NCBI GenBank assembly: GCA_902774215.1
Contig: CACYHU010000026.1
Span: 1-64,000, forward strand
From: an uncultured Chloroflexota bacterium
GTDB taxonomy: Bacteria; Chloroflexota; Anaerolineae; Anaerolineales; Anaerolineaceae
Length of the DNA: 64,000 nt
Reading direction: 5' to 3'
Shown: positions 1 through 64,000 of the stretch, in pieces
Layout of the letters: each line of letters starts with the position of its first letter
Position numbering within the stretch: position 1 is the first letter of the stretch
Notes under the pieces: generated by a model
The model's database searches: none
What the model was told of the DNA's origin: nothing
What the model saw: the letters and a program-made list of their open reading frames with translations, nothing else
Position numbers and translations under genes: made by a program

Positions 1-2
1 CC

Positions 3-920
3 CATCCGATGAAGGGCTACAATTACACGGAAAGCACCTTATGGTATGACCATCCGGATATTCCGGATCCTGACTTATTACATGATCTTCCGGAGGGAAT
101 GGAAGAGGTCCTGATCGATTTCATCGGGTTCTGCCGGAGTAAAAACCTGCCGCTGCTTTTCATCAAAACCCCGCTGATCGGTAATGAGGAATTATACGGA
201 CAGATCAACTATATCGGGAAAATCGCGGAAAAATACGACGTGCCATTTCTTGACTTCAACCAGCTGTATGACGAGCTTGGAATTGACGGATATGTGGATT
301 TCGCCGATACAGGCCATCTGAATGTACACGGGGCGAAAAAAATATCCGGGTATCTGGCTGATTATCTGGAAACACATTACGATCTTCCGGATCACCGCGG
401 AGATCCTTCCTACGCAAGCTGGGAACAGTCATCCCGGCATTTTGGGGCACTGACCGGGCTGCCCGGAACCCAAAATATTACAGACATCATCTCTGCCGCT
501 ACTGATCCGGATCTGCTGACCGTAATCATTTCAGGCGGTGCGATGGATGATCCGCTTACCATTCCGGATGAGGTACGCAGAGCCCTGACAGAACCTGGCC
601 TTCAGCAGCTGCCCGAGACCATCGGAAAAGGAGCTTATTACGCGGTCATCAAAGACGGAAAGGTATCAGCGGAAAAATTTTTTGCATCCGGTGTCCACAC
701 AAAAGAATTCATGGTCAGGGATTCACGATTTACGGTGCATGCTTCATCACGGGAACCGGACGGCGGTTCGTACATGACCGCTTTACATATTGACAAAGGC
801 GGATATTTCTCCGTCGAACCCGGAATGCTGATCGTCACCTATGACATCGACCGAATGGAAAGTGTCTCGGCAGTCCGCTATGCATACGATAAAACAATGG
901 GGCTGGAGCATTTACAGTAA
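3..920 (+). CDS. SGNH-hydrolase-like protein (5' end outside window)
   Basis: The frame is open to the left edge, so the first in-frame ATG (position 9) is probably internal and the N-terminus is missing. The early part looks like the C-terminal half of an SGNH/GDSL-type esterase fold: a strand with LPLLFIKTPL, then VPFLDFNQLYDELG, then DTGHLNVHGAKKISGYLADYL, the Asp-x-x-His block that closes the catalytic triad in this superfamily. About 150 further residues follow that I cannot assign. Relatives of this type are common as membrane-anchored proteins in cell-envelope decoration loci. The serine block would lie outside the window, so activity cannot be judged. About 180 bp of AT-rich DNA separates it from yebC. 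Confidence 0.55.
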   Translation, partial: HPMKGYNYTESTLWYDHPDIPDPDLLHDLPEGMEEVLIDFIGFCRSKNLPLLFIKTPLIGNEELYGQINYIGKIAEKYDVPFLDFNQLYDELGIDGYVDFADTGHLNVHGAKKISGYLADYLETHYDLPDHRGDPSYASWEQSSRHFGALTGLPGTQNITDIISAATDPDLLTVIISGGAMDDPLTIPDEVRRALTEPGLQQLPETIGKGAYYAVIKDGKVSAEKFFASGVHTKEFMVRDSRFTVHASSREPDGGSYMTALHIDKGGYFSVEPGMLIVTYDIDRMESVSAVRYAYDKTMGLEHLQ

Positions 921-977
921 AAAACAGTTTTTCAAAAGAAAAGTGTAACAAATTTTCGGCTCATTTTCTTATTGGAT

Positions 978-1006
978 TTTACAAAATTGCAAAACAAATG
1001 TATAAT
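978..1006 (+). promoter_or_regulatory. Sigma-70-type promoter for yebC
   Basis: TTTACA (978-983), a 17-bp spacer and TATAAT (1001-1006) lie in very AT-rich DNA. The expected start site is near 1013, giving a leader of about 85 nt before yebC. This is one of the best promoter matches in the window and probably drives yebC-ruvC and the genes beyond. Confidence 0.75.
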
Positions 1007-1099
1007 TTTGTCGTTAATCATTTTAGAATCGGCAAAATGGTTTTGCTTTGATTAAACTTTTTTGAAATCTTTATTTTATTCAGTAAAGGAGAATGAAAT

Positions 1100-1852
1100 A
1101 TGTCAGGCCATTCTCATTGGGCGACAATCAAACGTAAGAAGGGTGCAGGCGATGCAAAACGCGGACAGCTCTTCACAAAATTGGCGAAAGAAATCACATT
1201 AGCAGCACGTGACGGCGGCGATCCCGACACCAACTTCCGCTTACGTTTGGCCATTGATAAGGCACGTTCCAACAACATGCCGAAAGACAGCATCGATCGT
1301 GCTCTCAAGCGTGGTACCGGTGAATCCAAAGACGGTGCAGTATTTGAAGAAGTTGTGTATGAAGGTTACGGGCCGAAGGGTGTCGCGCTGATCATTGAGT
1401 GTGTGACTGAAAACCGCAATCGTACCGTTGCCGATGTTCGCCATGCACTTTCACGTGCAGGTGGCAACATGGGTGAATCCGGTTCCGTTGCCTGGCAATT
1501 CCAGCGCAAAGCCTACTTCATGCTTGAAGAATGCTCCATGGACTTCGACAGCCTTTTCGAACTGGTACTGGATGCCGGTGCTGATGACATCGAACAGAAC
1601 GATGACGGTACCATCGAGATCTTCGCTGAAGTCGAAAACTTCAAATCAATTTCCGATGCTCTGATGAAAGCCGGACTGCATGTTGCGGAAGCTGAACTGA
1701 GATACATCCCGAACCAGGAAATGGAACTTTCCAAGGAAGATACCCTGCAGGTTCTGCGTGTTGTAGATGCATTGGATGAAATGGACGACACGGAACACAT
1801 CTTCCACAATATGGCTGTTTCTGACGAAGTTCTTGAGGCTCTGGAAGAATAA
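1100..1852 (+). CDS. yebC: YebC/PmpR family protein (translation/transcription regulator)
   Basis: A full-length (250 aa) member of the YebC/TACO1 family. The N-terminus MSGHSHWATIKRKKGAGDAKR is the family hallmark, followed by LFTKLAKEI and the conserved region RALKRGTGE. Established knowledge: YebC-type proteins act on translating ribosomes (relief of stalling at proline-rich stretches) and some were described as DNA-binding regulators such as PmpR. The ATG has a good ribosome-binding site (AAAGGAG about 9 nt upstream). ruvC starts 6 bp after the stop, so the two are co-transcribed from the promoter at 978-1006, a gene order found in many bacteria. Confidence 0.95.
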   Translation: MSGHSHWATIKRKKGAGDAKRGQLFTKLAKEITLAARDGGDPDTNFRLRLAIDKARSNNMPKDSIDRALKRGTGESKDGAVFEEVVYEGYGPKGVALIIECVTENRNRTVADVRHALSRAGGNMGESGSVAWQFQRKAYFMLEECSMDFDSLFELVLDAGADDIEQNDDGTIEIFAEVENFKSISDALMKAGLHVAEAELRYIPNQEMELSKEDTLQVLRVVDALDEMDDTEHIFHNMAVSDEVLEALEE

Positions 1853-1858
1853 GGTCCC

Positions 1859-2350
1859 ATGGTTGTTTTGGGAATTGATCCCGGAACAGCACTGACCGGG
1901 TACGGATTCATTGATGTTTCCGATCGCGGTGATCTGACCGTTGTTGATTACGGTGTGATCTCCACCCCGGCCAAACAAAAAATGGAATACCGTCTGCTGA
2001 CGTTATTCGAAGAATTACAGGCAAAAATACTTCTCCACAAACCCGTTTACGGGGCTGTGGAGAAGTTATTTTTCTCCAACAATGTCACGACTGCCATATC
2101 CGTCGGCCAGGCACGCGGGATCGTATTGCTGTGCATGGCACAGGCTCATATCCCAATCGCGGAATTCACCCCGATGGAGATCAAACAGGCCGTCGTCGGT
2201 TACGGCGGTGCGGAGAAGAAACAGGTCCAGATGATGGTCAAGGCTATCCTGGGCTTGGATGCGATCCCCAAACCGGACGATGCCGCGGATGCTCTCGCCG
2301 CAGCCATTACCTGCTCTTCCAGCCTCTCATATTTAAAGTTAACAGAGTGA
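1859..2350 (+). CDS. ruvC: Crossover junction endodeoxyribonuclease RuvC
   Basis: Holliday-junction resolvase of 163 aa, the usual length. It cleaves four-way DNA junctions migrated by RuvAB. Catalytic acidic residues are visible in the expected pattern: D7 in GIDPG, E68 in GAVEKLFF, and D141/D144 in the DAADALAAAI block. RuvA is encoded 2.6 kb downstream on the same strand; ruvB is not in the window. The stop codon lies inside the first unit of a heptameric repeat (2346-2370), so a repeat-bordered cassette abuts the end of the gene exactly. Confidence 0.95.
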   Translation: MVVLGIDPGTALTGYGFIDVSDRGDLTVVDYGVISTPAKQKMEYRLLTLFEELQAKILLHKPVYGAVEKLFFSNNVTTAISVGQARGIVLLCMAQAHIPIAEFTPMEIKQAVVGYGGAEKKQVQMMVKAILGLDAIPKPDDAADALAAAITCSSSLSYLKLTE

Positions 2351-2370
2351 AGTGTGAAGAGTGAAGTTAA
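2346..2370. repeat. Left heptameric inverted repeat of four-helix-bundle cassette
   Basis: Three 7-bp units, AGTGAAG TGTGAAG AGTGAAG, then TTAA. The reverse complement occurs at 2742-2773 with one extra unit, so the pair brackets the single gene at 2374-2745. The ruvC stop codon (2348-2350) is within the first unit. Confidence 0.85.
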
Positions 2371-2373
2371 AAT

Positions 2374-2745
2374 ATGGTAAGTCCTGCGAAAGAAAAAAGT
2401 GAAGCCTTTGCAATACGTATTGTAAACCTTTATAAATACCTTGTTGATACTTACAAAGATTATACTATTGCAAAACAAGTCTTGCGCAGTGGTACGAGTA
2501 TTGGGGCAAACCTGGCAGAAGCAGAATGTGCTATCAGTAAAAAGGACTTCACTGCAAAAATTTATATCGCGCTGAAAGAATGTTCAGAAACCAGATTTTG
2601 GTTAAAACTGCTTTACGAGACGGAGTATATTGACCAAAAGTCGTATGAAAGTATTAATGCTGATTGTCAGGAACTAATGAGGATCTTATCAGCTACTACC
2701 AGAACTCTAATGAAAGGAAAAGAGGAAGAAGTGAAAAAGAATTAA
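2374..2745 (+). CDS. Four-helix-bundle protein (S23/bAvd-like)
   Basis: A 123-residue, all-helical protein of the four-helix-bundle family (TIGR02436-type, related to proteins encoded in 23S rRNA intervening sequences and to the Avd accessory protein of diversity-generating retroelements). The diagnostic core is present: KQVLRSGTSIGANLAEAE, then KKDFTAKIYIALKECSETRFWLKLL. Members form pentameric barrels and may bind nucleic acid; their cellular role is largely unknown. The gene lies between inverted heptameric repeats and separates ruvC from trmH, with no reverse transcriptase or variable repeat nearby. The ATG lacks an obvious strong ribosome-binding site. I infer a small insertable cassette rather than a core gene. 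Confidence 0.85.
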   Translation: MVSPAKEKSEAFAIRIVNLYKYLVDTYKDYTIAKQVLRSGTSIGANLAEAECAISKKDFTAKIYIALKECSETRFWLKLLYETEYIDQKSYESINADCQELMRILSATTRTLMKGKEEEVKKN

Positions 2746-2780
2746 CTTCACACTTCACTCTTCACACTTCACACTAATAA
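2742..2780. repeat. Right heptameric inverted repeat of four-helix-bundle cassette
   Basis: TTAA, then units CTTCACA CTTCACT CTTCACA CTTCACA, then CTAATAA. It is the inverted copy of 2346-2370 with one additional heptamer. The stop codon of the enclosed gene lies in the TTAA. The trmH-like gene starts 3 bp after the repeat. Confidence 0.85.
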
Positions 2781-2782
2781 AT

Positions 2783-3577
2783 ATGATCATTACCAGCACA
2801 TCCAATCCCCGTGTGAAAGAGATCCGCAAGCTTCGGGACCGGAAGGAACAGAAGCGGACGGGTCTGTTTTACATGGAAGGTACCCGTATCGTCGGTGAGG
2901 CGTTTGAAAAAGGCGCGGAGCTTTCAACACTGGTCGTCTGTCCTGAACTGCTGAAGACAGAGTACGGACTGGAGCTGTGGCGCAAAGCGGAAAAACAAGG
3001 TCTGGATATTCTTGAAGTCAGCCGACCGGTCTTTGAATCTCTGGCAGTGAAAGAGAATCCGCAGGGGCTGGCAGCAGCCGCAAAAGCCCGTTTTTACGCT
3101 CTGGATGACCTGGATATCTCACACGGGATCATCGTGGCGCTTACCGAAATCGCGGATCCGGGGAATCTCGGCACGATCATCCGCACCGCGGACGCGGTAG
3201 ACGCTCAGGGCGTGATCCTCATCGGGGACTGCACCAGCCCCTATGACATCGGTTCCATCCGCGGGACGATGGGTGCAATTTTTTCCACGAAGATCGTCCG
3301 CACCACGCTTCCCGAATTTCTGGAATGGAAACAGCGGACCGGTCTGCAGCTGGTCGGGACCTCCGACAAATCCGCCACTGATTATGTAAGTATCAACTAT
3401 GCGAACCAAGTGATTTTACTGATGGGATCAGAACGTGCCGGTATGTCTCCGGAGGAGTTCGCTGCCTGCGATGAGGTCGCAGCCATCCCCATGATGCGCT
3501 CCAGCGACTCCCTCAACCTTGCCGTCGCCACCGGCGTAATGCTCTACCAGATCTTCAACACACAAAGATTCGCGTAA
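2783..3577 (+). CDS. TrmH/SpoU family RNA 2'-O-methyltransferase
   Basis: 264-aa SPOUT-class methyltransferase. It has an N-terminal SpoU substrate-binding domain (about residues 1-100, ITSTSNPRVKEIRKLRDRK) and a C-terminal SPOUT knot domain. The three SpoU motifs are visible: ALTEIADPGNLGTIIRTADA, then LLMGSERAGMSPEE, then IPMMRSSDSLNLAVATGVMLY. Family members methylate ribose 2'-OH of rRNA or tRNA using SAM. Which nucleotide this one modifies cannot be read from the sequence; RlmB-like 23S rRNA modification is plausible. It starts immediately after the heptameric repeat and before a 282-bp gap leading to the DUF3990 module. Confidence 0.9.
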   Translation: MIITSTSNPRVKEIRKLRDRKEQKRTGLFYMEGTRIVGEAFEKGAELSTLVVCPELLKTEYGLELWRKAEKQGLDILEVSRPVFESLAVKENPQGLAAAAKARFYALDDLDISHGIIVALTEIADPGNLGTIIRTADAVDAQGVILIGDCTSPYDIGSIRGTMGAIFSTKIVRTTLPEFLEWKQRTGLQLVGTSDKSATDYVSINYANQVILLMGSERAGMSPEEFAACDEVAAIPMMRSSDSLNLAVATGVMLYQIFNTQRFA

Positions 3578-3859
3578 AGAACACCTTACCCCGCCAGATA
3601 CCTCGACACCTGAAAATTGGGAAAACCCACAGCCAACACACGCATACGAATGAATATTATAATATCAGCGGGATAAATTGTTCCTTTGGTTCCGACAAAG
3701 CAGAAGTATTGCGATATTTCAGTTGTCAATCCATAGTAATAAGGAGCTATCGGCAAAATTTAGTCATCGTCGGCAATCAATGAACATCAGCGTGGAATTA
3801 CTCAAAAAATTATATTCTGACCACAGAGAATAGATGTTCTTATATAACGGAGGAAAAAC

Positions 3860-4339
3860 ATGATTCTGTATCATGGAAGCAATGTCGAAGTAAAAACACC
3901 TGAAATTTTAAATCATAGAAAATATCTTGATTTTGGCGCAGGGTTTTATATGACCAGTGATTTGGACCAGGCAGCACGTTGGGCCAAACGAAAAACAGAG
4001 CTCGCAGAAAAAGGCCAGCCAACGGTCAGCGTTTTTTCGACCGATGATTCAAAATGGCAGCTGCTGGATATTGAGCGTTTCCCCGGTCCTGATGAAAACT
4101 GGCTTGATTGTATTACCGCGTTCCGCAAGGGTATTCCCCGAAATGAATCTCATGATATAATCATAGGACCTGTAGCCGATGATCAGACAATTAACACAAT
4201 CGGTATTTATTTCCGCGGTTTGATCACCGCAAAAATGGCAATAGAATTGCTGCTACCTTACAAATTAAAAGATCAATATTGTTTTAAAAACCAGAAATCT
4301 TTGGATACCTTGATCTATATTGAGACAAAGAGGTACTGA
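3860..4339 (+). CDS. DUF3990 domain protein (putative ADP-ribosyltransferase-fold toxin)
   Basis: 159 aa. The N-terminus MILYHGSNVEVKTPEILNH and the block LDFGAGFYMTSDLDQAARWA match the DUF3990 family. The YHGS motif and the GFY(L/M)T plus QA block resemble the NAD-binding core of ADP-ribosyltransferase-fold proteins, the clan to which I recall DUF3990 belonging. Such genes are regularly found beside DUF3791 genes, as here (4580-4795), and the pair is treated as toxin-antitoxin-like, though function is not established. Ribosome-binding site: GGAGGAAAAAC before the ATG. It is the first gene of a tight three-gene operon (gaps of 2 and 1 bp) inserted between trmH and ruvA. Confidence 0.75.
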   Translation: MILYHGSNVEVKTPEILNHRKYLDFGAGFYMTSDLDQAARWAKRKTELAEKGQPTVSVFSTDDSKWQLLDIERFPGPDENWLDCITAFRKGIPRNESHDIIIGPVADDQTINTIGIYFRGLITAKMAIELLLPYKLKDQYCFKNQKSLDTLIYIETKRY

Positions 4340-4341
4340 CT

Positions 4342-4578
4342 ATGATTCCGGAGATGCTTGATTATTATGATAATGAAGTAACCCGATTGATTTCGGAAAA
4401 ATACGGATATTCTCATATGGACGCCCTACGAGCATTTGTCACTTCAGAAACTCACCGACTATTGGAAAATCCGGACCTGATGATGTGGGAATTCCCCCCG
4501 CTCGCTGTATTGGAACTATGGGAATCGGAAAAAATCACAGGTGATCCCAGAAATTCTGTCTATATCCGGGAAGGTTAA
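4342..4578 (+). CDS. Small protein of the DUF3990/DUF3791 operon
   Basis: 78 aa, starting 2 bp after the DUF3990 stop and ending 1 bp before the DUF3791 start. The sequence is mixed alpha-helical and acidic, with YGYSHMDALRAFVTSETHRLLENP followed by a WEFPPLAVLELWESEKITGDPRNS tail. I do not recognise a named domain. The size, acidity and tight coupling suggest an antitoxin-like or adaptor partner of the two neighbours; this is inference from context only. Confidence 0.7.
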   Translation: MIPEMLDYYDNEVTRLISEKYGYSHMDALRAFVTSETHRLLENPDLMMWEFPPLAVLELWESEKITGDPRNSVYIREG

Positions 4579-4579
4579 G

Positions 4580-4795
4580 ATGAGTAAGGAAATGGAATTT
4601 TTTATTTATCTTTTGGAATATTACGCCGAATACAAGAAAAAATCAGCAGGAGAGATCTTGACTGAATGGGATAATCACGGGATAACCGATAAGATCTATG
4701 AAGGCTATTTTCAATATCATCAGGAACGAATCGAAAACGCATTTGAAGATATCGACAGTTTGCTGGCAACCGGTCAGCATGCAGTCAGGTCTTAG
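4580..4795 (+). CDS. DUF3791 domain protein (putative antitoxin partner)
   Basis: 71 aa, starting at the ATG of MSKEMEFFIYLLEYYAEYK rather than at an upstream in-frame ATG that would overlap the preceding gene by 38 bp. It matches the DUF3791 pattern: a helical N-terminus, then the GEILTEWDNHGITDKIYEGYFQYHQERIENAFEDID core. DUF3791 genes accompany DUF3990 genes in many Firmicutes and other gut bacteria. The 1-bp spacing from the previous stop implies translational coupling. About 160 bp without a convincing gene follow before ruvA. Confidence 0.8.
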   Translation: MSKEMEFFIYLLEYYAEYKKKSAGEILTEWDNHGITDKIYEGYFQYHQERIENAFEDIDSLLATGQHAVRS

Positions 4796-4955
4796 CCGAT
4801 TGAGAATTGATACCAATTGTATTATGCAGATCGAACTGCAGACAAACGAAACAAACCGGAGCTTTTCTGTTCCAAAATAAGCGGTATTATTAAAAGGACA
4901 GTTCCGCTGTGCGTAACCGTTACCGACAGGGAAAATATCATAATGTGAGGGTCAT

Positions 4956-5528
4956 ATGATTTCACGAATTGAAGGAATTGCTGCTGAAATTGAAAACGAC
5001 GGCGTCATCGTCATGGTTGGAGGACTGGGGCTGAAGGTCTTCACGCCGCAGCCGCTGCTCAATGAAATCGAAGCCGGGAAACCCATCGCACTGCACACAC
5101 ACCTGATCGTGAAAGAGGACCTGCTGGCGCTTTACGGTTTCAAAAATGAAGATGAACTGAATATGTTCGCGCTGCTGCTTGGCGTCAGCGGTGTCGGGCC
5201 GAAGCTCGCTCTTTCCATCCTCTCAAACACCTCTACGGACGCTATCCGCCGCGCGGTGGTGCAGGAACAGCCGGATTTTCTCGCACGCATCCCCGGACTC
5301 GGGAAAAAGACCGCTCAAAAGGTCGTGCTTCACCTGCAGGGGAAGATCACAGAACCTGCCGGCGGCGGGATCGCCGACCTGCACAACAGCGACTATGAGG
5401 TCGTCGAAGCGCTCACCGCGCTGGGGTATTCCATCGTCCAGGCACAGACCGCCGTCCAGTCCCTGCCAAAAAACACCCCCGATGATGTAGAGGAAAAGCT
5501 CCGCCTCGCGCTGCAGTCTCTGGCGTAA
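4956..5528 (+). CDS. ruvA: Holliday junction branch migration protein RuvA
   Basis: 190 aa, typical length. It has an N-terminal OB-fold (MISRIEGIAAEIENDGVIVMVGGLGLKV), a middle tandem helix-hairpin-helix region (LLGVSGVGPKLALSIL and IPGLGKKTAQKVVLHL), and the C-terminal flexible domain III that contacts RuvB (ALTALGYSIVQAQTAVQSL). RuvA tetramers bind the Holliday junction and position RuvB motors. The gene is preceded by GTGAGGGTCAT and is separated from ruvC by the four-helix-bundle cassette, trmH and the DUF3990 trio. Confidence 0.95.
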   Translation: MISRIEGIAAEIENDGVIVMVGGLGLKVFTPQPLLNEIEAGKPIALHTHLIVKEDLLALYGFKNEDELNMFALLLGVSGVGPKLALSILSNTSTDAIRRAVVQEQPDFLARIPGLGKKTAQKVVLHLQGKITEPAGGGIADLHNSDYEVVEALTALGYSIVQAQTAVQSLPKNTPDDVEEKLRLALQSLA

Positions 5529-5593
5529 TATCTTTCGAAAAATATTGCGTAATCTAATAATCTCTGATAAGATATGTAATCAGAGGTAATATT

Positions 5594-5857
5594 ATGGCAA
5601 TTATCAATCCTGTTTCTGACCTGCGAAATTATAACAAAATACTTGAACATGTAAGTGTCGGCACTCCTGTATATCTGACTGTCAACGGGAGAGGAAAATA
5701 CACTATTCGTGATATTGCGGATGACGAAGAATTTGAAAAGACGAAAGCAATGCTCCGCCTTATGTGTGAACTGAATGAAGGCAGACGATCCGGAGAAACA
5801 GAGGGATATGTATCGGCTGATGAAGTTCGCTCATATTTTCGTAATAAAAGGTCATGA
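5594..5857 (+). CDS. Type II antitoxin, Phd/YefM family
   Basis: 87 aa. The N-terminus MAIINPVSDLRNYNKILEHVSVGTPVYLTVNGRGKYTIRDI is a Phd/YefM dimerisation and DNA-binding domain; the C-terminal half (GETEGYVSADEVRSYFRNKR) is the toxin-binding tail. It overlaps the following toxin gene by 4 bp (ATGA), the standard arrangement in which antitoxin is translated first and the complex represses its own promoter. A short AT-rich region (5529-5593) upstream would hold that promoter. Confidence 0.85.
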   Translation: MAIINPVSDLRNYNKILEHVSVGTPVYLTVNGRGKYTIRDIADDEEFEKTKAMLRLMCELNEGRRSGETEGYVSADEVRSYFRNKRS

Positions 5858-6170
5858 AATACCGGATCGAATTCTCAAAAGCCGCAATACGTGATTTGGA
5901 CCGGATGTGGGCTGAAGTTTTTGAGGCTTCACGAAGTAATGATACATCAAACCAATATATTACTGATCTGCTCGATTTTACAGAAAAAAATCTATCTTTC
6001 CAAAGGCCGGCAGCCCGCTTTATTACGAAAACAGCTTTACCGGATATTATTACATCATTTTCAAGCCATATATCATCTTCTATCGTTTGGAAGAAGAAAA
6101 GATGGTTATCGACAGGGTGCTTTTTGGAAAAAGCGATTATATCAGACAGCTGAAAATATTTCAGAACTGA
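5854..6170 (+). pseudogene. RelE/ParE-family toxin, frameshifted at an A7 run
   Basis: The first 47 residues (MKYRIEFSKAAIRDLDRMW onward) are a RelE/ParE N-terminus. At the seven-A run near 5984-5990 the zero frame departs from the family, while the -1 frame continues with the conserved ending: FPKAGSPLYYENSFTGYY, IFYRLEEEKMVIDRVLFG, KSDYIRQL, stop at 6168-6170. One missing A (A8 to A7) explains this; the restored protein would be about 100 aa, the family's usual size. The unshifted frame ends at 6153 with unrelated sequence. It could be a pseudogene, a sequencing error, or a toxin made by slippage on A_AAA_AAA. The partner antitoxin overlaps its start. Confidence 0.8.
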
Positions 6171-6187
6171 TTTCCAGAGATTATATT

Positions 6188-6658
6188 ATGGCAATAGAAA
6201 AAGTAAAAGAATTCTTTAGACAATACGGTATGGAAGACCGCATCCGGGAATTTGAAGTCTCATCCGCAACGGTTGAACTGGCTGCGGCAGCGTTAGGCTG
6301 TGAACCCTTCCGCATCGCGAAATCACTTTCATTTATGACGGAAGAAGGACCGATCCTTATCGTTGCTGCGGGCGACGCGAAGGTCGACAACCAAAAATAC
6401 AAGGCTCAGTTCCACGCCAAAGCGAAAATGCTGACACCGGACGAAACGATTAACCTCATCGGCCACGCAGTCGGCGGCGTCTGTCCCTTCGCAGTCAATG
6501 AAGGGGTAAGGATCTATCTGGATGAATCACTGAAACGCTTCGAGACTGTTTTTCCTGCTTGCGGCTCGTCCAACAGCGCCATGGAATTAAGCCTTCCGGA
6601 ACTGGAGAAATATTCAGCCGCGGCCGGCTGGATCGATGTCTGCAAAGGCTGGGAATAA
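6188..6658 (+). CDS. YbaK/EbsC-type aminoacyl-tRNA deacylase
   Basis: 156 aa. I chose the ATG at 6188 (MAIEKVKEFFRQYGMEDRIREFE); the open frame upstream only runs through the frameshifted toxin. YbaK/ProX editing-domain features are present: IAKSLSFMTEEGPILIVAAGDAKVDNQKYKAQF with the conserved lysine after IA, then AVGGVCPFAV and the ASP-like VFPACGSSNSAMEL. The family hydrolyses mischarged tRNA (for example Cys-tRNAPro) in trans, and some members only bind nucleotides. It follows the toxin gene by 17 bp and precedes a convergent kinase gene. Confidence 0.85.
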   Translation: MAIEKVKEFFRQYGMEDRIREFEVSSATVELAAAALGCEPFRIAKSLSFMTEEGPILIVAAGDAKVDNQKYKAQFHAKAKMLTPDETINLIGHAVGGVCPFAVNEGVRIYLDESLKRFETVFPACGSSNSAMELSLPELEKYSAAAGWIDVCKGWE

Positions 6659-6779
6659 GAATAAGCGCTTAAATCCTCTGAAACAGTACCCCTTACCGAA
6701 CCTATCACCCTGCTCATGCAGATTCGAGCAATCACAATTGACATTCGAAGCATAAGCTTTGATGTGATTATTTCGTGAC

Positions 6780-6806
6780 ACCGGATGTAAGTCCGGTTTC
6801 ATTTTT
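6780..6806 (+). terminator. Intrinsic terminator after ybaK
   Basis: ACCGGA (6780-6785) and TCCGGT (6792-6797) form a 6-bp hairpin with a 6-nt loop, followed by TTTCATTTTTC. It lies just before the 3' end of the convergent kinase gene. Confidence 0.5.
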
Positions 6807-6814
6807 CATAATAT

Positions 6815-9800
6815 CTACTTAGAAGCCGATACTTCATAATCCCAGGAATCCAGATCCAGCCAGAATGCGGGGCGGACAATATAATTATTATTTGGAAGTC
6901 CGCACCACGTGCCGCCTTTTCGGTCAAAGATATGGACGACATCCAAGCCGCCGCGCGGATTTACGAGCCATCCATTAATTGCACGAATCGTTGGACAACT
7001 CCAGCCGCCCTCCCGATAGGCACAATCCAGACAGGTATCAAAATTTCCCGGAGTCCTGAGCCACCATGTACCGGCGGGGTGAGAATCGACCTCCAGATCG
7101 AAGTCAACAGATGCACCCTGCCACATCGCGTATTTTGTCGGTGAGCAAAATCTGTCAGATTCTTCAGGAAAATAACGAATCAATTCATCATAACTCAGCA
7201 GAAATACCTTATCCGCAGTGTCATTTCCGCCGCTGGTTCCATAAACAGGATTATCCGGATTGGAAATAAGCGTTTCGATGATCGCATTCTGTTCGCTCTG
7301 CGAGAAAGCAGTTTCAAAAAATATTTTGTTCAGCCAGTTCCGCAGCGAACAGCTTTCCCATGTGACCGTCCCATATGTTGTATTATATGGTTTTCCTTCC
7401 AGCCCGTAACGGGAAAGAAACAGACTTTTTTGTCCGTCAGAATCCAGAACGATCCATTCGATGGGCTCTTTGCCATTCGCTGATATGTTATCCTGTTCAT
7501 AGGTACCGAAAGTCAGAATGGTACCGGGAACAGAAGCTGCCTGCCGCCAGGCTTCTTTCTGCCGAGCTGTTTCTTCTGCGGCTGCTGCCTGCTGCGCCGC
7601 GCGTTCAGCTTCAGCATGCGCCATGATCCCGGCAATATCCGCACCGCGGTCCAGCCGGATCACCGGTCGGACCAGAGTCGATCCGTCTTTAACATCCATC
7701 CCGAATTCACTGATAGCACCCTTCCCGTCGACCCGTACAGCATAAGCTGAACTAAAACCGGGTGAACGCAGCCACCAGTACCCGCCGGAAGCACCCTTTG
7801 AAGCGGCAAGACCTGTGGCAGTGATGCTCCTGTCTGCTGCGGCAGGCAGCAGGGATGCCGCTTCTTTTGCCCCCAGCAGGAAAACCCTGTCAGTCGTTCC
7901 CTGTCCATCCGTGAACCCGGTCTTGTCCGGGTAACTCACATCTGTTGAGAGAATTGCGCTCTGTTCATCGATATTGAAGGCTGTTTCAAAGAATTCTCCA
8001 TTCAGCCAGCTTCGCAGCGAGCTGTTCTCCCAGGTCAGATTAGAGGATTGGGAGCCTTCATGATAAGGCTTCACATCCAGACCAGCCGCAGCAATCAAAA
8101 GACTGCTGTCTCTGTCAGTTTCCAGCACAACCCATTCGATAGGCTCCGGTCCGTTTAAGGTATTATTGTCCTGCTCATAGCTTCCGAAGGACAGCATATC
8201 GCCCACCTCCAAAGAGACCGGTGTGATAGCCGGCTGCGGGGTTTCGTTCTGGGCCGGAGTATCTGTCGCTGTTGGCTCCGGCGTTTCGGTCAAAGTCGGA
8301 TTATCTGTCACTGTTGGCTCCGGCGTTTCGGTCGGGGTCGGAGTATCTGTCGCTGTTGGCTCCGGCGTTTCGGTCGGGGTCGGAGTATCTGTCGCTGTTG
8401 GCAGCGGAGTTTCAGTCGGGGTCGGAGTATCTGTCGCTGTTGGCTCCGGCGTTTCGGTCGGAATCGGCGTATCTGTCGCCGTCGGCTCCGGGAGTTCAAA
8501 TGAGACAGAGCTTTCGCTGGCGGTCAGATCCAGCCAAAAAGCCGGACGGATACCGGCGTCAGTTGATGCAACAGAATCGCCAAACGCAAAGACATAACCA
8601 TTCGGTCCCACACTTGCGGCGCTGTAATTTTCCCATCCGGGTGAACGCAGCCACCAGTACGATGGGACAAATGCCCCTTTTGCTTTGGCGTAAGCCGTCG
8701 CGGAGCATTTCCGGATGTCATCATCCTCAAAATATTGATATGCTTCATCGATACTCAGCAGAAAGATCTGATCTGTCGTCGGGCTGCCTCCATCCGCGTC
8801 AGAATCCGGATTATTCGGGTTCTGATTGATCACCGTGAAGATCCGGGCTTTTTCATCAGAGCTGAAAGCGCTACTGAAGAAATTCCCGTTCAGCCAGTTC
8901 CGCAGCGAACAGGTTTCCCAGGTTACCTCTGTCTTCGTTTCATTATAGGGCTGTGCATCCAGGGAATATTTGCTGATCAGCAGCGCGCGGCCGTCTTCCA
9001 CCGCCAGCACCTGCCACTCGATCGGCTCCGTTCCGTTGTTCAGATCATTATCCTGTTCATACATTCCGAAGGTAAGCTCATCTCCCGCCTGTAATTCTTC
9101 AGTAATTAGATCCGGCCTGGTAGTTTCCTGCGATAAATCATCTGCTGCCGAAGATATTGTTTCCGACAGATCAAGCCAAAAGGCCGGACGCACTGAATAG
9201 AAAGTAGAATCCACTCTGATACCATTCAAAAATACGCTGCCGAATGTGTCAACACCCGCGGCCATATTACCTGCAATACCCGGCGTACGCAGCCACCACC
9301 AGACGTTGCCATCTTCAGGAAATACATAGGCTCCGTTTGCTTCCGAAAAGACTGTTGATTTGCATTCCCTTGCTTCGTTGTTATATGAGAAATAGATTTC
9401 CGCTTCATCGCTGCTCAACAGGAAAATCCGGTCATTTGTCGCGTTTCCACCGTTGGTTCCGTACCGTTCATTATCCGGATTCAGGTTCATTACTTCCGTG
9501 ATCCTTGCCTGTTCATCGGTATTGAACGCATTAAGGAGGAAATCCCCGTTCAGCCATTTTCGCAGTGTACTGGTTTCCCAGGTTACTTCTGCATCTGTTT
9601 CATTGTAAGGCTTAACATCCAACGCGTATTTACTGATCAACAGCGCATGACCATCCTCTATCGACAGAACCTGCCACTCAATCGGTTCTGAGCCATTGAT
9701 CAAATTATTATCCTGTTCATAATGTCCAAATGTAATCATATCGCCGACATTCATCAGTATCGGTTTCGGTGTGTTTGTGAATGAAGGTACAGGTGATGTA

Positions 9801-12076
9801 TTTGTAAGTGTCGGATGAGGTGTTTCTGTTGGTTTCGGCACAGGCGTATTTGTCGCAGTAGGCTCAGCGGATTTCGTGTTTGTCGCATCAAGAGCAGCCT
9901 GCGTTTGCATCAGCGCTGTCATCTGCATAATTATTGCTTCCTGTGTAGCGATCCCTGCCGCCTGTGTTTGTGCCGCCTCAATCGCCAGCGCTGTTCCTGC
10001 TACATTTGTCTGAGTGGCAAAAATCGCGGCAGATGTACGTTCCCATACAGATTTGGTTTGTTCAATTACAGCATCAAGTGTCAGTTGGGCAGCTGCTTCT
10101 GTTTGCTGCGCCTGAACGGTTTGCTGTTCAATTATTTTCTGCATCTGTATCATTTCAAGTATCGTTTGAGTTTCGGTCTGCCGCTGCTGAGCCTCATAAG
10201 TAAGCGCAATTACAGTCTCAGTCTGTTCTGCCTGTGCTGTAAACTGAGCTTCCGTCTGCCGCTGCTGAGCCTCATGAGTAAGCGATATTACGGTTTCAGT
10301 CTGTTCTGCCTGTGCTGTAAACTGAGCTTCCGTCTGCCGCTGCTGGGCCTCATGAGTAAGCGATATTATGGTTTCAGTCTGTTCTGCCTGTGCTGTAAAC
10401 AGTATTTCTGCTTCCCGTGTTTCCTGCATGTTGAAAGCAATTTGCGTCTGCATCTGCTGATATTCTGCTTCCCGCGTAGCTAAATAGGCTGTGGCTGTCT
10501 GTTCCGCATTTTCAGCCTCTCGCGTCTGCTCCTCAGCTTCTCTCCGAGCCTGAACTGTCTGCTCAGCTCTTTCAGAAATCACTGTTTGGGTTTCATCTGC
10601 ATATATAGCTGCCTGCGTTTCCGTCTGCCGCAATTCCGCATCCAATGTCTCGCGCCATGCGGTGGCTGTCTGCTCACTCAGGATGGCCTCCTGTGTTGCC
10701 CGTTCCAGCGCTGCCGAAGTCTGAACAGCTTGTTCGGTCTGTACCATTTGAGCGGAACGCGTATTTTCAGCATTCTGTGCTGCCTGAGTGTCCAGTAAAA
10801 ACAAAGCTGACTGTGTCGCCGCCGCATTAATATTGTTCTGCTGATTCATACGCAGCAGAAAAAAGCCTCCTGCACACAATGCCAGCAAAAGAATCGGAAT
10901 AAGCCATAAAGCTTTTTTCGATTTTTTGATTCTCACCTGTGTTTTCTCTATATCCCCGGACTTAATCTCCTGTACGGGAATATCTTTTTCGGGATCAGTT
11001 AAATTTTCAGGAAAGTTCCTTTCTGATTTGATCGGTTTCAACACAGGTTCCGAACTTCCATCTGACTGAGAATAGACTCCGGCAGAAGTTTCTTCCGATT
11101 CTTCTATTTCCAACTTCGAAGTACCATTCAGCGCGAAACGGAACTCTTCCGTATTATGCCAGCGCTCATCCGGGTCAAGTGCCATAGCTTTCATCACAGC
11201 ACCGCTGACATGACGGCTGATTTCCGGTACAGCATCTTTCAGAAGTTCAACCTGATCTTTTACATTCCGTAATGTAGAATTCTGAGGAGTCAGACCACTC
11301 AGTGCTTTATAATACGTAGCTCCAATCGAATAAATATCCGATTTCTGATCAATATCTCCGCCGCCCATTTGTTCCGGAGAGGAATACCCCATTTTTCCGA
11401 TAACCAGAGAGCTGGTATGACCCTCGTCTATCCGGACAGCTCCAAAATCGATCAAAACCGGATGTCCGTTTTCGATCATGATGTTATCCGGAGCGATGTC
11501 CCGGTGCAGGATCCCCATCTCATGTACTTTTCCCAACGCTATGAGAATCGGATCCAACAGCGGCAGCAACTCTCCTTCCGGTATACGTCCCCGCCTCTTG
11601 ATCAGACTTTTAAGGGATTCCCCCGCGACAAAGTCCATCACGATATAGGCTGTTCCGTTTTCCCGAAAGATACTATGAGCATGTACTACATTTGGCAGAT
11701 TGTTCAGCTTCCCCAGTGCCTTGGCTTCCCGATAAAACAAATCGAGACTCTTGTTATAGACCCGTTCATTTTTTTCCGTCAGGGTAATCACTTCGCTGTG
11801 GCTGATACCCTGATAGGAGACCAAACTTCCCCGTGTTACCAGTCCATCAGGAAAGAATTCTTTAATGGCAACGACCATGTCCATATCGAGGTCATAGCCG
11901 CGGTAAGTGATGCCAAATCCGCCTTTACCTAATACCGCCCCTACCTGATATTTAGCATCCAGGATCGTCCCGGGACGCAGAGCATCCTCAATCCGGGCGT
12001 TTTCGCTGTGCTCATAATCACAGTCACAGCGCCCGTTTTCAGGTATTAGATTAAAGCAATATGGGCATCGTTCCAT
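6815..12076 (-). CDS. Giant membrane Ser/Thr protein kinase with coiled-coil and four WLR-type repeats
   Basis: 1753 aa from the ATG at 12076 (AAGGTAAG ribosome-binding site; the in-frame ATG 30 bp upstream lacks one). Order of parts: a CPYC...CDCD zinc-ribbon-like start (4-20); a Hanks-type kinase domain (about 40-310) with GKGGFG (50-55), Lys72 in VAIK, HRDIAPDN (191-198) and DFG (210-212); one membrane helix (389-409); about 330 residues of Gln/Glu/Ala/Thr coiled coil; then four copies of a roughly 190-residue module. Each copy carries FG.YEQDN..NG.EPIEW.VL, a WLNG..F..AF block and a WWLR.PG block (DUF6273-like). Copies two and three are joined by a Thr/Pro linker. The catalytic residues are intact. 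The extracytoplasmic repeats probably sense or bind a ligand; this is inference. Confidence 0.9.
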   Translation of the reverse strand: MERCPYCFNLIPENGRCDCDYEHSENARIEDALRPGTILDAKYQVGAVLGKGGFGITYRGYDLDMDMVVAIKEFFPDGLVTRGSLVSYQGISHSEVITLTEKNERVYNKSLDLFYREAKALGKLNNLPNVVHAHSIFRENGTAYIVMDFVAGESLKSLIKRRGRIPEGELLPLLDPILIALGKVHEMGILHRDIAPDNIMIENGHPVLIDFGAVRIDEGHTSSLVIGKMGYSSPEQMGGGDIDQKSDIYSIGATYYKALSGLTPQNSTLRNVKDQVELLKDAVPEISRHVSGAVMKAMALDPDERWHNTEEFRFALNGTSKLEIEESEETSAGVYSQSDGSSEPVLKPIKSERNFPENLTDPEKDIPVQEIKSGDIEKTQVRIKKSKKALWLIPILLLALCAGGFFLLRMNQQNNINAAATQSALFLLDTQAAQNAENTRSAQMVQTEQAVQTSAALERATQEAILSEQTATAWRETLDAELRQTETQAAIYADETQTVISERAEQTVQARREAEEQTREAENAEQTATAYLATREAEYQQMQTQIAFNMQETREAEILFTAQAEQTETIISLTHEAQQRQTEAQFTAQAEQTETVISLTHEAQQRQTEAQFTAQAEQTETVIALTYEAQQRQTETQTILEMIQMQKIIEQQTVQAQQTEAAAQLTLDAVIEQTKSVWERTSAAIFATQTNVAGTALAIEAAQTQAAGIATQEAIIMQMTALMQTQAALDATNTKSAEPTATNTPVPKPTETPHPTLTNTSPVPSFTNTPKPILMNVGDMITFGHYEQDNNLINGSEPIEWQVLSIEDGHALLISKYALDVKPYNETDAEVTWETSTLRKWLNGDFLLNAFNTDEQARITEVMNLNPDNERYGTNGGNATNDRIFLLSSDEAEIYFSYNNEARECKSTVFSEANGAYVFPEDGNVWWWLRTPGIAGNMAAGVDTFGSVFLNGIRVDSTFYSVRPAFWLDLSETISSAADDLSQETTRPDLITEELQAGDELTFGMYEQDNDLNNGTEPIEWQVLAVEDGRALLISKYSLDAQPYNETKTEVTWETCSLRNWLNGNFFSSAFSSDEKARIFTVINQNPNNPDSDADGGSPTTDQIFLLSIDEAYQYFEDDDIRKCSATAYAKAKGAFVPSYWWLRSPGWENYSAASVGPNGYVFAFGDSVASTDAGIRPAFWLDLTASESSVSFELPEPTATDTPIPTETPEPTATDTPTPTETPLPTATDTPTPTETPEPTATDTPTPTETPEPTVTDNPTLTETPEPTATDTPAQNETPQPAITPVSLEVGDMLSFGSYEQDNNTLNGPEPIEWVVLETDRDSSLLIAAAGLDVKPYHEGSQSSNLTWENSSLRSWLNGEFFETAFNIDEQSAILSTDVSYPDKTGFTDGQGTTDRVFLLGAKEAASLLPAAADRSITATGLAASKGASGGYWWLRSPGFSSAYAVRVDGKGAISEFGMDVKDGSTLVRPVIRLDRGADIAGIMAHAEAERAAQQAAAAEETARQKEAWRQAASVPGTILTFGTYEQDNISANGKEPIEWIVLDSDGQKSLFLSRYGLEGKPYNTTYGTVTWESCSLRNWLNKIFFETAFSQSEQNAIIETLISNPDNPVYGTSGGNDTADKVFLLSYDELIRYFPEESDRFCSPTKYAMWQGASVDFDLEVDSHPAGTWWLRTPGNFDTCLDCAYREGGWSCPTIRAINGWLVNPRGGLDVVHIFDRKGGTWCGLPNNNYIVRPAFWLDLDSWDYEVSASK
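8240..8492. repeat. 42-bp tandem repeat inside kinase gene (Thr/Pro linker)
   Basis: About six near-identical 42-bp units encode the 14-residue repeat ETPEPTATDTPTPT of the extracytoplasmic linker. Units differ by a few substitutions, so the array could expand or contract by recombination or slippage in multiples of 42 without breaking the frame. Confidence 0.85.
10176..10398. repeat. 78-bp tandem repeat inside kinase gene (coiled-coil region)
   Basis: The sequence GTCTGTTCTGCCTG recurs at 10221, 10299 and 10377, a 78-bp period (26 residues, QFTAQAEQTETVISLTHEAQ type). It forms part of the long Gln/Thr-rich coiled coil after the membrane helix. Confidence 0.85.
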
Positions 12077-12398
12077 AAATCTTACCTTCTGCCCCAAAAA
12101 ACACATGGGGGCTCTGTCAGCGCGAAGTCAGTAAATTTTTCTTTTCAAAATTTACCAGAATAAAGTTCACAACTTACAGAGCAAAATAACAGATCAAAAC
12201 AGATAAAAATTTTCTCCGCATATTTAACTCCTACACTGCTTTGCAGGAAATACCTTTATCTGTAATTCCGTTACTCTAATTATAATAGCTAAATCAGAAA
12301 CTCTTTTGTAAATAAGCAGACGGTTCCGCACTTATGCGGAACCGTCCTTGTATTATATTTAGCGCTCATTAATGCTTCAAAAACAGCAGTAATGATCT
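12077..12398. other. Intergenic region between livF and the kinase gene
   Basis: About 320 bp, AT-rich, without a convincing gene. It contains the terminator at 12319-12346 and, on the minus strand, a TATAAT at 12284-12279 that could be the -10 box of the kinase promoter, although no good -35 hexamer sits at 16-18 bp. A C-rich/G-rich pair (CCCCC...GGGG, 12083-12110) could fold just upstream of the kinase ribosome-binding site. Confidence 0.5.
12319..12346 (-). terminator. Terminator of the liv operon
   Basis: GACGGTTCCGCA and TGCGGAACCGTC form a perfect 12-bp stem with a CTTA loop. On the minus strand it is followed by TGCTTATTTAC. It lies about 50 bp beyond the livF stop, so it ends the transporter operon and insulates the kinase gene. 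Confidence 0.75.
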
Positions 12399-13151
12399 TT
12401 AGAAGTAATATGCTCCATCTTTTTCCGGTTCTTCTTCCCGTTCTCCGCCGAGGTAGGCGCGTTTGATGACCGGGGAGGCCAGCAGCTCGGCACCGGTACC
12501 TTCCGCAACGATTTTTCCGGTCTCAAGGACATAACCACGGTCGGCGATGGAAAGTGCCGCCTGGGCGTTCTGTTCCACCAGGAGGATGGTCGTTCCTTCC
12601 TTATGCAGGGATTTGATAATTTCAAAGATCTGCTCCACCAAAATCGGTGCCAGACCCATTGAGGGCTCATCCATCATCATCAGGTGCGGTTTGGACATCA
12701 GCGCGCGGCCCATGGCCAGCATCTGCTGTTCACCGCCGGAAAGCGTTCCGCCGATCTGATTGCGGCGTTCTTTAAGCCGCGGGAAGAGTTCAAAGACACG
12801 TTCCTTTTCCGCGTCCATATTGATATCCTTCACCGTGAAGGCTCCCATTTCCAGATTTTCTTCAACTGTCATCTGAAGAAAAATACGGCGTCCTTCCGGG
12901 CACATCGCAAGACCGTGTTCCACCACCTTATGAGGAGGGATGTGATCGATCGGCTTATCATTCAGCATAATGGAGCCTGTGCGGCTGCGCAGCAGACCGG
13001 AGATCGTGTTCAGCGTAGTGGATTTTCCCGCCCCGTTCGCACCGATCAGTGTGACGATCTCTCCTTCTTCCACGTGGAAGGAAATGCCTTTGATCGCATG
13101 GATCGAGCCATAATAAACATTGATGTCATCGACTTTCAGGATCGTGCTCAT
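12399..13151 (-). CDS. livF: Branched-chain amino acid ABC transporter ATP-binding protein LivF
   Basis: 250 aa, one of the two ATPase subunits of a LivJHMGF-type high-affinity amino acid importer. Visible motifs: Walker A GANGAGKST (residues about 36-44), Q-loop region, signature LSGGEQQMLAMGRALM, Walker B LMMMDEPSMGL and the switch His in LLVEQNA. The C-terminus YVLETGKIVAEGTGAELL is typical of LivF. Its start overlaps the livG stop by 4 bp (ATGA), so the two are translationally coupled. Last gene of the operon; the terminator follows at 12319-12346. Confidence 0.93.
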   Translation of the reverse strand: MSTILKVDDINVYYGSIHAIKGISFHVEEGEIVTLIGANGAGKSTTLNTISGLLRSRTGSIMLNDKPIDHIPPHKVVEHGLAMCPEGRRIFLQMTVEENLEMGAFTVKDINMDAEKERVFELFPRLKERRNQIGGTLSGGEQQMLAMGRALMSKPHLMMMDEPSMGLAPILVEQIFEIIKSLHKEGTTILLVEQNAQAALSIADRGYVLETGKIVAEGTGAELLASPVIKRAYLGGEREEEPEKDGAYYF

Positions 13152-14113
13152 TTTCTCTTCCCTCCCTTGCCTGACTTTTGGACCAGTTTTGCTGCAGACT
13201 CAGTATCTGAACCATTTCTATTTTCCACTATTGCATCAATCAGCATATCTGATACTTTGTCCGAGTCCCCTTTTGAATGGGACTTTCCCAGATATGCTTC
13301 AATAACCGTCGGGTTCTTCTGAATCTCGGCAGGGCTGCCTTTGGCGATGATCCTGCCGAAGTTCAGCACACAAAGACCTTCACAAACGTTCATGACCAGG
13401 TTCATGTCATGTTCAATCAGCACAACAGCGATATGGAAAGTATCGCGGATCTTGCGGATGTTCGCCATCAGGTCCGCGGTTTCCGAGGGGTTCATCCCGG
13501 CAGCCGGTTCATCCAGCAGCAGGACCTTCGGATCGGTAGCCAATGCACGGACGATCTCAACACGGCGCTGGGCACCGTAAGGCAGTGAACCGGCCCGGTG
13601 GGAAGCCACATTTTCCATCTCAAAGATATGCAGCAGTTCCAGCGCTTTCTGGTGGGCTTTTTTCTCTTCCCGGAAAAACCCGGGCAGCCGCAGCAGACCG
13701 TCAAAAAGGCCGTATTTCATGGATTTGTCCATCGCGACCATGATATTTTCTTCAACAGTCAGGTTGTTGAACAAACGGATATTCTGGAAGGTTCTGCCGA
13801 TGCCGGCTTTACTCACCTGCGCTGTGGACATGCCGTGTGTATCCATGCCATTGAGCAGGATCGTACCGGTCGTTGGCTGATATACATTGGTGAGCAGGTT
13901 GAAGACAGTGGTCTTTCCGGCACCGTTCGGGCCGATCAAACCGGCAATTTCCGTACGGCCAATGGTAAGGTTGAAGTTTTCGACCGCATGCAGCCCGCCG
14001 AAAGTGATTCCCAGGTTCTTGCATTCCAGCGCGGGCATATCATTGATATCGCGCTCCGGAATGACTGCATTTGAAGGAACAGGTACCAGGTTGCTTCCAT
14101 CTTTTGTATACAT
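13148..14113 (-). CDS. livG: Branched-chain amino acid ABC transporter ATP-binding protein LivG
   Basis: 321 aa from the ATG at 14113, which has GGAGGAAC upstream and lies one base after the livM stop; an upstream in-frame ATG (14146) would overlap livM. Motifs: Walker A GPNGAGKTT, signature PYGAQRRVEIVRALA, Walker B LLLDEPAAGMNP and VVLIEHDMNLVMNVCEGLCVLNFG, all characteristic of LivG. An acidic/polar tail of about 50 residues after EAYLGKS is longer than usual. It pairs with LivF to energise the LivHM permease. Confidence 0.93.
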   Translation of the reverse strand: MYTKDGSNLVPVPSNAVIPERDINDMPALECKNLGITFGGLHAVENFNLTIGRTEIAGLIGPNGAGKTTVFNLLTNVYQPTTGTILLNGMDTHGMSTAQVSKAGIGRTFQNIRLFNNLTVEENIMVAMDKSMKYGLFDGLLRLPGFFREEKKAHQKALELLHIFEMENVASHRAGSLPYGAQRRVEIVRALATDPKVLLLDEPAAGMNPSETADLMANIRKIRDTFHIAVVLIEHDMNLVMNVCEGLCVLNFGRIIAKGSPAEIQKNPTVIEAYLGKSHSKGDSDKVSDMLIDAIVENRNGSDTESAAKLVQKSGKGGKRK

Positions 14114-14114
14114 A

Positions 14115-15161
14115 CTACTGTTCCTCCTCTTCTTTGTTTCCGCCAAATCTGGCTTTGATATTGTCGATCAGGATTTTTGTTCCGGAGGCATTGGTGAAGA
14201 GCATGACAACGATCAGAACGATAGCGTAAACCAGCATACGATAGGTCGCGAAACCGCGCAGCGCTTCCGGCAGAATAGTGAGCAGTGTTGCGGAAATAAT
14301 AGAGCCGGTAATATTTCCAAGTCCGCCGAGAACCACAAGCACCAGAATCAAGATCGAGGTGTTGAAGTCAAATTTATTCGCCGTGATCGTCGAATAATTC
14401 TGGGCAAAGAGGGCACCCGCGGCACCAGCCATGGCAGCGGAAATCACAAAGGCTGTCATCTTATATTTTGTCACGTCCACACCGACGGACTCCGCAGCAA
14501 TACGGTTGTCACGGATCGCCATAATGGCGCGTCCGTAACGGCTTTCCACCAGATGGTAAACGATGAAAAGTGTGAGGATGATCAGGATGAAACCGGCAGT
14601 AAAAGTCGAGATCTTTTTAATCTTCGAAATACCCATGGCGCCCTGGATCAGCATCCTGCCGCCTTCCTCCAGCTTGATACCCTTTTCGCTGAGCAGCTGA
14701 AGATGAAGACCGTATTTATCAAAACCAAGATAGAGATTGTTGAAAATAGACTTGATGATCTCACCAAAAGCCAGTGTGACAATGGCCAGATAGTCGCCTT
14801 TCAGGCGCAGTACAGGTATACCGATCAGGAAGCCGACTATACCGCCGAAAACAGCTCCAATCACCATGGAGAGCCCCAGCCGCAGTCCGGCACTCGGGAC
14901 GGAATCCGTCAACATTATAGCCGCACAGGTTCCGGTAAAAGCCCCCATGCTCATGAAACCCGCATGTCCCAGGCTCAGTTCACCAAGAATACCGACTGTC
15001 AGGTTCAGGGAGATCGCCATCACGATATAAGCACAGATCGGAACCAGCATACCCTGCATGGAGCGCGTGGTCTTGCCGGCAGCGGAGAGTGCCATCATGA
15101 CCGCATATGCCACAATGATCAGGGCAAAGGAGATATATTTGTTCATGTTCTTCCGCTTCAT
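14115..15161 (-). CDS. livM: Branched-chain amino acid ABC transporter permease LivM
   Basis: About 348 aa from the ATG at 15161, chosen because GGGGG lies 6 nt upstream; an ATG at 15185 would overlap livH. It has multiple membrane helices, starting with YISFALIIVAYAVMMALSAAG. The LivM signature region is present: SLNLTVGILGELSLGHAGFMSMGAFTG, and GLGNITGSIISATLLTILPEALR near the C-terminus. The EEEEQ tail is encoded by the same bases that supply the livG ribosome-binding site. With LivH it forms the transmembrane channel. Confidence 0.93.
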   Translation of the reverse strand: MKRKNMNKYISFALIIVAYAVMMALSAAGKTTRSMQGMLVPICAYIVMAISLNLTVGILGELSLGHAGFMSMGAFTGTCAAIMLTDSVPSAGLRLGLSMVIGAVFGGIVGFLIGIPVLRLKGDYLAIVTLAFGEIIKSIFNNLYLGFDKYGLHLQLLSEKGIKLEEGGRMLIQGAMGISKIKKISTFTAGFILIILTLFIVYHLVESRYGRAIMAIRDNRIAAESVGVDVTKYKMTAFVISAAMAGAAGALFAQNYSTITANKFDFNTSILILVLVVLGGLGNITGSIISATLLTILPEALRGFATYRMLVYAIVLIVVMLFTNASGTKILIDNIKARFGGNKEEEEQ

Positions 15162-15171
15162 TCCATCCCCC

Positions 15172-16047
15172 TTACACCTTTTCATTGATGACCTTACCGA
15201 GCAGGCCGGCAGGTCGGACCAACAGGACGATGATCAGCACGGAGAACACAACAGCATCGGAAAGCTGGGTGGAAATATATGCTTTGGCAAAGGTTTCGAT
15301 CACCCCCAGCAGCAGTCCGCCAAGGAAAGCCCCCGGGATGGACCCGATGCCGCCAAAGACAGCCGCTGTAAAGGCCTTGATACCGGGCATGGAACCGGTA
15401 GTCGGGACCAGTGTCGGATAAGCGCTGCAGAGCAGCACACCAGCTATGGCAGCCAGACCGGAACCGATGGCGAAGGTCATGGAAATGGTGCCGTTGACAT
15501 CAATGCCCATCAGCTGGGCAGCGCCTTTGTCTTCCGAACAGGCACGCATGGCTTTCCCCATCCTGGTGTTGCCGGTGAACCAGGTGAGCACGAACATGAT
15601 CACCAGACAAACCGCGACTGTCAAAAGCGTCACATGAGAAATGGTCAGTTCACCCAGCTGGATCTTACCGTTGCCGATAATGGACGGGAAAACTTTCGGA
15701 GAAGAAGTCCACAGAAGCAGCGCAGCATTCTGCAGGAAGTAGCTGACACCGATAGCGGTGATCAATACTGCCAGGGAAGGGGCCTGCCGCAGCGGTTTGT
15801 AAGCGGTACGTTCAATGACCATACCGAGGATCGTACAGACGATCACCGCCAGGATCACGCCAACGACCGGCGGCAGATTATAACGCATCATTGCAAAGAA
15901 ACAGATATAGCTTCCCACCATGATGACGTCACCATGGGCGAAGTTCAGCATTTTGGCGATCCCGTAAACCATGGTATAGCCCAGCGCAATGATCGCGTAA
16001 ATGCTTCCAAGGCTCAGACCGCTGATCAGAAAACTTAAAAATCGCAT
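15172..16047 (-). CDS. livH: Branched-chain amino acid ABC transporter permease LivH
   Basis: 291 aa, about eight membrane helices. The N-terminal block SLGSIYAIIALGYTMVYGIAKMLNFAHGDVIMVG and the C-terminal FGGIGSIPGAFLGGLLLGVIET are hallmark LivH motifs. The start has a strong GGAGGTGA ribosome-binding site. It is separated from the upstream livJ by 124 bp holding two hairpins, which may limit permease expression relative to the binding protein. Confidence 0.95.
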   Translation of the reverse strand: MRFLSFLISGLSLGSIYAIIALGYTMVYGIAKMLNFAHGDVIMVGSYICFFAMMRYNLPPVVGVILAVIVCTILGMVIERTAYKPLRQAPSLAVLITAIGVSYFLQNAALLLWTSSPKVFPSIIGNGKIQLGELTISHVTLLTVAVCLVIMFVLTWFTGNTRMGKAMRACSEDKGAAQLMGIDVNGTISMTFAIGSGLAAIAGVLLCSAYPTLVPTTGSMPGIKAFTAAVFGGIGSIPGAFLGGLLLGVIETFAKAYISTQLSDAVVFSVLIIVLLVRPAGLLGKVINEKV

Positions 16048-16072
16048 ATTATTTCACCTCCAGGAAGTTTCT

Positions 16073-16148
16073 CCGGTTACATCCTTTGCCTGCAAGTGTT
16101 CTTCCAAACAAAGAATGTAACCGGAAAAGAGGGGATCTCTCCCCTCTT
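16073..16148 (-). promoter_or_regulatory. Two hairpins in the livJ-livH intergenic spacer
   Basis: First (nearest livJ): AAGAGGGGA/TCCCCTCTT, a perfect 9-bp stem with a 4-nt loop (16127-16148). Second: CCGGTTACATCCTTTG (16073-16088) pairs with CAAAGAATGTAACCGG (16109-16124), 15 of 16 positions. Neither is followed by a long U-tract on the minus strand. They look like mRNA-stabilising or partial-termination elements that leave livJ more abundant than livHMGF. Confidence 0.7.
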
Positions 16149-16171
16149 ACTCCGGTAATAATTTTTACAAA

Positions 16172-17302
16172 TTAGTCAAGACCGACGTAGGCGCCGTCTT
16201 TAATGATCATACCCTTCGGGTCTTTGTTCACTGCACCTTCGGACCAGGTCATGTTTTCACCGGTGATACCGTTGAAGGTGAAGGTTTCAAAGGTTTCGAT
16301 CAGGGCATCGTTGATTTCTTCAGCGCTCATATCGGGGGTGATGCCGGCAGCTTCGCAGGCTTCAGCCAGAGCATAGACCACATCGTAACCGTCAGCTGCG
16401 AACTGGTTCGGGACTTCACCGAAGAGTTCCTGATAGGTTTCAACGAAGGCAGCGGTCTTTTCATCTTCAGAGTCAGCATTGAACGGGGTCAGCAGAATGA
16501 CACCTTCAGCGAGGGAGGCATCGAAGCCTTCCATGGTCAGAATGCCGTCCATACCATCAACACCGAAGAAGATCGGATCGTAACCGGCGGCATCAGCCTG
16601 GGCAAGGATCAGGGAAGCAGGAGTGTAGTACATCGGCAGGAAGACCAGTTCAGCACCCTTTTCCTGAGCGTCAGCGATCTGGACAGAGAAGTCAGTGTCA
16701 TTGCCATCAGCAAAGGTGGTATCGGAAACAACTTCCAGACCGAATTCTTCAGCGCCATCCATGAAGGTATCATAAATACCCTTGGAGTAAACATCGTCGT
16801 TCTTCCAGATCACGGCAACTTTTTCAGCCAGACCATTGTTGGCGATGTAAGCAGCAGAGGCGGAACCCTGGTTCGGGTCGGTGAAGCACATCTGCAGGAC
16901 ATTGTCTTTGCCGTCAATAACAGCGGTGGAGGAAGCGGACGGGGTCATACCGAAAACGCGTTCTTCCATGTTCAGTTCGGAGGTAGCTTCCGCCGGTTTG
17001 GAGGTGACGGAGCTCATGGAAACCTGCATACCCCAGTCGAGGAGGGCGTTGAAGGCGTTGACAGCCTTTTCAGCATCGTGGGCATCATCTTCGTACTTCA
17101 GTTCGAACTGCAGACCACCGAGGGCGTTGATTTCTTCAACAGCGATCTCAGCACCGTTCTTCACAGCATTACCATAAATAGCAGCTCCGCCGGTCAGAGG
17201 GCCGGTACCACCGATTTTGATCGCATCCTGCGCAAAAACGCCGGAAACGCAGACAGCCATCATCAAAACGGCCAAAACAACAGAGAACATTTTCTTATTC
17301 AT
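16172..17302 (-). CDS. livJ: ABC transporter substrate-binding protein (LivJ-like)
   Basis: 376 aa from the ATG at 17302 (AAAGGAG 9 nt upstream). A signal peptide is evident (MNKKMFSVVLAVLMMAVCVSGVFAQ); there is no lipobox cysteine right after it. The mature protein begins DAIKIGGTGPLTGGAAIYGN, the standard start of periplasmic-binding-protein-type 1 amino acid receptors, and carries the two-lobe pattern (AVIWKNDDVYSKGIYDTFM, AADGYDVVYALAEAC). It delivers branched-chain or related amino acids to LivHM. First gene of the operon. The codon bias towards GAA, GCT and AAC is stronger than in its neighbours, as expected for an abundant protein. Confidence 0.92.
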   Translation of the reverse strand: MNKKMFSVVLAVLMMAVCVSGVFAQDAIKIGGTGPLTGGAAIYGNAVKNGAEIAVEEINALGGLQFELKYEDDAHDAEKAVNAFNALLDWGMQVSMSSVTSKPAEATSELNMEERVFGMTPSASSTAVIDGKDNVLQMCFTDPNQGSASAAYIANNGLAEKVAVIWKNDDVYSKGIYDTFMDGAEEFGLEVVSDTTFADGNDTDFSVQIADAQEKGAELVFLPMYYTPASLILAQADAAGYDPIFFGVDGMDGILTMEGFDASLAEGVILLTPFNADSEDEKTAAFVETYQELFGEVPNQFAADGYDVVYALAEACEAAGITPDMSAEEINDALIETFETFTFNGITGENMTWSEGAVNKDPKGMIIKDGAYVGLD

Positions 17303-17366
17303 TATAAAAACTCCTTTTATAATCACCAGCAGTTTATTTTTATTTCCTGCCGTTTATAAACTTTTT

Positions 17367-17421
17367 CAGGTGCTCTCAGGGTTCAGGTATTGGGTGTCAG
17401 GTGTCAGGTTTCAGGTGCCCG
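17367..17421. repeat. Degenerate 7-bp tandem repeat (GTGTCAG type)
   Basis: Successive heptamers CTCTCAG GGTTCAG GTATTGG GTGTCAG GTGTCAG GTTTCAG GTGCCCG. The period of 7 is maintained while bases drift. It lies upstream of livJ and does not encode protein. Confidence 0.8.
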
Positions 17422-17452
17422 GGGTAAACCCATCAGACCCGGGATTCTATTC

Positions 17453-17527
17453 ACTATAACCTATAACCTATTTCCTACTATATCCTATATCCTATATCCT
17501 ATTCCCTACTTCCTGCACCCTAATAAA
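17453..17527. repeat. Degenerate 7-bp tandem repeat (CTATAAC/CTATATC type)
   Basis: CTATAAC twice, CTATTTC, a 3-bp slip, CTATATC three times, CTATTCC, CTACTTC, CTGCACC, CTAATAA. The reverse complement reads GTTATAG/GATATAG, the same unit seen in plus orientation at 20200-20230. The array ends in CACCCTAATAAA, nearly the CACACTAATAAA that ends the array at 2780. A weak hairpin (17532-17553) follows and may serve the minus-strand gene at 17570. Confidence 0.8.
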
Positions 17528-17569
17528 CAGGAGCCCTGCCTGTAAGCAGAGCCCCGTTTGATTTCATTC

Positions 17570-17809
17570 TTATCGTGTTCTGCTCACAGGTTTGATTTTG
17601 CCTCGTACCATGAGAATAATTACCCCGAGAATAATGGAGATAATGATATCTAAAGCGAGGTGATTGCAGACAGTCATTATAAAAATAACAGCCATCAGGG
17701 GAATGATGGCCGGGATAAGGTGCGTGACGGGTGTATCAGCAGACATGGCACAAAAAGCCTGATAATTTTCGGCTTCCCATGAATACTTCTGATTGGAATT
17801 CATCCCCAT
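17570..17809 (-). CDS. Small membrane protein, unknown
   Basis: 79 aa. About 30 polar residues (MGMNSNQKYSWEAENYQAFC) are followed by two adjacent hydrophobic helices (LIPAIIPLMAVIFIMTVC and LALDIIISIILGVIILMV) and a basic end (RGKIKPVSRTR). AAGGAAAG precedes the ATG. I do not recognise a family. It is an isolated gene between heptameric repeats and the divergent hydrolase gene. Real translation is likely from the ribosome-binding site and composition, but no function can be proposed. Confidence 0.55.
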   Translation of the reverse strand: MGMNSNQKYSWEAENYQAFCAMSADTPVTHLIPAIIPLMAVIFIMTVCNHLALDIIISIILGVIILMVRGKIKPVSRTR

Positions 17810-18069
17810 CCGCTTTCCTTTATGACTTCATTACACTAAAATAAAAAGTTGAAATAGATTATAGTTTTTTTTCAAATAATGTCAACCGTCCAAACAAAAA
17901 TCACAAAAAAAATATGACAAATTATGACAATAATGGTCTGAGAAAGCACATATTAATGGCTGGAAGCCGGGATATTTTCGGCAGTCTTCTCTGGCATATA
18001 CATATATAAATATATATCCGCAGCAGATTCTGAAAATGGACCACTTGAACCGGAGCAGATGGTAATACC

Positions 18070-18098
18070 TTGATTTTGATATACGCAAGGATTATAAT
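18070..18098 (+). promoter_or_regulatory. Sigma-70-type promoter of the hydrolase-membrane fusion gene
   Basis: TTGATT (18070-18075), a 17-bp spacer and TATAAT (18093-18098). The predicted start site (about 18105) falls inside the palindrome at 18103-18121. Confidence 0.7.
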
Positions 18099-18102
18099 AA
18101 AT

Positions 18103-18121
18103 TTGTTTCCACAGGAAACAA
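18103..18121. promoter_or_regulatory. Palindromic operator candidate at the +1 region
   Basis: TTGTTTCC-ACA-GGAAACAA: perfect 8-bp arms with a 3-bp centre, placed immediately downstream of a good -10 box. Position and symmetry fit a repressor site. No regulator gene is adjacent. It could alternatively form a 5' mRNA hairpin. Confidence 0.55.
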
Positions 18122-18162
18122 GATATTATCTTATTATAGGTGAATAATAAAAAGGAGCAACA

Positions 18163-20202
18163 ATGAAAATCACCAAAAACACAAAGATTTTGTTGTGTGC
18201 TGCTCTGGCACTGATCCTGCTGGGCAGCATTCTCGCCAGCGTGTTCAACTCCGGCAGTGGTGCCGTGAAGGTGAGCCGCATCAGTTTTGACGGCGGACAT
18301 GGCAAGCTCAGCGGTCTGCTTTACATGCCGAAGGATGCTTCGGCGGACAATCCGAAACCAACCATTATCGTTACACACGGTTATCTGAACTCCGCGGAAA
18401 TGCAGGACGCCAACGCCATCGAGCTCTCCCGCCGCGGTTTCGTCGTTCTGGCACTGGACCAGTACGACCATGGTCACTCCAAACTTGATCACGAAAATTA
18501 CACCGATACCAGTTTCTTCGGTGTATGGCTGCCCTTCTGGGCGAACTCCATGAATGATGCTGTTCAATATATGTATGAACAGCCCTACGTCCTCAAGGAT
18601 GAAGACGGCAACGGCATCATCGGTGTGACCGGCCACTCCATGGGCGGTTTCTCCAGCACCGTGGCACTGGCAAACGATGAACAGCAGGCTGCCGAATCCG
18701 GTATCAGGAAGGTCTACGCCGGACTTACCGAAGGGTCCGACTTCATGTATACCGCGTTTGTCGGCATTGATGCCGAGACCGCCGATGCGCTGGGCGGCGG
18801 ACGCGCCATGGGTAAGGTCGCCGCACAGTATGATGAATTCTTCTTCAACGATCCCGCTGTTGAAGGCGGAACCGTGCGGCATAAGGATTTCGTTTCTGTC
18901 CCCGATGGCATGACCTTCCTGCAGCTGGATGAACCCGGACAGCCAAACACATGGTACGAAACATCCGATGGCGGGATGCGTATCGTTTATGAACCTGCAC
19001 AGACACATCCGTGGAACCACTTCTCCAAGACAACCACAGCAAACGCGATCTCCTTCTACCAGACCGCGTTTACTGATTACGCTTTATATCTGGAAGATAT
19101 CGCCCCGGAAAACCAGATCTGGCAGTGGAAAGAGTGTTTTGAATGCGTCGCCCTGATCGGTTTCGTGATGCTGATCATCGCCGTCGCAACCATCCTGCTC
19201 AGTCTGCCATTCTTCAGCAATGCTGTGGAAACGGTTATGCCGCAGATTCTTTCATTCCCTTCCGGTGCCGCGAAATGGATCACCATCGTGGTCCTGATCA
19301 TCGCGATCCTGCTGCCGGGTCTGTTCTTCAGCCCGCTGATGGACGACGGTGCAGGCAGCGCCAGTGTGAGCATCCTGTTCTACGGCGGTCTGCTGGTCGG
19401 CATTTTCGGCGCGATCATGTTCTGCATGAACATTGTGAAGAAAAACCAGTTATCATTCATCATCGGCAGCTGCATCATGACAATCGCCGGTGCTTTGCTG
19501 GCAGTTACAGCGAAAGTCCCGATGTACCAGAATAACGGTTTCTGGACCGCCATCGGTATGAACTCCATCGCTTACTGGACCCTCGGCTGTACGCTCATCA
19601 GCCTGTGCATCACCAGCACGGTTTATGTGTTCCTGAAATCAAAAGACGGCCTCACCTTCTTCAACTACGGTGTGACCTTCCGCCCCTCAGCCATCATCAG
19701 CGGGCTCTGCACTGCCCTTGTGACAGTCATTATCTCCTACGCGGTGCTGTTCCTGATAGACGCGCTCTTCAAGGCTGACTTCCGCATCTGGACCTTCGCC
19801 TTCAAGACCTTTGATTTCGACATCCTTCCGGCGATCCTGCGCTACCTGCCGACCTTCCTGGTGTTCTATCTGGTTTCCAGTATCGGCATCATGATCAACA
19901 CCAACACCACCGGCATGCAGGGGTTCGCGGGTTACCTGCTGGCGATCGCCCTCAACGCGGGCGGTGCCATCATCTGGCTTGCCCGCCAGTACATCACACT
20001 GTTCTCCACCGGTGTGGCTGCCCATCCGGGTTCCGCCCTTTCCGGTATCATGCTGGTAGCGATGGTCCCGACGCTTTCGATCGCCGCGATCATCTCACGC
20101 TTCCTGTATAAAAAGACCGGAAATGTATGGACAGCCGCCTTCCTGAACGGGATCCTGATGACCACCATGGCCATCGCCAATACGATGGTTGTGTTTAAGT
20201 AG
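18163..20202 (+). CDS. Alpha/beta hydrolase fused to a polytopic membrane domain
   Basis: 679 aa. An N-terminal signal anchor (ILLCAALALILLGSILAS) precedes an extracytoplasmic alpha/beta-hydrolase domain (about 30-310) with the oxyanion-type THGYLNSAEMQ, the nucleophile elbow GHSMGGFSS and a late His block (QTHPWNHFS). The last 350 residues hold roughly nine membrane helices (for example CVALIGFVMLIIAVATILLSL and WITIVVLIIAILLPGLFF). The substrate is unknown; the architecture suggests membrane-coupled hydrolysis of an envelope or exported substrate. AAAGGAG precedes the ATG. Promoter and operator-like palindrome lie upstream; the stop codon coincides with the first unit of a heptameric repeat. 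Confidence 0.85.
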   Translation: MKITKNTKILLCAALALILLGSILASVFNSGSGAVKVSRISFDGGHGKLSGLLYMPKDASADNPKPTIIVTHGYLNSAEMQDANAIELSRRGFVVLALDQYDHGHSKLDHENYTDTSFFGVWLPFWANSMNDAVQYMYEQPYVLKDEDGNGIIGVTGHSMGGFSSTVALANDEQQAAESGIRKVYAGLTEGSDFMYTAFVGIDAETADALGGGRAMGKVAAQYDEFFFNDPAVEGGTVRHKDFVSVPDGMTFLQLDEPGQPNTWYETSDGGMRIVYEPAQTHPWNHFSKTTTANAISFYQTAFTDYALYLEDIAPENQIWQWKECFECVALIGFVMLIIAVATILLSLPFFSNAVETVMPQILSFPSGAAKWITIVVLIIAILLPGLFFSPLMDDGAGSASVSILFYGGLLVGIFGAIMFCMNIVKKNQLSFIIGSCIMTIAGALLAVTAKVPMYQNNGFWTAIGMNSIAYWTLGCTLISLCITSTVYVFLKSKDGLTFFNYGVTFRPSAIISGLCTALVTVIISYAVLFLIDALFKADFRIWTFAFKTFDFDILPAILRYLPTFLVFYLVSSIGIMINTNTTGMQGFAGYLLAIALNAGGAIIWLARQYITLFSTGVAAHPGSALSGIMLVAMVPTLSIAAIISRFLYKKTGNVWTAAFLNGILMTTMAIANTMVVFK

Positions 20203-20230
20203 GTATTAGGTTTTAGGTTACAGGTTATAG
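20200..20230. repeat. Degenerate 7-bp tandem repeat (GTTATAG type)
   Basis: TAG GTATTAG GTTTTAG GTTACAG GTTATAG. The first TAG is the stop codon of the preceding gene, as with the ruvC stop in the repeat at 2346. Confidence 0.8.
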
Positions 20231-20233
20231 ATG

Positions 20234-20318
20234 AAACGGCCTGCGGTATCAAAACCCCGCGGGCTGTTTTTTATCGATAGGGTTTCAGGTTAAAGGATTT
20301 AGGCTGCAGGCCGTTTTT
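20234..20318 (+). terminator. Nested alternative terminators after the hydrolase fusion gene
   Basis: Short version: CGGCCTGCGG (20237-20246) pairs with CCGCGGGCTG (20257-20266, wobble pairs) followed by TTTTTT. Long version: AAACGGCCTGC (20234-20244) pairs perfectly (11 bp) with GCAGGCCGTTT (20306-20316) and continues into a T7 tract. Both use the same 5' arm, so they are mutually exclusive. The long loop contains the repeat at 20282-20309. Confidence 0.7.
20282..20309. repeat. Degenerate 7-bp tandem repeat (four units)
   Basis: GTTTCAG GTTAAAG GATTTAG GCTGCAG: each unit begins with G and ends with AG. It lies in the loop of the long terminator hairpin. Confidence 0.7.
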
Positions 20319-20380
20319 TTACTGATGAAAAATATATCATCAGAAATAACGGCAGAGGATTCTGCGGGAGAAAAATGTAA

Positions 20381-20386
20381 TATAAT
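20381..20386 (+). promoter_or_regulatory. -10 box of the small RNA candidate
   Basis: A perfect TATAAT, 13 bp before a stable GNRA hairpin. No good -35 hexamer is visible at 16-18 bp, so strength is uncertain. The predicted start is about 20393. Confidence 0.5.
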
Positions 20387-20392
20387 GGGATT

Positions 20393-20545
20393 TGCGCTCA
20401 CGGGCAGAAATGTCCGTGTTGGTAAAGGCACTGGCAGCAATTGCATTCATAATATTAGTCTGTACAACTATAGTGACCGGTTCGATTCCGGTCTGCAGGA
20501 CGGCGCATCCGCAGCTGGCGCAAGAGTGAAAGTGCCTTGTTTTTT
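20393..20545 (+). ncRNA. Structured small RNA with a permuted tRNA-like module (Y RNA-like candidate)
   Basis: About 150 nt between convergent genes, with a TATAAT upstream and a T7 tract at the 3' end. Elements in order: a hairpin CACGGGCA-GAAA-TGTCCGTG (20399-20418, GNRA loop); AAGGCACT (20425-20432), which pairs with AGTGCCTT (20531-20538) to close the rest; a perfect T-arm, ACCGG-TTCGATT-CCGGT (20476-20492), matching the tRNA consensus GTTCRANYC; directly stacked, a 7-bp acceptor-like stem CTGC(A)GGA / TCCGCAG with a loop; then a D-arm-like segment with GG (20515-20526). T-arm before acceptor before D-arm is a circularly permuted tRNA order, as known for bacterial Y RNA-like (YrlA) RNAs. 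An alternative terminator stem GGCGC/GTGCC uses part of the D-arm region. No Ro60/Rsr gene is in the window. It is not a normal tRNA: no partner for a 5' acceptor strand and no anticodon arm. Confidence 0.6.
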
Positions 20546-20575
20546 TAATCAGGATTCACTTTCTTTTCATCTCAT

Positions 20576-20609
20576 AAATTATCCGCCGAATTACAGCGGC
20601 GGATAATTT
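20576..20609. terminator. Bidirectional-type hairpin at the end of the minus-strand hydrolase gene
   Basis: AAATTATCCGCCG (20576-20588) and CGGCGGATAATTT (20597-20609) make a perfect 13-bp stem with an 8-nt loop. It overlaps the stop codon of the minus-strand gene and separates it from the convergent small RNA. Confidence 0.75.
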
Positions 20610-21507
20610 ATATCTCATTTTTCTTAAGGAATTCGGCAATGATCCGCTCGTATTCCGCCGGATCGTGATTCCAGGCCTGAGCATGGGGCGTATCGGGAAT
20701 GAGGTGCAGTTCTTTCCGGCTGCCTTTATTGAGATCATACATCCATTCGCTTTGCTTACAGTCGATCAGATCATCATCGGTTCCATGGATGAAAAGGATC
20801 GGGATCTCATTATCTACCAGGGAAACAATGGGATTCACAAAAGAAGCATCGTATTTAAAGCGCAGTTTATTCGCAAGGTTCACAAATATGAACATCCACA
20901 GCGGCAATCTGTTCTTTTTCAGCACGCCTTCGCAGACATTTTTCAGGATACCATATCCGCAGTCAGCCACCACAAAATCCACAGCCGGTTTGTATTTCAA
21001 AGCCATTACTGTCGTTGCACAGCCCATCGACAGACCGTGAAGCCCGATCTTTGCGCCGGGAAAGCGCTGTTTCACTGCCTCGATCACCTCCATAAGGTCT
21101 TTTGATTCCTTTACTCCCATCGTGCAGACGTACGGATCGTTCTCCCCGTGCCCGCGCAGATCGTAGATAACCGTGGTATACCCAAGATGGCGGAATGTCT
21201 GAAGGAAACGCACACCGGTATATTTATTATCTCCATGCCCATGGGAAATGATGACCACTTTTTTGGGATCCAGCGGATAAATATCACCATGGAGCACATA
21301 ACCGTCTTTCAGCGTGACATCAAAGGGCTCCTTTTCGCAGGTATCCAGGTCTCCCCATGAATGCTCTTCATTTTTTGAGCGGTCGATGGTGAACCGGTAG
21401 TTCTTGTACTCCGGTTTTGAAAGGGAGTCACTCATTTTTAATGCAGTCAATATGACAAAGACCAGAAACGCAGAAATAATGCCGAGCAGGATAATCAGTG
21501 TGAGCAT
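20608..21507 (-). CDS. Alpha/beta hydrolase, serine aminopeptidase S33-like, membrane-anchored
   Basis: 299 aa. The N-terminal membrane helix (LTLIILLGIISAFLVFVILTAL) is followed by a single alpha/beta-hydrolase domain: oxyanion region VVIISHGHGDNKY, RGHGEND, nucleophile elbow GLHGLSMGC, acid in LFIHGTDDDLI, and His in PDTPHAQAWNHDP. Family members are lysophospholipase, esterase or peptidase-like; the substrate cannot be assigned. It stands alone, convergent with the small RNA, and ends in the hairpin at 20576-20609. Confidence 0.88.
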   Translation of the reverse strand: MLTLIILLGIISAFLVFVILTALKMSDSLSKPEYKNYRFTIDRSKNEEHSWGDLDTCEKEPFDVTLKDGYVLHGDIYPLDPKKVVIISHGHGDNKYTGVRFLQTFRHLGYTTVIYDLRGHGENDPYVCTMGVKESKDLMEVIEAVKQRFPGAKIGLHGLSMGCATTVMALKYKPAVDFVVADCGYGILKNVCEGVLKKNRLPLWMFIFVNLANKLRFKYDASFVNPIVSLVDNEIPILFIHGTDDDLIDCKQSEWMYDLNKGSRKELHLIPDTPHAQAWNHDPAEYERIIAEFLKKNEI

Positions 21508-21691
21508 TTTTTATACAACGCCTTTTCCAAAATAATTACTCATTTCTATTCCATTATACCCATAATTATACGCAAATATTCAAAGGAAAAATGAATTATG
21601 GAAATGGATCGAAAAGCTTCTTCAGGATGCATATTATTCTGTGGGACAGGGCCGTGTTCTGAATTGTTACCGTTATTCAAAATAAAAAAAG

Positions 21692-21726
21692 AACCGCTGA
21701 ACAAATCTTTTCATTGTTCAGCGGTT
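21692..21726 (-). terminator. Terminator of the His-rich protein gene
   Basis: AACCGCTGAACAA / TTGTTCAGCGGTT: perfect 13-bp stem, 9-nt loop. On the minus strand it runs into CTTTTTTTATTTT, a textbook intrinsic terminator, about 40 bp after the stop at 21766. Confidence 0.88.
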
Positions 21727-21765
21727 TCTGATAAATACTGCTGTTTCAGCTATAACTACAGCCTG

Positions 21766-21987
21766 TTACCACCGGTGGCCGCGTCCCATCGGCCCATAAC
21801 CCATATGGTGGTGGTGATGGTGCGGGCAGCCATGATACATCGAATGATGATGGTAAGGATACCACATGTCCCAGCCGCCAAAACCGCCGAAAGGATAGAT
21901 CCGGGAACGGCGATAGCCATAATACGGGCGTGTGAACAACCGTCCGATGAAGGACAGTACAACAATAAATAAAATCAAACCGAACAT
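21766..21987 (-). CDS. Small His/Tyr/Gly-rich membrane protein under Mn2+ riboswitch control
   Basis: 73 aa with an excellent ribosome-binding site (AAAGGAGAG). One N-terminal helix (MFGLILFIVVLSFIGRLF) is followed by a Tyr/Arg/Gly-rich stretch and a histidine-dense tail (YHHHSMYHGCPHHHHHHMGYG) with one Cys and several Met, a plausible metal-binding surface. The yybP-ykoY riboswitch at 22095-22224 lies directly upstream on the same strand and a strong terminator lies directly downstream, so this is a single-gene Mn2+-responsive unit. Usual targets of this riboswitch are exporters (MntP, P-type ATPases, TerC). Metal buffering or an exporter accessory role is inference. Confidence 0.8.
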   Translation of the reverse strand: MFGLILFIVVLSFIGRLFTRPYYGYRRSRIYPFGGFGGWDMWYPYHHHSMYHGCPHHHHHHMGYGPMGRGHRW

Positions 21988-22094
21988 CTTTACTCTCCTT
22001 TCGCAGGGGGCTCAGCTCCTGTTCCGAATCGGCCGGGCAAACCCGTATTGACCGGAGCAGGTGAAGTATGTCCTGCACTGATTTCGTCGTGAAT

Positions 22095-22224
22095 AAAAAA
22101 GAGACTTTCGCCACGACGATTGTCGTTTAAAAGTCTCGCCTGTTATGCTTAGCCGGGGGATCAACGGATCACCGTATTGACGGCGGGGGCACCACTTTTT
22201 GTGGTTGGCTACTCCCTTTCTTCA
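22095..22224 (-). promoter_or_regulatory. yybP-ykoY (Mn2+) riboswitch with expression-platform terminator
   Basis: Read on the minus strand, the aptamer starts GAAAGGGAGTAGCC (22222 downward) and ends TAAGCATAACAGGCGAGAC (to about 22133). These are the two conserved ends of the yybP-ykoY class, with an internal hairpin CCAC-AAAAA-GTGG and the segment CGTCAATACGG. The final GAGACTTT (22137-22130) can instead pair with AAAGTCTC (22108-22101), giving a hairpin followed by TTTTTTATT: an intrinsic terminator. Aptamer P1 uses CTTT to pair with the 5' AAAG, so ligand binding should prevent termination (ON switch). Its own promoter lies immediately upstream. Confidence 0.9.
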
Positions 22225-22230
22225 TTTAAG

Positions 22231-22259
22231 ATAATACCCTTTTTTTGTGCAGATTTCAA
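22231..22259 (-). promoter_or_regulatory. Promoter of the riboswitch transcript
   Basis: On the minus strand: TTGAAA (22259-22254), 17-bp spacer, TATTAT (22236-22231). The start site is expected near 22224, just at the riboswitch 5' end. Confidence 0.75.
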
Positions 22260-22328
22260 GTCTTTTTCCGGCTTCTAATTTATTTCTAATAAAAAATTAA
22301 ACTGAATAAATCAGCGCTTTCTTAAGAT

Positions 22329-22353
22329 AAAAAGCCGCTTCCGCGGCTTTTTT
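22329..22353. terminator. Bidirectional terminator
   Basis: AAAAAGCCGC-TTCC-GCGGCTTTTT: 10-bp stem flanked by A and T runs. It ends the minus-strand gene at 22378 and isolates the riboswitch promoter. Confidence 0.85.
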
Positions 22354-22377
22354 GAAGTTTAAAATTGAACTTTACAA

Positions 22378-22917
22378 TTATGCATCACCCTGTGTCTGGT
22401 GATAAACTGCTTCCGCCACCGCGATGATATCGAATCCATTCAGGTCCGGTGCCTTGGCTGAGAGAGAATAGGTCAAACCGGGAACCATATCGAACCACAG
22501 GAAGACCTCAACAGTATCTTCACCATCGTGTGCAGCCATCATCTTTTCCTGGAACCAGCGCCGGGCATAAGGACCCTTTGCCATTTCTTCATATTCCCAG
22601 TCATAATACATCCCGCTGATGTCCTCTATCTCGGTACCGGCGGGCTTGATCCGGGCAGTCAGAGGAACACCATTCAATGTGAACTGCATTTCCGCAATTT
22701 TGGCCGATTCATTCATGCGGTAAATCACATCCTCAGCATCTTCCGGAACCTCAAACTGCAGTCCGAGGGTCTGCATCAGCCCGTCAGGGTCAGTCTCCAC
22801 CCAGGGATTAGCAATTCCGACAGCGGGTTTTTCACCGTCTTTTTCAGACTGACCAAAGGCAGCGGTAAAAATCATTGCAGCACATAAAACAATCATCACA
22901 AAAAGCATTTTCTTCAT
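22378..22917 (-). CDS. Secreted protein of unknown function
   Basis: 179 aa from the ATG at 22917 (GAAGGAGAAA upstream; an earlier ATG lacks a site). A clear signal peptide (MKKMLFVMIVLCAAMIFTAAFG) is followed by an acidic mature domain containing NPWVETDPDGLMQTLGLQFEVPEDAE, MQFTLNGVPLTARIKP, a WEYEEMAKGPYARRW block and a strand-rich end with FLWFDMVPGLTYSLSA. I do not recognise the family. Similar small exported proteins occur in clostridia and Anaerolineae. It is monocistronic, with the terminator at 22329-22353. Confidence 0.75.
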   Translation of the reverse strand: MKKMLFVMIVLCAAMIFTAAFGQSEKDGEKPAVGIANPWVETDPDGLMQTLGLQFEVPEDAEDVIYRMNESAKIAEMQFTLNGVPLTARIKPAGTEIEDISGMYYDWEYEEMAKGPYARRWFQEKMMAAHDGEDTVEVFLWFDMVPGLTYSLSAKAPDLNGFDIIAVAEAVYHQTQGDA

Positions 22918-23018
22918 AATTGATTTCTCCTTCAATATTATTATTTATAACGCAGAATACGGGGAAAGGTTCCAAGATCCGTGTGAGAAATTTGAAAAAA
23001 TCTCTCCCTGAATTCTCT

Positions 23019-23558
23019 TCATCTGAAATTTTCAATTATTTCCACGATCGCGCCCAGATCGGCAGCAAAGGAAATCCCCCGCATTTTCTCTCTCGAAGAG
23101 AGTCCCATTTCAACCATATGATCCAACAGAGCCTTCAGCGAATCGTAATAGCCATTAAGATTATAGAGAATACAGGGAGCCTTCAAATGGCCCAGACAAA
23201 CCTTTGACATGACCTCAGCGATTTCTTCAAGCGTGCCGGTCCCGCCGGGAAAAGCGATAAACGCGTCCCCAAGCCCGATCATTTTTGTTTTCCGCTCAGC
23301 CATATCCTTTGTCACGATCAGACGGGTGATATCATCATAAACCAAACCCTCATCGATGAAAAACTGTGGTTCCACTCCGGTAACTTCACCGCCTGCTTTC
23401 AAAACACTTTCCGCAAGTTCTCCCATCAGCCCGCATTTTGATCCTCCGTAAACGAGGGAATGACCGGCAGTACCCACCCATGTACCCAGTTCACGGACTG
23501 CCGTCTTCAACGCCGGGTCATTGCCGTCATTTGCTCCGAGATAAACCGTAATATTCAT
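23019..23558 (-). CDS. LOG family protein (TIGR00730 Rossmann fold)
   Basis: 179 aa. N-terminus MNITVYLGANDGND with a Rossmann strand, then LVYGGSKCGLMGELAESVL and the hallmark PGGTGTLEEIAEVM (GGxGTxxE). The family hydrolyses nucleoside 5'-monophosphates to nucleobase plus ribose 5-phosphate; plant LOG enzymes act on cytokinin ribotides. In bacteria the physiological substrate is usually unknown. Monocistronic; AT-rich DNA separates it from the divergent tat operon. Confidence 0.9.
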   Translation of the reverse strand: MNITVYLGANDGNDPALKTAVRELGTWVGTAGHSLVYGGSKCGLMGELAESVLKAGGEVTGVEPQFFIDEGLVYDDITRLIVTKDMAERKTKMIGLGDAFIAFPGGTGTLEEIAEVMSKVCLGHLKAPCILYNLNGYYDSLKALLDHMVEMGLSSREKMRGISFAADLGAIVEIIENFR

Positions 23559-23830
23559 GTCCTGATCCCTTATATATATTTCTGCTGTCTTCTCATCACA
23601 GTCACAATTCTTTTATTTCAGTTCCATACTTCAGAAAACCATCTGATTAAACTTTGCCAATAACAATAATTATTTACAAAATTCATATCTGAGTTTACAT
23701 GCAAGCAATTCAATACATTTATAATTATAAAGGCACTGATTGAAAGGTGCAAAAATCTTATATCAGCGGTTTGAAAATTATCTTTCAACTTGCTGATCAT
23801 TATAAAAAATCAAGGAAAGAGAGGTGCTCT

Positions 23831-24022
23831 ATGTGGAGACCCGGATTTGCTGAAATATTGATCGTACTGGTGATCGTCATCCTGCTCTTCGGACCGGGAC
23901 GCATCAGCAAGATCGCCAAAGAACTCGGCGCCAGCATCAGTGCCTTCAAGGAAGGGCTGAACAACGAAAATAAAGACAACAAAATTGAACAGGCCTCTGT
24001 TGAAGAGGAGAAAAAAGAATAA
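23831..24022 (+). CDS. tatA: Twin-arginine translocase subunit TatA
   Basis: 63 aa, starting at MWRPGFAEILIVLVIVILLFGPGRISKIAKELG (ATG at 23831 with GAGAGGTG upstream; the frame extends upstream but without ribosome-binding support). One short N-terminal helix, the conserved FGP hinge, an amphipathic helix and an acidic tail are the TatA design. TatA oligomers form the conducting element for folded proteins. It is the first gene of tatA-tatB-like-tatC. Confidence 0.9.
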   Translation: MWRPGFAEILIVLVIVILLFGPGRISKIAKELGASISAFKEGLNNENKDNKIEQASVEEEKKE

Positions 24023-24028
24023 CGGTCT

Positions 24029-24412
24029 ATGCGCATATTTAATATCGGTATCAGGGAAGTTCTCCTGCTTCTGGTCATCATGCTGATCCTTTTCGGCCCA
24101 AACCAGATGCGGGAAAACGCGCGGAAAACAGCACAGGCTATCCGCCGCTTTGTCCGCTCGGATACCTGGCGGTCTTTTCTCGGAATATACGATGACGTAA
24201 ATACCATCAAAAACGAGATGATCCGGGAATCCGGCATTCAGGAAGTCCGTGACTCCCTGCGCGGCGTTGACCGGCAGCTGAATGAAATCGACAGCGAAAT
24301 GCGGAAGAATGAGATGCACAGTGATATGCCGCGTCCTGTAATTCCGCACCCTGATCCCGAAAGTCTTTCCGAATCAGACAATTCCCATGAATCCGAATCC
24401 GATCCCTCCTGA
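24029..24412 (+). CDS. TatA/TatB-like twin-arginine translocase subunit
   Basis: 127 aa. A short N-terminal helix (IGIREVLLLLVIMLILFGPNQM), hinge FGP, a basic amphipathic helix (RENARKTAQAIRRFVRSD) and a long acidic, Ser/Pro-rich tail. Length and position between tatA and tatC suggest TatB, which together with TatC recognises the RR signal. Sequence alone does not distinguish TatB from a second TatA with certainty. It starts 6 bp after tatA and overlaps tatC by 26 bp. Confidence 0.8.
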   Translation: MRIFNIGIREVLLLLVIMLILFGPNQMRENARKTAQAIRRFVRSDTWRSFLGIYDDVNTIKNEMIRESGIQEVRDSLRGVDRQLNEIDSEMRKNEMHSDMPRPVIPHPDPESLSESDNSHESESDPS

Positions 24413-25160
24413 ACCCGATAAACTGTCTGCCGGAGCGTTTTTCAGTGCGATGGAAGAGCACATCACAGAGCTCCGCAAACGTCTGATCATATCTGCCGCG
24501 GGGCTGGTCATTGCAGTCGTGATCTGCTTTTTTTTCAGCGAAGCGATCATGGATTTTCTCTGCCGGCCTATCGGCGGACTGGATAAACTGACCTCCATTG
24601 AGATCACTGAAAATGCCGCATCTGTCTTCGATGTGTCGCTGCTGGCAGGGTTTATCCTTGCTTTTCCACTGATCGCTTATGAAACCTTAGCCTTTATTCT
24701 CCCCGGATTGGAAACAAATGAAAAAAAGATTCTGTCACGATTTCTGCCACCGGTAATTCTTTTCTTTCTGGCAGGGGTCTGCTTTGCCTTTTTTATCGTA
24801 CTGCCTGCGGCAATTCCCTTCCTGACCTCCTTCATGGGGATCAAAACCGAGATCCGTCCTTCGGATTATATATCCTTCAGCACAAACCTGATTTTCTGGA
24901 TCGGAATCGTCTTTGAGATGCCAGTGATCATTTACATCGCCGCCCGGCTGAGAATCATTGATTCACGGAAGCTCCTGAAGAACTGGCGTCAGGCAGTGGT
25001 CATCTGTGCCGTGCTCGCCATGCTCATTACGCCAACCATCGATCCGGTCAACATGCTGCTGCTGATGGTCCCGCTCACAGCACTGTATTTTCTCAGCATC
25101 CTTGGGGCCAGGCTTGCGGAAAAGAAATCACGATCTGCCGAAAGCCAAAAAGATTTATAA
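24387..25160 (+). CDS. tatC: Twin-arginine translocase subunit TatC
   Basis: 257 aa with six membrane helices. It contains the N-terminal EEHITELRKRLI block (signal-peptide recognition), ENAASVFDVSLLAGFILAFPLIAYETLAFILPGL and NLIFWIGIVFEMPVIIY. An N-terminal extension MNPNPIPPEPDKLSAG precedes the usual start. It overlaps the preceding gene by 26 bp and, at its end, the convergent membrane protein gene by 6 bp. Confidence 0.94.
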   Translation: MNPNPIPPEPDKLSAGAFFSAMEEHITELRKRLIISAAGLVIAVVICFFFSEAIMDFLCRPIGGLDKLTSIEITENAASVFDVSLLAGFILAFPLIAYETLAFILPGLETNEKKILSRFLPPVILFFLAGVCFAFFIVLPAAIPFLTSFMGIKTEIRPSDYISFSTNLIFWIGIVFEMPVIIYIAARLRIIDSRKLLKNWRQAVVICAVLAMLITPTIDPVNMLLLMVPLTALYFLSILGARLAEKKSRSAESQKDL

Positions 25161-26699
25161 TCCGCAAATCACACCGTCTTTATATTCCTTAAGCACCGGA
25201 ATATCCTTCAGAACCAGTTCCAGCCATTTGCGATCACCCTCATCTTCCATCATCTCCTGATAGTTGAATACCACGATATAAGCATTTCCGGAAAGGACCT
25301 CACCGGCCATCCATTCCTGTTCCTTCTCAAAGCTTTCTTTCTCCGTAAAGGAAGCTGCATCAAACATCGCGGGGAGGACATAAGCGGACTGATCATTGAG
25401 CAGGTACAAGGCGGTCTGACGGTTTGACCACAGAAGCTTTTCCTTCGGGAGATCCAAAGCCGCCAGCCGCGTCTCAGATTCGCGCCATTCCGCACCGGCA
25501 AAACCCTGCCCGTTCCGATGGTATTCCCTGATCAGATCCAGCTCATCCTCAAACAGCAGTGCAGCGAACACAAGCATAAATACAACAGCTCCCGCACGCT
25601 TCAGTCCTCCGGCGGAAATGAATCGGCCGCAAAAAGCCCCGATCATCAGCATCACACAGACATAAAACGGCAGCAGGATGCGGTTGTCGAAAAGCGTAGA
25701 GCCATCCAGGAAAAAGACGGTGATCATCAGCATCACAATATAGGCAGCTCCATGCAGTGCGGGAGGAAACAAAGCGGAATGGGAGAGTTCATCCGATGGG
25801 CGAAACAGCCCACGGAGACCGTAAAAGATCACTGCGATAATCAAAATGACCAATGTCCCGGCGATCACAAAACCCCACAGCTTCAGCGGTTTTTCCACGA
25901 TCCCGCCGAATTCAGGCAGGAAGAAGCCGGCAAAATTACGGATACCCTCATCCACTTTTGAGGCAGAAGGCAGATGCATGGCAAAGACCCGGTTCACCGG
26001 AGACTCGCCGGCTGAATAGCACTTTGACAGCCAAAAACCAAAGGGAATATTGAACGCCGCAATATAAAGCAGGACGCTTTCCAAACGCCTGGTCCAGTTC
26101 GGCTGGGCGCAGAGGCAATAAACCACAACAGCCGCGGCTGCCGCCAACCCGGCATACCGGGTCAAGGCTAAAGCGCCTGCCAGCAGCCCGATCAGCAGCC
26201 ACTGCCAGCGGCAGCCTTTGCGGACTGCCCGGATGGAAAAAATAAACAGGCAAAGGAACAGCGTCACATACAATGCCTCACTCAATCCGTAAACATTTGC
26301 CTGAAGCACCGGTCCGGCACAAAGAAAAACGATCCCGCCGAGAAATGAAGTCAGATGCGATCCCGTGAGCAACAGCAAAGCAGTTATAAATAATGCCTGA
26401 TTCAGGACCGAGCATCCCAGGTTCACCCATTTTGCGGTGATGAGCGGGTCCGTATGCATTATCCGGGATACGAAAGCCAGTACAATAGAATAAAAAGGCG
26501 GAAAATGAGTGATCGGCCGCGGCAGTCCGTCTCCGCCGATCCGCACATATCCCTGCCGCGCAAGAAGGCTCCGCGCTCCGCCGATATAAGCGGCAGAGTC
26601 ATTCGTCAGCCCCACCCCGTCCGGTGTTGAATAAAAAAACAATGCGGCTGAAATTCCGCATAACGCGATCATCAAAATCCAATAAATACTTTTTTTCAT
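25155..26699 (-). CDS. GT-C-type polytopic membrane protein (glycosyltransferase family 39-like)
   Basis: 514 aa with about 11 membrane helices. The first extracytoplasmic loop carries DSAAYIGGARSLL and FPPFYSIVLAFVSRI, the acidic and PP(F/G)YS pattern of lipid-linked-sugar-dependent GT-C enzymes such as PMT/ArnT. The soluble C-terminal portion (FEDELDLIREYHRNG to the end) has no motif I recognise. A role in glycosylating exported proteins or envelope polymers is plausible. It is convergent with and overlaps the end of tatC, and is divergent from murE. Confidence 0.7.
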   Translation of the reverse strand: MKKSIYWILMIALCGISAALFFYSTPDGVGLTNDSAAYIGGARSLLARQGYVRIGGDGLPRPITHFPPFYSIVLAFVSRIMHTDPLITAKWVNLGCSVLNQALFITALLLLTGSHLTSFLGGIVFLCAGPVLQANVYGLSEALYVTLFLCLFIFSIRAVRKGCRWQWLLIGLLAGALALTRYAGLAAAAAVVVYCLCAQPNWTRRLESVLLYIAAFNIPFGFWLSKCYSAGESPVNRVFAMHLPSASKVDEGIRNFAGFFLPEFGGIVEKPLKLWGFVIAGTLVILIIAVIFYGLRGLFRPSDELSHSALFPPALHGAAYIVMLMITVFFLDGSTLFDNRILLPFYVCVMLMIGAFCGRFISAGGLKRAGAVVFMLVFAALLFEDELDLIREYHRNGQGFAGAEWRESETRLAALDLPKEKLLWSNRQTALYLLNDQSAYVLPAMFDAASFTEKESFEKEQEWMAGEVLSGNAYIVVFNYQEMMEDEGDRKWLELVLKDIPVLKEYKDGVICGL

Positions 26700-26860
26700 T
26701 CTTTTAACCTCCGGGCGCGGCTTTCGATACTGTAAAAAAGTATACCTTCAACCCGCGTTTTCTGGCACCCCTCATCTTTTTTCGGGACAAATATCATGAT
26801 GGTTTGCGACGTTCATTTTGTCAACCTTTGGTAAAATAGGATAAAGAAGGAAATTAAATA

Positions 26861-28492
26861 ATGAAGAACAACAGCATAAAGCTGATGCAGTGCATCGGCA
26901 TTTTGCCGGGGATCCGCGAGATCAACGGAAATATGCCGAATGTTGAGTATAACGCAGTCGCTTATGACAGCCGTCAGGTCAAACCCGGAACCCTTTTTAT
27001 CGCCATACCGGGAATTAATATAGATGGACATGACTACATTTCCGCCGCCGTTCAAAACGGTGCGGTAGCCGTGATCGGGACCAAAGCACTTCCCGTTCTT
27101 CCCACTGTTCCATACATCCGCGTCGAAAATTCACGGGAAGCAATGGCCTGGGCCGTTGCCGCGCTCTATGATTTTCCCTCTGAATCCATGACAGTGATCG
27201 GTGTGACAGGGACGGATGGAAAAACCACAACCTCTATCTACCTTTACAACATTCTCCATGCCGCGGGACTGCAGGCAGGATTGATTTCCACAGTCTCCGC
27301 CATGATCGGCGACGAAGAGCTGGACACAGGGTTCCATGTTACCACACCGGAATCGATCGACATTCAAAGATATCTTTCCATGATGCGGGATAAGGGAGTC
27401 ACACATGTGATCATTGAATCCACATCCCACGGCCTCGCTCAGAACCGCCTGTCCGCAATCGATTTTGATATCGCGGTCGTCACCAATATCACGCATGAAC
27501 ATCTGGACTATCATAATTCCAGGCAGGCGTATTTTGAAGCAAAAGGCATTCTCTTCAAAAAACTCGGACAGAACCAGGACCGGAAGGTACCGCCGCTGGC
27601 TGTTTTAAATTATGATGATCCGGATTCCTATAATTTTCTCGACAATCTGATCAGTGTCAGGAAAATCGCCTATTCAGCGAACGGACAGGCTAATCATGCG
27701 CAGGCAATAATCAAAGAGATCGCTTCAAGTCCTGCCGGCATCAAGGCAATCGCCAGATTCACCGATCTGCCGCAGGGAGCTGTCGAAACAGAGGTCCGCA
27801 CCAGTCTGCTCGGTAATTACAACGGGGCAAATTTCCTCGCCGCCATGACTGCCGCGATTTACGGACTGGGCATTGATCCGGTAACCGCTGCCTACGGCAT
27901 CGCTAATGTTATCGGCGTTCCGGGCCGTATGCAGGTTGTAAATGAAGGACAGAACTTCACAGCAATCGTTGACTTCGCTCACACCCCGAACGCACTGGAA
28001 AAGGCTTTGATCGCAGCCCGCAAGATGCTGCCGGTAGATACCTTTGGAAATCCGCAGGGCCGCATTATCGCTGTCTACGGATCCGCCGGACTGCGCGACA
28101 GGGAAAAACGCCGTATGATGCCGGCAGTTTCCGCAAAATATGCCGATATCACCGTGCTGACCGCAGAAGATCCGCGCACGGAATCACTGAACAAAATCCT
28201 GAAGGAGATGGCTGATGAAGCTGTCGACAAAGGAGCGGAAATCAACAGGACGCTGTTCATCGAACCGGACCGCCGGGAAGCGATCCGCAAAGGTCTTTCG
28301 CTGGCCAATCCGGGTGATATCGTCCTTTCCCTTGGAAAAGGACATGAACAATCCATGTGTTTTGATACCACTGAATATCTCTGGGACGACCGGACTGCCA
28401 TGCACGCAGCATTATGTGAAATGCTTGGCAAAGATGGACCGGAAATGCCGTACCTTCCGGACGTTCCCGCATATACCGATCCAAAAATCTGA
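26861..28492 (+). CDS. murE: UDP-N-acetylmuramyl-tripeptide synthetase (MurE)
   Basis: 543 aa, longer than the usual 480-500. Mur ligase layout: N-terminal substrate domain (VAYDSRQVKPGTLFIAIPG), ATP loop GVTGTDGKTTT (114-124), central motifs ITHEHLDYH and LGNYNGANFLAA, and a C-terminal domain with DFAHTPNALEKAL, YGSAGLRDREKR and EDPRTESLN. EDPR occupies the place of the DNPR motif typical of meso-diaminopimelate-adding enzymes. The residue added cannot be fixed, since ornithine is known in some Chloroflexota. It acts in the cytoplasmic stage of peptidoglycan synthesis. Isolated from other mur genes here. Confidence 0.88.
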   Translation: MKNNSIKLMQCIGILPGIREINGNMPNVEYNAVAYDSRQVKPGTLFIAIPGINIDGHDYISAAVQNGAVAVIGTKALPVLPTVPYIRVENSREAMAWAVAALYDFPSESMTVIGVTGTDGKTTTSIYLYNILHAAGLQAGLISTVSAMIGDEELDTGFHVTTPESIDIQRYLSMMRDKGVTHVIIESTSHGLAQNRLSAIDFDIAVVTNITHEHLDYHNSRQAYFEAKGILFKKLGQNQDRKVPPLAVLNYDDPDSYNFLDNLISVRKIAYSANGQANHAQAIIKEIASSPAGIKAIARFTDLPQGAVETEVRTSLLGNYNGANFLAAMTAAIYGLGIDPVTAAYGIANVIGVPGRMQVVNEGQNFTAIVDFAHTPNALEKALIAARKMLPVDTFGNPQGRIIAVYGSAGLRDREKRRMMPAVSAKYADITVLTAEDPRTESLNKILKEMADEAVDKGAEINRTLFIEPDRREAIRKGLSLANPGDIVLSLGKGHEQSMCFDTTEYLWDDRTAMHAALCEMLGKDGPEMPYLPDVPAYTDPKI

Positions 28493-28554
28493 AACCGTTG
28501 TTTCTGTGCATTAAAAATATGGAGCTGTCGCAAATTAAAATTTGAAAAGCCATC

Positions 28555-28680
28555 GGGAGGGAGTGCTTCGCAGGGACGCGGAATAAACGTCAGCTGCCTG
28601 CGAAGGTGATCCCCGCGTCCCGGTTAATTCAGTCGGGGGACACGCGCAGAGCTCACGCGTGTCCCCCGACACCCCTGTAT
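28555..28680. repeat. Structured intergenic repeat, copy A
   Basis: Arms GGGACGCGG (28573-28581) and CCGCGTCCC (28613-28621); competing arms TTCGCAGG (28567-28574) and CCTGCGAA (28597-28604); then a perfect 15-bp hairpin, GTCGGGGGACACGCG / CGCGTGTCCCCCGAC (28632-28670). It shares GGAGGG..TGCTTCGCA.GG and the flanking stem with copy B at 58885-59000. Confidence 0.6.
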
Positions 28681-28904
28681 AAGCTGCTGAATCACTCCGT
28701 TGATGATACGATTATTCAGATGATTCTCCAAAACAAAAGATGAGCCGTTGCGCGTTATTTATGGCACCAAAGCCGGCAAGTGACTGAAGGTCAGCCCGAC
28801 CGGCCCCAGCAATATCTCCATGACGCGGGAAGTTCACCTGCCAAAAAAACCTGCAGCCCATCAACCATTGCGGAGCATTTGCTTTTGATGGTATTTCTGA
28901 AAAA

Positions 28905-28950
28905 GGCTGTCGTACACCATAAAAGATGTGCGACAGCCACATTTTTTTAT
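28905..28950. terminator. Intrinsic terminator
   Basis: GGCTGTCGTACA (28905-28916) pairs with TGTGCGACAGCC (28927-28938), 12 bp with one wobble, followed by ACATTTTTTTATT. On the other strand the stem is followed by TTTTT. It lies about 410 bp past murE, so it may belong to the intergenic element. Confidence 0.75.
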
Positions 28951-29066
28951 TCTATGAAAACACTGATTATAACAGGCAAACAGAAGATTTAACCAAAGCA
29001 TTTATGCTGCTGCGCAGCAGACGCAGAGCGAGCGTCAGCCGGAAACAGACACATGCTAATTATGCT

Positions 29067-31415
29067 TCAGCCTGAAATCGACTGTAACTTTCTCCATTCC
29101 ATCGGCACTGATTTCCAGTTTGCCCATACTCCCCCGGCCTTTTGAACGGATATAGCTGATCCGCCCATAAGCGGGACACAATCCGGACCAATCAATTCTA
29201 TCGAGCCAAAAACTGTCAGCCTGACAGCCCGCTGACAATAAACCTGGGGATGTCCGTGCTCGTTGCGAACAGTGATCCGAACTGTCGCCATATCCCAGGT
29301 ATCCTCATCGCTCAGCCTTTTGGTATCTGCCTGAACATCCAGATACATTTTCCTGCCCGGAGTAAGGAGACGGGAAGAGATCGCCTTGCCTCCCTTGATT
29401 GAGAAAATACGCCATGAAACGGTCCCGTCTTCACCAAAATATGTCAAATAGCGGTCTTTGAGTTCCGTTATTTTTCTGTCGCTGATCCCTGCCGCATTCA
29501 GGCGGGATTTAGCCGCAAGAACCGCTTCGCCGAAGGGTTCCTGCGCATATTTCGCGAAGGCATTAATGACAGTCTTGAGATCCTGCGCCGTTTCCTTATC
29601 ATATCCATCCTTTGTCCGCAGCAGGGAACCAATTAAATCATCGATGATGACCGGAGGGTGCTTAAGTGCCGGAAAATCCCGGGAGGGATAAAAGGTTTTG
29701 ACGTAATCATGATTGCGGTAAAGCCGGACTTCATCGCCGTTGGTAAAAGCCGTAATGCCGGTGATCCCGAAAGCCGGCCAGTCACCGATATCCATCGAAC
29801 TGCTGAGCTCCAGAACAGGTCTTGCATCGCTCTGGGATGCATAAACCGCGGCTGCCAGCTTTGGATTGCGGAACATATCCATCACACCGTGCCAGCAGAT
29901 GCCATCTCCTGAACCAAACTCCCGATGAGTATTGTAATCAAACATGCACCAGCCAAAGCTGCCCGCGATATCACCCTGCGCCGCAATATCATTGATCACA
30001 CGGGCATGGCGCATGGCATGCTCCAGGCGATGCGCTTCATCATCAAAGGGCTTTGCCGGAAAAATATGACCATTGTATTCGCTGATCAGGTAAGGTTTTT
30101 CCGGATCGGGTGTAATGGCTGATTTCGGTTCACAGCCGGGATTATTGCCAACATGCGAAAAATCATTATAGGTATAAACATCTTCAAACAGATGGGAGCC
30201 GCGGAAATTCCGGACACCGCCGGTCGGCCGGCTGTCATCCAATTCATGAGCCACCCGGTTGGTCTCCTGATAAAAGGCATCATTATCCGGACTTTCATTG
30301 ATCCGGACACCCCACAGGATGATCGACGGATGATTGCGATATTGCGACAGCATCTCGCGGGTGTTCAGCACCGCCTGAGCCTGCCATTTTTCATCGCCGA
30401 TATGCTGCCAGCCCGGTATTTCCGTGAAAACCAGCAGACCGATCTCATCACAGCGGTCAATAAAATGATGGCTCTGCGGGTAATGGCTGGTCCGCACGGC
30501 ATTACAGCCCAATTCATACTTCAGAATATCCGCATCGAGCCGCTGCGCACGTGCCGGGACCGCATAACCCATATAAGGCCAGCTTTGATGACGGTCCAAC
30601 CCGCGGATCAGAACTTTTTTACCGTTCAAATAAAACCCGTCTTTTCTGAAATCGATCGTCCGGAACCCAAAGCGGACCTTGTATTCATCAATAACTTCTC
30701 CTTTGCGTGAAAGAGAAACCACCGCCGTATGCAAAACCGGATTATCGACCGACCAGACAGCTGCTTTTTTCATTTTTCCCGTCAGATCCCCGTCACGCGG
30801 GATCTGCTCCAGATGCCAGAGATGTCCGGTATTATCAAAGATTTTCAATGAAAGCGTATCGGAAGCTTCTTTATCACTTGTCACTGTACAGCGGAAGGTA
30901 CCGTCGGCTTTTGCCCGGATAAAGACATCGCTGATCCGTGACTGTCCGCCGGTTTCAAGCCAGACTTCCCGGTAAAGTCCCCCATAGGTGAGATAATCAA
31001 TGATCCCGCCGAAGGGCGGAACATCAATTTCACGGCTGTCAAGCTTTACGCAAAGCTGATTTTCTCCGCCAACCTTAACAAAATCTGTCAATTCAAAACG
31101 AAATCCGGTATAGCCGTTGTGATGGTTCCCGACATATTTTCCGTTGCACCAGATTTCAGTCTGATGAGCGGCACCGTCAAAACAGACAAAGAATCGCTTT
31201 CCTGCTGATTCTTCAGGAATCGTGAAAAAACGGACATAGCCGCTTACCATCTGATAAACATCCTGATCAAAACTATTGAAGGGCAGCATTTTTACAGTAT
31301 GAGGCAGCCGGACATGTTCCATCATACCGGCAGCCTCTTTTTCTGAAATGCCGATCAAAGAATCATTCCATTCCGTTGTGAAAAACCAATCATTATTTAA
31401 AGCGATCCGTTCCAT
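29067..31415 (-). CDS. Glycoside hydrolase family 2 protein (C-terminus frameshifted)
   Basis: 782 aa from the ATG at 31415 (GAAGGAA upstream; an ATG 30 bp earlier has no site). Standard GH2 order: sugar-binding jelly roll (GYVRFFTIPEE, FDGAAHQTEIWCNGKYVGNH), immunoglobulin-like domain, and a TIM barrel with acid/base Glu374 in WGVRINESPDN and nucleophile Glu446 in YLISEYNGH. It is likely a beta-galactosidase or beta-glucuronidase; no signal peptide. After PLMGGSA near 29150-29165 the family-like ending (YIRSKGRGSMGKLEI, SADGMEKVTVDFRL) continues in another frame to a stop at 29056-29058, so one base appears lost. The catalytic core is intact, so activity may survive. Confidence 0.88.
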   Translation of the reverse strand: MERIALNNDWFFTTEWNDSLIGISEKEAAGMMEHVRLPHTVKMLPFNSFDQDVYQMVSGYVRFFTIPEESAGKRFFVCFDGAAHQTEIWCNGKYVGNHHNGYTGFRFELTDFVKVGGENQLCVKLDSREIDVPPFGGIIDYLTYGGLYREVWLETGGQSRISDVFIRAKADGTFRCTVTSDKEASDTLSLKIFDNTGHLWHLEQIPRDGDLTGKMKKAAVWSVDNPVLHTAVVSLSRKGEVIDEYKVRFGFRTIDFRKDGFYLNGKKVLIRGLDRHQSWPYMGYAVPARAQRLDADILKYELGCNAVRTSHYPQSHHFIDRCDEIGLLVFTEIPGWQHIGDEKWQAQAVLNTREMLSQYRNHPSIILWGVRINESPDNDAFYQETNRVAHELDDSRPTGGVRNFRGSHLFEDVYTYNDFSHVGNNPGCEPKSAITPDPEKPYLISEYNGHIFPAKPFDDEAHRLEHAMRHARVINDIAAQGDIAGSFGWCMFDYNTHREFGSGDGICWHGVMDMFRNPKLAAAVYASQSDARPVLELSSSMDIGDWPAFGITGITAFTNGDEVRLYRNHDYVKTFYPSRDFPALKHPPVIIDDLIGSLLRTKDGYDKETAQDLKTVINAFAKYAQEPFGEAVLAAKSRLNAAGISDRKITELKDRYLTYFGEDGTVSWRIFSIKGGKAISSRLLTPGRKMYLDVQADTKRLSDEDTWDMATVRITVRNEHGHPQVYCQRAVRLTVFGSIELIGPDCVPLMGGSAISVQKAGGVWANWKSVPMEWRKLQSISG

Positions 31416-31484
31416 CTCTCGTTCTGTTCCTTCTCTCTCATTCAAGGCTTTAAACGTCTTCCATATAAGCTGTCCGCTGCAGGC

Positions 31485-33188
31485 TTACAATATTACTCTC
31501 GTACTGACCTTGCCGCTGTCAGTCGCACGGCCTTCCCGATGGACAGAAGCACCTACCCGTCCGGAAATCTGAGCCTGAGCGGTATCAAGCGTCACCGTTG
31601 AACGGGTGAATGCCCGGCCGCCATACCATACACTCTGGCCGACATTCCCTGTTGCTTCCAGGTTCAGATAGGAAAGACCGGATGTGGCGGCTGTTGACCC
31701 CTGATCCGCATAACCGCCAAGAAAAACCGCATAAACGATCGTACCGGCAATATTCATATTGGATTCATTGACGACAGATTGGGCTCTGTCGCCAAACGCA
31801 TAACCGCCTCCCGCGACACTCATTTCCACGGAAGCGCCCCGGGCAACAGCCATCGTAGCTGTTCCATCTACAGCCGAATAACCGCCATAAAGAGCAGCCC
31901 CGCCGCCATAGAGCCATCCTGATGCCTTTCCGCGGAGGACCAGCATCGTGTTGCCGACATGAGCCACTGCCTGAGCCCCGTTTGCCTTGGAACCGGCAAC
32001 GACCTTGTTCACTGTTCCCGCAATATCGAGATGTGTGCTCTGCAGATTGGACTGCTGGCCATTCCTGACATTCGCACCGCCATACAGCGTCCCATCTTTG
32101 AAAACGACACTTTCAGCAATTGTTGTCGGGATGCCGTTTGCATAAAAGCCCACATCCTCCGGCCAGGAGACTGTCATCCGTGTATTATTATTCCCGGTAA
32201 CAATCAGGGAAACGATCCCGCGATCGGCCGGGATCACAACTTCATTCTCCTGACGGAAGTTTCCCATAATGCGGAATTCCACATTTCCGGCATTCTGAAT
32301 CGGCAGCAGATTGACTGCATCCGTAAAATTCTGTGCCTGCTGGTTGGGGCCGATATACATAACAGTCGTTTTATCCGGACTGATAACCGGCTGCTGAACC
32401 GGATCATAAACAGGCATCGTGCCCAATGCCGCACTGCCGCCCATCTCCGCCATACCGCTGTTCTGATATAAGTTTCCAACAATCCCAAGCGCGATCACAT
32501 GGGCAGCAGAGACAGGAGCGTTGCTGCCGGCTCCTGCTGCATAACCGCCCCCATAAAGGGCATTGCTGACATTACCGGTTTGGGTAAGGATCAGATCAGC
32601 AAGAACACTCACATCAGCAGTACCACCATTAAACGCATAACCGCCTCCGTGAACAGTGCCGGCACTGCCATTGATAATGATATTCACATTTTTCACACTG
32701 GAAACAACACCGCTGCCCATTGCAAGACCACCGCCAATAACAAAATCAGCAGAGCCGTTAACGAACAGCACGGAATCTTCAACAGAAACTGTTCCAGGCT
32801 GAGCATTGCATGCCCCGCCGACAAGGAATCCGTTCGTCAGGGAAACATTCTGATCCACAGTCAGGGGAATCCCGTTTGCGCAGATCACGCTGCCGCCCAT
32901 CACGACCGTCACCGGCGAACCGGTATAAGAAGCAATCGTCACGGATTTCAGACCGGAAATGTTTGAAGGAATTTCGACCTGCTGGTTCAGGCTGACTGAG
33001 CCATTCAAATAAATAACCGCATTACCGGCATTCTGCCTCAGTGAATTGACAGCCCCGTATAAGTCATTTATACCATTTTGACCAATCACGATCACCTGAT
33101 CACTTACGCTTCCCGCCGCACCGCAGCTTAAGGTCAGCATCAGCGCAATAACAAGAGTCAAAAAACAAATGCTGAAATTCTTTGTCAT
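31485..33188 (-). CDS. Secreted Gly-rich repeat protein (beta-solenoid-like)
   Basis: 567 aa from the ATG at 33188 (GGAGGAATT upstream). Signal peptide MTKNFSICFLTLVIALMLTLSCGAAG; a Cys lies near its end, but the lipobox is imperfect. Two homologous halves each start with an IGxxG/YxGPNQQAQNFTDAV-like segment, a strand rich in Val/Ile, and FxANGIPxTxxxSVxFxxGxLxGG. They continue with 25-30-residue repeats of the form V...I.G.....VYGGGYA. The pattern suggests a right-handed beta-solenoid surface protein. A paralogue is encoded at 37845-38855. No enzymatic residues are recognisable. Confidence 0.75.
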   Translation of the reverse strand: MTKNFSICFLTLVIALMLTLSCGAAGSVSDQVIVIGQNGINDLYGAVNSLRQNAGNAVIYLNGSVSLNQQVEIPSNISGLKSVTIASYTGSPVTVVMGGSVICANGIPLTVDQNVSLTNGFLVGGACNAQPGTVSVEDSVLFVNGSADFVIGGGLAMGSGVVSSVKNVNIIINGSAGTVHGGGYAFNGGTADVSVLADLILTQTGNVSNALYGGGYAAGAGSNAPVSAAHVIALGIVGNLYQNSGMAEMGGSAALGTMPVYDPVQQPVISPDKTTVMYIGPNQQAQNFTDAVNLLPIQNAGNVEFRIMGNFRQENEVVIPADRGIVSLIVTGNNNTRMTVSWPEDVGFYANGIPTTIAESVVFKDGTLYGGANVRNGQQSNLQSTHLDIAGTVNKVVAGSKANGAQAVAHVGNTMLVLRGKASGWLYGGGAALYGGYSAVDGTATMAVARGASVEMSVAGGGYAFGDRAQSVVNESNMNIAGTIVYAVFLGGYADQGSTAATSGLSYLNLEATGNVGQSVWYGGRAFTRSTVTLDTAQAQISGRVGASVHREGRATDSGKVSTRVIL

Positions 33189-33205
33189 AATTCCTCCAAT
33201 CAAAA

Positions 33206-33967
33206 TTATCCAATAACCTTCAATTCCATATAGAGAGCAAGGTTTCCTTCCGCGCCATCGGAATAAAACCGGTCCGCAGATGAAAAACCGGTCTCGACAG
33301 CCAGACAGGCCAATTCATCTTCATTGAAAAGATGAACATAACGCAGTCCTGTTTTCTCTTTATTATCCGGAAGGGCATAACGCCAGTCAAGAAGTGTATC
33401 ACCGGGTTCAAGTCTGTCTTCCGTAATACCCGCTTTACTCCAGGGCTGCACCCGCTGCATCAGTTTCGGTGAATTTTGAAACTGCCAGACTGAAAAAACG
33501 AACCTGCCGCCGGGTTTCAGTAAAGAACGGATCTGTCGGAAAAGCCGCAGATGGTTGTCACGCCCCGGAATATGATGAAGGGAAGCAAACGCAAGCACCC
33601 CGTCAAAATGCGCACCGGCTAAAACACCGGTCCAGTCCGGATCCATCAGGTCACCCGGAACATAATTCAGCGTAAGCTGTTCACCTGAAAGTCCCCCGGT
33701 AGTCTTTTGGGCTTCCCGAAGCAGCGGCCCGCTGAAATCCAACCCGGTATAGGAACCGCTGCGCTGCTGTCCCGCCCAGATTTGTCCCAGGGCACCGGAA
33801 CCGCATCCAAGGTCCAGCCAGTCAGAGGCGATCTCCCTCGGAATAGATTCCAGTACATGGCTCACACCAGGCTGTATCCGCCGGCGGGTCGCAGCGAAAG
33901 CATCTCCAAATTCACTGTAAAAACGCCGGTTGATCTCAAGAAGTTCTGCTGCGGTTTGGTTGTCCAT
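33206..33967 (-). CDS. Class I SAM-dependent methyltransferase
   Basis: 253 aa. SAM-binding motif I is DWLDLGCGSGALG, followed by SYTGLDFSGPLL (acidic motif II), FDGVLAFASLHHIPG and LLKPGGRFVFSVW. The start NRRFYSEFGDAFAATRRRIQPG and the ending LFNEDELACLAVETGFSS resemble Trm9-like tRNA-wobble methyltransferases, but substrate assignment needs more evidence. It starts 16 bp after the upstream serine dehydratase gene (shared transcription likely) and ends 17 bp before the secreted protein gene. Confidence 0.82.
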   Translation of the reverse strand: MDNQTAAELLEINRRFYSEFGDAFAATRRRIQPGVSHVLESIPREIASDWLDLGCGSGALGQIWAGQQRSGSYTGLDFSGPLLREAQKTTGGLSGEQLTLNYVPGDLMDPDWTGVLAGAHFDGVLAFASLHHIPGRDNHLRLFRQIRSLLKPGGRFVFSVWQFQNSPKLMQRVQPWSKAGITEDRLEPGDTLLDWRYALPDNKEKTGLRYVHLFNEDELACLAVETGFSSADRFYSDGAEGNLALYMELKVIG

Positions 33968-33983
33968 CTATTGCAATAAAAAA

Positions 33984-35201
33984 CTAAGCACCGCTCGGAA
34001 TGCGGTAAACCTTTGCCAGACCGCCTTCGGAGGTCTCACGATAAAGCCGGGGCATATCGATACCGGTATGCATCATGACTTCGATCACATCATCAAAAGA
34101 GACACGGTGCGTGCCATCGGAAAACATGACGAACTGAGCCGCAAACAGTGCCGCATTCGCAGCCGCCGCGTTCCGTTCAATGCAGGGCACCTGTACCAAT
34201 CCCGCGACCGGATCACAGGTCAGGCCAAGATGATGTTCCAGTCCGGATTCTGCCGCATATTCGATCTGGCGGCTGGTTCCGGAATAAAAATATGACGCAG
34301 CCGCGGCAGCCATGGCACAGGCGACACCGATCTCACCCTGACATCCTACCTCCGCACCGGAAATAGAGCCGGTATGCTTCACCACATTGCCGAAAACACC
34401 TGCGGTTGCTAAAGCCCGCAGAATATTGTTTTCTGTTATATCCATTTTCAACTGAAAATAGCGGAGGACTGCAGGCACCACCCCGCAGGATCCGCAGGTA
34501 GGCGCGGTAACGATTTTCCCGCCGGTAGCGTTTTCTTCGGATACCGCCAAAGCAAAAGCGGACATCGGCGTTGAATGGATAAAACCTTCCCGGGTGAGCT
34601 GACTGCGCCGGAAATAAAGATTAGCCTTGCGGGTTATTCCCAACCCGCCGGGGATCATCCCTTCCGAACGCACACCGCGGTCCACCGCATCGCTCATCAC
34701 ATGCCAGATTTCCCGCAGATAATCCCATATCTCAGAGCCCTCACACTCTTCCACGTATTCCCAGAAATTCATTCCGTTCTCGTTCAGATAATTCTGGATC
34801 TCCCGCATATTATGATGAGGATAAATATTGCTGACCGTTTCAGGAGGAATGCGATCACCTTTATCATCGATCCGGCCGCCGCCCACCGAATAAACCGTCC
34901 AATCGTCTGTTACATTCCCGGCTTCATCCAGGGATTCAAACTCCATCCCGTTCGGATGATAAGGAAGCATTATGTCCGGCTGCCAGACAATAGTAGTGCG
35001 TTCGATACCCAGTACATCATTGATCGCCCTGTCGGTCATATGCCCTTTGCCGGTAGCGGCCAGACTTCCGTATAAAGTTACCAGATACCGGTTGGCATTG
35101 GGATTTTTATGATAAAAAATCTCGGCAGCCCGCTGCGGTCCCATGGTGTGGGAACTGCTGGGACCATATCCGATCCGGAATAAATGTTTGATCGTATCCA
35201 T
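33984..35201 (-). CDS. sdaA: L-serine ammonia-lyase (iron-sulfur, single chain)
   Basis: 405 aa fusing the beta (N-terminal) and alpha (C-terminal) parts of the Fe-S L-serine dehydratase. Key features: GPSSSHTMGP (N-terminal domain), SEENATGGKIVTAPTCGSCGVVPA, SGAEVGCQGEIGVACAMAAAA and LTCDPVAGLVQVPCIERNA, giving the cysteines for the 4Fe-4S cluster. It converts L-serine to pyruvate and ammonia and is oxygen-sensitive, fitting an anaerobe. AGGAGATA precedes the ATG. The 135-bp leader (35202-35336) can fold but matches no riboswitch I know. Confidence 0.92.
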   Translation of the reverse strand: MDTIKHLFRIGYGPSSSHTMGPQRAAEIFYHKNPNANRYLVTLYGSLAATGKGHMTDRAINDVLGIERTTIVWQPDIMLPYHPNGMEFESLDEAGNVTDDWTVYSVGGGRIDDKGDRIPPETVSNIYPHHNMREIQNYLNENGMNFWEYVEECEGSEIWDYLREIWHVMSDAVDRGVRSEGMIPGGLGITRKANLYFRRSQLTREGFIHSTPMSAFALAVSEENATGGKIVTAPTCGSCGVVPAVLRYFQLKMDITENNILRALATAGVFGNVVKHTGSISGAEVGCQGEIGVACAMAAAAASYFYSGTSRQIEYAAESGLEHHLGLTCDPVAGLVQVPCIERNAAAANAALFAAQFVMFSDGTHRVSFDDVIEVMMHTGIDMPRLYRETSEGGLAKVYRIPSGA

Positions 35202-35336
35202 TCTCTATCTCCTGAATCCAGAAATTTTTAATTTCTTCTCTTGTATCTGTTCGGAACCGGATCCATCGCGTTACTTCGGCACCCGGTCCTGACCTCCGCC
35301 CAGATTTGAGCGCTGTCACGAACAGCGGCTTATATC

Positions 35337-35927
35337 CTACAATTCCCGCAGCAGCGGAGCCAGTTTTCTTATGGCATTTCCACGGTGGGAAAGAGCATTT
35401 TTTCCTTCTTCTGTAAGTTCAGCAAGGGTTACACCCAGCTCCGGTTTATAAAAAACAGGATCATAGCCAAACCCGGAAGTCCCCCTTTCTTCGGGAATGA
35501 TCTCACCTTCACAGAGACCTCTGGACATGATAGTGCGGTTTTCCCCGGGGAAAACCACTGCAATTTCACAAACAAAACGGGCTTTCCAGGGACGTTCCGC
35601 GCCGCTTTTTCTGATATTTTCCAGCAGATATTTTCTTCGGTCAGCATCATCAGCCCCGGGTTTCGGACAATAGCGGGCTGAGAAAATCCCGGGCTCGCCG
35701 TTCAGACAGTCAACCTCCAGTCCGGAATCATCGGCTAATGTCACCATACCGGAAGCTTCAGCAAAGGCTTTCGCTTTGATCTTCGCGTTTTCCTCAAAGG
35801 TGGTTCCGTTCTCGTCCACTTCAATATCCAGTCCGATATCCTTCGGACGTACGATCTCATGTTCCGGCAGCATATCCCGGATCTCCTGTGCTTTATGAGC
35901 GTTATTCGTTCCAATCAATATTTTCAT
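35337..35927 (-). CDS. rdgB: Non-canonical purine NTP pyrophosphatase RdgB/HAM1
   Basis: 196 aa starting at MKILIGTNNAHKAQEIRDML (ATG at 35927); the frame is open for 69 codons upstream but that part is not conserved-looking. Motifs: the TNN.HK nucleotide site, FEENAKIKAKAFA, LADDSGLEVDCLNGEPGIFSARY, SGFGYDPVF and ALSHRGNAI. It hydrolyses dITP, ITP and XTP to monophosphates, keeping deaminated purines out of nucleic acids. Transcribed towards the serine dehydratase gene; the neighbouring membrane-protein gene is divergent. Confidence 0.94.
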   Translation of the reverse strand: MKILIGTNNAHKAQEIRDMLPEHEIVRPKDIGLDIEVDENGTTFEENAKIKAKAFAEASGMVTLADDSGLEVDCLNGEPGIFSARYCPKPGADDADRRKYLLENIRKSGAERPWKARFVCEIAVVFPGENRTIMSRGLCEGEIIPEERGTSGFGYDPVFYKPELGVTLAELTEEGKNALSHRGNAIRKLAPLLREL

Positions 35928-36251
35928 CAGCGAAAACCTTCCCCGGCAGTACTTAACCGGTCTGCCGCCGGTCACCAAATGATGCGAATTTATTTTCACA
36001 CAAAATCTATCTATCATTATAACGCAAACAGACAGCAGAACAGAAAATGAAAAAAGCCAAATAATTTCAGTAATTCCCTTTTCAGGAAAAATGATTGCGG
36101 AACAGCAGCGGCCAACCTCCATGCGATTTTCCAAACAGAATTACTGAAATAATTGGTATACTTTATTACAGGTACAGAACCTCCCGGCAGTGAATCTGTT
36201 CAAAAATTTCAGGCCCGGAAACAAAGCGCGGAAAGAAAAGGGGTATTTTCC
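35928..36251. other. Divergent intergenic region with a 13-bp inverted repeat
   Basis: About 320 bp between rdgB and the divergent membrane-protein gene. ATTTCAGTAATTC (36064-36076) is repeated inverted as GAATTACTGAAAT (36138-36150), 61 bp apart. A TATACT -10-like box follows at 36157-36162 on the plus strand. No gene is visible. Confidence 0.6.
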
Positions 36252-37784
36252 ATGAAAATAAAGTCGAGATTGATAACTGCAGCAGGTATTTTTTACATCT
36301 ATCTCCCCCTGATCGCTTTTTTACTCAGATGGACAAATATTTTGACCTCGGTCATCTGCATGGCAGCCGCGGCATTATGTATAATCCGGATCATTAAGAA
36401 TTCAAATAACTGCAGTGAGGATACGATATACATCGAACCTTTTATTTTTATCGGGGCCATATTGTTTTTTTGCTGGATCGGCTATTATGCCGGCTGGGGG
36501 AGGTTTGTTGACCAGACAGATGACTGGCGGAAACACAATGCGCTTTTAGCTGATCTTGTAAACCGGAAATGGCCGGTTTATTATGTGAACGGTGATGATC
36601 ATTCCATGCTGGTTTATTATATCGGACAGTATATCATTCCGGCATTGGCCGGTAAAATTTTCCGTTCTGTCAGGATAGCTGAAACAGCGCTTTACATATG
36701 GAATGAGATCGGTCTGATTTTAGTATTTCTCAATATTATCAATTACCTGAAAATTAAAAACTTCCAGGGGCAGCTGATATGTATGCTGATGATCCCGTTC
36801 TTTTCCGTACCGCTTTGGCTCTCAGAGCTGATACTGAAGAGGCTGACAGGAATTAATATGATGGGTTCGATCAGATGGTTTTATGACTATCACTACATCA
36901 AGCTGCAATATTCCAACAACTACACCCTGCTGCGATGGGTCTTTCAGCAAACGATCACGATATGGCTCATTACTGTATTGTTTATGAAATACAAGGACAG
37001 GCTGGAATATTATGTTCCTCTGCTGCTGCCGGCTGTAATGTATGGATTATTCGGATTTATCGGCATTATATTTCTTGCAGCCGGCGGACTGTTTGAGATG
37101 ATCCTGAAAATAAAGAATGGCTCCCGGATCCTCAAAAAAATCTTCAGTCCAGAAAATATCTGTACCGCACTGACATGGGGACTGGTGTTTCTCGCATATT
37201 ATTCCGGCAACATTTTTTCAGAAAAACCGGAAGTGCTTGGATTCAGTCTGATGCCATATCAAAATGAATCTTACAGCATTTATTTTATTTTCATATTTAC
37301 CAACGTCATCCCATATACATTGATACTTCTGCCAGGTCACAGAAAAGACGGTGTTTATTATGCCTCAGCGCTGACACTGATCCTGCTTCCATTGTTTACC
37401 ATGGGCATGTTCAACGACCTTGTAATGAGATCGAGCATACCGGCTTTATTTGTATTTATGGTATATCTGCTGGAATTGCTGAATGACCATTTTATCATTC
37501 ACAAGGCGCAAAAAAATCTGTCTGTAATGAGGAAAATCGGTGTCAGTGCAGCTGTGATTTTACTGCTTTGCGGCGCACATTTTGCCATGGTCGAATTATC
37601 TGATACAGTCTATACCGATGAGTACCACGAACCCGGAAAGGCTTTTGACCTCGACAGTCTGCAAAGCTATGCTTCCAGAACAGAAATCGTCAGAGAGGAT
37701 CTGAATTACAATTATTTTGCTTACGATATTGAGGATAACCTCTTTTACAAATTTATAGCCCGGAAGAAAATACGATATGAGTAA
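36252..37784 (+). CDS. Polytopic membrane protein, GT-C-like, unknown
   Basis: 510 aa from the ATG at 36252 (AAAGGGG upstream); upstream in-frame codons lack a ribosome-binding site. It has about 11-12 hydrophobic helices. The first outer loop has FVDQTDDWRKHNALLADLV, an Asp-Asp-His pattern seen in GT-C glycosyltransferases, and a later MRSSIPALFVFMVYLLELL resembles exopolysaccharide-related membrane enzymes. A soluble tail of about 60 residues ends the protein. Together with the nearby acyltransferase (39038) and flippase (40199) it suggests surface glycan production. The family is not firmly recognised. Confidence 0.7.
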   Translation: MKIKSRLITAAGIFYIYLPLIAFLLRWTNILTSVICMAAAALCIIRIIKNSNNCSEDTIYIEPFIFIGAILFFCWIGYYAGWGRFVDQTDDWRKHNALLADLVNRKWPVYYVNGDDHSMLVYYIGQYIIPALAGKIFRSVRIAETALYIWNEIGLILVFLNIINYLKIKNFQGQLICMLMIPFFSVPLWLSELILKRLTGINMMGSIRWFYDYHYIKLQYSNNYTLLRWVFQQTITIWLITVLFMKYKDRLEYYVPLLLPAVMYGLFGFIGIIFLAAGGLFEMILKIKNGSRILKKIFSPENICTALTWGLVFLAYYSGNIFSEKPEVLGFSLMPYQNESYSIYFIFIFTNVIPYTLILLPGHRKDGVYYASALTLILLPLFTMGMFNDLVMRSSIPALFVFMVYLLELLNDHFIIHKAQKNLSVMRKIGVSAAVILLLCGAHFAMVELSDTVYTDEYHEPGKAFDLDSLQSYASRTEIVREDLNYNYFAYDIEDNLFYKFIARKKIRYE

Positions 37785-37834
37785 AAAAAACGGGACGGTC
37801 CTGAGCATCATGGATACACCCCGGATCCGTCCCG
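37782..37834 (-). terminator. Terminator of the minus-strand secreted repeat protein gene
   Basis: CGGGACGG (37791-37798) pairs with CCGTCCCG (37827-37834). On the minus strand the stem is followed by eight T residues. It begins 11 bp from the stop codon at 37845. Confidence 0.8.
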
Positions 37835-37844
37835 GTAAAAGATC

Positions 37845-38855
37845 CTATTGATAGCAGCCCACAGGTGTCAAAAGATAGGACTGTCCGGCACCCAGCCCAA
37901 GACCCAGTTTGCTGTACCAGCCATAAACCTTCAGATCTGCCCGCCCGACAGTAGCTTTAGCAGAAGCGTTTTCCGTATATCCGCCGCAGTAGATCTCATT
38001 GGCAGTTCCGTTCACAACAACTGTTGAATTATGGACGAAAGTTTCGCCCCAAATGGAACGGCCTCCGGCATAAACCCGGTCAACCTTCCCGTTGATGATC
38101 ACCAGGGCTTCATTCACCGTTGAACTGTGCCCTTCACGATCCGACTGTCCGCCTGCATAGACCCAATGGGCATTGCCGTTGATTATGATCGTACTCTTTG
38201 GAGCTTCAACGTTATGCCCCGAATAAGTTACGAACCCGCCCATGATCATCGATTTTTCCGCAAAGGTTACCGTTCTGTCAACGATCAGCGGAACACCATT
38301 ACAAAAGAACCAGACAGAACGGTCGGCCGGATATATTGTGCGTCTGCTTCTTTCGTCATTGGCAGCGATCCTGAAGGATGTGATTTTTTTATCCATCGGG
38401 ATTGAAATTCCGGATTGCGGTTCTTCAGTATCACTGACGAGATAAATCGTCACTTCACCGGCTCTGGCCGGCAAATGCTTCACTGCTTCAGAAATCGTAA
38501 GGTATTGCCCGGCATCACCGACATAGATTTCAGTCGAATAACGATCGGCAGGTTTTTTCCATACCGGCGGAGGACCAGAAGGAACGGGAGGGCGGACCAT
38601 TGAAGGAAAATTGCTGCTGCTTACTGTTGTATTCGGGTAAGTATTTGTATAACCAAATGGGGTCGGAGTTGAAGAATATCCGGAATTCATCTGATTCCAG
38701 ACATACATATCAGTTGAATTGCCGCCGGATGAACCGTTGTTTCCGGAAGAAGAACCGGAATTGCCGCTCATCGCATCGATCGTTGCCTGCAGCTGCATGA
38801 TCTGCAATTGAATAAACAACAGCAAAATTGTGATAACAAAAATTCTTTTTCTCAT
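37845..38855 (-). CDS. Secreted Gly-rich repeat protein, paralogue of 31485-33188
   Basis: 336 aa from the ATG at 38855 (GGAGGGTTG upstream). A signal peptide or anchor (MRKRIFVITILLLFIQLQIMQLQA) is followed by a Ser/Gly/Asn/Pro-rich low-complexity linker (residues about 32-95). Then comes the same domain as half of the 567-aa paralogue: EIYVGDAGQYLTISEAVKHLP, a Val/Ile strand, FFCNGVPLIVDRTVTFAEKSMIMGGF, then repeats IIINGNAHWVYAGG / VIINGKVDRVYAGG / VVVNGTANEIYCGG. The regular I-x-NG-x5-Y-x-GG unit suggests stacked solenoid coils. Its role is unknown; surface display is inferred. Confidence 0.75.
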   Translation of the reverse strand: MRKRIFVITILLLFIQLQIMQLQATIDAMSGNSGSSSGNNGSSGGNSTDMYVWNQMNSGYSSTPTPFGYTNTYPNTTVSSSNFPSMVRPPVPSGPPPVWKKPADRYSTEIYVGDAGQYLTISEAVKHLPARAGEVTIYLVSDTEEPQSGISIPMDKKITSFRIAANDERSRRTIYPADRSVWFFCNGVPLIVDRTVTFAEKSMIMGGFVTYSGHNVEAPKSTIIINGNAHWVYAGGQSDREGHSSTVNEALVIINGKVDRVYAGGRSIWGETFVHNSTVVVNGTANEIYCGGYTENASAKATVGRADLKVYGWYSKLGLGLGAGQSYLLTPVGCYQ

Positions 38856-39037
38856 AATCAACCCTCCGAAAATAATATATTTATATTTTAATATGAGTTT
38901 TCCTGTTCTGTCAAATCCCAATTTCAGCCAATATTTATCTGTTCTTTATAGTACCTTTATAGTATAATCAAAAAAAGTACGGATCATTTATCGAAAGCTT
39001 TGTAAAAAAGAACAAAGCCGTTGAATTTCAGTCTCAG

Positions 39038-40102
39038 ATGGAAAACACTGCAGTCAGTAAGAATGTAAAAAATCCTTATATCAGTGCCGTAAAATTGATC
39101 GCGGCTATCTTTATCGTATTTATACACGTCAAATTTCCGGGCTTGTTCGGGAACCTGATAGAATGTGCCGGACGTTTCGCGGTTTCGTACTTTTTTGCGG
39201 TTTCCGGTTATTACTCATACAGGGCAGTATCTTCCCGTTTGATAAAAAGATTGAAAAAAACGGTTATTCTGCTCATTATTTCCGATATAATTTTCTTGGG
39301 ATGGGGTCTTTTCATCAATTGCTTAGCCGGAAATCAAAGTCCGGGTGAATATCTGTCCTCACTCTTTTCCATCAAGGATGCAGCTTTGTTCCTCTTCGCA
39401 GATCTCAGGACAGGGCATTATACCTTCCATTTGTGGTATCTTACAGCACAAATAAAGGTTTATCTTGTACTTTATCTCTGGCTGTGTTTTACAAACGATC
39501 GTTTTTCCTATAAACCGCTGTACTATGCAGCTTTTTCCGCGTTTACACTCAGCCTCGGGCTGGGCAGTATCTTCCCGATTATCGCAGGATTCAATACAGA
39601 TCTGCCAATTACCAGTAACAGTCTGTGTACAGGTTTACCCATGTTCATGTATGGTCTTTTTATTCATAATTATGAAAAGGAACTGATCAGCAGATTTCAA
39701 TTAACCGGAACAAAAATATTTATTCTGCTCATAACCGGATTCGTGCTTTCATTTACAGAGCTTCTCGGGATCGGAAAAACCGAAATACCGCTGGGAATGA
39801 TACTCACCGTGGGAGTACTTGTTCTCGGGCTGACAGGTTTCGCACCGGTTCCGTCTCATGAGCAAAAAATAATAATCGTTACCCCCGATGAAATCGATAC
39901 GACCTCATTGATTATTTATATAATACATCCACTGTTTTTTTATATTGCGATTTCTTTTCCCGTCTTTCAGCCTGTCACACAGAACGGCTGGCTTTTCCCG
40001 CCGTTTGTCCTGATGTGCTCTGTTCTTACAGCTCTTATATACTGCCTGATCAAAAGAGCAGTAAAAAAGTTTTCTGTTCAGAACCGGGCAGCACAGCACT
40101 GA
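39038..40102 (+). CDS. Acyltransferase 3 family membrane protein
   Basis: 354 aa with about ten membrane helices. N-terminal features of the acyltransferase-3 family are present: AVKLIAAIFIVFIHVKFPG with the catalytic-type His, and RFAVSYFFAVSGYYSYRAV. The family O-acylates exported carbohydrates or lipids. The start has no visible Shine-Dalgarno sequence, but a TATAAT lies at 38963-38968. It neighbours a flippase gene and a GT-C-like gene, consistent with polysaccharide decoration. Confidence 0.85.
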   Translation: MENTAVSKNVKNPYISAVKLIAAIFIVFIHVKFPGLFGNLIECAGRFAVSYFFAVSGYYSYRAVSSRLIKRLKKTVILLIISDIIFLGWGLFINCLAGNQSPGEYLSSLFSIKDAALFLFADLRTGHYTFHLWYLTAQIKVYLVLYLWLCFTNDRFSYKPLYYAAFSAFTLSLGLGSIFPIIAGFNTDLPITSNSLCTGLPMFMYGLFIHNYEKELISRFQLTGTKIFILLITGFVLSFTELLGIGKTEIPLGMILTVGVLVLGLTGFAPVPSHEQKIIIVTPDEIDTTSLIIYIIHPLFFYIAISFPVFQPVTQNGWLFPPFVLMCSVLTALIYCLIKRAVKKFSVQNRAAQH

Positions 40103-40198
40103 TGTCTGGCCCTTCGTGCGCACTTTGCCGAAGCAGAGTGCCGGTTCCCATGTGCTCCGTTCTTATACAGATGCAGAAAAAGATGATAAAATGAAGCC

Positions 40199-41722
40199 AT
40201 GAATAAAGAAGTATCTGACAAAAAGGAAGCATCTGTCGCACGGAATGTGATCATCTACGGGATCGGCGGAGTGCTTTCCCAGGCAGCGGGATTGATCACG
40301 CTGCCGCTGATGACCCGCTTTCTGAGTTCCTGGGAATACGGCTCCATCGAAGTCATTACGTCACTTACAGGTTATTTCAACCTGCTGATCGGGCTGAACC
40401 TGATGACCGGGCTTTACCGGTTTTTCTTCGAAGCAGAAAATGACAAAGACCGGCGGGAAATGGTTTCCACCACCTTCCTTTTCGTTGGCTTTTGCGGAAT
40501 TCTGGTGATCCTGACGTCACTCCTGATGGGTGAAACATTTTCGCTGCGGCTTTTCAGAACTGCGGAACAGACCGGGCTGATCCGGCTGGCTTTTACAGCT
40601 CTGGTTCCTGTGGCTATATATACCTATTCGCTCAACCTGCTGCGGCTTGAGAACAAAGCACTGCCATATATGCTGATCGCGCTGACAGTTTCTTTAATAT
40701 ATATGGGCTGCATCGTGCTGTTTGTCGCGGTAATGAAGGTCGGGATCCCCGGCTATTATTACGCGCAAATCATATCAAACACGACTGGCGCTGTTATTGC
40801 GCTTTTTATCTCCCGGCAGCTGCTGGCTCCGCAATTTTCAATGAAATGGTTCAAAAAGCTTGCCATATACAGTTTTCCTCTGGTTCCCGGGACTTTATTC
40901 GGCTGGAGCTTATCGGCCAATAACCGCATGTTCCTGAATGCCTCAACCACACCGGTCCAGGTGGCATATTACGGTCTGGCAAACAAAGCCACGATCGTTA
41001 TCACACTTGCCACACAGGCTTTCTGCAATGCCTGGGAACCAACGATGTATTCTCTCTTGAACCAGGAAGAAAAGATCAAACGAACTCTGCCTTCAATGCT
41101 TTCACTTTATACCTTCGGGTCGCTTTCCATCTGTACGCTGGTAATGACCGCTGCACGGGAAATTTTCCTGTTCCTTGCTCCGCCAGAATATCTTGCCGGA
41201 ATCGGCCTGCTGGGCATCATGCAGCTCCGCTGGATCTTCACCATGGGCGTTTACGTGATCGACCCGGGAACAGCAAAAACCGGGAAAACCTGGTGGGTCT
41301 CCGTCATGCTGGGACTTGCGGTCCTGGTCAACCTGGGATCGAATATGATCCTGACACCGAAGCTCGGTCTTTACGGTGCTGTGATCTCTGAACTGTTGGG
41401 CTATGTGACAGCTATGTGCGGGCGCTGGATCGTCTCTGACAGGCTTTTCCCGATCGAGTGGGATCTGCGTTATTTTATCCTGATGATCGTCCTTTACAGC
41501 GCTGCCGCCTACGGACAGACCCGCATTATTCTCAGTGAAATGCCGTGGGGGATTAGTTTTCTGCTGCGGCTGCTGCTTGCGGCAGCGGTAATAGCCGGCG
41601 GATATCTGATGATCGACGAGCAGTCTAAGAGAACAATGCGGGATATTGTGAAAAATGTTTTATCGAAGATCAAAAAACAGAGGTCAGGCCGCAAAAACCA
41701 TGGAGCCACGGCCGGGAAATAA
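40199..41722 (+). CDS. Oligosaccharide/lipid-linked sugar flippase (Wzx-like, MATE/MOP superfamily)
   Basis: 507 aa with about 12-14 membrane helices. It begins VARNVIIYGIGGVLSQAAGLITLPLMTRFLSSWEYGSIEV, the characteristic start of polysaccharide-biosynthesis flippases. A central loop has FPLVPGTLFGWSLSANNRMFLN, which matches the family's conserved mid-region. It would translocate undecaprenyl-linked oligosaccharides. A basic tail (KIKKQRSGRKNHGATAGK) ends the protein. It lies 96 bp after the acyltransferase gene. Confidence 0.88.
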   Translation: MNKEVSDKKEASVARNVIIYGIGGVLSQAAGLITLPLMTRFLSSWEYGSIEVITSLTGYFNLLIGLNLMTGLYRFFFEAENDKDRREMVSTTFLFVGFCGILVILTSLLMGETFSLRLFRTAEQTGLIRLAFTALVPVAIYTYSLNLLRLENKALPYMLIALTVSLIYMGCIVLFVAVMKVGIPGYYYAQIISNTTGAVIALFISRQLLAPQFSMKWFKKLAIYSFPLVPGTLFGWSLSANNRMFLNASTTPVQVAYYGLANKATIVITLATQAFCNAWEPTMYSLLNQEEKIKRTLPSMLSLYTFGSLSICTLVMTAAREIFLFLAPPEYLAGIGLLGIMQLRWIFTMGVYVIDPGTAKTGKTWWVSVMLGLAVLVNLGSNMILTPKLGLYGAVISELLGYVTAMCGRWIVSDRLFPIEWDLRYFILMIVLYSAAAYGQTRIILSEMPWGISFLLRLLLAAAVIAGGYLMIDEQSKRTMRDIVKNVLSKIKKQRSGRKNHGATAGK

Positions 41723-41757
41723 GATAATTCCGCTGTTACAGCCGGATCTCATTTCTG

Positions 41758-42570
41758 TCAGTTGATCATATAAGTCGCTGTATAGCTCAGGTCCGCAGAA
41801 ATCTGAAGGCCGGGATCATCAACCTTAAAGGAAACTGCCGCACCGCATTCTTCAGCAGCCAGCTCAAAGTGGCAAAGCGCGATTCCCATATCGATTTTCT
41901 GTATATCCCAGTTATCTCCTGAGATATAGCCCTTTGTATGCTTTTCATAAAAATGAGCTTCATTTCCGCAAAGAACAATACGCCAGGGCTGTTTGTTTAC
42001 AGCAGAAGGCGCAAGACGTACAGCTTCAAAAACGTTCTTCAGTCTTCCGGCCTTTTCCGGAGTAAGTGCTGTTCCAAACTGTCCATCAAAAAACAGTTCA
42101 CCAAAATTGAGACGGCTGTCCGCTCTGACGCCCTTCCGCATCATTATCTCCCGCAGAGACATTTTTTTTGCAGGATAACCAAGAGGACTGACGCAGGGCA
42201 AAACTTCTCCTTCAGCAAGTGACACAGCTTTTTCAAAAGCCGGACGATTCATCGTCCCGGCAATGATCGTTGTACCGATGCCGAGAGATTCAGCAAACAG
42301 AACGATCTTTTCAAATGAAAAACCAAAAGCCTCCTCAGCGTGGGAGACCCTGTCCATTTTGCCGGCGATCCAGATGTTTGTATCTGTGATCACAGGGCTT
42401 GAAAGACCGTCTTTTTTTGCATCCAGCAGAAACCAGGAGACCGGGATATCATAAGGATTTGACGCACCTGCGGCAAAAGCCATTATTTTTTCCGCATCTT
42501 CCTGACGAAGGTCAGCACCGCTGAAACTTCGGACGCTCCGCCTGCTGCGGATGATTTCGAGTATGCTCAT
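41758..42570 (-). CDS. Nitroreductase family protein (TM1586-like)
   Basis: 270 aa from the ATG at 42570 (AAGGAGAATG upstream). N-terminal flavin-site motif IIRSRRSVRSFSGADL, then LGIGTTIIAGTMN and VLPCVSPLGYPAKKMSLRE, and a second FMN-fold half (FEAVRLAPSAVNKQPWRIVL, IDMGIALCHFELAAEE). The tandem-like arrangement of about 270 aa matches the TM1586 nitroreductase subfamily rather than the shorter NfsB type. It is probably an FMN-dependent oxidoreductase; the substrate is unknown. Convergent with the flippase gene. Confidence 0.85.
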   Translation of the reverse strand: MSILEIIRSRRSVRSFSGADLRQEDAEKIMAFAAGASNPYDIPVSWFLLDAKKDGLSSPVITDTNIWIAGKMDRVSHAEEAFGFSFEKIVLFAESLGIGTTIIAGTMNRPAFEKAVSLAEGEVLPCVSPLGYPAKKMSLREIMMRKGVRADSRLNFGELFFDGQFGTALTPEKAGRLKNVFEAVRLAPSAVNKQPWRIVLCGNEAHFYEKHTKGYISGDNWDIQKIDMGIALCHFELAAEECGAAVSFKVDDPGLQISADLSYTATYMIN

Positions 42571-42660
42571 AACATTCTCCTTATAAAACATTACAGAACA
42601 AAAAATGAATATTTATATCATACCATAACAACGGAGCTGAGTTCATTCAAATTAAAGCAA

Positions 42661-42682
42661 AAACACCGGCTTTCCGGTGTTT
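42661..42682 (-). terminator. Terminator of tRNA-Ser
   Basis: AAACACCGG-CTTT-CCGGTGTTT forms a 9-bp stem. On the minus strand it follows the tRNA 3' end by 4 bp and continues into TTGCTTTAATTT. Confidence 0.8.
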
Positions 42683-42686
42683 TCTC

Positions 42687-42776
42687 TGGCGGAGAGAGAG
42701 GGATTCGAACCCTCGTTACCTTGCGGTAAACGCGCTCTCCAGGCGCGCGCGTTAGGCCAGACTACGCTATCTCTCC
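42687..42776 (-). tRNA. tRNA-Ser(GGA)
   Basis: 90 nt including an encoded CCA. Acceptor GGAGAGA/TCTCTCC with discriminator G; anticodon loop CTGGAGA gives anticodon GGA (reads UCC/UCU). A long variable arm (TACCGCAAGGTA core) marks the class II serine tRNA. T-arm GAGGGTTCGAATCCCTC. A terminator follows directly, so it is a single-gene transcript. Confidence 0.96.
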
Positions 42777-42921
42777 GTAACTCACGATGGAAGATTATAC
42801 ACCAAATTTAAAAATTTGTGCAATTATATGACTATTTTTCATTATTTTCTGTTACTATATTTAGCAGGCAGCGCACTGCTATCCGGGTGCTGCATCAGAT
42901 TACTGACATAAAGGATCACCA

Positions 42922-43803
42922 ATGAAAACGAAGCTCTCACTTTTTTTGCTGATTGTCATATTTTTCAGCCTCACAGCCTGCAGTTCCGCAAAGGAAACCA
43001 TAAAACTGATGCCATTTGTCCAGCAGCAGATGGATCTGGGGCCCCGAACACCGGGCAGCGAAGCCCATGTCCAATTCATCAGACAGACAACCGCCATGCT
43101 GGAAGAAGCCGGCTGGAGTGTACAAAGCAGCGCCGAACGTTACCGGGGTAAAACGGTACAGAACATTACCGCGGATCGCGGGGCCAATAATGCCGGCGGT
43201 GAATGGATCGTCATCGGAGCGCATTTCGATTCCCGCATTCAGGCTGATCAGGAAAAATTCCCCGCGGACAGACAGCATGCTGTACCGGCGGCAAATGACG
43301 GGGCATCCGGTGCGGCGGTGCTGATGGGACTGGCAAAGACGCTGCCAAAGATGGAGAACAAACGGGTGACACTGGCTTTTTTTGATGCAGAGGATCAGGG
43401 GAACCTGATGGGCTGGCCGGACTGGTGCCTGGGCTCCAGCCTGCTGGCGGAACAATACGGGGAACTGGAACAAAAACCGGACGCAGTGATCGTGATCGAC
43501 ATGATCGGAGATGCAGATCTCAATATCTACAGGGAAAAATATTCCGACAAAGCACTGACTGATGAGCTTTTCGGGATAGCGGAAAAACTCGGATATTCAA
43601 AACAATTTATCAACAAAGAAAAATACGCCATGCAGGATGACCATATTCCCTTCCTTGAACAGGGAATTCCCGCAGCTGACCTGATCGACTTTGACTATCC
43701 CTGGTGGCATACGCTGGGCGATACAAGCGATAAAGTCTCAGAAGAGAGTCTGCAGACTGTTTACAGTGTCCTTTATCAATATCTGACAAAACCTGAAAAA
43801 TGA
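42922..43803 (+). CDS. M28 family metallopeptidase-like lipoprotein (glutaminyl cyclase-like)
   Basis: 293 aa. The lipoprotein signal MKTKLSLFLLIVIFFSLTAC has the lipobox Cys at residue 20. The M28 fold is visible: VIGAHFDSR (zinc His), ANDGASGAAVLMGLA (bridging Asp), LAFFDAEDQG (Glu/Asp), VIVIDMIGDAD and WWHTLGDTSDK (zinc His). The spacing and FFDAEDQG resemble glutaminyl-peptide cyclotransferase-like members as much as aminopeptidases, so the exact reaction is uncertain. Its stop overlaps the birA start by 4 bp. Confidence 0.88.
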   Translation: MKTKLSLFLLIVIFFSLTACSSAKETIKLMPFVQQQMDLGPRTPGSEAHVQFIRQTTAMLEEAGWSVQSSAERYRGKTVQNITADRGANNAGGEWIVIGAHFDSRIQADQEKFPADRQHAVPAANDGASGAAVLMGLAKTLPKMENKRVTLAFFDAEDQGNLMGWPDWCLGSSLLAEQYGELEQKPDAVIVIDMIGDADLNIYREKYSDKALTDELFGIAEKLGYSKQFINKEKYAMQDDHIPFLEQGIPAADLIDFDYPWWHTLGDTSDKVSEESLQTVYSVLYQYLTKPEK

Positions 43804-44624
43804 ATAATACAGAAAATATGAACAGGCTGACAAAAGAAGAATTGGCAGAGGCGCTGAAGGGGCTGCCGGTCGGGGAAATCCACTGCTTTGACACGATCGG
43901 TTCAACCAATGATTTCGGCTTCGAATGCTCCGCGGCAGGAGCCCCGGATATGACTATCATCACCGCATATGAACAAACCAAAGGACGGGGAAGAATGCAG
44001 CGGGAATGGATAACGAAGCCGGGCAGTTCTCTCCCAATGACCATTATTATCCGTCCGACCGCTGAGGAAATGGCAAATCTGAATCTCTTCTCTCCGCTTA
44101 CCGGACTGGCCGTCCGGGAGGGGCTGCTGCACCGATACGGGATCGAAAGCAAGATCAAATGGCCGAACGACGTTCTCCTGAAGAGCAGAAAGATTTGCGG
44201 GATCCTTTGTGAAACGCAATGGGAAGGAGATCGCCTGAATGCCCTGATTCTCGGTATCGGGATCAATCTGCTTCACGGTTCCGCGCCGGAGCTTCCGGAT
44301 CTGAACTATCCTGCTTCTTCTGTAGAGGATGAAACCGGTACTGTCATTCCGCGGGTGGAATGGATAAAGACATTTATCACACAGCTGATATTTTTACGTC
44401 CTCTTATCGGAAAACAGGCTTTTTTCGAACTGTGGGAAAGCTGTCTTGCTTACAAAGGAGAGGAAACTTGGCTGGTTCGTCAGGACGGCAGCAGGGAGCG
44501 CTGCACAGTCACCGGCATTGCACCCGATGGTTCGCTGATCACAACGGATCAAAACGGAAAAACAAGAACCTGGATAGCCGGAGAAATATCTCTGCGGGAA
44601 ATTCCCGCAATCAGGAATGATTAA
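43800..44624 (+). CDS. birA: Biotin--[acetyl-CoA-carboxylase] ligase (BirA, monofunctional)
   Basis: 274 aa. Catalytic-domain motifs: FDTIGSTNDFGFE, EQTKGRGRMQREW (GRGRxxR biotinyl-5'-AMP loop), IKWPNDVLLKSRKICGIL (KWPND) and LILGIGINLL. A C-terminal SH3-like domain begins near WLVRQDG. There is no N-terminal winged helix, so it should be a ligase only, without the repressor function. It biotinylates the biotin carboxyl carrier protein. Co-transcribed with the M28 peptidase gene, with which it has no obvious functional link. Confidence 0.93.
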   Translation: MNNTENMNRLTKEELAEALKGLPVGEIHCFDTIGSTNDFGFECSAAGAPDMTIITAYEQTKGRGRMQREWITKPGSSLPMTIIIRPTAEEMANLNLFSPLTGLAVREGLLHRYGIESKIKWPNDVLLKSRKICGILCETQWEGDRLNALILGIGINLLHGSAPELPDLNYPASSVEDETGTVIPRVEWIKTFITQLIFLRPLIGKQAFFELWESCLAYKGEETWLVRQDGSRERCTVTGIAPDGSLITTDQNGKTRTWIAGEISLREIPAIRND

Positions 44625-44625
44625 A

Positions 44626-44653
44626 GCAAAAAGCTGCCCAGGGCAGCTTTTAG
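44626..44653. terminator. Bidirectional terminator between birA and the DUF5679 gene
   Basis: AAAAAGCTGCC (44628-44638) and GGCAGCTTTT (44642-44651) form a stable stem with A and T runs at its sides, serving both convergent genes. Confidence 0.8.
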
Positions 44654-44671
44654 CTTTAAATCCTTTTGGAT

Positions 44672-44845
44672 TTATTTCGCAGGGGGTTCCATTCCCTCAT
44701 GTAGTTCAGTGCGGCCGATGCGATAAATCTTGGTGCCGCATTCCGGGCAAACGCCGAAAACAACAGCTGAACCACGTTTGTTGAAACCAGCAGTGGGATT
44801 CTGGATCTCACGCTTTGCCTTACATTTTACACAATATCCTTCCAT
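44672..44845 (-). CDS. DUF5679 zinc-ribbon protein
   Basis: 57 aa, too short for most gene finders. It begins MEGYCVKCKAKREIQNP and continues with FNKRGSAVVFGVCPECGTKIYRIG. Two CxxC pairs (CVKC, CPEC) form a zinc ribbon, and the sequence matches the DUF5679 family, which is frequent in Chloroflexota. GGAGG lies 7 nt before the ATG. The function is unknown; small zinc ribbons often bind nucleic acid or protein. Confidence 0.85.
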   Translation of the reverse strand: MEGYCVKCKAKREIQNPTAGFNKRGSAVVFGVCPECGTKIYRIGRTELHEGMEPPAK

Positions 44846-45055
44846 TTATTACCTCCAGGTTTGTAAAATATTGCCCAGAGCTTTTCAGCTCTTTTGTATT
44901 CAAGATACCAGAGGAAATTCTCTGATTACCTCATATTATATGAGTATACACAATGTCGCGAAAAAATCAAGGGCTCCTGAAGAAATAAAAGGAAATTTTG
45001 TAAAAATATATGACGAATCTCAGCCATTACATGACAAATTTCATTTATTTTAAAG

Positions 45056-45085
45056 ATAAAAACGATCCTCACCGGACCGTTTTCA
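45056..45085 (-). terminator. Terminator of the cold-shock gene
   Basis: AAAACGATCC (45058-45067) pairs with GGACCGTTTT (45074-45083) with one wobble. On the minus strand it ends in CGTTTTTATC. Confidence 0.7.
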
Positions 45086-45119
45086 GCAAATTTGAAATAA
45101 TAATTGATACGATTTCTGC

Positions 45120-45329
45120 TTACAGGATGGTAACGTTGCTGGCCTGGAGACCCTTCGGACCGCGTTCAACATTAAACTCTACTTCCTGTCCTTCTTTCAA
45201 AGTCCGGAATCCGTTTCCCTGAATAGAGGTGTAATGCACAAAAATATCTTCACCTTCCGGTTGGGAAAGAAATCCATAACCTTTTGACTCGTTGAACCAT
45301 TTCACTGTACCTTTTACTGTTTCACTCAT
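45120..45329 (-). CDS. Cold-shock domain protein
   Basis: 69 aa from the ATG at 45329 (AGGAGAAGG upstream; earlier in-frame ATGs lie in the leader). RNP-type motifs KGYGFL and DIFVHYTSI, preceded by [16 protein letters not shown]. It is an OB-fold RNA chaperone binding single-stranded nucleic acid. The leader of more than 100 nt may be structured, as in other csp genes, but I cannot assign elements. Confidence 0.93.
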
Positions 45330-45545
45330 TATTAACCTTCTCCTGATTTTTGATCCCTTACCGGGATAACTTTTGAATAACCGGGGAAAGCTCTGCTCAA
45401 GAACCAACCGCATGCTCTCTGACAACTCATGTTATTCTACATTTGTTATTTATATCACAAAAACAGGAATTTGACATAAAAAAAAAGTATATTGCTGAAC
45501 CGGTCAGATTAAGACAAGTTTCAAAAAAAATACCCATATACACCC

Positions 45546-45576
45546 TTGAATAAAAAATATACTTCTATAGTATAAT
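45546..45576 (+). promoter_or_regulatory. Promoter candidate for the DUF3298-like gene
   Basis: TTGAAT (45546-45551) and TATAAT (45571-45576), spaced 19 bp, slightly long. The start site is expected near 45583, 45 nt before the ATG at 45629. The rest of 45330-45545 is the csp leader and AT-rich DNA with no gene. Confidence 0.5.
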
Positions 45577-45628
45577 GAAATAAGGCGGAACAGAGTCCGT
45601 CCTGATGAGAAATCAAATAAGGAGTCTT

Positions 45629-46954
45629 ATGAAAAAGTTTATATTTATTATTATGACACTGCTTGTACTGACCGCTGCGTTCACCGCCATCAGTGCAGAT
45701 GAGCTTTATTCCTTTGAACTTTCGGAGGCAGCTCATACAGAAGACCGTACCGATAACTGCTATATAGACCTTTCCATCCCGCAGATCAAAGGTCTTGCTG
45801 ACAAATCCGTTGAAGAAGCACTGAATGCTTACTTTATGAGCTGGCGGGAAAAAATCGTTGAAGAATATGAAAACGATATAGAAATGATGCAGGCAGAATA
45901 TTCTGATGAAGATATGCCTCATTTCGGCCATGAATACAGATGGGAAAAGGTTGCAGAATCAGACGATTACTTCGTGTTCAAAACCTGGCTTTATTATGCC
46001 GCCGGATCTTCCATGACTGTCAACGAATACTGGACGCTTGACAAGCACAGCGGGAATCTGCTTACACTCTCCGATGTCGCAGATAAAGTCCGCCTTGAAG
46101 AGATCCGTTCGATGATCAAGACCGCAATGGATAAGGAAAATGAGACGAAGCAGGTCTTCTGGACCGATGAGGACATTTACTACACTGCATTCTCCTTTAT
46201 TGAAGAATTCCAGCACTGGTACATCAATGAAAAGGGCAATCTTGTCATCACCTTTGACAAATATGAAATCGCTCCTGGCGCATACGGCGAATCCAGATTT
46301 GAGATCACAGGCGATAAAGCTGTATTGATGAAAGATGATAAATATTCTTTCGAAGTCTATACTGCAGATACCATTGAGGCCAATGAAAACAACTGGTACA
46401 TGAATATAAAAATTCCTGCCGTCAGCGGAATGGCGGACCTCGGCGAGCAAGAAAAGATGAACCAGCACTTTATAGAAAAGGCTGATGAGATACAGAAGGA
46501 GTACGAAACCGCAGTTGCCACAGCCGAAAAAAGTACCACGGAAGGCGATGGTCCTCACTTCGGATATGAATATTTCCATGTACTTCTTGCCGATACGCAG
46601 GATTATTTATCCTTCAAAACAGTTGCGTTCTTCGCTGCCGGTTCCTCTATGACATCCAATGAATTCTGGACACTGGATAAAAACACCGGAGAACCGGTCA
46701 AGTGGGAAGATGTGGTATCTCAGGACAAGATGCAGGAAATCCATGATCAGATCCTGGCAGAAATGACAGCTGCCAATGAAGCAGGAGAAGGCCTGTATTA
46801 TACGGATAAAGAATCTTTCGACTTTGCTTTTATAAACGTTCCGGCTTACCACCACTGGTATCTGAATGGAGACGGCAATCTGGTCATCTGCTTTGACAAA
46901 TACGAAATTGCCGTCGGAGCACAGGGTACACCGGAATTCGTGATCAAACTGTAA
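45629..46954 (+). CDS. Secreted protein with two DUF3298/RsiV-like repeats
   Basis: 441 aa from the ATG at 45629 (AAGGAGTCTT upstream). The signal peptide MKKFIFIIMTLLVLTAAFTAISA is followed by two homologous domains of about 200 residues. Each has a YxxxxxIPxxxGLAD/SGMAD start, an acidic helix, a strand with YxxFKTxxxxAAGSSMTxNExWTLDK, and ends HWYxNxxGNLVIxFDKYEIAxGAxGxxxFxI. This FDKYEIAPGA ending and the domain size are typical of DUF3298 (with DUF4163) as found in the anti-sigma factor RsiV. There is no cytoplasmic anti-sigma part here. It is probably an exported binding protein, perhaps for lysozyme-like or glycan ligands; that is inference. Confidence 0.8.
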   Translation: MKKFIFIIMTLLVLTAAFTAISADELYSFELSEAAHTEDRTDNCYIDLSIPQIKGLADKSVEEALNAYFMSWREKIVEEYENDIEMMQAEYSDEDMPHFGHEYRWEKVAESDDYFVFKTWLYYAAGSSMTVNEYWTLDKHSGNLLTLSDVADKVRLEEIRSMIKTAMDKENETKQVFWTDEDIYYTAFSFIEEFQHWYINEKGNLVITFDKYEIAPGAYGESRFEITGDKAVLMKDDKYSFEVYTADTIEANENNWYMNIKIPAVSGMADLGEQEKMNQHFIEKADEIQKEYETAVATAEKSTTEGDGPHFGYEYFHVLLADTQDYLSFKTVAFFAAGSSMTSNEFWTLDKNTGEPVKWEDVVSQDKMQEIHDQILAEMTAANEAGEGLYYTDKESFDFAFINVPAYHHWYLNGDGNLVICFDKYEIAVGAQGTPEFVIKL

Positions 46955-46976
46955 GATCAGCCGGATCATAAATTAA

Positions 46977-47016
46977 AAAAAACAGCCACTGATATAAGCG
47001 GCTGTTTTTATTTTTT
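46977..47016. terminator. Bidirectional terminator between 45629-46954 and argD
   Basis: AAAACAGCC (46979-46987) and GGCTGTTTT (47000-47008), followed by TTTTTATTTTTT on the plus strand and by TTTTTTTTAATTT on the minus strand. Confidence 0.85.
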
Positions 47017-47041
47017 ACATCACAAAGCTGCGATTCGTTTC

Positions 47042-48217
47042 TTATTCCCGAATTTCCGCACAGAGCTGTTTGAGAACAGCAACAGCTTCACCGAGAAGAT
47101 CCTGTGGAATATTCAGTGCAGGAAGAAGACGGATGCGATCCTTGGCTGTAAGGGCCAGAACACCTTTCTTAATGGCAGCATTGACGATCCTGGATGCGGG
47201 ACCGACCGGTTTGATGCCGATCATCAATCCCATACCGCTGATGGATTCCACACCCGCTGCGCCGGTGAATTGTTCAAAAATATAAGCGCTCTTCCTACGG
47301 ACATCCGCAAGCAGCTCGTCATCAATGCGGCTGAGTATCGTCAGACCACCGGCACAGGCAACGGGATTGCCGCCAAAGGTTGAACCATGATCACCGGCAT
47401 GAAGCACATCCTGGACCTTTTCGCCCATCAGGCAGGCACCAAGGGGCAAACCGCCGCCGATTCCTTTGGCTGTAGAGACGATATCCGGCTGAATGCCGTA
47501 ATTCATATAAGCATAAAGCTGTCCGGTACGGCCGTTGCCGGTCTGGACTTCATCGATAATAAGCGGAATATCATTTTCTTTCGCAAATACGGCTGTCTGC
47601 TTCACAAAATCTTCAGTGAGCGGCAGCACGCCGCCTTCACCCTGAACGATCTCCATCATGATCCCTGCAGCATTGGTTTCCTGTGCGGTTTTCTTTAATG
47701 TTTCAAAATCATTAGCAGGAACATGGACAAATCCAGGCGTAAGCGGCTGGAACAGCTCATGATAATGCTCCTGTCCGGTTGCCGCTAAAGTTGTTAAGGT
47801 TCGTCCATGGAAGCTGTTGACCAGCGTAATGATCGTAAAGCACTCCGAACCTTTCTTTTCAGCGGAATATTTGCGGGCAACCTTGATAGAGCATTCGTTG
47901 GCTTCCGCACCGGAATTGCCGAAAAAGACCTTTTTCATCCCGGTCCGTTCACAGAGCATTTTCGCCAGCAGCGCACAGGGTTCTGTGTAATACAGGTTGG
48001 AGGTATGGGGAATCTTATCCAGCTGAGCGATCACAGCTTCCTTCCATATATCGTCCCCGGCTCCAAATACATTCACAGCGATCCCGGAACCCAGATCGAT
48101 ATATTTTTTCCCGTTATTATCCACCAAAACGGACCCTTTCCCGGAAACGATCTCCACCGGGAACCGCGCATAAGTGTTCGCGACATACATTTTGTCAATA
48201 TTTTTCAAATCGCTCAT
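47042..48217 (-). CDS. argD: Acetylornithine aminotransferase ArgD
   Basis: 391 aa, class III PLP aminotransferase. Motifs: LDLGSGIAVNVFG-type start, FFGNSGAEANECSIKVAR, NSFHGRTLTTLAATGQE, LIIDEVQTGNGRTGQLYAY and the Lys of STAKGIGGGLPLGA (Schiff base). It transfers the amino group from glutamate to N-acetylglutamate semialdehyde. It is the last gene of argCJBD, 123 bp after argB, with a terminator at 46977-47016. Confidence 0.94.
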   Translation of the reverse strand: MSDLKNIDKMYVANTYARFPVEIVSGKGSVLVDNNGKKYIDLGSGIAVNVFGAGDDIWKEAVIAQLDKIPHTSNLYYTEPCALLAKMLCERTGMKKVFFGNSGAEANECSIKVARKYSAEKKGSECFTIITLVNSFHGRTLTTLAATGQEHYHELFQPLTPGFVHVPANDFETLKKTAQETNAAGIMMEIVQGEGGVLPLTEDFVKQTAVFAKENDIPLIIDEVQTGNGRTGQLYAYMNYGIQPDIVSTAKGIGGGLPLGACLMGEKVQDVLHAGDHGSTFGGNPVACAGGLTILSRIDDELLADVRRKSAYIFEQFTGAAGVESISGMGLMIGIKPVGPASRIVNAAIKKGVLALTAKDRIRLLPALNIPQDLLGEAVAVLKQLCAEIRE

Positions 48218-48340
48218 GATCTATATCACTCTTTTCTGAAAATGATCCATTTGGAAGGAAATCTGAATCATTCTGATCATTGTATCCGCAAAGACAGTCC
48301 CTTCCAATTAATGAACCCTTAGCTTCTCAATTCTCGTTTT

Positions 48341-49201
48341 TTACGAAAAAACCAATGTCCCGGCGCCTTCATCCGTCAGAAGTTCCATCAGGATGGAATG
48401 AGGAATGCGGCCGTCCATGATAACTACTTTCTTCACACCGGAGCGGATCGCCTCGATGCAGCACTCCACTTTGGGGATCATACCGCCGGCAATGATTCCC
48501 TGTTCCCGCAGATGTTTGGCTTCTTCCACACTCATTTCGGAAATCAGCGTAGACAGATCATCCTTATCTCTCAGCACACCGGGGACATCTGTCATCATCA
48601 ACAGACGTTCCGCCTGCAGAGCACCCGCAATATAAGCAGCAGCGGTGTCGCCGTTGATATTGTAGGTGTTCCCGGCATCATCACAGCCAAGTGTAGCGAT
48701 CACAGGAATATATCCGTCATCGAGCATATCAAGGATCGGTTCTGCATTGATGCAGGTAATGTTTCCGACAAATCCGAGCCGCTCATCCTTGATTTCAGCC
48801 TGGATCATATGACCGTCAATACCGGAAAGACCGATAGCGTTTCCGCCGAAATGCTCGATCATATTCACAAGGGATTTGTTGATCTTCCCTGCCAGCACCA
48901 TCTGCGCAATGTCAACAGTTTCCTTATCTGTCACGCGCAGCCCGTCAATAAATACAGCTTCTTTCCCCAGGCGCTTCATCAGGTCGCTGATTTCCGGACC
49001 GCCGCCATGTACCAGTACGACACGGATGCCGATGAGGGAAAGCAGCACAATATCTTCCATGACCTGATGTTTCAGTTCCTCGTTGATCATGGCATTACCG
49101 CCATATTTGATCACCACGATCTTTTTATAATAACGCCGGATGTTCGGCATGGCCTGAACCAGAACCTCCGCCCGTTCCGCATTTGAAAAATCTTTGTTCA
49201 T
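48341..49201 (-). CDS. argB: Acetylglutamate kinase ArgB
   Basis: 286 aa, amino acid kinase family. KIVVIKYGGNAMINE (phosphate loop Lys), LVHGGGPEISDLMKRLG, VFIDGLRVTD and AGALQAERLLMMTDVPGVL are diagnostic. The N-terminal extension (SNAERAEVLVQAMPNIRRYYKK) resembles the helix that makes some ArgB enzymes hexameric and arginine-inhibited. It phosphorylates N-acetylglutamate. GGAG precedes the ATG, 36 bp after argJ. Confidence 0.94.
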   Translation of the reverse strand: MNKDFSNAERAEVLVQAMPNIRRYYKKIVVIKYGGNAMINEELKHQVMEDIVLLSLIGIRVVLVHGGGPEISDLMKRLGKEAVFIDGLRVTDKETVDIAQMVLAGKINKSLVNMIEHFGGNAIGLSGIDGHMIQAEIKDERLGFVGNITCINAEPILDMLDDGYIPVIATLGCDDAGNTYNINGDTAAAYIAGALQAERLLMMTDVPGVLRDKDDLSTLISEMSVEEAKHLREQGIIAGGMIPKVECCIEAIRSGVKKVVIMDGRIPHSILMELLTDEGAGTLVFS

Positions 49202-49237
49202 TTTTTCTCCAAATTTCTGATTCTTTATAATTTTTTT

Positions 49238-50452
49238 CTACGTGCGGTAATCTCCGTTGATCTTCACGTAATCATAGGTCAGATCACAGCCCCAGGCTGT
49301 GGCTCCGGCTTCTCCCTGATGCAGATCAATGAGAATGTAAATCTCTTTCTCAAGCAGGATCTTTTTTGCTTTTTCTTCAGAGAATGCCACACCGGCCCCG
49401 TTTTCACAGACCAGTATATTTCCTCCTGCAGATTCGAAGCGCACTTCGATCCTGTCCACATCCAGCGGAACACCCGCATAACCGATCGCGCAAAGCACCC
49501 GGCCCCAGTTTGCGTCGGCACCGAACATGGCTGCTTTCAGCAGGGAAGAGCAGATAACAGATTTTGCCACGGTTTTCGCCGCATTTTCATCCGGTGCATG
49601 GCTCACCCTGCATTCCAGCATTTTCGTCGCGCCTTCGCCATCAGCAGCCATCTTGCGGCAGAGATCAGCGGTGACACAATGCAGAGCTTCCAAAAACGTA
49701 TCGAACGCCGCACCTTCCGCTGAGATTTCAGGATTTCCAGCCAGTCCGTTGGCAAGGATCGCCAGCGTATCGTTCGTGGAGGTATCTCCGTCGATGGAAA
49801 GCATATTGAAGGAAGTTTTTACGTCTGTACTCAAAGCTTTCTGAAGCATATCGCTTGAGATCGCGGCATCAGTTGTGATAAAGATCAGGGTCGTCGCCAT
49901 ATTGGGGTGGATCATCCCGGAGCCTTTTGCCATCCCGCCGATGCGGCATGTATGACCATCCAGTTCAAACTCCACCGCCGCTTCTTTTTTCCGGGTATCG
50001 GTAGTCATGATCGCCTCAACAGCGTCGCTGTTCCCGTCGACGCGCAATCCGCTGACCAGTTCTGCCATTCCTTTTTCAATGGGAATGATGCTAAGCGGCT
50101 GCCCGATAACACCGGTGGAACCGATAATGATATCCGTCGGATCGAGACCAAGAGCATTAGCCGCAAGTCCGCACATCTTCCGGGCAATTTCCGGACCATC
50201 TGCATTGCAGGTATTTGCATTGCCGCTGTTCACGATGACAGCCTGAGCCCTGCCGTCAGAAATGTTTTCTCTGGTCACAGCGATCGGAGCGCCTTTAACA
50301 AGGTTGGTGGTATATACCGCTGCCGCCGTGCACATCACATCGCTGACAACCAGCGCCAGGTCCTTGTCCGTATGATTTGCCCGGATCCCGCAGCGGATAC
50401 CGTTTGCTTTGAATCCCTTCGCGGCACATACACCGCCAGTAATCATTTTCAT
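49238..50452 (-). CDS. argJ: Glutamate N-acetyltransferase / amino-acid N-acetyltransferase ArgJ
   Basis: 404 aa. ArgJ is self-cleaved before a nucleophilic Thr, here Thr187 in GMIHPNMATTLIFITTDA. Other motifs: YTTNLVKGAPI, IVNSGNANTCNA and GSTGVIGQPL. It transfers acetyl from N-acetylornithine to glutamate (and, if bifunctional, uses acetyl-CoA), closing the acetyl cycle; no separate argA or argE is seen nearby. It follows argC by 14 bp. Confidence 0.95.
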   Translation of the reverse strand: MKMITGGVCAAKGFKANGIRCGIRANHTDKDLALVVSDVMCTAAAVYTTNLVKGAPIAVTRENISDGRAQAVIVNSGNANTCNADGPEIARKMCGLAANALGLDPTDIIIGSTGVIGQPLSIIPIEKGMAELVSGLRVDGNSDAVEAIMTTDTRKKEAAVEFELDGHTCRIGGMAKGSGMIHPNMATTLIFITTDAAISSDMLQKALSTDVKTSFNMLSIDGDTSTNDTLAILANGLAGNPEISAEGAAFDTFLEALHCVTADLCRKMAADGEGATKMLECRVSHAPDENAAKTVAKSVICSSLLKAAMFGADANWGRVLCAIGYAGVPLDVDRIEVRFESAGGNILVCENGAGVAFSEEKAKKILLEKEIYILIDLHQGEAGATAWGCDLTYDYVKINGDYRT

Positions 50453-50466
50453 TTTTATCTCACCCC

Positions 50467-51411
50467 TCAGCCTAAAACCAGACTTGTTGTTTCATCAAGA
50501 CCCAGCACCAGGTTCAGGTTCTGGACCGCTGCCCCGGAAGCACCTTTTCCGAGATTGTCAAACCTGGCAGTCAGGAGAATGCGGTCATCATTACCGCTCA
50601 CCAGAATCTGCATGTCATCCCTGCCGGCGAAAGCAGAAGCGGAAAGGAACCCGTTTTCATCTGCAGCATCATCAAAATGGACCAGCGGGCCCGGATAATA
50701 TGCTTTGAATATTTCTTTAAGATTATCAATATTTCCTTTAAGATTTTTTGCAAAGAGAGGAATGCTTACCTCCATCCCGGCGTAATAATCAGCCACAATC
50801 GGACTGAAAATCGGAGCGGTTTCCAAATTACATACATATGACATTTCTTTAAGGTGCTTGTGCTGCTGCGTCAGGCCGTATTGCCGCGGTCCTTTGAAAA
50901 GAGGATCCCGCTCCGGTGCTTCATACTCAGCGATCATCTTCTTCCCGCCGCCGGAATAACCGGTAAGGGAAAAACAGCTGAGCGCAGTATCCGGAGCAAT
51001 CAGGCCCTCGTCAATCAATGGTTTAACCAGCGCAATGAAACCGCTGGCGTGGCACCCGGGATTGGCAATTCGTTTGGAGTTTCGGATGACATCCCGGTAC
51101 CCCTTCAGCTCAGGAAAACCGTAAGCCCAGCCGGGCGCGGTCCGATGAGCAGTGGATGTATCAATTATGACGGTATCAGAACCCTCTGCCAGTTCAACCG
51201 CCTCAACAGCAGCCGCATCCGGCAGACAGAGAAAAACGACACCGGCCTCATGGATCGCTTCTTTACGGGCAGCGGGATCCTTGCGGGACGCTTCTGAAAG
51301 CGTGATGAGCTGCAAATCGTCACGTGCGCTGAGCCTTTCATAAATCCGCAGTCCGGTAGTCCCGGCACTGCCGTCAATAAATACTTTGTTCATTGAATTG
51401 TTATCATTCAT
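50467..51411 (-). CDS. argC: N-acetyl-gamma-glutamyl-phosphate reductase ArgC (type 2)
   Basis: 314 aa. KVFIDGSAGTTGLRIYERLSARDD is the NADP-binding start typical of the shorter type 2 AGPR. The catalytic Cys lies in ANPGCHASGFIALVKPL, and FSLTGYSGGGKKMI follows. It reduces N-acetylglutamyl phosphate to the semialdehyde. First gene of argCJBD. A TATAAT on the minus strand (51453-51448) may be its -10 box; no convincing -35 hexamer or ARG box is visible. Confidence 0.93.
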   Translation of the reverse strand: MNDNNSMNKVFIDGSAGTTGLRIYERLSARDDLQLITLSEASRKDPAARKEAIHEAGVVFLCLPDAAAVEAVELAEGSDTVIIDTSTAHRTAPGWAYGFPELKGYRDVIRNSKRIANPGCHASGFIALVKPLIDEGLIAPDTALSCFSLTGYSGGGKKMIAEYEAPERDPLFKGPRQYGLTQQHKHLKEMSYVCNLETAPIFSPIVADYYAGMEVSIPLFAKNLKGNIDNLKEIFKAYYPGPLVHFDDAADENGFLSASAFAGRDDMQILVSGNDDRILLTARFDNLGKGASGAAVQNLNLVLGLDETTSLVLG

Positions 51412-51513
51412 CAGACTGAAACTCCAAACCGTAAAATTCTTAAATAAATTATATCCAAAGAGAGGGTGATCTGAGACTCACCGGCTGTTGATTATGACGG
51501 GCATGAGTTATGA

Positions 51514-51541
51514 AAAAAGGCGGGGTCTGTCCCGCCTTTCC
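51514..51541 (-). terminator. Terminator of the cbiK-gdhA unit
   Basis: AAAGGCGGG (51516-51524) pairs with CCCGCCTTT (51531-51539); on the minus strand six T residues follow. It lies about 45 bp after the gdhA stop. Confidence 0.85.
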
Positions 51542-51583
51542 TGATAATAAATCTATCCGGTGCCGGCCGGCAGCGATCAATGA

Positions 51584-52918
51584 TTATACATAACCCTGAG
51601 CTCGCATAGCCTTGGCAACCAGACGGAAGCCGGCGATATTTGCACCGCTGACATAGTTGCCTACAGTATTGTAATCTTCGCAGGCACTCTGGATCTGGGC
51701 GAAGATTCCCTTCATGATGTCATGAAGCTGGTTATCTACGCTTTCAAAGGAGCGGTACTGACGGGAAGCATTCTGGGACATTTCAATCGCTGAAACCGCA
51801 ACACCGCCGGCGTTGGCAGCCTTACCGGGCAGGAAGTCCAAACCGGCGCCTAACAGGTAATCAGTAGCTTCACGGGTGGTGGGCATGTTGGCGCCTTCGG
51901 TCACGGATTTGCAGCCGTTGGCAACCAGTTTCTGCGCACCTTCGAGTGAAAGCTCGTTCTGCGTTGCACAGGGGAAAGCCAGATCACAGGGGACGCCCCA
52001 TGGCTTTTCATCTTCAAAATATTCAGCATGCGGACGATAGGCTAAATAGTCCTTGACACGGCCCCGCTTGCCTTCCTTGATCTCACGCAGCGCAGCGAAA
52101 TCGATTCCTTCTTCATCATAGATAAAGCCGTCGGAATCGCTTGCGGTGACGACCTTTGCGCCGAGGGTCTGCAGCTTCTGGATCGTATACAGCGCAACAT
52201 TACCGGAACCGGAAACAACAGCGGTCTTTCCGGCAACAGACTGACCCTTGTGGGAGAGCATTTCTTCGGTGATGTAGACCACACCGTAGCCGGTCGCTTC
52301 GGTACGGGCGAGCGAACCGCCCCAGCCGACACCCTTACCGGTCAGAACACCTTCCCAGCGATGGGTAAACTTCTTGTAAGCGCCGTAAAGATATCCGATC
52401 TCACGGCCGCCGACACCGATATCACCCGCGGGGACATCTTCATTTGGCCCGATGTAATTGAACAGTTCGGACATGAATGCCTGACAGAAGGACATTACTT
52501 CGGTATCGGACTTGCCGCGCGGGTTGAAGTCCGCACCGCCCTTGCCGCCGCCGATTGCCTGACCGGTAAGAGCATTTTTGAAGATCTGCTCAAAACCGAG
52601 AAAGTTAATGATCGAGCGATTGACAGAGGGGTGGAAACGGATACCGCCCTTATACGGGCCGAGTGCGCTGTTGAACTGAGTACGATAACCGCGGTTAACG
52701 TGGACTTTGCCGTTATCATCGGTCCAGCAGACACGGAAAGAAATACTGCGTTCCGGTTCCACGATGCGTTCCAGCAATTTTTCTTCGCGGTAGTCACGCT
52801 CATGTTTTGCGATGACCGGTGCGATCGAATCCAAAATTTCTCTTACCGCCTGATGGAATTCCGGTTCACCCGGGTTCCGCTTCAGTACGGATTCCATGAT
52901 TTCATCTACGTATGCCAT
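51584..52918 (-). CDS. gdhA: NADP-type glutamate dehydrogenase
   Basis: 444 aa, the length of the hexameric small GDH family. Motifs: RVCWTDDNGKVHVNRGYRTQFNSALGPYKGGIRFHPSVN, then GGGKGGADFNPRGKSD with the catalytic Lys, DVPAGDIGVGGREIGYLYG and a Rossmann domain with VSGSGNVALYTIQKL. It aminates 2-oxoglutarate to glutamate, the precursor for argCJBD next door. It starts 13 bp after the cbiK-like gene and is likely co-transcribed with it. Confidence 0.96.
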   Translation of the reverse strand: MAYVDEIMESVLKRNPGEPEFHQAVREILDSIAPVIAKHERDYREEKLLERIVEPERSISFRVCWTDDNGKVHVNRGYRTQFNSALGPYKGGIRFHPSVNRSIINFLGFEQIFKNALTGQAIGGGKGGADFNPRGKSDTEVMSFCQAFMSELFNYIGPNEDVPAGDIGVGGREIGYLYGAYKKFTHRWEGVLTGKGVGWGGSLARTEATGYGVVYITEEMLSHKGQSVAGKTAVVSGSGNVALYTIQKLQTLGAKVVTASDSDGFIYDEEGIDFAALREIKEGKRGRVKDYLAYRPHAEYFEDEKPWGVPCDLAFPCATQNELSLEGAQKLVANGCKSVTEGANMPTTREATDYLLGAGLDFLPGKAANAGGVAVSAIEMSQNASRQYRSFESVDNQLHDIMKGIFAQIQSACEDYNTVGNYVSGANIAGFRLVAKAMRAQGYV

Positions 52919-52931
52919 AGTTCATTTCCTC

Positions 52932-53714
52932 TTATTCAAAGCAGCTGTTCAGATGGTCTCTGTAAACCTTGCGGACACCGGTATATTCACCAAGACACTT
53001 GCGATGGACAACAGTCTTGTAACCGGCGTTGGCGATCAGTGTTTTCATGGAATTGTCCGCATCACCGCAGACGCCTTCCATAGCCATTTCGCCCGCGACA
53101 AACATGAAGGGAGCAATATGGACAGTATTGATCGCCGGGTTCTTCTTCAGGTGACGGATCACGGTGTCGACCTGCGGGAAAGCATTGAAAGTGCAGACCG
53201 AAGTGTTCTCGTATCCGAGATCTTTGAAGACATAATCCAATGTGCAGTAGACAGAATTACTGGCATGGTCGGAACCATGACCGACAAGGACAACCGCTTC
53301 ATTTGCAGGCAGGTTCGGGTAATCTTCTTCCATGATGGAACGGCAGACCCGGACGTAGTCTTCATGATTGTTCAGCAGCGGAGCACCACATTTAGCAGTG
53401 ATGAAGTCCGCTTTATGGGAGTAAACCATATCAACCAGTTCATCATATTCTGAACCGTTCAGGATGTAAGCAGGCTGGACATACAGATGAGTAACGCCAT
53501 CCAGAACCATGCGGGCCATACTTTCACGGACTGCATAAACCGGATCGCCCTCTTCCTGGATGATTTTGATGAGTGATTCATTGGTGATAACACGATACAG
53601 ATCACATTCGGGATGATCTGACTTGTATTCAGCTTCGAGAACATGGGTATTTCGATCCATGACATCATGTAATTTGGTACCGAAGCTGACCGACATGATA
53701 GCTTTCTTTTTCAT
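52932..53714 (-). CDS. Sirohydrochlorin cobaltochelatase CbiK-like protein
   Basis: 260 aa, anaerobic CbiK-type chelatase: start KAIMSVSFGTKLHDVMDRN, then VQPAYILNGSEYDELVDMV and VVLVGHGSDHASNSVYCTLDYV with the metal-ligand His, then HIAPFMFVAGEMAMEGVCGD. In characterised CbiK proteins the last block reads AGDHA and supplies a second His ligand; here it is AGEMA, so that His is replaced. Either the metal site is altered or the protein has another role. No other cobalamin genes are adjacent; it is upstream of gdhA by 13 bp. Confidence 0.82.
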   Translation of the reverse strand: MKKKAIMSVSFGTKLHDVMDRNTHVLEAEYKSDHPECDLYRVITNESLIKIIQEEGDPVYAVRESMARMVLDGVTHLYVQPAYILNGSEYDELVDMVYSHKADFITAKCGAPLLNNHEDYVRVCRSIMEEDYPNLPANEAVVLVGHGSDHASNSVYCTLDYVFKDLGYENTSVCTFNAFPQVDTVIRHLKKNPAINTVHIAPFMFVAGEMAMEGVCGDADNSMKTLIANAGYKTVVHRKCLGEYTGVRKVYRDHLNSCFE

Positions 53715-54058
53715 AATCTTTTCCCCTTCAATTTCATCATGATATTCAGCAAGTCTGTGCCCGGATTAACTTAACATATACAGCAGGCGGGAACCACAAT
53801 ATACCGCGATGCTGATCCATTAATTCCAAAGGCTTGTCTCATACCAAGGGCTTTATTGCGCGTTATTATAAAACTCTTTTTTTGCGGTATTATAATTTTT
53901 ATTACATCAATAATTGTTTTGACAAACATTTACGGTAAAAAAACATCTCTGAACTCTTAATTACACAAAAACCCGTCAGCAGTCACTGATGAGCTCCTGC
54001 CAACGGGTCTCCGTCATATCCGGTTTCGGATAAAGTGAACCTTTTGAAACTTCAAAAT
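53715..54058. other. Intergenic region upstream of the cbiK-like gene
   Basis: About 340 bp. It contains the lpdA terminator (53971-54008) and an AT-rich segment with two minus-strand TATAAT boxes (53870-53865 and 53894-53889) that could drive cbiK-gdhA; no good -35 pairs with either. No gene is visible. Confidence 0.5.
53966..54008 (-). terminator. Terminator of lpdA
   Basis: On the minus strand ACCCGT-TG-GCAG pairs with CTGC-TG-ACGGGT around a loop of about 18 nt, followed by TTTTTGTG. Confidence 0.75.
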
Positions 54059-55447
54059 TTAATTCTCACTCACAGCTTCAATTGCGGCTTCCATGATCAC
54101 TTCGGAGAGCGTGGGATGGGCATGGACGTTCAGCGCGATATCCCGTGCTGTCAGACCCTGAGCAGCCGCAAGAGAAAGCTCCGGCAGCAGCTCACTGACC
54201 TCCGGACCAACAAGTACCGCACCGATAATGACACCCGTTTCTGCGTTAAACAGCAGCTTCACCCAGCCTTCATTTTCACCAAGCCCCAAAGCTTTTCCAT
54301 TGGCAATAAACGCGGCTTTCCCGGTTTTATAAGCGATTCCCGCAGCACGGGCACTTTCTTCCGTATACCCGAATGAAGCGACCTGCGGATGGGAATAGGT
54401 CGCATGGGGCATCAGATCGTAACGCAGCGGTGCCGGATCTTTCCCGGCGATCAAATCACCAGCCACGCGTCCCATCGCTTCCGCGGTATGAGCCAGCAGC
54501 ACCTTGCCGGCAACATCACCGATCGCATAAATATGCGGAACGGATGTACGGCCCATTTCGTCTGCCTCGATCCAGCCCCGGGATGTGACCGCCACGCCTG
54601 CTTTTTCAAGTCCAAGATCCGGCGCATTGGAGCGGAATCCGACCACGATCACGACCTGGTCAGCCTCAACAGTACTTTCTTTGTCATCCTGCTCCAAATG
54701 GACCGTAACACCCTCTTCAGTTTTTTCCACACTGCTGAGTGCTGTTCCGGTCTTCACTTTAATACCCTGCTTTTTGAAAGAGCGCTCAAGTTCAAGTCCT
54801 GCTTCCGCATCCTCATTCGGCAGCAGATGGCTTTGCATTTCAACGATCGTCACTGCCGCACCGTATCCGTTCCAGACCGTCGCGAATTCGACACCGATGG
54901 CGCCGCCGCCGATTATAACGACCCGCTTCGGAAGAACTGTCTGCAGGATCGCCTGACGGTAATTCAGGATCTTCTCACCATCCGGCAGCATCCCGGGAAT
55001 TTCAACCGGCTTTGTTCCGCAGGCAATGATGACGGAACCGGCCGTCAACTCTTCTTCTGCCCCGTCATTCAGAACAACATGCACGACATGAGGACCGGTA
55101 AATTCAGCCGTACCGAAAAATACATCCACGCCGGCATTTTTCAGGAGAAACGCCACACCCTGGTTCAGTCTTTTTGAAACCTTCCGAGACCGCTCCACCG
55201 CGGCGGAATAATCCAGATCCAGATTATCACAGGAAATACCGAAAGTCCTGCTGTCTTTCCTCAGCGTCCGTGCGAGTTCGGCATTCTTCAAAAGCGACTT
55301 TGAAGGGATGCAGCCCACATTCAGACACACGCCGCCCAGGCTGTCCTTTTCAATAACAGCGGTTTTCAACCCGTTTTTCGCCGTCTGCAAAGCAGCTGTA
55401 TATCCACCTGGCCCTGCGCCGATCACAATCACATCATATTCTTTCAT
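54059..55447 (-). CDS. lpdA: Dihydrolipoyl dehydrogenase
   Basis: 462 aa from the ATG at 55447 (AAAGGAGAATCC upstream; the frame is open 35 codons further but without support). FAD motif VIVIGAGPGGYTAALQ, redox disulfide GGVCLNVGCIPSKS, NAD motif VVIIGGGAIGVEFATVWNGYG, second FAD site YAIGDVAGKVLLAHTA and the C-terminal HAHPTLSE His-Glu pair. It reoxidises lipoamide in 2-oxoacid dehydrogenase or glycine cleavage complexes; no partner genes are in the window. It lies about 110 bp after gatB. Confidence 0.94.
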   Translation of the reverse strand: MKEYDVIVIGAGPGGYTAALQTAKNGLKTAVIEKDSLGGVCLNVGCIPSKSLLKNAELARTLRKDSRTFGISCDNLDLDYSAAVERSRKVSKRLNQGVAFLLKNAGVDVFFGTAEFTGPHVVHVVLNDGAEEELTAGSVIIACGTKPVEIPGMLPDGEKILNYRQAILQTVLPKRVVIIGGGAIGVEFATVWNGYGAAVTIVEMQSHLLPNEDAEAGLELERSFKKQGIKVKTGTALSSVEKTEEGVTVHLEQDDKESTVEADQVVIVVGFRSNAPDLGLEKAGVAVTSRGWIEADEMGRTSVPHIYAIGDVAGKVLLAHTAEAMGRVAGDLIAGKDPAPLRYDLMPHATYSHPQVASFGYTEESARAAGIAYKTGKAAFIANGKALGLGENEGWVKLLFNAETGVIIGAVLVGPEVSELLPELSLAAAQGLTARDIALNVHAHPTLSEVIMEAAIEAVSEN

Positions 55448-55556
55448 GGATTCTCCTTTTGCCTCTGTTCTGAGTATATCCGGGACTGCAGCACTCAGGC
55501 GGTCCCGGAGCTCTGTTTTTAGACTGTCTTTATTTTCAGCGTACCGGGACAAGGTC

Positions 55557-56996
55557 TCATCGTCCGGTAAGCATCGATTTCAGTATTTTCCCGACAAGCT
55601 TTGCATCTGCCTTTCCTTTGGTTTCACGCATCACCTGACCGGTGAACCAGCCCAGCAGCGTTTCTTTCCCCGCACGGAAAGCCTCAGCCTCTTTCGGATT
55701 GCTGCTAACTACTTTTTCACAGATCCCGCGGATAATTCCTTCATCGCTGACAACAGTCAGGTTCTTTTCTGCCGCGATCCGGGAAGGCGCCTTACCACTC
55801 TGCTGTACCAAATCAATCAGATCTTTGCCGACTGCAGCTGTGATTGTTCCTGAATCGACCATCTGGATGATCTCCGCGAGATCCCGCGGGCGGATGTTCA
55901 GGCCTGACGCAGATGTACCGCTTTCATTCACCAGACGGAGGATCTCATTCATCATCCAGTTGGAGACCCGTTTCGGATCCCCGCCGTAAAAATTCAGTGT
56001 TTCCTCGAAATAATCGGAAAGGTCCCTTTCTGTCGTTAGGATCCCTGCATCATAAACCGGGAGCTTGTAATCTGTTATAAAACGCTGCTTCCTCACCCAG
56101 GGAAGCTCCGGCAGCTCTTCATGCCACGCCTCGATCTGCTCCTGTGAAAGGACCACCGGCATCAGGTTGGGTTCCCTGAAAAAACGGTAATCCACCGCGT
56201 TTTCCTTGGAACGCATTTTGCGCAGTTCGCGGGCGTCATTATCCCATTCGATCGTCCATTGCTCCACCTCATGTCCCGCTTCCAGTTCACGGGTCTGCCG
56301 CTCGATTTCGGAAACGATCGCCTTGCGGACAGCATCGATAGAGTTAATATTTTTGATCTCACATTTCCGTCCCGGCTTACCGGAACCGGCCGGAGCAACG
56401 GAGACATTGGCATCGCATCGCAGCTGGGCTTTTTCCATATTCCCCTCGGAAACACCGATCCAGCGGATCAGCCGGCGCAGCCGGATCAGATAAGCTGCCG
56501 CTTCATCAGCGGAATGGAGATCCGGTTTTGTGACCATTTCCACCAGGGGAATACCGCTGCGATTAAAATCAATGAGGCGGATACCGTTCTCATTCCGGGT
56601 TTTACCGGCATCCTCTTCCATGTGCAGATTGTCAATGCGGACCCGCACCATGCGCCCGTTATCCATCTCAACATCCAGATATCCTCCAAGACCGATGGGT
56701 TGATCATTCTGTGTCACCTGATAACCGCCGGGCATATCCGCATATAAATAATTCTTACGGTCAAAAAAGGATACCTGATTGACTTCAGCGTGAACGGCAA
56801 GGCACAGCAGGACAGCTTTATGGATCATTTCCGCATTCGGCGACGGCAGTGCACCGGGCTGTCCGGTACAGACAGGACAAATGCTGCTGTTGGGCGGCTC
56901 ATTCCAGGAATCAGCTTTACATGAACAAAAGGCTTTGGTCCTTGTATTCAGCTGAATATGGGTCTCAAGACCGATCACTGCAGTATATTCGCTCAT
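55557..56996 (-). CDS. gatB: Asp-tRNA(Asn)/Glu-tRNA(Gln) amidotransferase subunit B
   Basis: 479 aa. N-terminal kinase-like domain with VIGLETHIQLNTRTKAFCSC, CPVCTGQPGALPSPN and DMPGGYQVTQND; C-terminal YqeY-like tail ending VGKILKSMLTGR. It phosphorylates the misacylated Glu/Asp of the tRNA before amidation by GatA-derived ammonia. The start overlaps the gatA stop (ATGA). It lets a genome lacking GlnRS or AsnRS make Gln-tRNA or Asn-tRNA. Confidence 0.95.
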   Translation of the reverse strand: MSEYTAVIGLETHIQLNTRTKAFCSCKADSWNEPPNSSICPVCTGQPGALPSPNAEMIHKAVLLCLAVHAEVNQVSFFDRKNYLYADMPGGYQVTQNDQPIGLGGYLDVEMDNGRMVRVRIDNLHMEEDAGKTRNENGIRLIDFNRSGIPLVEMVTKPDLHSADEAAAYLIRLRRLIRWIGVSEGNMEKAQLRCDANVSVAPAGSGKPGRKCEIKNINSIDAVRKAIVSEIERQTRELEAGHEVEQWTIEWDNDARELRKMRSKENAVDYRFFREPNLMPVVLSQEQIEAWHEELPELPWVRKQRFITDYKLPVYDAGILTTERDLSDYFEETLNFYGGDPKRVSNWMMNEILRLVNESGTSASGLNIRPRDLAEIIQMVDSGTITAAVGKDLIDLVQQSGKAPSRIAAEKNLTVVSDEGIIRGICEKVVSSNPKEAEAFRAGKETLLGWFTGQVMRETKGKADAKLVGKILKSMLTGR

Positions 56997-58513
56997 ACCT
57001 TCTCCTGCTGGCTTGCCAAAGCCTGTTCAACCACCCCGGCAGCACGCAATAATATTGCTTCGGAGTAATCATTACCGACAAATTGAACCCCTATCGGAAG
57101 TCCGTCCGCTGTTCGGCCGGCCGGCAGTGAGATCCCCGGTATGCCGGCAAAATTCATCGGTGCAGTAAACTGATCCGCATAACGAACCAACCGCGGATCG
57201 GTTCCGTTTCTGTCAAAACGGAAAGCCGGAAGCGGTGTGGAAGGCGTCAGCAACAGGTCCAGACGGTATTTACCGGCCGGATCAAAAACCCGGTCGTAAT
57301 CACTGCGGATCAGAGCACGTGCCCGCTGAGCCCGCAGATAATATTTTTCATAAAATTCCTTCCGGCTTATAAAAAGTCCGGTCAGGATCCTCAGTTTTAC
57401 TTCATGGCCAAATCCAGCCTCCCGCGATTCCGCGAAAAGGTCATACATATCTCCGTCATGAGTCCCTGCCCGCTGTCCGTATTTCAATCCGTCATAGCGC
57501 TGCAGATTGGAATAAGCTTCGATGCGGGAGATCACGAAATATGCCGGAACAGAGTATTTTGTATTTGGCATGGGTACATCCCAAATGACCTCCGCCCCTG
57601 CTGAAGCCAATATATCCGCGGCCCGCATAAGTGCATCAGTGATTTCAGGGTCGATGGGATGATCATCGGGTGAGCCATCATCATTCAAGACTGTAAGGTT
57701 GAGAAAATCCGGAGAAATGCCTACCCGCAAACCGGTGATATCTTTCTTCAGTTCCGAAAGGAAATCAGGGACCGGCACACGTCCGGTCACGTTATCGCGG
57801 GCATCAAAACCGGCAAGAACATTCATCATCAGCGCCGCATCCTTCACCGAGCGGGTGATCGGACCGACTGTATCCATGGAAGAAGCAAAGGCAATAGTTC
57901 CCCAGCGGGACACACGGCCATAGGTGGGTTTCAGCCCGACGACACCGCAAAAGGCTGCCGGTTCTCTTATCGAGCCGCCGGTATCCGTACCCAGCGAAAC
58001 TGTCCCTTCATACGCTGCCACAGCAGCTGCCGATCCCCCGGAAGAACCGCCGGCGACACGTTCCGGGTCATGAGGATTGCGCGGACAGGGCATAAATGCC
58101 GTTGATTCATTTGTCCCTCCCATCCCGAACTCATCACAATTGGTTTTTCCGATCAATACCGCGTCTGCGCTTCCCATCCGTTCAACTGCGGCGGCATTAT
58201 ACGGCGGGATCCAGCCTCGCAGGATCCCGGAACCTCCGGTGGTCCGGATTCCGCGGGTGCAGAACATATCTTTCGCGGAATAAGGGACCCCTGCGAGAGG
58301 GCCTGTCGGTTCCCCGGCTGCGATTTTTCTGTCAACTTCCCGTGCTTTATTTATTGATTCTTTTTCACAGATCGTTATAAAAGCATGTATCTGCTTCTCC
58401 GATTCTGCTGTCTGCGTAAGCGCGGCATCCAGAAGCTCTGTAGCAGAAATTCGTTTTGAGCGAACCAGTTCCGCCTGTTCAAAAGCCGAAAGCCTGATCA
58501 AATCACTGTTCAT
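56993..58513 (-). CDS. gatA: Asp-tRNA(Asn)/Glu-tRNA(Gln) amidotransferase subunit A
   Basis: 506 aa amidase-signature enzyme. The Lys is in PYSAKDMFCTRGIRTTGGS; the cis-Ser and nucleophile Ser are in VAGGSSGGSAAAVAA and SLGTDTGGSIREPAAFCG. It frees ammonia from glutamine and channels it to GatB. It overlaps both neighbours by 4 bp (gatC upstream, gatB downstream), so the three subunits are translationally coupled. Confidence 0.95.
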   Translation of the reverse strand: MNSDLIRLSAFEQAELVRSKRISATELLDAALTQTAESEKQIHAFITICEKESINKAREVDRKIAAGEPTGPLAGVPYSAKDMFCTRGIRTTGGSGILRGWIPPYNAAAVERMGSADAVLIGKTNCDEFGMGGTNESTAFMPCPRNPHDPERVAGGSSGGSAAAVAAYEGTVSLGTDTGGSIREPAAFCGVVGLKPTYGRVSRWGTIAFASSMDTVGPITRSVKDAALMMNVLAGFDARDNVTGRVPVPDFLSELKKDITGLRVGISPDFLNLTVLNDDGSPDDHPIDPEITDALMRAADILASAGAEVIWDVPMPNTKYSVPAYFVISRIEAYSNLQRYDGLKYGQRAGTHDGDMYDLFAESREAGFGHEVKLRILTGLFISRKEFYEKYYLRAQRARALIRSDYDRVFDPAGKYRLDLLLTPSTPLPAFRFDRNGTDPRLVRYADQFTAPMNFAGIPGISLPAGRTADGLPIGVQFVGNDYSEAILLRAAGVVEQALASQQEKV

Positions 58514-58845
58514 CCGATCCTCTGGTGCGGAACGTCGGGAGAAACAATAAAACTATCCTGAGACAGGGGAGCCTGCCGGACAATGGCATCCGGAGCATCA
58601 AAAGGGATCCATTTATCTTCCCGCAATCCGCAGCGGATCGCCGGAGGATATGGATTCCCGTGGATCACCGGAGAAATACTGTCACTGAGGGGAATTATTT
58701 CCAGCTGCCGGATAACTTCCATCTTAAGGTTCAGCTCCTTCCGCAAAGCTTCAGCTTCATCAGGCTGCAGGTCGATTGCTGCTGTCTGAACCAGTTCAGC
58801 AAAAAGGGCTTCTCCGACAACTTCATCCATTATTTGTTTTTCCAT
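58510..58845 (-). CDS. gatC: Asp-tRNA(Asn)/Glu-tRNA(Gln) amidotransferase subunit C
   Basis: 111 aa, slightly longer than the usual 95-100. It has the GatC pattern LVQTAAIDLQPDEAEALRKELNLKMEVIRQLEII, then DAIVRQAPLSQDSFIVSP, the segment that wraps between GatA and GatB. The gene order gatC-gatA-gatB with 4-bp overlaps supports the call. Confidence 0.9.
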   Translation of the reverse strand: MEKQIMDEVVGEALFAELVQTAAIDLQPDEAEALRKELNLKMEVIRQLEIIPLSDSISPVIHGNPYPPAIRCGLREDKWIPFDAPDAIVRQAPLSQDSFIVSPDVPHQRIG

Positions 58846-58884
58846 AATACCGTGTTTTATCTACTATAAGGGCTCACTTTGCAT

Positions 58885-59000
58885 TCCGGAGGGCATGCTT
58901 CGCAAGGCGCGGGATCGAAAGTTCGTGTGTTTGGGAAAGCCACAGCCCGCGTCTGATTTCCGGAGACCTGCAGCCCCCATACCCCCGCTGTGTTTCAGGG
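58885..59000. repeat. Structured intergenic repeat, copy B
   Basis: It shares GGAGGG..TGCTTCGCA.GG with copy A (28555-28680). GGCGCGGG (58906-58913) pairs with CCCGCGTC (58946-58953), equivalent to the GGGACGCGG/CCGCGTCCC stem in copy A but with different bases, so the pairing is conserved by compensating changes. The remainder of 58846-59127 shows no gene. Confidence 0.55.
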
Positions 59001-59127
59001 CTCTTTTTTGACCCGCCCGCAAAATGCGGTGGTTACCTTTTCACGTGCAATAATGTCCGGTCATGTCCGTACCTGCCGGCTCCGGAATCGTGTTACTGAT
59101 ATATAAACAGTAAAAAATTCCGCCTGT

Positions 59128-60111
59128 TTATTCCGGGTATTGAGTACCGGATGATTTATCCTCTGCGGGTCTTTCAACGGGCGATGACCTGAGTATATAA
59201 ACCGGGCGGTGTTTGACTTCCTGAAAAATATAACCGATATAAACGCCGATAAATCCCATGATGACCATGAGTACCGCACCGATGATCAGCAGCATAAACA
59301 TCAGTGAACTCCATCCAGGAGCAAGAGACGCGCTGTTCCCGCTGATCCAGAAACTCAGGACATAAACAACCTCGACCAAAGCCAGCACGAAGAAAAGAGC
59401 CCCGGCAGATAAACCGATATAAAGCGGCAGCATAGAGAAAGAAAACACCGCGTCGGAGGCAAGACGGACCATTTTCTTCAGGGAATATTTTGTTTTTCCG
59501 GCCAGGCGTTCCGGCACCTCAAACGGAAGGATGACAGAGCGGAAACCGATCCATGAAACCATACCTCTCAAAAACCGATGAAACTCCGGCAGAGAAATCA
59601 GCGCATTGAGAGATTCCCGGTTCATCAGGCGGAAATCAGCGCCGCCGGGCAGTGTCTGTGTATCGCTGACCTTGTTTAATATTTTATAAAAGGTCTCACT
59701 GGACCATTTTTTGAAGGAAGATTTGGTTTCCTTTTCGACCCGCTGGGTCAGGACAATATCATATCCGCTGTCCGCAAGTCGGATCATCTCCGGGATCAGC
59801 TTCGGCGGATGCTGTCCGTCCGCATCCATGGAAATGGTGTACTCCCCTTTTGCGTGCCGCAAACCCGCTGAGAGAGCTGCCTGATGACCGAAATTCCGGC
59901 TGAAATGCAGTGCATGGACAGCAGGGTTTTCCGCAGTAAGACGATCCAGGATTTCAGCGGTTTTGTCTGATGAGCCATCATTCACAAAAATGATCTCATA
60001 AGAATCCGACAGCTCATCCAGAACCGCACGCAGCTGCTCATAAAACAAAGGTAATGCCTCTTCTTCGTTATAGGCAGGAACAACAATGGAAATCAGACGT
60101 TTTGTATCCAT
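59128..60111 (-). CDS. Family 2 glycosyltransferase (GtrB/DPM1-like) with C-terminal membrane helices
   Basis: 327 aa. GT-A catalytic domain: ISIVVPAYNEEEALPLFYEQL, IIFVNDGSSDKTAEIL, SMDADGQHPPKLIPEMI (DxD) and PGGADFRLMNRE. Two C-terminal membrane helices (LYIGLSAGALFFVLALVEVVYVLSF and LMFMLLIIGAVLMVIMGFIGVYIG). This architecture matches polyprenyl-phosphate glucosyl/mannosyl transferases that feed GT-C enzymes. The GT-C-like proteins at 25155 and 36252 could be users of its product; that is inference. Confidence 0.9.
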   Translation of the reverse strand: MDTKRLISIVVPAYNEEEALPLFYEQLRAVLDELSDSYEIIFVNDGSSDKTAEILDRLTAENPAVHALHFSRNFGHQAALSAGLRHAKGEYTISMDADGQHPPKLIPEMIRLADSGYDIVLTQRVEKETKSSFKKWSSETFYKILNKVSDTQTLPGGADFRLMNRESLNALISLPEFHRFLRGMVSWIGFRSVILPFEVPERLAGKTKYSLKKMVRLASDAVFSFSMLPLYIGLSAGALFFVLALVEVVYVLSFWISGNSASLAPGWSSLMFMLLIIGAVLMVIMGFIGVYIGYIFQEVKHRPVYILRSSPVERPAEDKSSGTQYPE

Positions 60112-60147
60112 AGGTTTATTATAATTCCTATTTTTCCGCGATGATTC

Positions 60148-60453
60148 TCAGAGCGAATTTTCCGACATAATACGGAGGATCACATCAAAATCATCTTCCG
60201 GAGCGGATTTATTGGGTTTGCGGTACCCGCACTTCACGCACTCGTGGGTAATGATCTTTTCTCCCCTGCGGAGCTCCACAGCGACCGGCTTCATCAGTCC
60301 GCCGCAGTCCGCCGCACGGTCGCCCGGGCTGATATCCACATGTTTTGAGTAAAGGCAGTAAGGGCAGTGATTGGTATAACCGTTGCCTTTGACCTCACGG
60401 CCGCAGTTTTCACAGATAAAGTCTTCAGTTCTGCGGATAAAGCTGGCTGACAT
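60148..60453 (-). CDS. RNHCP domain protein
   Basis: 101 aa. It reads FICENCGREVKGNGYTNHCPYCLYSKHVD and later THECVKCGYRKPNK. The order CxxC...RNHCP-like (TNHCPYC)...CxxC defines the RNHCP zinc-finger family of unknown function. The start codon shares one base with the miaA stop (TAATG), so the genes are translationally coupled. Confidence 0.88.
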   Translation of the reverse strand: MSASFIRRTEDFICENCGREVKGNGYTNHCPYCLYSKHVDISPGDRAADCGGLMKPVAVELRRGEKIITHECVKCGYRKPNKSAPEDDFDVILRIMSENSL

Positions 60454-61385
60454 TAATGTATACTCCTGTTTATAATATCCAGCATGGCTTCATTATCCTC
60501 CGGATCGACCCAATGGATCGCCGGATCAGCCGGTTTGAACCAGTTTGCCTGCCTGCGTACGTAATTATGCGTCCTGAATTTGATAAGCTGAGCCGCTTCA
60601 TCAAGGCTTATCTTTTTGTTAAGGTAATCGCAGACCTCTTTATAGCCGATGGCGGACATGGAGGGAAGATCCTCCGAATATCCTTTTGCCAGCAGACCCG
60701 CGGTTTCCTCAACCAGACCATTTCGGATCATCAAATCTACACGCATGTCGATCCTTTTATAGAGTTCAGCCCGCTCCCGCTTCATACCGAATATCAGCGC
60801 ATCATAAGGGGATTCTTTTGCAGTACGCTGGGCTGAAAACTTCCTGCCGCTCGAAAAAATCACCTCTAATGCCCGCACAGTCCGGCGCATATTCTGCCAT
60901 TGAATATTCGCCGCGGCATCCGGGTCCAGCACGGCAAGCTTCCGATGAAGTTCCTCTGCACCGATATCGTTTCCCCATCTCTCCAGGACATCCCGCAGCC
61001 GGTGATCCGGTTCGCCCTCGGGGATCGTCCATCCTTCAAGGATCGCCCGGATATATTGTCCGGTCCCGCCCACGACAATTGGCTTTTTTCCACGGCTGTA
61101 AATATCTTTTACCGCATCATCTGCCGCAGCACGAAAGAGAGAAAGGCTCCAGGTCTCATCCGGATCGGCAACATCAATGAGCCAGTGAGGAACACCCTGC
61201 CGCTCCTCCATATCCGGTTTTGCAGTGCCGATATCCATCCCGCGGTAAAGATAACGGGAATCAGCAGAGATCACTTCCCCGCCGATTACGCGTGCAAGTC
61301 TTATCCCTGCTGCGGTTTTGCCCGAAGCTGTAGGGCCGACAATAATAATAAGGGGGATCTTAGTCGCTGGCTGTGACATTTTCAT
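60453..61385 (-). CDS. miaA: tRNA dimethylallyltransferase MiaA
   Basis: 310 aa from the ATG at 61385 (MKMSQPATKIPLIIIVGPTASGKT), overlapping the YraN gene by 26 bp; upstream in-frame codons lie inside that gene. P-loop GPTASGKT, ISADSRYLYRGMDIGTAKP, VGGTGQYIRAI, GMKRERAELYKRIDMRVDLMI and FRTHNYVRRQANWF are all family motifs. It prenylates A37 of tRNAs reading UNN codons. RNHCP follows directly. Confidence 0.94.
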   Translation of the reverse strand: MKMSQPATKIPLIIIVGPTASGKTAAGIRLARVIGGEVISADSRYLYRGMDIGTAKPDMEERQGVPHWLIDVADPDETWSLSLFRAAADDAVKDIYSRGKKPIVVGGTGQYIRAILEGWTIPEGEPDHRLRDVLERWGNDIGAEELHRKLAVLDPDAAANIQWQNMRRTVRALEVIFSSGRKFSAQRTAKESPYDALIFGMKRERAELYKRIDMRVDLMIRNGLVEETAGLLAKGYSEDLPSMSAIGYKEVCDYLNKKISLDEAAQLIKFRTHNYVRRQANWFKPADPAIHWVDPEDNEAMLDIINRSIH

Positions 61386-61743
61386 ACCATTTAAAATCGC
61401 GTATCGTTTTCTGGTCCTTTTGATATACGATCGCGATGATATCGATCCGCCAGACCAGATCCTCATCATCGGGATAATTTTCCACCAGGTAGTGGTAAGC
61501 GGAACGGATGATGTGCCTGCGCTTGCGCTGATCTACAGCTCTTTCGGGATATCCGAAATACGTATCGGAGCGTGCTTTGACTTCAACAAAAACCAGCTCT
61601 CCTTCAGGAGAACGCAGGATCAGGTCAATTTCGCCATAAGGTGTGCGGTAATTCCGGCGGATCAGAGCATAACCATGCCTCAGCGCATAATCCGCGGCAT
61701 CCGTTTCACCCTGACGGCCGAAAATCTGCTTTATGCCACTCAA
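61360..61743 (-). CDS. YraN family protein (UPF0102)
   Basis: 127 aa. The predicted endonuclease-fold core: GETDAADYALRHGYALIRRNYRTPYGEIDLILR, then ELVFVEVKARSD, with the E-x-D and E-x-K pattern of the restriction-like fold. The function in most bacteria is unsettled. It lies 8 bp after the Nudix gene and overlaps miaA. Confidence 0.9.
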   Translation of the reverse strand: MSGIKQIFGRQGETDAADYALRHGYALIRRNYRTPYGEIDLILRSPEGELVFVEVKARSDTYFGYPERAVDQRKRRHIIRSAYHYLVENYPDDEDLVWRIDIIAIVYQKDQKTIRDFKWYENVTASD

Positions 61744-61751
61744 CGCCGCAC

Positions 61752-62279
61752 TCAGCTTTTGCGGATATACTTCTGAGCCATCATCAGCGCGGCGATCGTC
61801 TTTGCGTCTTCGATCGTACCGTTCTCTACAGCTTCATATGCCTCTTCCACTGTCATGGAAATATTGGAGAGATATTCATCATCGTCCTGCGGCAGCGGAT
61901 TCCATTTCATGTTCCGCGCGAGATAAATATACAGGTACTCACTGCAGTATCCCGCCGAAGCATAAAACCCGCCCAGTCTGATCATGTCAAGGCTTTCGAA
62001 TCCGGTCTCCTCCTGAAGCTCCCGTTCCGCAGCCGGATCGGGGTCTTCCCGGTCATTTACCATGCCGGCGGGAAGCTCCAGCAGTTCTTTTTCCGCGCCC
62101 AGACGGTATTGTTTCACGAAAAGGATCTTGTTGTCTTCCGTTACAGGGATGATAACGACCCCGGGACCATGCTGCACAAGATCATAGTAACGCTGTTTCC
62201 CGTCAGGAAGTTCACAAAAGACTTTTGCAACATCAAAAACATGAGCTTTATAGGTTTTTTCAGCATTCAGAATTTTCAT
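61752..62279 (-). CDS. Nudix hydrolase, ADP-ribose pyrophosphatase-like
   Basis: 175 aa from the ATG at 62279 (AAGGCAG upstream). The Nudix box runs from GMVNDREDPDPAAERELQEET with the motif GX5EX7REUXEEXGU slightly extended. Upstream LVQHGPGVVIIPVTEDNKILFVKQYR and downstream GFYASAGYCSEYLYIYLA match ADP-ribose pyrophosphatases (NudF type). It cleaves ADP-ribose or related sugar nucleotides. It overlaps the end of the upstream acidic-protein gene by 20 bp. Confidence 0.9.
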   Translation of the reverse strand: MKILNAEKTYKAHVFDVAKVFCELPDGKQRYYDLVQHGPGVVIIPVTEDNKILFVKQYRLGAEKELLELPAGMVNDREDPDPAAERELQEETGFESLDMIRLGGFYASAGYCSEYLYIYLARNMKWNPLPQDDDEYLSNISMTVEEAYEAVENGTIEDAKTIAALMMAQKYIRKS

Positions 62280-62523
62280 CATCTGCCTTCTTGTTTTGTT
62301 TATTTTCAACAGGAACCCCGGGAATGTTCAGCCCGCCTGAGGCGGAAAACAGACCGAAAAGCGGATTGCTGACAGGCAAAGATGGCTCTTCGTCTTCATC
62401 CCCCGGTTCCTCCAGCCAGACCTCATTGGTTTCAGCTTCCAGGATCGCCCTTCTCACTTCATCATCTTCATCAAAATCATCATCTTCCGGAATATCTTCA
62501 TCATATTCAAACGGATCTCTCAT
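62260..62523 (-). CDS. Acidic small protein, unknown
   Basis: 87 aa, strongly acidic at the start (FEYDEDIPEDDDFDEDDEVRRAILEAETNEVW), then a Pro/Gly-rich middle and a polar tail. No domain is recognised and it may be largely disordered. GAGGAAAAT lies upstream. It sits 9 bp after the YihY gene and overlaps the Nudix gene, so it belongs to the same operon. Confidence 0.6.
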   Translation of the reverse strand: MRDPFEYDEDIPEDDDFDEDDEVRRAILEAETNEVWLEEPGDEDEEPSLPVSNPLFGLFSASGGLNIPGVPVENKQNKKADDENSEC

Positions 62524-62532
62524 ATTTTCCTC

Positions 62533-63627
62533 TCATTTCCAGCGGAATAAACTCTTTATGATTTCCCAGATCTGTACCCAGACAGAAGGCTGGGGAGGGG
62601 GACCGACATTCGGATCCAGATATACCGGGTCGCTGAGTGTCCGTGTGTTTCCGCTGTTTTGGCCGGATTTTTTCCTTTTCCCCCGCTGAGGAGCCTTCTG
62701 GTGGATCGGTTCCGGATTGATCGGAGCGGCTGCCAGTATGCCTCCTCTGCGCTGTTTGTAATGTGTGATCGCCGCAGCCAGATGTGCTGGATAGATAATG
62801 ATAAAAGCTGAAAAATAAATAAACAGAAGCAAAAGTACGATGACCGTTACCGAGCCGTAAATCAGGTCATATCGGTTCATCGGACTCAGGACATATTTAC
62901 CGAATATTATGGAAAACAGCCGCCAGACAACTGCAAAAAGGATGGCAGCAATACGTGCCGCACCTCGGTCAACCTTAGCCGTCGGTACCAGGTAGTAAAG
63001 GACAAATCCGAAGATATATAGAAACAGGACCGGAAGTACATAACTGGAAAAAATGTTGATCAATGTCGTGACGGATTTGGTGATCGTGATATCAAAATAA
63101 GCAAAGGCATCCGATATATTGAAAACCAGTGAAAAGATCAGCAGACCTGCAACAATAAAAATCATCAGCAGTATCGCGATAATGGCAAAAGCCCGGTTTA
63201 TGAAAAAGCCGCGTTTATTTGCCTCGGGAAAAGCCAGCTGGACATTGGTAATAATACCATTGATCATCCCGGAACCGGACCAGAGAAGTGAGACGGAAGC
63301 CAGTATAGAGTTTGAACCACGGTTGGCAAGAAGGCTCTGCAGGTTTTCATAGATCAGCACTTCCGCACCCGGGAAGATATCCTGGACAAATCGTATTATT
63401 TCGCGCTGAACATATTCGGTATCCAGAAAATAGGAAAGCAGAATAACGGCAAACAAAAGCAGCGGAAACACAGAAAACAGGAAATAATAACCGATGCTGG
63501 CAGCCGCCTGAGCCGGATTGTTATTAAACAGACTGGTAATCGAGTCGATCATTACTGCCAGGAAGGCATCAAAATTACGGGTCCCTTTCTCGGATCTTGA
63601 TACTTTCCCGTTCGGTTTTTCACTCAT
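62533..63627 (-). CDS. YihY/BrkB family inner-membrane protein
   Basis: 364 aa with six membrane helices: NNPAQAAASIGYYFLFSVFPLLLFAVILLSYF, LASVSLLWSGSGMINGIITNVQLAF, FAIIAILLMIFIVAGLLIFSLVF, and a late FGKYVLSPMNRYDLIYGSVTVIVLLLLFIYFSAFIIIYPAHLAAAI. This is the family's G(S)xxxxxxLxWxYxSxxIxLxGA pattern. A basic/Pro C-terminal tail of about 70 residues is added. Members were misnamed RNase BN; the function is unknown. Confidence 0.9.
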   Translation of the reverse strand: MSEKPNGKVSRSEKGTRNFDAFLAVMIDSITSLFNNNPAQAAASIGYYFLFSVFPLLLFAVILLSYFLDTEYVQREIIRFVQDIFPGAEVLIYENLQSLLANRGSNSILASVSLLWSGSGMINGIITNVQLAFPEANKRGFFINRAFAIIAILLMIFIVAGLLIFSLVFNISDAFAYFDITITKSVTTLINIFSSYVLPVLFLYIFGFVLYYLVPTAKVDRGAARIAAILFAVVWRLFSIIFGKYVLSPMNRYDLIYGSVTVIVLLLLFIYFSAFIIIYPAHLAAAITHYKQRRGGILAAAPINPEPIHQKAPQRGKRKKSGQNSGNTRTLSDPVYLDPNVGPPPQPSVWVQIWEIIKSLFRWK

Positions 63628-63649
63628 TATTGTCTCTCAGTCAAAATAC

Positions 63650-64000
63650 TCAAGGTTTATATATTGTCAAACCTTTTTTCTCGAATTTTTTCAAACCGCC
63701 GGTATTGATTTTAATGCAGCCCTGCAGATCAAGGTATTTCAGTTTCGGCAGTTTTTGAATAAAGGGAGCGGTTTTTTCGGTAATACGGTTGCAGTAACTC
63801 AGGTTCAGATATTCCAGATTCACCAGGTTCGGCAGAAAACCCATACCTTGGTTATTGATGTCGCAGGCGCCGATATTGAGATAACGGAGCTGACGCAGCG
63901 CGCCTACCGCAGCCATACCGTCATTGGTGATACCGCGGTTCTCAGCCAGGTTCAGATACCGCAGGTTTTCCACCGGTTTCAGCTCTTCAGCGAGCCGGCG
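63650..64000 (-). CDS. Leucine-rich-repeat protein, N-terminus outside window
   Basis: The C-terminal part of an LRR protein; the frame continues past the right edge (RRLAEELKPVENLRYLNLAEN), so the apparent GTG start at 63973 is internal. At least four repeats of the form L..LRYLNL..C.ITD.G....  are visible, resembling cysteine-containing/AMN1-type LRRs (YLNIGACDINNQGM, YLNLSYCNRITEKT, YLDLQGCIKINTGG). Such proteins mediate protein contacts; nothing more can be said from the fragment. Confidence 0.8.
   Translation of the reverse strand, partial: RRLAEELKPVENLRYLNLAENRGITNDGMAAVGALRQLRYLNIGACDINNQGMGFLPNLVNLEYLNLSYCNRITEKTAPFIQKLPKLKYLDLQGCIKINTGGLKKFEKKGLTIYKP

Follow-up and report, generated by a model that had tools for sequence, protein, structure and literature searches.

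We describe a single-gene unit in which a real and conserved riboswitch of the Mn type precedes a target of a new kind, a small His-rich membrane protein. The window, a stretch of 64,000 nucleotides from a contig of an uncultured member of the Anaerolineaceae, carries this unit on its minus strand, where a promoter, an aptamer, an overlapping terminator and an ORF for a 73-aa protein follow one another and a closing terminator ends the series (Table 1). A first-pass annotation made from the letters alone had claimed the promoter, the overlapping intrinsic terminator, the strong terminator after the ORF and the single-gene organization, and each of these was recovered; the overlapping terminator takes in the 3' arm of the aptamer. 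Every one of the 11 complete-aptamer leaders retains both promoter hexamers (the second as TATTAT or TAATAT); a scan of the window with the promoter consensus alone was not significant (6 sites versus 3.4 ± 1.8 in shuffles). Neither the leader terminator nor the closing terminator was listed by a terminator scan because the rule of that scan (loop 3–8, plain stem) excludes both. The window leader is longer than those of its relatives by 58–63 nt, the distance from GGGAGTAGC to the ATG being 229 nt versus 166–171 nt.

Table 1. Features of the riboswitch unit and their positions in the window.
Feature	Position	Strand	Basis or remark
Direct repeat TTAGAA-N5-TTAGAA, presumed OmpR/CiaR-like response regulator operator	22273..22289	-	11/11 complete-aptamer leaders
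Promoter TTGAAA-N17-TATTAT	22231..22259	-	10/12 consensus matches; hexamers kept in 11/11 leaders
yybP-ykoY-type aptamer without P4	22130..22219	-	R1 match 22223-22128; pairs counted on 12 leaders
P1.1	22219-22216 with 22133-22130	-	
L1 GGAGUAG	22215-22209	-	
P2	22204-22192	-	
P3	22184-22152	-	
L3 (GUCA) adenosine, matching Mn-contacting A41 of L. lactis	22178	-	invariant in 12/12 leaders; role from PMC6754395
Intrinsic terminator sharing P1.1 3' strand, then six T	22095..22137	-	92.7% of cells paired (12 leaders); seen in fold
Read-through hairpin, terminator 3' arm (22118-22110) with 22094-22085	22085..22118	-	98.1% of cells paired
Shine-Dalgarno GGAG	21995..21998	-	sequence
73-aa miniprotein, type A: helix 2-18, Arg-rich flank, 11 His	21766..21987	-	ORF; homologues
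Closing intrinsic terminator	21684..21726	-	13-bp stem, 9-nt loop, seven T

The class of the aptamer was examined with covariance models. The Rfam yybP-ykoY model proposed as a check in the first-pass annotation (RF00080, 177 positions as run) gave no match in the window at its gathering cut-off, none at E ≤ 1 on 701 bases and none across the whole 4.78-Mb genome. On 61 relatives, ten gave matches at E ≤ 1 and none was above the cut-off. When 147 genomes of the family were searched with a pattern derived from the leader, 11 loci from outside the genus matched, and the next gene encodes a P-type ATPase at eight of these, a DedA/VTT protein at two and a DUF368 protein at one. The absence of a covariance-model match is one of the outcomes that the first-pass annotation had named as refuting. 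RF00080 at gathering misses all 11 of these same-family leaders, however, so its negative result for the window is weak evidence and was judged uninformative. Model R1 (102 positions, 23 pairs) was built from 13 leaders outside the genus, namely the 11 found with the pattern together with L007 and L009, two of the ten loci at which RF00080 stayed below its cut-off. On the 64-kb window R1 gave a single match at 22223-22128 (37.1 bits, E 8.3e-9), where the E-value is rough because the calibration was short and the score is partly circular because 11 of the 13 seeds were picked by a motif of the window leader. Two parts that lie outside that motif agree as well, namely the 3'-terminal GCRAGAC element and the P3 3' arm. 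Among 16 further genus sources R1 scored 33–41 bits at 13, which correspond to 11 distinct leaders and two duplicates; three damaged genus leaders scored 16–19 bits. The miniprotein leaders, at 34–41 bits with R1, are a divergent group compared with the family matches outside the genus, 56 of 57 of which reach at least 47 bits.

These 57 matches, obtained with R1 on the 147 family genomes, precede 38 P-type ATPases, 11 MntP, five DedA, one GDT1, one DUF368 and one unassigned gene, and none of the 57 is followed by a His-rich miniprotein. One representative each of the ATPase, DedA, DUF368, MntP and GDT1 targets was checked in Pfam; the rest were assigned by blastp. The ATPase, MntP and GDT1 families include known Mn exporters (PMC9334652), and because they are among the family targets of R1 the assignment of the window aptamer to the yybP-ykoY-type Mn riboswitch class is well supported, with Mn2+ as the probable ligand of what would be an ON switch. 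The class named in the first-pass annotation was borne out; its description as near-consensus has to be qualified, as RF00080 does not match.

R1 was also run on 249 genomes of the class and matched at 67 places, of which one is in the genome under study, one had already been counted and 65 are new. By blastp, 28 of the new targets are P-type ATPases and one is a DedA protein. The 36 targets that had no blastp match were sorted by eye into 14 TerC, seven Na/Ca exchangers, four (perhaps seven) PF04298 peptidases, five M50, one M48, one distant unrelated gene and one false match; five families of these by-eye targets were confirmed in Pfam with one representative each. When the 600 nt after the aptamer were screened at 122 loci outside the genus (three with less than 500 nt downstream), none showed a small ORF combining a helix with a His tail. 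The screen flagged ten His-rich small ORFs in nine loci; nine of the ten are out-of-frame ORFs within the target gene, and in the remaining one (L226) no membrane helix is apparent by eye.

Several of these targets merit a record of their own. In Anaerolineae, Mn-type aptamers stand before DedA/VTT genes (L104, L117, L133, L134, L142, L196) and a DUF368 gene (L127; undecaprenyl phosphate translocase-like in Pfam), which may connect Mn with the recycling of lipid carriers. In other families of the class they also stand before PF04298 genes (L179, L187, L206, L214), before M50 genes (L202, L208, L224, L228, L233) and before an M48 gene (L201), mostly as judged by eye; at such membrane metallopeptidase genes they perhaps serve to compensate for mismetallated proteases. 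Sodium/calcium-exchanger genes follow the aptamer at L181, L182, L183, L185, L194, L203 and L216, one representative of which was assigned to PF01699.

The architecture of the leader resembles that of transcriptional yybP-ykoY riboswitches such as the one in Lactococcus lactis. Common to both are L1 (GGAGUAG), L3 (GUCA) with its Mn-contacting adenosine, and a P1.1 that competes with an overlapping terminator. According to PMC6754395, the corresponding adenosine of L. lactis and X. oryzae contacts Mn2+ by N7, and P1.1 of L. lactis suppresses strand invasion by the terminator (PMC11087558). GUCA is present in all 12 genus leaders examined, and GGAGUAG is kept in 10 of the 12 and altered in two damaged ones; P1.1 overlaps the terminator, with pairing counted on the same 12. 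Unlike the RF00080 class, the miniprotein aptamer has no P4 and lies below Rfam detection. A short AUAACA-type linker takes the place of P4 where a four-way junction would be expected, and because P4 is absent we file the aptamer as a variant of yybP-ykoY. The leader L046, upstream of a DUF368 gene, also seems to be P4-less.

Pairing was counted in an alignment (A4) of 12 of the 14 known genus leaders, L036 and L040 being left out. P1.1, P1.2, P2 and P3 are paired in 96.5% of cells compared with 94.9% in shuffles, and in a control with slid partners the value is 20.8–45.0%. Covariation in the aptamer is modest because pairs changed on both sides number two versus 1.1 in shuffles, and double changes in the terminator are not above shuffles (373 of 500). 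The miniprotein leader differs from that of L. lactis by an extra, covarying read-through hairpin. Two of its pairs are changed on both sides, a value reached by four of 500 shuffles, and its score is 0.246 versus 0.171 ± 0.023 in shuffles. In one leader, pair 107/132 has changed from U-A to A-U despite the loss of terminator pair 94/107 that this entails. From these substitutions the read-through hairpin seems to be under selection for itself, probably because it locks the mRNA once polymerase has read through.

The protein has the membrane helix and His-rich tail that the first-pass annotation had described, and an AlphaFold model gave helix 2-18 and a low-confidence tail (mean pLDDT 56.7). 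Two types of miniprotein occur, which are paralogues with a common N-terminus at separate loci, and the second paralogous locus is present in the same genome as the window unit. Type A is 71–73 aa long when complete and has 10–11 His, type B is 47–57 aa long and has 14–21 His plus Cys, and each has one N-terminal helix. In type A, Arg residues follow at 16, 20, 26, 27 and 29. From this Arg flank after the helix and the positive-inside rule the tail is predicted to lie in the cytoplasm, where it would face the inner side of the membrane. Within types, dN/dS is about 0.03–0.35 in 25 of 25 pairs, with dS near saturation in several; in type A and type B alike, the runs of His and Cys are maintained under purifying selection. 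Pfam and NCBIfam gave nothing above cut-off for the 73-aa protein, DUF3309 (PF11752) reaching 10.8 bits against a gathering value of 22.3. The PDB gave no match, the 73-aa protein had no relatives in GTDB contigs and no match in plasmids, and the type B protein had no match in phages.

Homologues with a conserved leader do exist, as the first-pass annotation had suggested looking for in Anaerolineae. An 11-row profile found 14 miniprotein genes or fragments in five of the 14 genomes of the genus; in the other 133 family genomes it gave one spurious weak match only. Genome G027, at 22 bits, was rejected as a further carrier, its ORF (L167) having a hydrophobic stretch and no His tail. A complete aptamer lies upstream of ten of the 14 genes or fragments, including one whose ORF is cut by a contig end and one with an in-frame TGA. 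Two further miniprotein leaders (L044, L045) are damaged in their 5' part, two fragments (L172, L175) have no leader, and two leaders (L036, L040) have lost their gene. Because several loci have decayed, the miniprotein gene is dispensable in some lineages. As a separate observation, L044 and L036 both lack the AAAGGGAGTAG part of P1.1/L1; the ORF is kept at L044 and absent at L036, and these natural aptamer-loss alleles in two genomes are useful controls.

Among GTDB contigs, 12 stretches contain a 20-base segment of the leader, and every one belongs to a MAG whose title says Anaerolineaceae, Chloroflexi or Flexilinea. Goat abomasum or jejunum is given in eight of these titles; the remaining four belong to RUG genomes, which we take to be rumen genomes. 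In five genomes of the genus the aptamer precedes the two miniprotein paralogues, one His-rich and one Cys/His-rich, and in three others (G010, G011, G012) an aptamer of 23–25 bits lies directly upstream of a P-type ATPase. The nearest ATPase homologue, chosen by similarity and not from a tree (39–42% identity to the query), has an aptamer in none of the five miniprotein genomes, each of which has at least one further P-type ATPase of lower similarity. All five also have MntP, which lacks an aptamer in each. A regulon shared with MntP was rejected, as nine MntP loci have no aptamer and eight have no repeat of the kind described below clearly above chance (best: 28 of 200 shuffles). In a genus-wide R1 search only miniprotein leaders scored above 24 bits; this search was not exhaustive because 150 candidates per genome were scored and the three ATPase aptamers were missed. 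A weak aptamer of 23.8 bits at a contig end (L068; G002:C17:33-125), the target of which is off the contig, is nearly identical to the ATPase leader of G012 (L144).

A direct repeat ahead of the promoter points to a second input. It lies 13–14 nt from the -35 and 35–37 nt from the -10 element in all 11 complete-aptamer leaders, one of which has lost its gene, and five genomes hold 35 repeat sites versus six for the reversed pattern. On the other strand, 11 nt from a -10-like hexamer, the repeat precedes the P-type ATPase in G007 and G013 and HtrA (Trypsin and PDZ domains) in G013, with a weaker hexamer at HtrA in G005. It also precedes an HlyD-like adaptor in four genomes, with weak hexamers; a single adaptor was tested and fell below Pfam cut-offs. 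The combined score for repeat and -10 at the ATPase is 15–18 of 18 in all five miniprotein genomes, a level reached by 0 of 200 shuffles each; the first two of these five sites are how the link between repeat and ATPase was noticed. At ten of ten other ATPase upstream regions in the genus the score is 10–13, which 23 to 199 of 200 shuffles reach. CiaR sites of streptococci are TTTAAG-N5-TTTAAG with 10 nt to the -10 (PMC3091779). The geometry of CiaR/OmpR-type sites, an N5 hexamer direct repeat 10–11 nt ahead of the -10, is found here at the ATPase in all five miniprotein genomes and likewise at HtrA genes. Unlike CiaR sites, the repeat reads TTCTAA for TTTAAG, its regulator is presumed, and at the miniproteins it is reversed and more distant from the -10. 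An OmpR-family regulator with an envelope-stress role likely acts at the repeat. Separately, the repeat occurs in the miniprotein orientation at four YccF genes in four genomes (L255, L262, L266, L269) and at a GlsB-like gene (L270, below the Pfam cut-off), and it precedes a DnaJ-domain gene (L263); these genes are a candidate envelope-stress regulon of the genus.

The reading that we lean toward, with moderate confidence, is that Mn2+ switches the gene on, probably alongside an input from envelope stress, and that the product is a metal buffer tethered to the membrane or a site from which metal passes to an exporter. It builds on the anatomy of the unit, its conservation, its homology to Mn exporter leaders, the constraint on the coding sequence and the common repeat, which are observed. 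The P4-less yybP-ykoY-type aptamer would fold in the nascent leader, and Mn2+ would dock L1 to L3 and so hold helix P1.1. With P1.1 held, the overlapping terminator would be blocked and polymerase would read on, after which the 3' arm of the terminator would be trapped in the second hairpin with downstream sequence. The product would be a one-helix membrane peptide with its tail inward by the positive flank, and this tail, rich in His in type A and in Cys and His in type B, may bind divalent metal at the inner membrane face as an inducible buffer, or pass it to an exporter. An OmpR/CiaR-like response regulator acting at the direct repeat probably gates transcription as well, and the same repeat would serve the nearest P-type ATPase and the HtrA protease in the same genomes. 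We infer Mn2+ as the ligand, the ON logic, the topology, metal binding and the regulator.

For a membrane peptide rich in His, a role as metal buffer is the most parsimonious interpretation. His-rich metal-storage proteins of the Hpn type are short and His-dense, and Hpn itself is soluble and linked to nickel. Like Hpn, the miniprotein is short, His-dense and a probable metal buffer, a likeness of description and not of sequence; unlike Hpn, it carries a membrane helix at its N-terminus and is under Mn-type control. Tails of His prefer Zn, Ni, Co or Cu to Mn, and this poor fit of His chemistry to Mn2+ is the weakest point of the metal-buffer reading. Also counting against our main reading are the RF00080 mismatch, the modest covariation of the aptamer, MntP genes that have neither aptamer nor repeat, and the decayed loci.

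It is possible, if unlikely, that the miniprotein helix instead binds a P-type ATPase or MntP, in which case the riboswitch would control a Mn-induced modulator of the exporter and not the pump. This would fit the aptamer being upstream of the ATPase in G010–G012 and missing from the nearest ATPase in all five miniprotein genomes, where that ATPase carries the direct repeat too. However, the correspondence of ATPases between genomes is one of similarity and not of established orthology, and His/Cys-dense tails would be needless for a helix-helix regulator. A bolder version, to which we give a distinctly low probability, is that one lineage of gut Anaerolineaceae moved the Mn riboswitch from the exporter ATPase to membrane micropeptides directly tuning a now stress-regulated pump; if true, metal export would be controlled through a Mn-induced micropeptide, by a logic comparable to that of the one-helix regulators of the related SERCA pump. 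MntS of E. coli is 42 aa long, and we know of no His tail or aptamer in it. It is a small protein in Mn homeostasis that is proposed to act on MntP, with inhibition suggested (PMC4361602). MntS is made at low Mn whereas the aptamer here predicts synthesis at high Mn, and the two are likened without alignment.

We consider it improbable that the ligand of the P4-less aptamer is a transition metal other than Mn (Zn, Ni, Co or Fe); such a metal would suit the His/Cys tails better. The Cys/His-rich tail of type B, the divergence of the aptamer group in R1 scores and the absence of P4 agree with such a ligand, but the L1 and L3 motifs of the Mn site are kept, R1 derives from Mn exporter leaders, and the leader before the DUF368 gene (L046) seems to lack P4 as well. 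Least probable is a general envelope-stress peptide with incidental metal binding and Mn2+ as one signal among others, for although the repeat is common to HtrA, the weakly matched HlyD-like adaptor, YccF and DnaJ-domain genes, the His/Cys runs of both types persist despite sequence divergence, under purifying selection, and 10 of the 14 copies have a complete Mn-type aptamer.

Reported targets of yybP-ykoY riboswitches are Mn transporters and TerC-type proteins (PMC9334652), and the target here differs from these in being a His-rich miniprotein. In a literature search that had most subscription papers outside its scope, no paper joined manganese riboswitch with histidine-rich, Flexilinea with riboswitch, yybP-ykoY with DedA, or histidine-rich with small membrane protein and manganese; yybP-ykoY and histidine-rich do co-occur in two papers. 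Since RF00080 misses 11 of 11 family leaders, the yybP-ykoY class is probably under-annotated in Chloroflexota, and the escape of the P4-less form from Rfam likewise suggests that it is under-counted there. The miniprotein lineage, in two paralogous forms, shows that a yybP-ykoY switch can be re-targeted, and the re-targeted switch is a handle on a new kind of metal-handling protein. Our results point to an undescribed way of handling excess metal in a group of Anaerolineaceae known from ruminant guts.
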